From assembly GCA_024275095.1 (NCBI GenBank), contig JAJRZV010000085.1:1-23582 (forward strand): a stretch of DNA of 23,582 nucleotides, in the 5' to 3' direction. A program made the position numbers and the translations under genes. The stretch's first letter is position 1; each line of letters opens with the position of its first letter. Shown piece after piece: positions 1 through 23,582 of this stretch. Source of the stretch: a bacterium. GTDB taxonomy: Bacteria; JAJRZV01. The notes beneath the pieces were generated by a model. That model was not told where the DNA came from. It did not search any database and saw nothing but the letters and a program-made list of their open reading frames with translations.

Positions 1-274
1 CTACCACAGGCTTAAGCCGCTCAACGAGATCCGGAAAATCAGGGGCCATTGCCGGCGGAGGGGTTTTGCCAACAGCGCGAGCTTCTTTCCAGAACGGCCT
101 GGCTTCCTCCTGAGATTTTGCAACAGATTCTTCCTTGACAGTTGGTGCCTTTTTCTCAAGGCCAAGCGCCTTTTTCAGCGTGTCCATCACGCCCGCACGG
201 GAGTTTTGGCTCAATGTCACTGCACAAGCAAACAACACAACAACAGGCAGCAACCCAGAGACTTTCTTTTTCAT
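1..274 (-). CDS. N-terminus of a second HtrA/DegP-like exported protease (partial, runs off left edge)
   Basis: Only the first 91 codons are inside the window. The reading frame opens with MKKK and a hydrophobic stretch (about residues 6-20), followed by a plausible signal peptidase I site after S-R-A near residue 27, so the protein is probably exported. After a charged, Lys/Glu/Ala/Pro-rich linker, the sequence PDFPDLVERLKPVV (about residues 78-91) closely resembles the conserved lead-in of Do/HtrA serine proteases, where the mature protease domain begins. The start codon ATG overlaps the stop of the DUF1844 gene (ATGA), which suggests translational coupling, and GGAGGG lies upstream. The catalytic triad would lie beyond the edge, so the HtrA assignment rests on this lead-in and on the neighbouring complete HtrA gene. 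An L-F-A-C sequence near residue 17 could instead be read as a weak lipobox. Confidence 0.6.
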   Translation of the reverse strand, partial: MKKKVSGLLPVVVLFACAVTLSQNSRAGVMDTLKKALGLEKKAPTVKEESVAKSQEEARPFWKEARAVGKTPPPAMAPDFPDLVERLKPVV

Positions 275-588
275 TGTTGTCCCTCCTTATCGTTCCCCTT
301 TTCCTTCGAATATTTTTCTTCTTCCCTGGACATTTCAATAAACTTGAGTTTCAGTTCCACCACCACTTCCTCTATGATGCGCGATTCTTCTTCCGTGAGA
401 TTACCCTGTGTCTTTTCTTTAAGCATATCCAGTAAGTCAATGGTGTAACGGGCCATCTCGAGGTCTTTTTTCAAACCACCCGTGCGAGGGTCTGGCAAAA
501 TGCCAAGCTGGACCAGCGCGCTCGATGCGAGCGATGCGACGAAATTGCTTAAAGTGGGTTCCGGCATTCTCGGTTTTTTTTCGCTCAT
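271..588 (-). CDS. DUF1844 family protein
   Basis: A 105-residue protein of the DUF1844 family, recognised by the helical segment with NFVASLASSALVQLG (about residues 15-29) and the second segment around ARYTIDLLDMLKEKTQGNL (about 46-64). The family is widespread and small, and its function is not established. No signal peptide or membrane segment is visible, so the protein is probably cytoplasmic. The C-terminal third is strongly charged (Glu/Lys rich). The ATG is preceded by a GAAGGGGG ribosome-binding site. The gene begins 12 nt after the upstream HtrA stop, and its stop overlaps the next start by 4 nt, so it sits inside the envelope operon between two HtrA-type genes. That placement is seen directly; a role with the proteases is inference only. 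Confidence 0.85.
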   Translation of the reverse strand: MSEKKPRMPEPTLSNFVASLASSALVQLGILPDPRTGGLKKDLEMARYTIDLLDMLKEKTQGNLTEEESRIIEEVVVELKLKFIEMSREEEKYSKEKGNDKEGQQ

Positions 589-600
589 GGCGCCCCCTTC

Positions 601-1950
601 CTACATTTCAATGGAAATATAATATCCGAATCCTCGCCTTATTATAAGAAGCGTTACGGCTTCACGGTTAATGGAGGCAGCAATCTCCTGCGCCAGGTCA
701 CCAGGAGATGCAACCCGCCGCCCGTTGACCTCACCTATAATATCACCTGCACGTGCGCCGATGCGGCCCAGGGGGCCCGTGGGCAACACGCGCGTGATCA
801 GTGCTCCTGCGCGGGATTTTTTAACCTCAACGCCCAATTTTTTAAGGAGAAGCTCCCTGTAGCGTTTTCGAGGAAAACGCGTGGTTTTCAGCTCGAACCT
901 GAGGGGTTTGCCGTCTCTTATTACACGGAGCCTCACGCGGTCTCCTGCGGTGTAATCTCTGAGCACGGCCAGCACCTCCGAGCGGGAGTGGACAGCGTTA
1001 CCTTCTACATGTGTGATAACATCGCCCACTGCCAGCCCTGCGTTCTCTGCCGGGGAGTCTTTCCACACTTCTACAACAACAGGGACAACCCTCTGGTCTT
1101 TCGCTGTTATACCAAGAGTCTCGGCGTCTACATCCTGGATTTCAAGGCCCGTCCACGCAGGCACATAACGGCCTTCGCGTATGAGGTCATCCACTATTCG
1201 TCGGGCAATATCGGATGGAATGGCAAACCCGATACCCTCAGCTCCACGGTATATCGCAGTGTTGATACCAATAACTTCCCCCACAATGTTTAACAGGGGA
1301 CCTCCGGAGTTCCCGGGGTTGATGGATGCATCGGTCTGAATAAAATCTCTGTACACCCTGTCATCAGCACGAATGGTACGGTGCAATGCGCTGACGACTC
1401 CCACAGTAACCGTATGATCAAGCCCGAAAGGATTCCCTATGGCGATAACCGTCTCACCAATCATGAGGTCAGCAGAAGAACCAAGCGCCAGAAAAGGTAA
1501 CGGATCATCGCTTTTCACTTTGAGCACGGCCAGGTCGTGTTCAGGATCTGCTCCTATCACGCGTGCCTGGTACCGCTGGCCATTGTGAATCATAACTGCT
1601 ATTTTTGTTGAGCGCATAATCACGTGTTCGTTGGTGAGGAGATACCCATCTGCAGATATAAAAAAACCTGATCCCAGGCTCTGTTCTTTCCTGTAGCGCG
1701 GCGACGGCCCAAAAAAACGTTCAAAAAAATCACCAAAAAAAGGATCGTAGTCAAAAAACGGGTTTCTGTATCGTACAACGATTTCGCTTTTAATGCTCAC
1801 AACAGCGGGAGAGGCCTTGCGGACGACCTGAACAACAGGTGTGAAACGCTGCTTGTTCAGTGCTGAGGTTCCGGTGGATTCATCTCCCATACAGATGGAA
1901 GCCACTGAAAGAATAGCCAGCCATGCGGAAATGTAAAAAGTGTACTTCAC
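601..1950 (-). CDS. HtrA/DegP-type periplasmic serine protease with two PDZ domains
   Basis: A 449-residue trypsin-like protease/chaperone of the Do (HtrA) family, expected in the periplasm to degrade misfolded envelope proteins. The N-terminal hydrophobic stretch (about residues 4-20) is a Sec-type signal or anchor. The catalytic triad is complete: His109 in TNEHV, Asp139 in EHDLAVLK, and Ser215 in GNSGGPL. A Phe-rich loop (NPFFDYDPFFGDFFERFF, about 63-80) matches the LA-loop region of the family. Two PDZ regions follow, at about 255-365 and 370-449, and the length is normal for the family. The start is a GTG whose GTGA overlaps the stop of the DUF4340 gene. The nearest purine-rich motif (GGGGAG) is very close to it, so translational coupling is likely. 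The symbol is left blank because DegP, DegQ and other Do paralogues cannot be told apart here. Confidence 0.93.
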   Translation of the reverse strand: MKYTFYISAWLAILSVASICMGDESTGTSALNKQRFTPVVQVVRKASPAVVSIKSEIVVRYRNPFFDYDPFFGDFFERFFGPSPRYRKEQSLGSGFFISADGYLLTNEHVIMRSTKIAVMIHNGQRYQARVIGADPEHDLAVLKVKSDDPLPFLALGSSADLMIGETVIAIGNPFGLDHTVTVGVVSALHRTIRADDRVYRDFIQTDASINPGNSGGPLLNIVGEVIGINTAIYRGAEGIGFAIPSDIARRIVDDLIREGRYVPAWTGLEIQDVDAETLGITAKDQRVVPVVVEVWKDSPAENAGLAVGDVITHVEGNAVHSRSEVLAVLRDYTAGDRVRLRVIRDGKPLRFELKTTRFPRKRYRELLLKKLGVEVKKSRAGALITRVLPTGPLGRIGARAGDIIGEVNGRRVASPGDLAQEIAASINREAVTLLIIRRGFGYYISIEM

Positions 1951-3428
1951 TCTCCCCGGGCACTTCCTTTTTCACGGGGTTGTCCCTCCTTCTTTCCTTT
2001 CCCAGATTTTGAAGGAGGTGTACCTTTTCCGCCTGTCGAGGGTGAGGACACTTCCTCGGCATCCAGGATTTTCAACCTCTCCTTTTCAAATTTATCAAGA
2101 AAATCCTTCTTGAGAAGATAAACCTCCTGCTCTCCTTCGAGCATTCCGTATACTCCGTGAGCGGTCACCTCTCCAAGCAGAAGTCCCCTCTCCTCCAGTT
2201 CACCCTCAACCTTCACACGCACATGGATTTGTGGCTTGTCAAGGCCGTAGGGACTGAGAGAGCGTGGATTTACGTCAATATAATCCACCACCGTGATATC
2301 ACGTAACATGCGCAAGATTTCATTAACTGCATCTCGATTTTTTTCTCTTTTGCCCTTTTCGTCATACCATTTGTTGTCTTTTTTGTTTTTTACCGCGTAC
2401 GTGACACCGTATTTGTCTTCAATCATCAGGCGTTCTGCCTTCCAGGTGTAAAAGTCAAAAATCTTCTTGATACGCCAGGCGTAACGGGGCTTATCGATCT
2501 TGGCAAGTATTGAAGCATCCACGGTGACCACATTGGGTTTGTCTTCCAGCTTCACATAAACCTTTTCTTTGTTCCGTGTGCGTTTCCCGAGGAGAAGCAC
2601 GTATTGCTTCTTGTTGTTTTCAAGTCTCACTTTCACGCGAAATGCAGGAGTTGAAAGACCGTACTTCTTCACGTCCTGTGGGTTGTCATCCACAAAGTCT
2701 TTAACCCGGAGGTCTCGAAGAGCTGTGAGCACGCGGGTGATTACAGGCTTGTCCGCTCGAACGGTTTCCCTGCTCTTCTTATCCATAAGGTACCAGCCTT
2801 CATCAGTGCGCGCGAGGCGGATCGTTTCGCCACCGCGTTTTTCAATTTCCAGGTCTTCCACCTCGCTCACCAGAAAATCCAAAATCTTGCGGTTGCGATA
2901 ATCCTCTATCTTTTTCTTGAGGTTGGTCTCAACAGCAGCAGTTACCACCATTACACGATTGTCACCTTCCTTTTGAGCATATACTTTAAACCCAACGGGT
3001 GCACGTTTCCCGATGTGAATAACTGAAGGTTTCTCCTGGCCTTTGACAATAAATCGCACTGTAAAACGCGGTTTCTTCAGCCCGAAAACCTCAGGGTTCT
3101 CCGGCTTCTCAGCGACAATTTTATCCCACTTGAGCCTTTCAAAGCGGCTGACGATTCCGTTGAGCGTATAATTATCCGCGTCCGCATTAATGGGCTTTTC
3201 AATGACCCAGTTTTCCTCGGGTTTTAGCTCACGCCTGAAAACCAGTTTCTCGCCGTTTTCTCTCTCTATGATAAGTTTTTCAACATTATCGCCGTCAAAG
3301 GTGAAGACCTGTTTCTCTTTCTCTCCTGCTTTCTCTGACGCCTTTCTGGACGGTTTCTCCACCAGATAAAAGTACATGATCACCGCCGCGCAGACGAGAA
3401 GAAGAATCAACGTGTGACGAAATCTCAT
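1947..3428 (-). CDS. Membrane-anchored DUF4340 protein with three repeated modules
   Basis: A 493-residue protein with an N-terminal transmembrane anchor (about residues 5-22) and an exported body. It contains three copies of the DUF4340 module, at about 41-180, 181-325 and 326-460. Each starts with a beta-rich element such as DNVEKLIIER, EVEDLEIEKR or KAERLMIEDK, and each contains a GL-x-x-P motif (VFGLKKP near 115, KYGLSTP near 256, PYGLDKP near 394) followed by a strand. The C-terminal tail (about 463-493) is a Gly/Ser/Lys/Pro-rich, probably disordered segment. DUF4340 genes commonly follow GldG-like genes, as here, but the biochemical function is unknown. The ATG has a GGGGGAGG ribosome-binding site and lies 12 nt after the gldG-like stop. 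The stop overlaps the HtrA start. Confidence 0.88.
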   Translation of the reverse strand: MRFRHTLILLLVCAAVIMYFYLVEKPSRKASEKAGEKEKQVFTFDGDNVEKLIIERENGEKLVFRRELKPEENWVIEKPINADADNYTLNGIVSRFERLKWDKIVAEKPENPEVFGLKKPRFTVRFIVKGQEKPSVIHIGKRAPVGFKVYAQKEGDNRVMVVTAAVETNLKKKIEDYRNRKILDFLVSEVEDLEIEKRGGETIRLARTDEGWYLMDKKSRETVRADKPVITRVLTALRDLRVKDFVDDNPQDVKKYGLSTPAFRVKVRLENNKKQYVLLLGKRTRNKEKVYVKLEDKPNVVTVDASILAKIDKPRYAWRIKKIFDFYTWKAERLMIEDKYGVTYAVKNKKDNKWYDEKGKREKNRDAVNEILRMLRDITVVDYIDVNPRSLSPYGLDKPQIHVRVKVEGELEERGLLLGEVTAHGVYGMLEGEQEVYLLKKDFLDKFEKERLKILDAEEVSSPSTGGKGTPPSKSGKGKKEGQPREKGSARGE

Positions 3429-3440
3429 GGTCCTCCCCCC

Positions 3441-5069
3441 TTACAGATACCTTTTCCTGATCCACGCAACAAGCCCCCCTGCAGCAACAAGAAGAGGCAT
3501 AACAAAGAGGGTCAGAACACTCACCGTCCTTTCACCTGTGGCTGGCAGGATAATCTGGGCGGCTTTGCGCTCCTTGGGCCTGATGGAAATGAGATCCTTC
3601 TGCTCTGCGAGCCAGTTCACCATGTTGAGGAAGAGGTCCCCGTTCGGTTGAACAACGCTTTTTCCTTCCACTTCAGACGAAAAGTAATTATCCGTTGCAA
3701 AGTCGGAATCTCCAACCACAACAATTCGTGTCTTTGTTTCTGTCGTTCCCTTGGGTGTACCAGCAGGGTTGCCTTCAGCGGCCATGGCAAGGGTGATAGG
3801 CCCTTTTCTGTCGCGTCCGGGGGTGAAATGGGGTTTGTCTTTTTGAAGCTCTTCAACAAAGTCAAAATCAGCCCACGCACTGCCACCGGTCTTCACAAGT
3901 TCAGTCACACTCACCTTCTCGGGAGTTTTGGATGTCTTAGAAAGAGAGCGGGCCAAAGGGAAAAAAGTCATGTACTGGAAGCCCTTGGTAATCTCATGAA
4001 ACCGATCGTATTGCACACCAAGGGGCGTCACCGGTCCGGACCCGATGACCTGCGAAAGCGCGTTAAGGTCCACCACGTAGGTGTCGTCTACCTGAATGCC
4101 CCATTTCTGGAGCACGCTGCCAAGGCGTGTAGGAGCATTGGGGTCCAGCATGAACATGGCTTTGCCACCTGTGTTCAGGTACTCGTCCAGAAGCTTCAGT
4201 TCGGACTCCAGCAGGGGACCCTGAGGTCCTGCGACAACGACGACATTGCAATCTTTTTTGAGGTCTTCTATTTTCTCGTACGAAGCGAGGTGGATCGTTT
4301 TCACCTTGAAGCCCTGAGCATCAAGAGCTTTCTTTGCCTCTGTCATGGAACGTCGCTGGTCCTGACCGGTGAGGTCAACCTCGCCGTGACCCGCCACGAA
4401 ACATATCTTTACCGTCCCGGCACGCGTTACTTTGATAATGCCATTGGTAAGGTTGTTTTCATTGATATCACGCACCTGAATTGTCTTGCTGCCGAAACGA
4501 ACAACCGCGATGTTGTAACTTTTCACCTTGTATTTTTCTGCAAGCGTAGGGTTTTTATCAGGGTCCACGACCCGGTACTTGAATCCCTTTGCATAATACG
4601 CGTACTCCTCCAGCAACTCCTCTACATCTCTTTTCTGAGGTGCTTCTGAATTTACAAATGCAATAACCTCAAAAGGATCTTTTTCGCCGGCCTTTTTCTT
4701 TTCCTCGATGAGCTTTTCGAGATGGTCAAGCTCTTTTAACGTACTGTCCGAGAGCGAGAAAAGTTTCTGTTCAGTAAGGTCCCATCTCAGGTAATGGCGA
4801 TAAAGGATCGCATTGAGGAAACCCACGATGAGAACCACAATGATAGCGAGCAGGAAAGCATTACCCCGGTAAATCGTGGCTGGTTGAACGAAAAAGTCCT
4901 TTACAAAACTCCGGTTGATAAAAATCCAGTATCCCAGGAGAATTAATCCAACAACCCCGGGCACCAGAGCGTACATCCACAGGTTGCTGGAAATAATATA
5001 AAGAACAAGCCCTGCAGATAAAAATATCAGACCAAGCGACAAAATGATTTTTGTAATATTTTTCATCAT
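3441..5069 (-). CDS. GldG-like ABC transporter auxiliary protein
   Basis: A 542-residue protein of the GldG/ABC_transp_aux family. It has two N-terminal membrane helices (about residues 8-26 and 32-51), a third at about 71-90, a large extracytoplasmic domain, and a C-terminal helix (about 515-535). The signature RWDLTEQKLFSLSDSTLKEL lies directly after the third helix (about 95-114). The large domain contains the IFT/GldG-like fold segments CFVAGHGEVDL and VVVAGPQGPLLESELKLLDEYL. In Bacteroidetes GldA, GldF and GldG form an ABC system needed for gliding. In most other bacteria the substrate is unknown, and nothing here shows gliding. The start is either of two consecutive ATGs: GGAGGT lies 5 nt before the first and 8 nt before the second. 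The gene follows the permease by 3 nt. Confidence 0.92.
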   Translation of the reverse strand: MMKNITKIILSLGLIFLSAGLVLYIISSNLWMYALVPGVVGLILLGYWIFINRSFVKDFFVQPATIYRGNAFLLAIIVVLIVGFLNAILYRHYLRWDLTEQKLFSLSDSTLKELDHLEKLIEEKKKAGEKDPFEVIAFVNSEAPQKRDVEELLEEYAYYAKGFKYRVVDPDKNPTLAEKYKVKSYNIAVVRFGSKTIQVRDINENNLTNGIIKVTRAGTVKICFVAGHGEVDLTGQDQRRSMTEAKKALDAQGFKVKTIHLASYEKIEDLKKDCNVVVVAGPQGPLLESELKLLDEYLNTGGKAMFMLDPNAPTRLGSVLQKWGIQVDDTYVVDLNALSQVIGSGPVTPLGVQYDRFHEITKGFQYMTFFPLARSLSKTSKTPEKVSVTELVKTGGSAWADFDFVEELQKDKPHFTPGRDRKGPITLAMAAEGNPAGTPKGTTETKTRIVVVGDSDFATDNYFSSEVEGKSVVQPNGDLFLNMVNWLAEQKDLISIRPKERKAAQIILPATGERTVSVLTLFVMPLLVAAGGLVAWIRKRYL

Positions 5070-5072
5070 GGC

Positions 5073-5840
5073 TTACCTCCACTTCTGAGACTCGATGGCC
5101 GTGACAGTCAGAAAAAGAAGATACCCGACAAAGGAAACGAAAAACACCACATTTCGTGTGGTAATAAGACCCTTTGACATGTCCCCAAAATGCTCCATCA
5201 GGCTGATATATTTAAGAAACTCCGTGCCCTGGGTGGCAGTAGTCGCGGCCCATCCGATCACCCAGAAAATCAATAACAAACCAAAGGCAAGCACTGCAGC
5301 GATAATCTGATTCTCCGTGAGTGCAGAGGTAAATGTACCCACTGCCATAAAAGCACTGCCCAGAAGGAAAAGGCCCAGATAAATACTTATAACCGGCCCG
5401 GGTTCAGGAGAACTGTAAATGAAAAGAAACAGTGGATAAAGAAATGTGAGTGCAATCATGATGGTATACGTGGTCAACGCCGCAAAATACTTGCCGAGAA
5501 CAATCTGTGTGGTTGTCACTGGAGAAGTCAACAGCACTTCAAAAGTACCCTGCTTTTTTTCTTCTGCAAGAAGTCGCATTGTGAGAACAGGAGAAATCAA
5601 CAGGAGAATGATGGCCATGTTTGAATAAAGAGGCCGTAAAAAGTGATCCGTGAGATTTGGACCTCCACCAAGCCCCATGAAACGCTGAAACTGGAAGCGA
5701 ATAAATATTTTGAGAATGGTATTGTAGAAATACGCGGTAATCGCGAGAAAAACAGCTGTCACCACATAAGCAATGGGGGAGGTAAAATATGACTTCATCT
5801 CTTTTTTCCATATGGCAAAGACGTTTTTCACTCTCTGCAT
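5073..5840 (-). CDS. ABC-2 type transporter permease (GldF-like)
   Basis: A 255-residue integral membrane protein with about six hydrophobic segments and the ABC-2 permease pattern. The N-terminus (IWKKEMKSYFTSPIAYVV, about residues 9-26) is typical of GldF-like subunits, and LLISPVLTMRLLAEEKKQGT (about 79-98) is the conserved cytoplasmic segment that contacts the ATPase, followed by FEVLLTSPV. The permease should pair with the ATPase encoded immediately upstream. The ATPase stop and the permease start share one base (TGATG), and GGAGGT sits 5 nt before the ATG. The substrate cannot be deduced. Together with the ATPase and the GldG-like protein it forms one complex in the inner membrane. Confidence 0.93.
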   Translation of the reverse strand: MQRVKNVFAIWKKEMKSYFTSPIAYVVTAVFLAITAYFYNTILKIFIRFQFQRFMGLGGGPNLTDHFLRPLYSNMAIILLLISPVLTMRLLAEEKKQGTFEVLLTSPVTTTQIVLGKYFAALTTYTIMIALTFLYPLFLFIYSSPEPGPVISIYLGLFLLGSAFMAVGTFTSALTENQIIAAVLAFGLLLIFWVIGWAATTATQGTEFLKYISLMEHFGDMSKGLITTRNVVFFVSFVGYLLFLTVTAIESQKWR

Positions 5841-6766
5841 CAGTGACCTCCTTTTTCACCTGAGATAAGCCTGAGGTAGATCTCTTCCAGCGAGGGAAGG
5901 CTTGAGCGTACTTCGAGAATTCCGTACCCCTTCTCTACCAGACGCCTGATCAGTTCGGGCTGGGGTGCTGTATCAACACCCACGCTGACCACAAGTTCGC
6001 GACCTTCCGCCCTTACAGACTCCACACCTGGAACATCCTGGAAAAACGACTCGTCATCGAGTGGCCTATCGAGTAAAATCTGAACCTGCCGCCTGTCACT
6101 GAGGCGACGGGATAGTTGTTCATACGTGTCTGCTGCGATAAGCCGTCCTTCATTAATGATGAGTACGCGGTTACACGTCATGGTTACTTCAGGAAGAATG
6201 TGCGTGGAGAGAATTACCGTGTGTTCCTTGCCGAGTTCCCTGATAAGTTCACGTATTTCAACTACCTGTGCAGGGTCCAGCCCGATGGTGGGTTCGTCCA
6301 GGATAAGCACTTCAGGATCGTGTACAATGGCCTGGGCAATAGCCACACGCTGCTTGTACCCACGGGACAGGTTACCGATAAGGCGATCGTACACATCCAC
6401 CAAGCCGCACCGTTCCACCACCCGTGCGACAGATTCGCGACGCTGGGAAGAAGGAACGCCTTTAATTTCTGAAATGAAGTACAGGTAATCCCTGACGGTC
6501 ATGTCTAAATATATTGGAGGATTCTCCGGGAGGTACCCTACCAGCCGCTTCACTTCCAGTGGCTCTTTCTCCACATCATGGCCTCCTACGAAAGCTCTTC
6601 CTGCGGACGGCATGAGATAACCGGTGATAATCCGCATGGTGGTCGTCTTCCCTGCTCCATTGGGTCCCAAAAAACCCAGCACCTCTCCTTTCTGAATGGA
6701 GAAACTCACATCCTGGATGGCCGGCCTGTCGCCGTAATATTTGGTGAGCTCCTGAACCTCAATCAT
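5840..6766 (-). CDS. ABC transporter ATP-binding protein (GldA/CcmA-like)
   Basis: A 308-residue nucleotide-binding subunit. Visible motifs are Walker A GPNGAGKT (residues 34-41), the signature LSRGYKQRV (about 133-141), Walker B VLILDEPT (about 153-160), and the switch histidine in STH (189). The Q-loop position reads YLPENPP, with Glu where many ABC proteins have Gln, a pattern usual for this subfamily. An extra C-terminal domain (about 220-308) is also typical of ABC-2 drug/gliding-type ATPases. This is the first gene of the ABC-GldG-DUF4340-HtrA operon. An AGGAGGT ribosome-binding site precedes the ATG, and a promoter candidate lies about 40-65 nt upstream. Confidence 0.95.
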   Translation of the reverse strand: MIEVQELTKYYGDRPAIQDVSFSIQKGEVLGFLGPNGAGKTTTMRIITGYLMPSAGRAFVGGHDVEKEPLEVKRLVGYLPENPPIYLDMTVRDYLYFISEIKGVPSSQRRESVARVVERCGLVDVYDRLIGNLSRGYKQRVAIAQAIVHDPEVLILDEPTIGLDPAQVVEIRELIRELGKEHTVILSTHILPEVTMTCNRVLIINEGRLIAADTYEQLSRRLSDRRQVQILLDRPLDDESFFQDVPGVESVRAEGRELVVSVGVDTAPQPELIRRLVEKGYGILEVRSSLPSLEEIYLRLISGEKGGH

Positions 6767-6805
6767 GGGTTTTACCTCCTCTCAGTTTTCACATAAACTG
6801 CACAA

Positions 6806-6833
6806 ATTCTCTCATACAACATGTTGTTATCAA
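6806..6833 (-). promoter_or_regulatory. Promoter candidate for the ABC/HtrA operon
   Basis: Reading the minus strand, TTGATA (6833-6828) is followed after 16 nt by GAGAAT (6811-6806). This gives 5 of 6 and 4 of 6 matches to the housekeeping consensus. It lies between the clp terminator and the ABC ATPase start, which is where an operon promoter is expected. The -10 element is weak, so activation or an alternative sigma factor is possible. Confidence 0.5.
6816..6827. promoter_or_regulatory. Perfect 12-bp palindrome between -35 and -10 (possible operator)
   Basis: The sequence ACAACATGTTGT is its own reverse complement and lies entirely within the spacer of the promoter candidate for the ABC/HtrA operon. 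A dimeric repressor bound here would block RNA polymerase. No matching regulator is encoded beside it, and a single short palindrome could also occur by chance. Confidence 0.4.
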
Positions 6834-6848
6834 AATCCCGGCAATGAG

Positions 6849-6888
6849 AAAATGTCCCCGCCCTATCTAAGGTTACATCACGGGGACA
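6849..6888 (-). terminator. Rho-independent terminator overlapping the 3' end of clp
   Basis: On the minus strand TGTCCCCG (6888-6881) pairs perfectly with CGGGGACA (6860-6853) across a 20-nt loop and is followed by TTTTCTC. The 5' arm is inside the last codons of the clp gene, and the clp stop codon (6875-6873) sits in the loop. It separates the dnaK-dnaJ-htpX-clp operon from the ABC operon. The loop is long and the T-run short, so termination may be incomplete. Confidence 0.6.
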
Positions 6889-9149
6889 GGAAGAGCGGCG
6901 GCAAGGACCTCTATCGTCTCGTCCTTGGCCCGGACGACAAATTCATCCGCAACATCCCACATTTCACTGAGAGGAGCACGTATGCGCCGGGCGACCACCC
7001 GCTTGATGTAACGGGCTCCATATTGAAGGCTGTAACCTTCCTTCACAACAAGATCTATCACTGCGTCCTCTACGTGCACGCGCTTACCCTCTTGAGCCGC
7101 CGTCTCAATAACTTTACGAATTTCTGCTCGAGCGATTTCCTTTACTTCCTCTTCAGTGAGTGGGGAAAAAACGACAATTTCGTCAATTCTATTGAGGAAT
7201 TCCGGCGGGAAGAACCGTTCCGCCACCTTCAAAATGGCATTTTGCAGGTCCTGACAGGGCACCTGTGTGTTACGAAATCCCATGGGATTGGTAGCACGGG
7301 CATATTCCTGAGACCCCACGTTGGAGGTAAGAATAATCACTGCGTCTGAGAAATACACTCTTCTGCCCCGGCCATCGGTAATCCATCCTTCATCGAACAC
7401 CTGCAGAAAAAGATTTCTGACAAAAGAGTTCGCCTTCTCAAATTCGTCAAGCAATACAACACAAAATGGATTTTCCCTCACCCGGGTTGTCAGAACACCC
7501 CCCAGTTCCGACCCCACAATACCCCTGGGCATTCCAATGAGCTTATCCACGCCCAGAGATGATTCACTGTACTCTGACATATCCACGCGTATAAGGCGAT
7601 TTTCGTCTCCAAAAAGTGCCTCTGCCAGTGCCTTGGCCAGTTCTGTTTTTCCCACACCTGTCGGACCCAGAAAGAGCAACACGCCCGCCGGCCTGGTACG
7701 TTGCTCTTTAAGAGGTCCCATATTCAGTCGCACTGTGCGGACCACCGCCTCGACAGCGTGCTTCTGGCCTACAATACGCCTTCTGATCTTCTGTTCCAAA
7801 TCTGCGAAGCGTTCATTGACACGCTGCTTAACCAGCTCTAAAGGCACGTGCGTATCCTGAGACACCACTTCGTCCACGTCTGAAGGCACCACGATCCGCG
7901 GCTCACCTCGAAGTTCCGCTTTTACACAGGCTGTGTCCAGCCAGGCGATGGCCTTGGCCGGAAGGCGTGTGTTCATAGCATACCGTGTGGACAAATAAAG
8001 CAAACGTTTTATGGCTTCATCACAGATCGATACAGAATATGTCCTTTCAAATCGAGACCTCAAGCCCTCCAGTATCTGCCTTGTCTCTTCAATGCTGGGC
8101 TCCTCCACCTTTACCACCCGGAACCTGCGGGCCAGCGCCTCATCTTCTGCAATGTGCATTCGATATTCCTGAGCGGTGGTGGCTCCGATGATTTGAATTT
8201 CTCCTCGAGCCAGGGATGCTTTGAGGATGTTGGCCGCATCTGTGGGCACACCGAGAGCCGAACCAGCGCCGATAATGGTATGCGCTTCATCAATGAAAAG
8301 AATGTATCTGGGATTTTCCTTAACTTCGCGAATGAGTTTTTCCATCCTCTCTTCGAACATGCCCCGGAACATGGTGCCTGCCACGATGGCGTTCATGTGA
8401 AGCTGCACAATCTGCTTATCCCTGAGGCGTGGTGGCACATCTTCAGGAGAAAATTCAATAAGTCTCGCCAGCCCTTCCACAATGGCTGTTTTACCCACTC
8501 CAGGTTCTCCTATGAGCATCACCGAATTTGCACGCTCCCGGTGACACAGAACCTCCATAATCTGACGCAGTTCTGCATCTCTTTTGATAAGGGGAGGCAA
8601 TTTATCCAGGCGTGCCAGCATGTTCAAATTGGTTCCAAACTGCTTGAGAAAGGGGGGGAGTTCATAGTGACGCAGGATCTCCTCTTCCAGTTCCTTCTGA
8701 CGACGCCTCTGAGCGTATATTTCCTCTATAACCTCGGTGGGCGTAATGCCTCGACTGGTCACCTGCTTCATGAGCACATTGGGTCCTACCTGGAAGAAGG
8801 CAACAAAGAAATCAACCGCATCTGCCAGTTCCCTTCCGGAAAAGCGGGCGTGTTCAAGAGCTGCCTGCAGAAACCGAACCGTCTCCTGCGGAATTTTAAT
8901 GGACCGTCCTGTGTACTGTCTTGCCCGCCGGAGAAATTCGAGAACCGCGCTTTTTATAACAAAGGGGGCAAGCCCGAGAGCCCGCATTGTTTCTTCAAAC
9001 AGCGGTCCCTCCACCTCCATGAACGCCACAAAGATGTGTTCAAGCCCCAGGTAATAGTGATTGCGCCGTTTGGATTCTTCGACTGCAATGGTGAGAATCC
9101 GTTGCGCGTTTTCATCCAGTTTTTCCCTGAGACTGGTAAAGTCCAGCAT
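6873..9149 (-). CDS. Clp-type AAA+ unfoldase (ClpA/ClpC-like, no M-domain)
   Basis: A 758-residue Hsp100 protein expected to unfold substrates, probably for ClpP. An N-terminal Clp repeat region (about residues 1-145) is followed by D1, with Walker A GEPGVGKT (214-221), Walker B LFIDEAH (284-290) and sensor GATT. D2 has Walker A GPTGVGKT (495-502), Walker B LLDEF (566-570), sensor TSN and the Arg-finger segment FLNRIDE. The long ClpB middle coiled coil is missing, and the length equals that of ClpA-type proteins. An insertion after the D2 sensor carries MGF (623-625), at the place of the ClpP-docking IGL/VGF tripeptide. Oddly, the D2 pore loop reads GIVG instead of the usual GYVG. The D1 pore loop reads MFRG, keeping an aromatic residue. 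GGAGGT lies 12 nt before the ATG, a long spacing, and no alternative in-frame start is nearer. The gene begins 18 nt after htpX. No clpP is in the window. Confidence 0.9.
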   Translation of the reverse strand: MLDFTSLREKLDENAQRILTIAVEESKRRNHYYLGLEHIFVAFMEVEGPLFEETMRALGLAPFVIKSAVLEFLRRARQYTGRSIKIPQETVRFLQAALEHARFSGRELADAVDFFVAFFQVGPNVLMKQVTSRGITPTEVIEEIYAQRRRQKELEEEILRHYELPPFLKQFGTNLNMLARLDKLPPLIKRDAELRQIMEVLCHRERANSVMLIGEPGVGKTAIVEGLARLIEFSPEDVPPRLRDKQIVQLHMNAIVAGTMFRGMFEERMEKLIREVKENPRYILFIDEAHTIIGAGSALGVPTDAANILKASLARGEIQIIGATTAQEYRMHIAEDEALARRFRVVKVEEPSIEETRQILEGLRSRFERTYSVSICDEAIKRLLYLSTRYAMNTRLPAKAIAWLDTACVKAELRGEPRIVVPSDVDEVVSQDTHVPLELVKQRVNERFADLEQKIRRRIVGQKHAVEAVVRTVRLNMGPLKEQRTRPAGVLLFLGPTGVGKTELAKALAEALFGDENRLIRVDMSEYSESSLGVDKLIGMPRGIVGSELGGVLTTRVRENPFCVVLLDEFEKANSFVRNLFLQVFDEGWITDGRGRRVYFSDAVIILTSNVGSQEYARATNPMGFRNTQVPCQDLQNAILKVAERFFPPEFLNRIDEIVVFSPLTEEEVKEIARAEIRKVIETAAQEGKRVHVEDAVIDLVVKEGYSLQYGARYIKRVVARRIRAPLSEMWDVADEFVVRAKDETIEVLAAALPVPVM

Positions 9150-9167
9150 GTTTTGGGGCTCACCTCC

Positions 9168-10025
9168 TTATAAAATCGTGGCGTAATTTTCACCCACCAG
9201 CCTCTTAATTCGTTCCTCAATGGGAGGATGAGTGCTGAACAGGGAGGACAAGGAAGACCCACCTCTGAGGGGGTTGACAATGAACATGTGGGATGTGGCA
9301 GGATTCACCTCGGCAGGGAGCCTGTGCGAGTAAGCATCCAGTTTTTTCAAGGCCCTGGCAAGACCAAATGGCGAGCCCGCAAGTTTCGCCCCCGTGGCAT
9401 CCGCCATGTACTCGCGCGACCGGGAAATGGCCATCTGGATAAGAATCGCGGCGATAGGTGCCACAATCGCCATGATCAGCAACACGATGGGATTGTTGCC
9501 TTCATTATCCCTGCCACCAAGAGCTCCGAATATCGCCAGGTATTGCAGCCATCTTGCAATCATCATCACCGCTCCTGCAATAGTCGCCGCAACCGCGCTC
9601 ACAAGAGTATCTCTATTCAAAACATGTGCCATTTCATGGGCCAGCACACCCTTGAGCTCCTCTTCGTCCACAAGGCGAAGCATTCCCTCTGTCACAGCCA
9701 CTGCTGCGTGCCCGGGACTTCGACCAGTGGCAAAGGCATTGGGCTGTTGCATGGGGACGATGTAAACTCTCGGCTTGGGAATTCCTGCCTGAGCCGCCAG
9801 CTCTTCCACAATCCGGTGAAGATAGGGAGCTTCATCGGGCGCGACCTCCCGCGCCCGGTACATGGCAAGCACAATCTTGTCAGAGAACCACCAGGCTCCG
9901 AAATTCATTACTGCGGCAAATATAAAGGCCAGAGTCATCCCGTAAGTACCACCGATAGCATTGCCGATCAGGAGTAACAGCACGGTCAGAAGGCTCAACA
10001 AAACAACTGTTTTTATCCGATTCAT
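9168..10025 (-). CDS. htpX: HtpX-type membrane zinc metalloprotease
   Basis: A 285-residue M48 family protease that degrades damaged inner-membrane proteins with its active site on the cytoplasmic side. It has two N-terminal membrane helices (about residues 7-24 and 29-46), the zinc/catalytic motif HEMAH (His130, Glu131, His134), two further hydrophobic segments (about 143-170 and 180-200), and the third zinc ligand Glu205 in SREYMAD. The C-terminal [14 protein letters not shown] is typical of the family. I chose the ATG at 10025 because AGGAGGG lies at a suitable distance; an in-frame GTG two codons earlier would overlap that site. The gene sits between dnaJ (62 nt upstream) and clp (18 nt downstream), so heat-stress co-expression is likely. 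Confidence 0.95.
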
Positions 10026-10087
10026 GGACACCCTCCTCTACACAAAATGTCAGGTTTTTACATCAATACGCATTTTTTGCACAAAAA

Positions 10088-11179
10088 TTACAGGTGTTCC
10101 CTGAGTTTTTCGAGGAGTTTTTTGGCTTCGGAGGAAAGACGTTTGGGTACAGTAATCTTAACCACTGCATATAGATCCCCGCGTCCGCCATCGGAAGAGG
10201 GGAAACCCTTGCCTTTAATTCGCAGTTTTGCTCCCGAATCCGTGCCTGGCGGAACCTTCACGCTGTAGATGCGTCCGTCCGGGGTTTCAACATCCACGTT
10301 TCCTCCCAGTGCAGCAGTAAGCATATCCACCGGCACATCCACGTAGAGGTCCCTACCCTCGCGGCGAAAACGTGAATCACCAAGCACATGAACCCGCAGG
10401 AACAAATCGCCTGGAGGAGCTCCGCCTACTCCGTCGTTACCCTTGCCTGCAATGCGGAGCCGTGTGCCCTCCTTCACGCCCGGCGGGATGGTAACTTCAA
10501 TACGTTCACGTGATTGGACCCGTCCAGAGGCTCCGCAGGCGCTGCATGGGACACCGGGTTGTTCGCCTGTGCCTCCACATTCCGGACAGGTGGCTGAGAC
10601 AAAAAGGAAACCCCGTGACTCTCGGATTTCGCCGGTACCATGGCACCGGGAGCAGGTACCACCACCTGAACCCGCACGCCGACCTGAACCTCCGCAATGA
10701 GAACAGCGAACCAGGCGAGATATTTCCACATCCCGGCGCGCTCCTGTGTACACATCAACAAGGGGCACTGTAATCTCCATCTCAATATCTTCACCCCTTG
10801 CAGGCGACCGGTAGGAAGCGCGTCTTCTTCCGCGTCCGGTAAATATTCCTTCAAAAAGGTCCTGAAACCCGCGACCGCCGCCAAAGAAGTCAAAACCCTC
10901 GAAATCTTTAAAAAAGTCAAAATTAAAGTTAAAACCACCCCTTCCGCCTCCGGCAAAGGCAGCCTCGCCAAGCATATCGTATTGTTTGCGTTTTTCCGGG
11001 TCGCTCAGTACCTGATAGGCTTCGTTGATTTCTTTGAACTTTTCCTCGGCTTCCTTGTCACCTTTGTTCAGGTCGGGGTGATACTTCTTGGCTAACCGAC
11101 GGTACGCCTCCTTGATTTCTTCCTGGGTGGCGTTCCGGCTCACTCCCAGGATCTTGTAATAATCTTTGTAAGGCGCCAT
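10088..11179 (-). CDS. dnaJ: DnaJ (Hsp40) co-chaperone
   Basis: A 363-residue type I J-protein that stimulates DnaK ATPase activity and delivers substrates. The J domain occupies residues 6-70 with HPD at 34-36. A Gly/Phe-rich region follows (about 75-117). The zinc domain has four repeats at 159-166 (CSHCGGSG), 176-183 (CSRCHGTG), 198-205 (CPECGGTG) and 212-219 (CSACGASG). All eight cysteines are present, but the last repeat has Ala in place of the first conserved Gly. Two C-terminal substrate-binding domains follow. The length is near the usual 370-380. The gene starts 57 nt after dnaK. An AGGAGGT lies 14 nt from the ATG, and a closer GGGGAG at 7 nt probably serves as the ribosome-binding site. 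Confidence 0.97.
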
Positions 11180-11236
11180 TTCTCTCTCCCCGACCTCCTG
11201 GTGTATTTCTATTATTATCCCACATTTTTACAGAAC

Positions 11237-13177
11237 TCAGTTGCCTCCTTTATCATCTTTTTCCCGATATTCAGCATCAATTACATCTCCCCGGTCTCCT
11301 GAAGATGCTTCTGATGCACTTTCAGTACCGGAAGAGGCTTCACCCGCCTGGGCACCACCCGGCGCACCCGGGGAAGAGGCCTGCTGACGATAAAGAATTT
11401 CCGCAACCTTGTGGGACGCCTGTTCTATGCGTTCTATGGCCCGGCGCAGCTCATTGATATCTTCACTGTCTATCACCTTTTTCGCATCGCTGATGGCATT
11501 CTCTACCGCCACCTTTTCTTCGGCCGGGATTTTATCCCCGTGTTCGCGCAAAATCTTCTCTGTATTGTATATAAGAGTGTCCAGACGATTACGTGTTTCC
11601 ACCCGTTCCTTTTTTCTGCGGTCTTCTTCGGCATGGGCTTCTGCTTCTTTTACCATCCGCTCGATTTCTTCCTCAGTAAGACCGCTGGAGCCGGTAATGG
11701 TAATGGCCTGCTGTTTACCTGTGGCAAGGTCCTTTGCAGACACGTTGAGAATGCCATTGGCATCAATATCAAAGGTCACCTCGATCTGTGGCACACCCCG
11801 TGGAGCCGGCGGAATGCCCTCCAGACGAAAACGTCCGAGGGAGCGATTGTCCCTTGCCATGGGTCTTTCACCCTGGAGCACGTGGATTTCCACCGTGGTC
11901 TGGTTATCCTCAGCCGTGGTAAAGATTTCCGTTTTGCGTACAGGAATGGTGGTGTTCCGCTCTATGAGCTTTGTGAAAACCCCACCGAGAGTCTCCACAC
12001 CCAGGGAAAGGGGCACCACATCCAGCAACAGGATGTCTTTCATTTCGCCGGCGAGAACCGCTGCCTGAACAGCAGCACCGACGGCAACCACCTCATCAGG
12101 ATTCACACCGCGGTGAGGTTCGCGACCGAAGAAATCTTTTACCATCTCCTGAACCTTGGGGATGCGGGTGGAACCCCCTACGAGTACAACTTCATCAATA
12201 TCGGAAGGTTTCAAGCCTGCATCCTTGAGAGCCTGCTCGCAGGGTCGAATTGTCTTCTCCAGCAAATCTGTCACCAGTGATTCAAACTTGGAACGTGTGA
12301 GTTTCTTGTACAGGTGCTTGGGTCCGGATGCATCTGCTGTAATAAACGGGAGGTTGATTTCCGTCTCCTGCAGCGTGGAAAGTTCAATCTTCGCCTTTTC
12401 TGCCGCATCCTTTAACCGCTGCATGGCCATGGGATCCTTTGTCAGGTCTATTCCCGTCTCGTTTTTAAACTCTTCCACAAGCCAGTTGATAATCCGCTGG
12501 TCCAGGTCATCACCACCCAGGTGTGTATCCCCGTTGGTAGCCTTAACCTCGACAATATTGTCTCCTACTTCCAGAATGGAAATATCAAATGTGCCTCCTC
12601 CAAAGTCATACACAGCAATTTTGGCGTTCTTCTTTTTATCCAGACCGTACGCAAGAGCTGCGGCAGTGGGCTCATTGATGATTCGTTTCACATCGAGCCC
12701 GGCAATGCGTCCCGCGTCCTTGGTTGCCTGACGCTGTGCATCGTTGAAATATGCAGGTACGGTAATAACCGCACCTGTCACCGGTTCGCCCAGGTACGCC
12801 TCTGCATCCTTCTTAAGCTTCATGAGCACGCGAGCGGAGATCTCCGGGGGCGAGTACACCTTGCCCATCACCTCAACACGAGCATCATCGTGTGGTCCAC
12901 GCACGACTTTATACGGCACCCGCTTGATCTCTTCTGAGACTTCCTCGTAGCGTCTGCCCATGAAACGCTTTATGGAAAAGACTGTATTTTCAGGATTGGT
13001 TATCGCCTGTCTCTTGGCAATCTGCCCCACAATCACCTCTCCTTCTTTCGTAAACCCCACAACAGAAGGAGTGAGGTTGGACCCTTCTGCATTGGGTATC
13101 ACCTTCGGCTGGCCACCTTCCATGATAGCCATTACGGAATTGGTCGTGCCCAGGTCAATGCCTATGATCTTGCCCAT
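11237..13177 (-). CDS. dnaK: DnaK (Hsp70) chaperone
   Basis: A 646-residue cytoplasmic Hsp70. The ATPase domain opens with [14 protein letters not shown] and contains the second phosphate motif around [11 protein letters not shown] and the adenosine motif [12 protein letters not shown]. The linker [13 protein letters not shown] leads into the substrate-binding domain and helical lid. The C-terminus is a Gly/Ala/Ser-rich tail ending in the DnaK-type [10 protein letters not shown] motif. I place the start at the ATG at 13177, preceded at 5-6 nt by AAGGAGG. An in-frame GTG five codons upstream would lie inside that site. A housekeeping-type promoter lies about 40 nt upstream. Neither grpE nor hrcA, frequent dnaK neighbours, is present; htpX and clp follow instead. 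Confidence 0.98.
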
Positions 13178-13213
13178 GACAACCTCCTTCACCGTCAGAT
13201 TTTTTGCACTTTA

Positions 13214-13242
13214 AATTTAGGCTTCCTCTCCAGCCCCGTCAA
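13214..13242 (-). promoter_or_regulatory. Promoter candidate for the dnaK operon
   Basis: On the minus strand TTGACG (13242-13237) is followed after 17 nt by TAAATT (13219-13214). The spacing is ideal, and it lies between the hsp20 terminator and dnaK. No CIRCE element and no sigma-32-type CTTGAA/CCCCAT pair is seen here. The same TAAATT element, also behind a TTGAC box, occurs upstream of hsp20. Confidence 0.6.
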
Positions 13243-13254
13243 ACCAATAATCTA

Positions 13255-13288
13255 TAAAATAAAAAAGGGGGGGATAAACACCCCCCTC
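13255..13288 (-). terminator. Rho-independent terminator after hsp20
   Basis: On the minus strand a run of six G (13286-13281) pairs with seven C (13273-13267) across a 7-nt loop, followed by TTTTTTATTTTAT. This is a classic strong intrinsic terminator. It separates hsp20 from dnaK although both read the same way, so the two are separate transcription units. Confidence 0.85.
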
Positions 13289-13312
13289 TACACTACCGGA
13301 CCTGCAGGCAGG

Positions 13313-13753
13313 TTATTCGATTTTTACTTCCCTGGGCTTTGCCTCTTCTTTTTTGGGCAGTACAACCTCCAGCACCCCGTCTTTATAGGCAGCTTTTATC
13401 CTGTCACGATCCACATTGGATGGCAGTGAGAAGGACCGCTGGAAGCTTCCGTAGGCCCGTTCAATCCGATGATAGTTTTCCTCCTTCACTTCCTTCTCCA
13501 CTTTCTTCTCGCCCTTCAGGGTAATCACACCGTCCTGGACCTCGATTTTGATATCTTCCTTACTCACACCGGGTATTTCTGCCTTGAGTACAATCTCGTT
13601 ATCCGTTTCATATATGTCAACTGCTGGCACGAAGCCTCCCGCAAGGTCCAGGTCGGTGCTCCTGAAGCGGCGGAAGGACTCTTCAAAGAGCTTGTTCATT
13701 CTGTCCTGCAGATCCAGCAGGTCTCTGAAAGGATCCCACCTCATGATGGTCAT
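13313..13753 (-). CDS. Small heat-shock protein, Hsp20/alpha-crystallin family
   Basis: A 146-residue ATP-independent holdase that keeps unfolding proteins soluble for DnaK/Clp. The N-terminal WDPFRDLLDLQDRMNKLFEE (residues 6-25) is typical of bacterial Hsp20. The alpha-crystallin domain spans about 42-135 and ends with GVLEVVLPK (126-134). The terminal VKIE supplies an I-x-I/V-like tail for oligomer contacts. A GGAGGT site lies 8 nt before the ATG. The gene is monocistronic, with its own promoter and terminator. Its position directly upstream of the dnaK operon fits a heat-shock cluster. Confidence 0.96.
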   Translation of the reverse strand: MTIMRWDPFRDLLDLQDRMNKLFEESFRRFRSTDLDLAGGFVPAVDIYETDNEIVLKAEIPGVSKEDIKIEVQDGVITLKGEKKVEKEVKEENYHRIERAYGSFQRSFSLPSNVDRDRIKAAYKDGVLEVVLPKKEEAKPREVKIE

Positions 13754-13810
13754 GGTTTCTCACCTCCTTTTTTCAAGTTTCGCACTGCTCTTCTTTATTT
13801 TCCAATATTT

Positions 13811-13838
13811 AATTTAAGTCAGGCTGCACGAGTGTCAA
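13811..13838 (-). promoter_or_regulatory. Promoter candidate for hsp20
   Basis: On the minus strand a perfect TTGACA (13838-13833) is followed after 16 nt by TAAATT (13816-13811), about 60 nt before the hsp20 ATG. A 6-bp inverted repeat, TCAGGC (13819-13824) and GCCTGA (13843-13848), flanks the -35 box and could be an operator, though the arms are short. No CIRCE element is present. Confidence 0.6.
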
Positions 13839-13947
13839 CCTGGCCTGATTAACCGGTCAGTAAAAAAAAGTCTGATATGCGTTGAGGAATGTTCCCCTTA
13901 TTGATTTATATGAAAAAATACAACAACCAGAACCTCTGGAGGCCAAC

Positions 13948-16900
13948 ATGCGAACGGGCATAGATGTGGGTTCTTATTATCTCAAAATTGCCTGCCTCGA
14001 TGAAAACGGTCAGCTCCTGCACACCTTATTTAAGCCACACAGCGGCAAGCCGGGAGAACTCATCACCAGCAGCACGATTCAAAAATTGGTGCATCCGGGT
14101 GCAGGAGTGACAGGGGCGCTTGGCCATCTGGTACTCACTGAAAAATTCGTACCGGTTGATGAAGTACAGAGCCTCATCACCGGGACATGGCATCTTGCAG
14201 GCCCCTTTGAAAACCTCATCTATCTGGGCGCGAGTTCCATATCCCTGATCAGGGTCAACTATCGCGGGGAACTGCTCGACCTGCGCACCAATTCCATGTG
14301 TGCGGCGGGTACCGGTTCATTTCTCGACCAGCAGGCACAACGCATGGGCGTAAACTTTGAAGAGACAGGACGTTTTGCAAGCACGGACAATCCGCCTTCC
14401 ATTGCTGCACGCTGTTCTGTGTTTGCCAAATCGGACCTGATTCACCGCCAGCAGGAAGGTTACTCTGTCCCCGAGCTATGGTGCGGCCTCTGCCGGGGTC
14501 TCTCGCTAACCATTGCAGGCACGCTTCTGCGCGGTGAACGCCTGCGCGGCCGCACAGTGGTGGTTGGAGGCGTTGCTCTGAACAGGGAGGTCGTCAAATA
14601 CCTGAAAGAAAAAATCCCCGAACTCATCGTGCCGGAGCACCCGCACGTGGCTGCAGCTACAGGTGCGGCACTTCTGGCCGAAAATCCGGATGCGAGAAGC
14701 ACCGCAACTCGACCGGCGGTGTACTTCCATCAAACCGGTGGCAGAGAAAAGCATCAGAGGCCGCCTCTGGTGTTACATCTATCACGCATCCCTGAAGATA
14801 CGGTGTTTCGCTCTTACGTGGATACCGAAGGCAACGAGGTGCGCATAATACGACCCCTCCAAAAAAGTGAACCCGTGGCTCTGGGAATGGATGTGGGGTC
14901 CACATCCACCAAGCTCGCCCTTCTCACTCCTGAGGGAGAAATCATTGTGGATATCTACCGTCGCACGGCAGGCGATCCCATCGGAGCCATGAAGAAGCTC
15001 CTGAAGGCGGTGGAGACTATTCAAGAAGAAGAAAATACCAGTTTTTGCGTGCTCGCCTGTGGAACGACCGGGTCTGGCAGAAAGCTTGTTGGTGCCATTA
15101 TGGGCGCTGACAGGGTGGTCAATGAAATCACCGCCCATGCCCGCGGAGCACGCATGCTTTTTGGCGATGACATCGAAACCATTTTCGAAATCGGCGGCCA
15201 GGACTCCAAGTACATTCACATGAAACAGGGTCGTGTGGATAACGTGAACATGAACTACGTGTGTGCAGCAGGGACAGGATCTTTCGTGGAGGAACAGGCG
15301 GCCAAGCTGGGAATACGCGTACAGGAGATTGGAGACCTTGTCATGGGCGTTTCCCCACCGCACACTTCCGAACGGTGTACGGTGTTCATGGAGCAGGACG
15401 TAGAAAAGCTGCTGCGCGAAGGGGCATCCCGCGAAGAAGTGATCGCGGCAGTGCTCTATTCGGTCTGTGTTAACTACCTCACAAAAGTCGTGGGCAACCG
15501 CCCGATCACGGGCAAAAGAATCCTTTTCCAGGGTGCCACCGCGCGAAACAAAGGTCTTGTGGCCGCATTTGAAAACCTGTTGAACCGCGAAATTCTCACT
15601 TCACCTTTCTGTCATGTAACAGGAGCTATCGGTGCGGCTCTTCTGGCGCTGGAAGAGACGAAAAGGGAAAACACTGAAACCTCCTTTCGCGGCTGGAGTA
15701 TCCACCGCAAACACATAGAGGTAAACTACTCTCACTGCGACCTGTGCGCCAACAATTGCAAAATCACCTTTGCCCGCATTGAAGGAGTAAAAGAAGTTCC
15801 TTCCTGGGGTTACATGTGCGGCCGCGACCCTGAAGACTCCGGTCGCAAACACAACCGGCACTACGAACCTTTTGAACTGCGCACCTCTCTTTTCCTGCGT
15901 GCCGGCGTACAGAAAATCCGCAAGCGAAGAAAAGAGAAAATCGTTATACCCCGCGCTTTAAGCACCTATGCCTTCCTGCCCCTCTGGCGTGCATTTTTCA
16001 GCCATCTTGGTTTTCCCCTGACACTCACCCGTCCCACTGACCGGCACATTGCAGAAAAGGGAGTTGATGCTTCTTCTGCAGACTTTTGCTACCCGGTAAA
16101 AGTTTTCATCGGGCATGCACTGGAGGCAGCGGAAAAAGGAGACTACGTATTTATCCCTCATGTCATCGCCGGCGAAAAACCCAGATACACTGTCAATTCT
16201 GCCTTTTGCCCTTACGTCCAGGCTGGTCCCTCCATCGTGCGCGCTTCAGAAAGTGTAGCGGAGGCCCTGAAAGATAAGCTCCTTGCTCCGGTCATCGATT
16301 TTGCACGGCCGGACTGGCTCAATGTTGCAGACCTTGCAAAGGCCCTGGAACCCCTGGGTATCAACCAGTTCCAGGTGGCACGGGCCTGGAAAAAAGGGCT
16401 GGAAGTCCTTCAGGCATATCGTGAACAGTGTCTGATGGAAGGTCGCCGCATACTGAAAGAGGTTAACGAAAAAGGTGAAAAAGCCGTTGTGGTGGTGGGG
16501 CGTTATTACAACATGTACGACAGCGGCATCAATCTGGACCTCCCGCGCAAGCTCTCGGAACTGGGCTTCACGGTGATTCCCTACGAGTACCTGCCCTTCG
16601 ACGAAAAAGACCTGGGCGAGTTTTTCCAGGGGATGTTCTGGTACTACGGCCAGCGCATCATCAATGCAGCAAAACTCGTAAAAAAACATGACAACCTCTT
16701 CCTGCTGTACCTCACCAATTTTTCCTGCGGACCGGACTCTTTTTTGCTCACATACGTGGAAGAAATCCTTGGTCGCAAACCATACCTTATTTTAGAACTC
16801 GACGAACACGGGGCTGATGCCGGTTACGGAACACGCCTTGAGGCATTTGCCGATGTGGTAAAAGAGTGGGAAAAGGAAAAGGAAGAAAAAAATTACATAT

Positions 16901-18120
16901 ACGTGAAACCCCGCAGTGATGACTTTCGTTCCCGGCTCATACTCATTCCACCCATGCACCCCTCAGGTGCCGCCATGTTTGCTGCCGCCTTTCGCAAGCA
17001 CGGCTACAGAGCGGAAGTCCTGCCACCGGTAACCATCGACCAGTTCGAAAAGGGCCGTTCACTCACCAGAGGCTCGGAATGCCTGCCAACTCAAGTCACA
17101 ACGGGCAACATCGTGACCTACATTGAAAAATGTGGTCTGGAGCCCCATGAAATCGCGGTATTCATGCCCACCAGTGACGGCCCATGCCGTTTCGGTCAGT
17201 ACTCTGTGCTCCAGCGCATTATCCTCAACAAGCTGGGTTACGAAGATGTACTGATTCTTTCACCCTCGGGACAGAACACCTATCTTGGACTTGAAGGTGC
17301 GCTTCGAAAGGACCTCTGGCGGGGCATTCTCATCGGCGACATCCTTTTCAAGGCTTACTGTCACACGGCACCCTGTGAAGTTGAAAAAGGCAGAGCGCGC
17401 CTGCTTTTTGAAACACTCACGCAGGAAGCATCCGACGCGTTTGCCAGGGGAGAAGAATTCACCGACATCATCCGCACGGTTGTGCGGCGATTTGAAAAGC
17501 TGCCACAACAGCAGAAAAACGTTCCTCTGGTGGGGATTGTGGGCGAGATATTCGTGCGCTGCAACCCCTACTCCTGTGACTATGTGGTTGACTGGATTAT
17601 CGAAGCAGGAGCTGAGCCGTGGCTGGCTCCTGTCAGCGAGTGGATTCTCTACACCACCTATATTTATAAATACAAGGCGCGCAAGTACATGAACCTGAAG
17701 GATATCTTTGCCTCGCATCTGAGGAACAACTTCCTCCATCAGGTGGAACATCGAGCATACCAGGCAGCGGGTGAATTCCTGGCCGGGAGACACGAACCTC
17801 CAATGGAACAGATCGTTGAAGCAGGCAAACGCTACTTCCCGGTGGACTTCACCGGGGAAGCGATCATCACCGTGGGAAGAGCCGTCCTGTTTATAGAACA
17901 GGGAGCATCCTTGGTTGTCAATGCCTCACCCTTCACCTGTATGCCGGGTACAACCACCAGCGCAGTGTTTCGAAAAATCAGCACCGAAACAGGTGTGCCT
18001 GTGGTAAACATGTTTTATGATGGTTCTCTGGGTGTTAACGAAAAAGTAGCTGTGTTTCTCAGAAACCTGAAAAGAACCCTTGAGGAAAAACAATACCAGA
18101 AAAGCTTTCTCAGTGCCTGA
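13948..18120 (+). CDS. Giant tandem acyl-CoA dehydratase activase-like protein (BadF/BadG/BcrA/BcrD ATPase + DUF2229 + dehydratase-like region)
   Basis: A 1390-residue cytoplasmic protein. Residues 1-245 and 311-570 are two copies of the ASKHA-fold activase domain that, in HgdC-like proteins, uses ATP to push an electron from a [4Fe-4S] cluster into a dehydratase or reductase. The second copy is canonical: GMDVGSTSTK (313-322), CGTTGSGRK (371-379), EIGGQDSK (414-421), and cluster cysteines Cys439 (CAAGTGSF) and Cys477 (ERCTVF). The first copy keeps Cys118 (CAAGTGSF) and Cys156 (ARCSVF) but has DVGSYYLK, VTGALGH and YLGASSIS at the nucleotide-binding motifs. A Cys cluster follows (597, 600, 604, 624), then DUF2229 (about 655-870) and a region resembling 2-hydroxyacyl-CoA dehydratase components (about 1000-1380; SECLPTQVTTGN, SDGPCRFGQY, VRCNPYSCDYV). 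The ATG at 13948 has GGAGG 5-6 nt upstream; a TTG 22 codons earlier lacks one. No dehydratase subunits are nearby, and the substrate is unknown. Confidence 0.9.
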   Translation: MRTGIDVGSYYLKIACLDENGQLLHTLFKPHSGKPGELITSSTIQKLVHPGAGVTGALGHLVLTEKFVPVDEVQSLITGTWHLAGPFENLIYLGASSISLIRVNYRGELLDLRTNSMCAAGTGSFLDQQAQRMGVNFEETGRFASTDNPPSIAARCSVFAKSDLIHRQQEGYSVPELWCGLCRGLSLTIAGTLLRGERLRGRTVVVGGVALNREVVKYLKEKIPELIVPEHPHVAAATGAALLAENPDARSTATRPAVYFHQTGGREKHQRPPLVLHLSRIPEDTVFRSYVDTEGNEVRIIRPLQKSEPVALGMDVGSTSTKLALLTPEGEIIVDIYRRTAGDPIGAMKKLLKAVETIQEEENTSFCVLACGTTGSGRKLVGAIMGADRVVNEITAHARGARMLFGDDIETIFEIGGQDSKYIHMKQGRVDNVNMNYVCAAGTGSFVEEQAAKLGIRVQEIGDLVMGVSPPHTSERCTVFMEQDVEKLLREGASREEVIAAVLYSVCVNYLTKVVGNRPITGKRILFQGATARNKGLVAAFENLLNREILTSPFCHVTGAIGAALLALEETKRENTETSFRGWSIHRKHIEVNYSHCDLCANNCKITFARIEGVKEVPSWGYMCGRDPEDSGRKHNRHYEPFELRTSLFLRAGVQKIRKRRKEKIVIPRALSTYAFLPLWRAFFSHLGFPLTLTRPTDRHIAEKGVDASSADFCYPVKVFIGHALEAAEKGDYVFIPHVIAGEKPRYTVNSAFCPYVQAGPSIVRASESVAEALKDKLLAPVIDFARPDWLNVADLAKALEPLGINQFQVARAWKKGLEVLQAYREQCLMEGRRILKEVNEKGEKAVVVVGRYYNMYDSGINLDLPRKLSELGFTVIPYEYLPFDEKDLGEFFQGMFWYYGQRIINAAKLVKKHDNLFLLYLTNFSCGPDSFLLTYVEEILGRKPYLILELDEHGADAGYGTRLEAFADVVKEWEKEKEEKNYIYVKPRSDDFRSRLILIPPMHPSGAAMFAAAFRKHGYRAEVLPPVTIDQFEKGRSLTRGSECLPTQVTTGNIVTYIEKCGLEPHEIAVFMPTSDGPCRFGQYSVLQRIILNKLGYEDVLILSPSGQNTYLGLEGALRKDLWRGILIGDILFKAYCHTAPCEVEKGRARLLFETLTQEASDAFARGEEFTDIIRTVVRRFEKLPQQQKNVPLVGIVGEIFVRCNPYSCDYVVDWIIEAGAEPWLAPVSEWILYTTYIYKYKARKYMNLKDIFASHLRNNFLHQVEHRAYQAAGEFLAGRHEPPMEQIVEAGKRYFPVDFTGEAIITVGRAVLFIEQGASLVVNASPFTCMPGTTTSAVFRKISTETGVPVVNMFYDGSLGVNEKVAVFLRNLKRTLEEKQYQKSFLSA

Positions 18121-18129
18121 TAAAATCAA

Positions 18130-18201
18130 AGGCGGCGCCGGGATTCGAACCCGGGTATTGCGGTTTTGCAGACCGCTGCCTTACCACTTGGCTACGCCGC
18201 C
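18130..18201 (-). tRNA. tRNA-Cys (anticodon GCA)
   Basis: A 72-nt cloverleaf on the minus strand. It has acceptor arms GGCGGCG/CGCCGCC, D stem GCC/GGC, anticodon stem GCGGT/ACCGC with loop CTGCAAA (anticodon GCA), a five-base variable region, and T stem CCGGG/CCCGG with loop TTCGAAT. The discriminator is T (U73), the identity base expected for tRNA-Cys. CCA is not encoded. The gene converges with the activase gene, whose stop lies 9 nt from the tRNA 3' end. Confidence 0.97.
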
Positions 18202-18213
18202 TTTTATTTTTCT

Positions 18214-18242
18214 ATTATAAAAAAGCCCGCTCACTAAAACAA
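18214..18242 (-). promoter_or_regulatory. Promoter for tRNA-Cys
   Basis: On the minus strand a perfect TATAAT (18219-18214) lies 12 nt before the tRNA 5' end, with TTGTTT (18242-18237) 17 nt upstream as a partial -35 box. The short leader is normal for a stable RNA gene. A GC-rich GAGCGGGC stretch lies in the spacer rather than at the usual discriminator position, so stringent control cannot be claimed. Confidence 0.6.
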
Positions 18243-18341
18243 TCCACACTTCAATCCTTCAGGTCAACCTCACCTAAAACCCACAAACTTTTCAAAACTT
18301 TTTATTCACACCAAATCTTGAAAGCAACTTAAATCTACTGG

Positions 18342-18371
18342 TTGGCCCGGGAAGCGGGATTTTCGTATTAA
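18342..18371 (+). promoter_or_regulatory. Weak promoter candidate for the FAD-oxidoreductase/toroid operon
   Basis: TTGGCC (18342-18347) is followed after 18 nt by TATTAA (18366-18371), about 35 nt before the oxidoreductase ATG. Each box matches the consensus at about 4 of 6 positions. Some promoter is needed here, because the upstream neighbour is a tRNA on the other strand, but this particular site is tentative. The spacer contains a CCCG/CGGG inverted repeat. Confidence 0.35.
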
Positions 18372-18405
18372 AATAAAAGCCTGACTCAACCGGAGTGAGG
18401 GAAAA

Positions 18406-19740
18406 ATGTACGACAACAAAAACAAAACATTCTTGGTTGCAAGATTCATCTTTACAATTGTCACGGGAGTGTGTGCGGGGATTGGATGTTCACACCAGAA
18501 AATGGTTGACGTGGTTGTTGTGGGAGGTGGATTGGCCGGGCTTGCCGCAACGTATGAAATCCAGGCTCCGGGAGTAAAAGTCCTTCTTCTGGAAAAGGAA
18601 AAGCGACTGGGAGGACGCATCCAGACCCGGAATCACAACGGTGAACCCTATGAGAAAGGCGCGCTTTTTGCGTATTCCAGCATAATGGTTCCACCAGAAT
18701 GTGGAAAACCATCCCCCCGGATATTCAACCGAAAACCCGTGGGATTCTCTTTAAACGGGACAGTGTATCTGGGCCGCTCCGTCCGTCTGGCCATGGAGAA
18801 ATACAACTGGAGCCCGCGGGAACGTGAAATCCTTGAGCATGTGTTTAAAAGCCACGAGGTAGGCACCGCCTTTGCCTTTCCGCATCTGATTCAAGTATTC
18901 GCGGCCTTTTTCAATGCCATTCATCCCGGGGAGCTTAAGAAGTACCTGAAAGTGCGCTGGCAGGATTCACTTATCCGCTGGCCTGTCAGTGAAAGAAAGA
19001 ACGGGAATTCTGAACTCGTCGAGTTTTATACCAAGTGCATACAAGCAGGCGTGCTTCTTAACGCGAAAGTGTTGCGGGTGGAGGAGACGGGCGGTCACCG
19101 CGTTAAGGTCACGTATACGTACAAAGGAAAGCGGCGCCAGGTGGTGTCCCGGTATGTTGTTGTTGCTGTACCCGCCCCCATTGCGAACGAAATCGTTATG
19201 AACAAAAAACCAGTGGTGGCGGAATTCTTGCAGTCGGTAAGGTACGTTCCAGGATTCGTGGTTGTCCTTTTTGTTCCTCCTGGCAAGGTTATTGACTTCA
19301 GTTACGTGGTCTTTGCTGATGGAGAAGCAAGTTCCGTGTTTGCAATGCCATGCGTAAGAAAAAACTGTACAAAGCTGTATGTGTACTATGCCCGGGACAG
19401 GGCCGTAAAAATGAGCACGCTGCCTGTAAAAAAAGCTGTAAGTCGTACTGTGCGTGAATTGAAGCGTGCCGGTGTGGGCTCTCTCTCCATCGGGGACGTA
19501 CTGTTTGCAGACACCGGTTTCTGGCAATACCTTGCACCGGTAATAGACGCAGCGTTCGAGCGGATTGACGCTCGTGGCTATATCTTCGCTTCGGAACACG
19601 TCATTCTCGCCGGCGAGTACGCGTGGGGGCAGCCCGTAACAGCATCAGCGGGTATAATGCCTTACGGCATGTACGCTGCTTATCGAAGCGGAGTGGCCGC
19701 GGGAGAGACTGTAGCCACTCTTCTGGGAGAGAAAAGATGA
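18406..19740 (+). CDS. FAD-dependent amine-oxidase/desaturase-like oxidoreductase with lipoprotein-like N-terminus
   Basis: A 444-residue flavoprotein of the amine oxidase/phytoene desaturase superfamily. The Rossmann motif VVVGGGLAGLAATYE spans about residues 37-51, an acidic residue follows at the end of the second strand (LLLEKE, about 61-66), and the second FAD motif is RLGGRIQT (67-74). The C-terminus has the expected FAD-contact region VILAGEYAW...SAGIMPYGMYAAYRSG (about 400-430). The middle has low similarity to anything I recognise, so the substrate is unknown. Unusually, residues 1-28 look like a signal sequence: Lys-containing start, hydrophobic stretch 9-27, then G-I-G-C28-S, a weak lipobox. 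The ATG at 18406 follows GGAGTGAGGG; the alternative ATG at 18502, right before the Rossmann fold, lacks a nearby ribosome-binding site. The stop overlaps the next start by 4 nt. Confidence 0.85.
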   Translation: MYDNKNKTFLVARFIFTIVTGVCAGIGCSHQKMVDVVVVGGGLAGLAATYEIQAPGVKVLLLEKEKRLGGRIQTRNHNGEPYEKGALFAYSSIMVPPECGKPSPRIFNRKPVGFSLNGTVYLGRSVRLAMEKYNWSPREREILEHVFKSHEVGTAFAFPHLIQVFAAFFNAIHPGELKKYLKVRWQDSLIRWPVSERKNGNSELVEFYTKCIQAGVLLNAKVLRVEETGGHRVKVTYTYKGKRRQVVSRYVVVAVPAPIANEIVMNKKPVVAEFLQSVRYVPGFVVVLFVPPGKVIDFSYVVFADGEASSVFAMPCVRKNCTKLYVYYARDRAVKMSTLPVKKAVSRTVRELKRAGVGSLSIGDVLFADTGFWQYLAPVIDAAFERIDARGYIFASEHVILAGEYAWGQPVTASAGIMPYGMYAAYRSGVAAGETVATLLGEKR

Positions 19741-20717
19741 AAAAGCAGGGTAACGGAACACGGAGTCTCCTGTTTATTCTGGGGTTGGCGGTTTTGATTG
19801 CAGGTGCTGCCGTATTTGCCTTTAAAAAGAGAGCTCATCTCTCCATTGGTGACCCGCTTACCTTGTGTACTGTTTATCGCATTCACGACAACCGGCCTGT
19901 GTTTGTAAAAACCACACTCGATGGGAATGTGGCTTTTTACGGGCTCATCCTCCAGTCAACGGGAAACGAAAAAATTGCTGAATACCTGCTTTCTAAAAGT
20001 TTGGGAGGGTTATGGGAGTATCACGACGGCTACGGTGTCACCTCTGCAGACAGCGCATTTGTTATTGAAGGACTTCTTTCAGCCGGTTACGAAGGTATGG
20101 CGAGGAGAAGCCTGGAGATTATCGTAAATAAATATTACTCCCGCGAGAAGGGAACGTTCCTGGCACTGAGGCCCCATGAAGGCGGGGCCCCGTACTGGAG
20201 CTTGCCGGCGGTGGAAACAGCAGCGCACATTGCGTATCTTCTTTACATCGCTTTTGGAGGAAGGCGGTACCGGGAGCAAATACTTTCCACGGCCAAGTTC
20301 GTGGCAAAAAATCAGCAGTCAGACGGCGGTTGGCAGAGCACGTGGTTCCCTTCGCGTACTCTCCCGGTTTTTTACGCGGTACGCTTGCTCAGGCTGTTCC
20401 GGGAGCAGTACGTTGATAATCTTGCCCGGGCTGAGAATTACCTGCTCCGAATGCAGAACAAAGACGGGAGCTGGAACGAAAGATTTATCGAGACAGCCGC
20501 AGCCCTGCGCGCGTTGAATGTCCTTGGAGCCTCTCACATCAACGCATATGAAAAGGGAGTGCAATGGCTCCACGATCATCTTAACGATGCAAAGGGTAAA
20601 GGGGAACCCGTGCTTTTCTACGGGATAAAAAGAAAAAAGCAGGTGTTTTTCGTTCATTGTTCTGATACCGGCCTGGTAACAAAAGCGTGGATAACGCTGG
20701 CACTGAAGGGTAAATGA
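19737..20717 (+). CDS. Membrane-anchored alpha/alpha-toroid protein with squalene-cyclase/prenyltransferase-type repeats
   Basis: A 326-residue protein with one N-terminal transmembrane helix (about residues 9-28) and a probably extracytoplasmic helical domain. QW-like repeats are visible: NQQSDGGW (192-199) and MQNKDGSW (239-246), each followed by a helix rich in Ala/Leu. Related but weaker repeats occur at about 89-118 (GGLWEYHDGYGVTSADSAFV) and 149-172. These are features of the squalene-hopene cyclase, prenyltransferase and pectate-lyase-10-like toroid superfamily. The protein is far shorter than a real squalene cyclase (about 630 residues), and no DXDD catalytic motif is seen, so cyclase activity is not supported. 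ATGA overlap with the oxidoreductase stop indicates coupled translation, with GGGAG upstream. An open frame extends 38 codons further 5', but that part is inside the oxidoreductase gene. Confidence 0.75.
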   Translation: MKKQGNGTRSLLFILGLAVLIAGAAVFAFKKRAHLSIGDPLTLCTVYRIHDNRPVFVKTTLDGNVAFYGLILQSTGNEKIAEYLLSKSLGGLWEYHDGYGVTSADSAFVIEGLLSAGYEGMARRSLEIIVNKYYSREKGTFLALRPHEGGAPYWSLPAVETAAHIAYLLYIAFGGRRYREQILSTAKFVAKNQQSDGGWQSTWFPSRTLPVFYAVRLLRLFREQYVDNLARAENYLLRMQNKDGSWNERFIETAAALRALNVLGASHINAYEKGVQWLHDHLNDAKGKGEPVLFYGIKRKKQVFFVHCSDTGLVTKAWITLALKGK

Positions 20718-20739
20718 ACTGAAAGCTATCTCCCTATTT

Positions 20740-20874
20740 GAGGTGATGTGAGCTGTGCGTGACCCTCTGCTTCAGAAAGAATTTGAAGGTGTGTGAGAGA
20801 TTGCAGCCTCCTCGAAATATTCCGCTGTTCATAGATGAGATTTGTACAATTGCCTCAAGCACAGCTTTCACCTC
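20740..20874 (+). other. Large imperfect stem-loop in the gap between the toroid and hrb-like genes
   Basis: GAGGTGA...AGCTGTGC.TG (20740-20761) and CA.GCACAGCT.TCACCTC (20856-20874) are near-perfect reverse complements: 7 bp, an asymmetric bulge, 8 bp, a mismatch, then 2 bp, enclosing about 94 nt. An AT-rich stretch with several T-runs follows from about 20899 to 20934. I recognise no known riboswitch or ncRNA family. It could be a structured 3' end of the upstream operon, a regulatory leader for the rubredoxin operon, or a decayed repeat. The whole gap (20718-21006) has no plausible gene. Confidence 0.4.
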
Positions 20875-21006
20875 TTGAACGCCCTCTTCTTTTGTGATAT
20901 TTTTTGTTTTAATTTTTTATTTTTGGATGATTTCTGTTTAAAAATGCCGGAACGGGATGCGGGACAGCCTGAATTGAGAACAAAGTTTTAATAAAAGGAG
21001 TTCGGT

Positions 21007-21702
21007 ATGAACCTCACAGGACTATATAAACTCACTTACGGGGTGTATGTGGTCACGTCCGTGAAGAAAGGAAAGCTCAACGGACAGATCGCCAATACCG
21101 TATTTCAGATCACCTCCGAGCCTCCGCAGGTAGCGGTGAGTATCAACAAGGGTAACCTTACACACGAATTCATAAGGGAAAGCGGGGTTTTCGCCGTGTC
21201 CATTCTTTCCAGAAACGCGCCGCTCAAGCTCATAGGAAACTTTGGCTTCAAGTCGGGACGGGACGTGGACAAATTCGAGAATGTGAAATACACACTTGGC
21301 ACCACGGGCGCTCCCCTGTTAATGGAACATACAATCGCACACCTGGAAGTCGAGGTGATGGAAGTTCTCGATGCAGGCACTCACACGCTGTTTACAGGCA
21401 GGGTGGTCAACACGGAAGTGTTGAGCAACGATGAACCCATGACCTACGCCTATTATCATGAAATCAAAAAAGGAAAGGCTCCAAAGACGGCTCCCACTTA
21501 CAGAAAAGAAGAGAAAACCGACATCCCTAAAAAGGAGACAGGCATGAAAAAGTATGAATGTAAGGTCTGCGGATATGTGTATGACCCCGAGATCGGGGAT
21601 CCGGACTCGGGGATAGCCCAGGGAACACCTTTTGAGGAGCTCCCGGCAGACTGGGTTTGCCCTGTGTGCGGAGCATCGAAGGACGAATTCGAGGAGGTAT
21701 GA
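21007..21702 (+). CDS. hrb: High-molecular-weight rubredoxin: flavin reductase domain fused to rubredoxin (Hrb type)
   Basis: A 231-residue electron carrier. Residues 1-157 form a flavin-reductase-like FMN-binding domain ([12 protein letters not shown]..., with [16 protein letters not shown] about 25-40). A short charged linker (158-178) leads to a complete rubredoxin domain (180-231) with iron ligands Cys185, Cys188, Cys218 and Cys221 (CKVCGY and CPVCGA). In Moorella such a protein passes electrons from NADH to the flavodiiron protein FprA, which then reduces NO or O2; the FprA-like gene follows 1 nt later here. The ATG has AAGGAG at 6 nt. A second strong ribosome-binding site precedes Met180 inside the gene, so a free rubredoxin may also be made. 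The domain order and length match known Hrb proteins. Confidence 0.93.
21532..21546 (+). promoter_or_regulatory. Internal ribosome-binding site and ATG at the start of the rubredoxin domain
   Basis: AAGGAG (21532-21537) is followed after 6 nt by an in-frame ATG (21544-21546) encoding Met180. Residues from there, [11 protein letters not shown], look like the natural N-terminus of a stand-alone rubredoxin. Initiation here would give a complete 52-residue rubredoxin. The site is as good as the gene's own start, but whether ribosomes use it is not shown by sequence. Confidence 0.5.
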
Positions 21703-21703
21703 A

Positions 21704-22888
21704 ATGCCTGTACGGGAAATAAAGCCGGGAATTTACCATGTGGGCGCCATAGATTGGGACAGAAGGCTTTTTGACGAGCTCATTCCACTGCCCGAAGGCA
21801 CAACCTACAACGCCTATCTTGTAAAGGGAAAGGAAAAGACAGCCCTCGTGGATACTGTCGATCCTGCAAAAGAACAGGAATTGCTGGATAACCTGAAAGA
21901 AGCAGGGGTGGAAAAGCTGGATTACATCATCGCCAATCACGCGGAACAGGACCACTCCGGTGCCATCGGCAGGGTGCTTGAAAGGTATCCTGATGCAAGG
22001 GTGGTTACCAACGAAAAGTGCAAGAACTTCCTCAAGGACCTGCTACTCATTCCCGACGAAAAGTTTATCGTGGTAAAGGACGGGGAAGATCTCTCCCTCG
22101 GGGAAAAAACCTTCTCCTTTGTATTTACCCCGTGGGTACACTGGCCGGAGACAATGGTCACGTACCTGAAGGAGGACAAAATTCTGTTCAGCTGTGACTT
22201 CTTTGGATCACACTTCGCAACGTCATCCCTTTTTGCTGATGAAAGCGGGAGGCTTTATGAAAGTGCCAAGAGATATTACGCGGAAATCATGATGCCGTTC
22301 AGGACATCTATCAGAAAACACCTGGAGAGGCTTTCAAATTTCGATATAGACATCATCGCACCCAGTCACGGCCCCGTGTATAAAAATCCATCTTTTACCA
22401 TTGACGCTTACAGGGAATGGAACAGCGACGATGTGAAAAACGAGGTTGTGATCGCCCATGTATCAATGCACGGCAGTACGGGAAAAATGGTTGATTACTT
22501 TATTGCGGCGTTGATGAAAAGAGGTGTACAGGTAAAACCCTTCAACCTTCCCGGAACGGACATCGGTGAGCTGGCGATAGCGCTGGTGGACGCGGCCACC
22601 CTCGTCATCGCCACTCCCATGGTTCTCAGCGGTGCACATCCTCAGGCGGTATACGCGGCTTTCCTTGCCAACGCGCTCCGGCCAAAGACCCGTTTCATCT
22701 CCATCATCGGCTCGTACGGCTGGGGTGGAAAGTTCGTGGAGCAACTGAAAGGGTTGCTCGGGAACCTTAGGGCTGAGGTTCTTGAACCCGTGATCGCCCG
22801 AGGTCACCCCAAGAAAGAAGATTTCCGGAAACTTGAGGCTCTCGTGGACACTATCGTGGAGAAACACAAAAACAGTGGTCTTTTATAA
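21704..22888 (+). CDS. fprA: Flavodiiron protein (A-type flavoprotein), O2/NO reductase
   Basis: A 394-residue cytoplasmic enzyme that reduces O2 to water and/or NO to N2O using electrons from rubredoxin. The N-terminal metallo-beta-lactamase-like domain (1-245) has all diiron ligands: His79, Glu81, Asp83, His84 (NHAEQDHSG), His146 (WVHWPET), Asp165 (SCDFFGSH) and His222 (SHGP). The C-terminal flavodoxin domain (about 247-394) begins with the FMN phosphate loop VSMHGSTGK (253-261) and has ATPMVLSGAHPQ and GSYGWGGK. The length is typical of class A flavodiiron proteins without extra domains. The ATG at 21704 has GAGGAGGT upstream. It is 1 nt after the hrb-type stop, so the two are co-translated and form an electron-transfer pair. 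Confidence 0.95.
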   Translation: MPVREIKPGIYHVGAIDWDRRLFDELIPLPEGTTYNAYLVKGKEKTALVDTVDPAKEQELLDNLKEAGVEKLDYIIANHAEQDHSGAIGRVLERYPDARVVTNEKCKNFLKDLLLIPDEKFIVVKDGEDLSLGEKTFSFVFTPWVHWPETMVTYLKEDKILFSCDFFGSHFATSSLFADESGRLYESAKRYYAEIMMPFRTSIRKHLERLSNFDIDIIAPSHGPVYKNPSFTIDAYREWNSDDVKNEVVIAHVSMHGSTGKMVDYFIAALMKRGVQVKPFNLPGTDIGELAIALVDAATLVIATPMVLSGAHPQAVYAAFLANALRPKTRFISIIGSYGWGGKFVEQLKGLLGNLRAEVLEPVIARGHPKKEDFRKLEALVDTIVEKHKNSGLL

Positions 22889-22943
22889 GTTAAATTAAAC
22901 AGGCAACCCTTTCCAAACATGTGCTTCCATTAACAGGACCTGG

Positions 22944-23315
22944 CTATCTTTTCTCAAAAGCCTTTTTGAAAAGCTTTATGGCTTCAAGCACGAGCTCCTG
23001 TCGCTCTTTTTCGGCCGGAATGTACTTGGCAAGGCGCTCCTTGAGAAATACATCTTTCCTGCTTTCCGGCGGCGAACCAGAGCGTTCGGCTTCCGAGTCC
23101 AATTCCGTGAAAAATTCTCGAAGCGAAAGGTTCAAGCCTTCCGTAATTCCCTTCAGGGTCTCTATCGAGGGATTGGCCTCGCCCCTTTCAATCTGTCCCA
23201 GGTACTTGTATGTAATCCCCGCACGTTCTGCCATCCTTTCCTGGCTCAGCCCCTGTGCCCTTCTCAGTTCACGTACCTTCCTCCCCAGTAACATTCTGAA
23301 CTCCGCATTTTTCAC
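22944..23315 (-). CDS. XRE-family helix-turn-helix transcriptional regulator
   Basis: A 123-residue DNA-binding protein. The HTH_3 domain (about residues 10-68) shows the usual pattern: GRKVRELRRAQGLSQERMAERAG, then ITYKYLGQIERGEANPSIETL as turn and recognition helix. The C-terminal part (75-123) is charged and helical, with no ligand-binding domain that I recognise. The start is taken as GTG at 23315 because GAGGAGGGG lies 7 nt upstream. An ATG seven codons later also has a short GGAG upstream and is possible. The gene converges on the flavodiiron gene (55 nt between stops). Control of that operon is possible but unsupported; its targets may lie beyond the right edge. Confidence 0.9.
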   Translation of the reverse strand: MKNAEFRMLLGRKVRELRRAQGLSQERMAERAGITYKYLGQIERGEANPSIETLKGITEGLNLSLREFFTELDSEAERSGSPPESRKDVFLKERLAKYIPAEKERQELVLEAIKLFKKAFEKR

Positions 23316-23582
23316 CCAAAATCCCCTCCTCTTTTCTTATTAAAAAATTATGGCAGCGAGCACAGAAGCGTAAAACCCGTTAAAATTCCCTTGTTGTTCG
23401 GGGGCGTGGGAACTATATGTGCTAACAACCGCATTCCTGGTTCACGAAAACATAATATGGGTTTCGGGGTCTGGTCTCAAGATTTGACATTCGGGCACCG
23501 GCCACAAAACCGGAAAATCACCCAACACTCGTAACCTGATACCGGCAATACCTCCACAAACAACACGCCAGGCCTACTCCAC
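23316..23582. other. Non-coding stretch at the right edge
   Basis: No open frame with a ribosome-binding site or recognisable product is visible on either strand. It contains the ribosome-binding region of the XRE gene (next to 23315), AT-rich DNA at 23333-23350, and a small CCGG...CCGG inverted repeat near 23500-23515 (on the plus strand CACCGG and ACCGGA around CCACAAA). No tRNA, known riboswitch or repeat array is recognised. Confidence 0.5.

Follow-up and report, generated by a model that had tools for sequence, protein, structure and literature searches.

A flavoprotein paired with a squalene-hopene-cyclase-type toroid in two bacterial phyla

Introduction

What might a flavoprotein and a small cyclase-like toroid do together at a bacterial membrane? 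The question is raised by two overlapping genes on a bacterial contig of 23,582 nucleotides (JAJRZV010000085.1), the whole of which we call the window. A preliminary description of this DNA had read the products as an amine-oxidase-type FAD protein and a membrane-anchored toroid with QW-type repeats, both probably located at a membrane's outer face, and had suggested that they could act together on a lipid, an isoprenoid or a peptide. It knew of no described system with such a pairing, and the open-access literature that we searched, with partial coverage, likewise contains no published flavoprotein-toroid pair.

Results

The gene pair and its surroundings

The flavoprotein gene (18406..19740, forward strand) encodes 444 amino acids with an amine-oxidase/PPOX fold and a putative N-terminal signal/lipobox for export. 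The toroid gene (19737..20717, forward strand) encodes a membrane-anchored alpha/alpha toroid of the squalene-hopene cyclase type, 326 amino acids long from the ATG at 19737. Both ORFs lie where they had been described, and they are joined by an ATGA overlap (19737..19740, forward strand) that holds the flavoprotein stop and the toroid start. A tRNA-Cys gene lies upstream on the opposite strand (18129-18202), and a flavin reductase-rubredoxin gene (21007-21702) follows about 290 bp downstream. The GC content of the pair (0.50-0.51) is like that of its neighbours (0.50-0.53), and therefore nothing hints at a recent import.

The remainder of the window contains several recognisable genes. A CoA dehydratase activase-type protein of 1412 aa (BadF and DUF2229) is encoded at 13882-18120 (+), and a cluster of chaperones and proteases at 6873-13753 (-) comprises a Clp ATPase, an HtpX-like protease, DnaJ, DnaK and a small heat-shock protein. 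The genes at 21007-22888 (+), in which the flavin reductase-rubredoxin fusion is followed by a flavodiiron-type protein (ODP/lactamase), are possibly the oxygen-defence operon of an anaerobe.

Toroid and flavoprotein are kept together in two phyla

We searched for the toroid in 386 diverse genomes and then in 28 species of the phylum of genome G092. The genome of the window (G000) is the sole representative of its phylum among the genomes searched. Outside G000, the 386 diverse genomes yielded one strong relative of the toroid, in G092, and the 28 species held four full-length copies in addition to the G092 copy, which is decayed. The copy in G403 has an in-frame stop close to its end and was counted as near-intact. 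All five intact or near-intact toroids, that of the window included, adjoin or are fused with a flavoprotein of the same family, across two phyla. Conserved pairing in distant genomes, which the preliminary description had set as a test, was thus found in a second phylum, natural fusions included.

The architecture of the pair varies among these genomes. G396 (L055) has separate toroid and flavoprotein genes, both lipoprotein-like, with a 4-bp overlap (8445-8448) as in the window. G389 (L056/L062) encodes a flavoprotein-toroid fusion in one ORF of 778 aa with a lipobox. In the triple fusions of G409 and G403 (L057/L061 and L058/L060), a multi-TM domain precedes flavoprotein and toroid in one protein; G396 encodes a relative of this domain on its own, next to the pair. 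The contigs bearing the pair include MAGs from reindeer, from red deer and from goat duodenum, and two others. A model of the fusion protein gave an unusable domain interface (pTM 0.53, linker pLDDT about 30). Overall, it is well supported that flavoprotein and toroid form one functional unit, with a pairing far beyond chance.

At the thresholds used, profile searches of the 386 diverse genomes found neither family outside the phyla of G000 and G092; the pair system is therefore rare in this partial sampling. A scan of genome contigs, which may omit records of the window's own genome, returned no loci beyond those already found. No flavoprotein adjoins the short secreted toroids of G317, G184 and G038 (L030, L040 and L005) within the sequence read, so short toroids are not paired in this way as a rule.

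Several further features were observed at or near these loci. An in-frame TAA occupies a homologous toroid codon in two species (L060:4072-4074 and L063:5056-5058), after NIEQA/NIEKA, and conserved sequence runs on beyond it to the normal toroid end; this is either a shared nonsense allele or something else. The multi-TM family A4 (L055:6552-7448 (+) and the N-termini of the L057 and L058 fusions) has an HHHYW motif and no Pfam match; it is present in 24 of the 29 genomes searched and absent from G000. A comparison of A4 with the Lgt-like family detected no relationship. A conserved family without a Pfam match lies near some loci (L058:7081-8115 (+), L049:8964-10028 (+) and L094:12654-13673 (-)), with an N-terminal hydrophobic segment and the motifs PDLD[ST]T and SPAFSAAVYAEALTNIKSY. 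The idea that a second anchored family (A7) near some loci might be another toroid found no support in a profile comparison (probability 0.7%) and was dropped.

The toroid has a class II cyclase fold

The toroid belongs to PF13243 (SQHop_cyclase_C; E 1.7e-8, over the cut-off). By simple pattern it contains two QW-like repeats (QQSDGGW and QNKDGSW), and a single hydrophobic anchor spans residues 11-29 (19767..19823, forward strand; hydropathy peak 2.79), in keeping with its earlier reading as a singly anchored QW-repeat protein. Its AlphaFold model (pLDDT 84.6, pTM 0.83) consists largely of helices, with a beta-hairpin at each terminus. Among solved structures the model matches 8PAK/8PAJ at Z 29, drimenyl diphosphate synthase at Z 28, MstE at Z 27 and squalene-hopene cyclase at Z 26. 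Class II cyclases make up the best two dozen matches (Z 24-29 over 261-282 residues), and glycosidase-type toroids stay below Z 20. In fold the model corresponds to the catalytic domain of class II cyclases of the squalene-hopene type; C3d-type matches represent the same fold in non-enzymes.

The toroid had been described as about half the length of a terpene cyclase and as lacking a visible DXDD. Both observations hold, but by themselves they do not separate it from cyclases: at about half the length of squalene-hopene cyclase (631 aa), it is nevertheless the size of the solved monodomain cyclases MstE and 8PAK/8PAJ. No D.DD, the canonical class II motif, was found in the four toroid-family members checked. 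By pattern, TSADSA (102-107) corresponds to DXDDTA; only the last Asp, Asp105 (20049..20051, forward strand), is kept, and the other motif positions vary. Asp105 is invariant in the family alignment, and its equation with the last DXDD position was made by pattern, with the motif of squalene-hopene cyclase compared by eye; it is a candidate counterpart of the protonating Asp of MstE (Asp109). Seven of the 28 invariant residues in the alignment are aromatic, and an invariant Trp-Phe-Pro (203-205; 20343..20351, forward strand) forms a family signature. The only two cysteines, Cys44 (19866..19868, forward strand) and its putative partner Cys308 (20658..20660, forward strand), are conserved, and each lies in a modelled strand of a terminal hairpin; a disulfide linking the N- and C-terminal hairpins is therefore likely.

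MstE resembles the window toroid in being a single beta-type toroid of similar size (6SBB-6SBG match the model at Z about 27), but the two share 13-14% identity and the catalytic acid of the window toroid is only putative. We know of no pairing of MstE with a flavoprotein of this family, nor of its export. The closest solved structures in both profile and fold are 8PAK/8PAJ, short 'squalene-hopene cyclases' of Cystobacter and Archangium with about 20% identity to the toroid; we found no paper on them in the open-access literature searched, of which coverage was partial. Squalene-hopene and oxidosqualene cyclases share the toroid fold in one domain (Z 20-26), whereas the window toroid is half as long, lacks DXDD, is apparently extracytoplasmic and belongs to a genome without squalene synthase. 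To our knowledge, class II cyclases are cytosolic or cytosol-facing. The nearest architectural precedent for the pair is NctPC, a tryptophan-prenylating protein in which a prenyltransferase is fused to an MstE-like cyclase domain (PMC13290415). Like the pair, it joins a monodomain cyclase to another chain-modifying enzyme, but there the partner is a prenyltransferase and not a flavoprotein.

The flavoprotein lacks the amine-oxidase lysine

An amine-oxidase-type FAD protein had been proposed, and PF01593 (Amino_oxidase) matches the flavoprotein at 65.9 bits against a curated cut-off of 19.8 (E 5.6e-18). The Rossmann motif for FAD binding, GGGLAGL (18523..18543, forward strand), is kept across the family. 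PPOX, HpnE and CrtI models also match, all under their cut-offs. HpnE is among the NCBIfam matches of all five family members scanned, and the window protein scores 37.1 bits against the HpnE equivalog cut-off of 283 and 54 bits against the 97.85 required for protoporphyrinogen oxidase (TIGR00562). The flavoprotein domain of a fused homologue resembles MAO, PPOX, phytoene desaturase and others in fold (Z 29-32), and the best profile and fold matches are L-amino acid oxidases and MAO. In a tree of the flavoprotein family, the deep branches are not resolved, and the outgroup row OGL046 was taken from the wrong strand and is meaningless.

In the hmmsearch alignment to 5ts5, an L-amino acid oxidase, Val285 (19258..19260, forward strand) takes the place of the active-site lysine of amine oxidases. 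None of the 12 aligned family members has there the lysine, close to flavin N5, that marks amine-oxidising MAO and L-amino acid oxidases. A lysine of this kind was shown in a related flavoenzyme to be central to the step in which O2 reoxidises the flavin (PMC6222107). Because this residue, linked to oxygen reactivity in the wider family, is missing, the flavoprotein would more probably act as a dehydrogenase, a desaturase or an isomerase than as an amine oxidase that uses O2. It thus has its fold and FAD motif in common with the flavin amine oxidase superfamily (MAO, LAAO, PPOX, HpnE and CrtI), but differs in the lysine, in falling under the listed NCBIfam equivalog cut-offs and in its export signal.

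Both proteins are apparently extracytoplasmic

The flavoprotein of the window meets only a loose lipobox pattern, a weak AGIGC with Gly at -3 (18475..18489, forward strand; Cys28 at 18487-18489). Clearer lipoboxes occur in several homologues of the two proteins: SLTAC, SFVSC and, in the L055 toroid, FIISC, which stands in place of the anchor. The anchor of the window toroid has similar charges on both flanks, and its topology therefore leans on the homologues. Considering these lipoboxes, the lipoprotein fusion and the TM domain fused ahead of the flavoprotein, both proteins apparently sit at the outer face of a membrane, outside the cytoplasm. The outer-face location proposed from the N-termini alone thus gains support from lipoprotein signals in homologues of both.

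Relatives without a toroid lie among lipid-type genes

Seven loci in G092's phylum encode flavoproteins of the same family, mostly lipoproteins, without a toroid. Since these exist, the flavoprotein can presumably act alone. It overlaps an Lgt-like gene (PF01790, E 3e-22) by 4 bp in L094, L095, L096 and L098, adjoins one in L099 and L100, and is fused to one in L097. Most of these loci also lie near a PfaA-related type I polyketide synthase (PKS); in L095, L096, L097, L099 and L100 the two genes share a strand. The PKS linkage was observed solely in this phylum and mostly in one genus, and the window contains no PKS. Given the Lgt-like and PKS neighbours, the flavoprotein family seems tied to membrane lipid chemistry.

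The L097 fusion (5938-8415 (-)), of 825 aa, combines the flavoprotein with an Lgt-like and an Lcl_C domain. The Lgt-like proteins of L094 (5241-6104 (+)), L095, L096, L098 and L100 have a Tyr in FYGSLIG/FYGSMVG, at what we take to be the position of the histidine in the HGGLIG of Lgt, and are perhaps not genuine Lgt enzymes.

Squalene/phytoene synthase (PF00494) is absent from the pair-bearing genomes G000, G389, G396, G403 and G409 and from G092, which has the remnant. The toroid search found no full-length cyclase in pair-bearing genomes; G391 has both a full-length cyclase-like ORF and three copies of PF00494. The absence of PF00494 from pair-bearing genomes speaks against squalene, hopanoids, sterols and carotenoids as substrates, and a hopanoid or carotenoid reading of the pair was discarded on this ground. 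With the squalene and carotenoid pathways disfavoured, a lipid, an isoprenoid or a peptide, as first suggested, are all still candidate substrates.

Discussion

From the observed folds, export and anchor signals and pairing, we infer a substrate, an order of steps and a chemistry. Our tentative reading, held at somewhat less than even confidence, is that the pair forms an extracytoplasmic unit on the outer face of the membrane that acts on one long hydrophobic chain, with hydrogen transfer at carbon by the flavoprotein and holding or cyclisation by the toroid. Candidates include linear polyprenyl groups, quinone tails, and polyketide or fatty acyl chains. The central cavity of the toroid would hold this chain, as in class II terpene cyclases, and the toroid may also act on it by protonation or cyclisation. 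At C-C bonds in that molecule, the flavoprotein would take off or shift hydrogens. With the partners fused or anchored together, the substrate could be handed from one to the other without leaving the membrane. The confident cyclase-like model of the toroid, its invariant aromatics and the missing catalytic Lys speak for this reading, and the Lgt-like and PKS neighbours of relatives point to lipid chains. Against it, the catalytic acid of the toroid is putative and the sequence of the flavoprotein names no substrate.

Alternatively, the toroid may be a non-catalytic subunit that binds or presents a substrate to the flavoprotein as the sole enzyme. The missing DXDD, the variable first motif positions, the flavoprotein relatives without a toroid and the occurrence of the fold in non-enzymes would suit this explanation, but the nearest folds are class II cyclases, solved monodomain members among them, and the invariant Asp and several invariant aromatics are still present; we consider it possible but rather unlikely. 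A terpene-cyclase-type reaction at the outer face, in which exported flavoenzyme and anchored monodomain cyclase would dehydrogenate and cyclise a polyprenyl, quinone or polyketide chain bound to the membrane of bacteria that lack squalene/phytoene synthase, is to us doubtful, with perhaps a quarter of our confidence.

Other explanations change the substrate or deny a common function. If the flavoprotein oxidised C-N bonds in amines, amino acids or a peptide, and the toroid were its peptide- or wall-binding partner, this would account for the top matches to L-amino acid oxidases and MAO, yet the absence of the lysine from all 12 aligned members and the lipid-type neighbours of relatives make it improbable. 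The HpnE matches and the likeness of the toroid to squalene-hopene cyclase might instead suggest a relic or a variant form of the hopanoid pathway, with an HpnE-like flavoprotein and a shortened cyclase. PF00494 is missing from the five pair-bearing genomes and G092 (in contrast to G391), the HpnE score (37 against 283 bits) is far under the curated cut-off and the pair is apparently extracytoplasmic, so that this is very improbable. Least credible of all are chance neighbours without a common function: the flavoprotein family does occur without the toroid, but the five toroids out of five beside or fused to it, and the natural fusions in themselves, already contradict this.

If the reading of the pair as an outer-face unit acting on a hydrophobic chain is true, an exported member of the class II cyclases fused to a flavoenzyme would take terpenoid-type chemistry out to the external surface of the bacterial membrane, and a new class of membrane lipid could result. 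The natural fusions offer a ready single-gene construct for tests of this chemistry.
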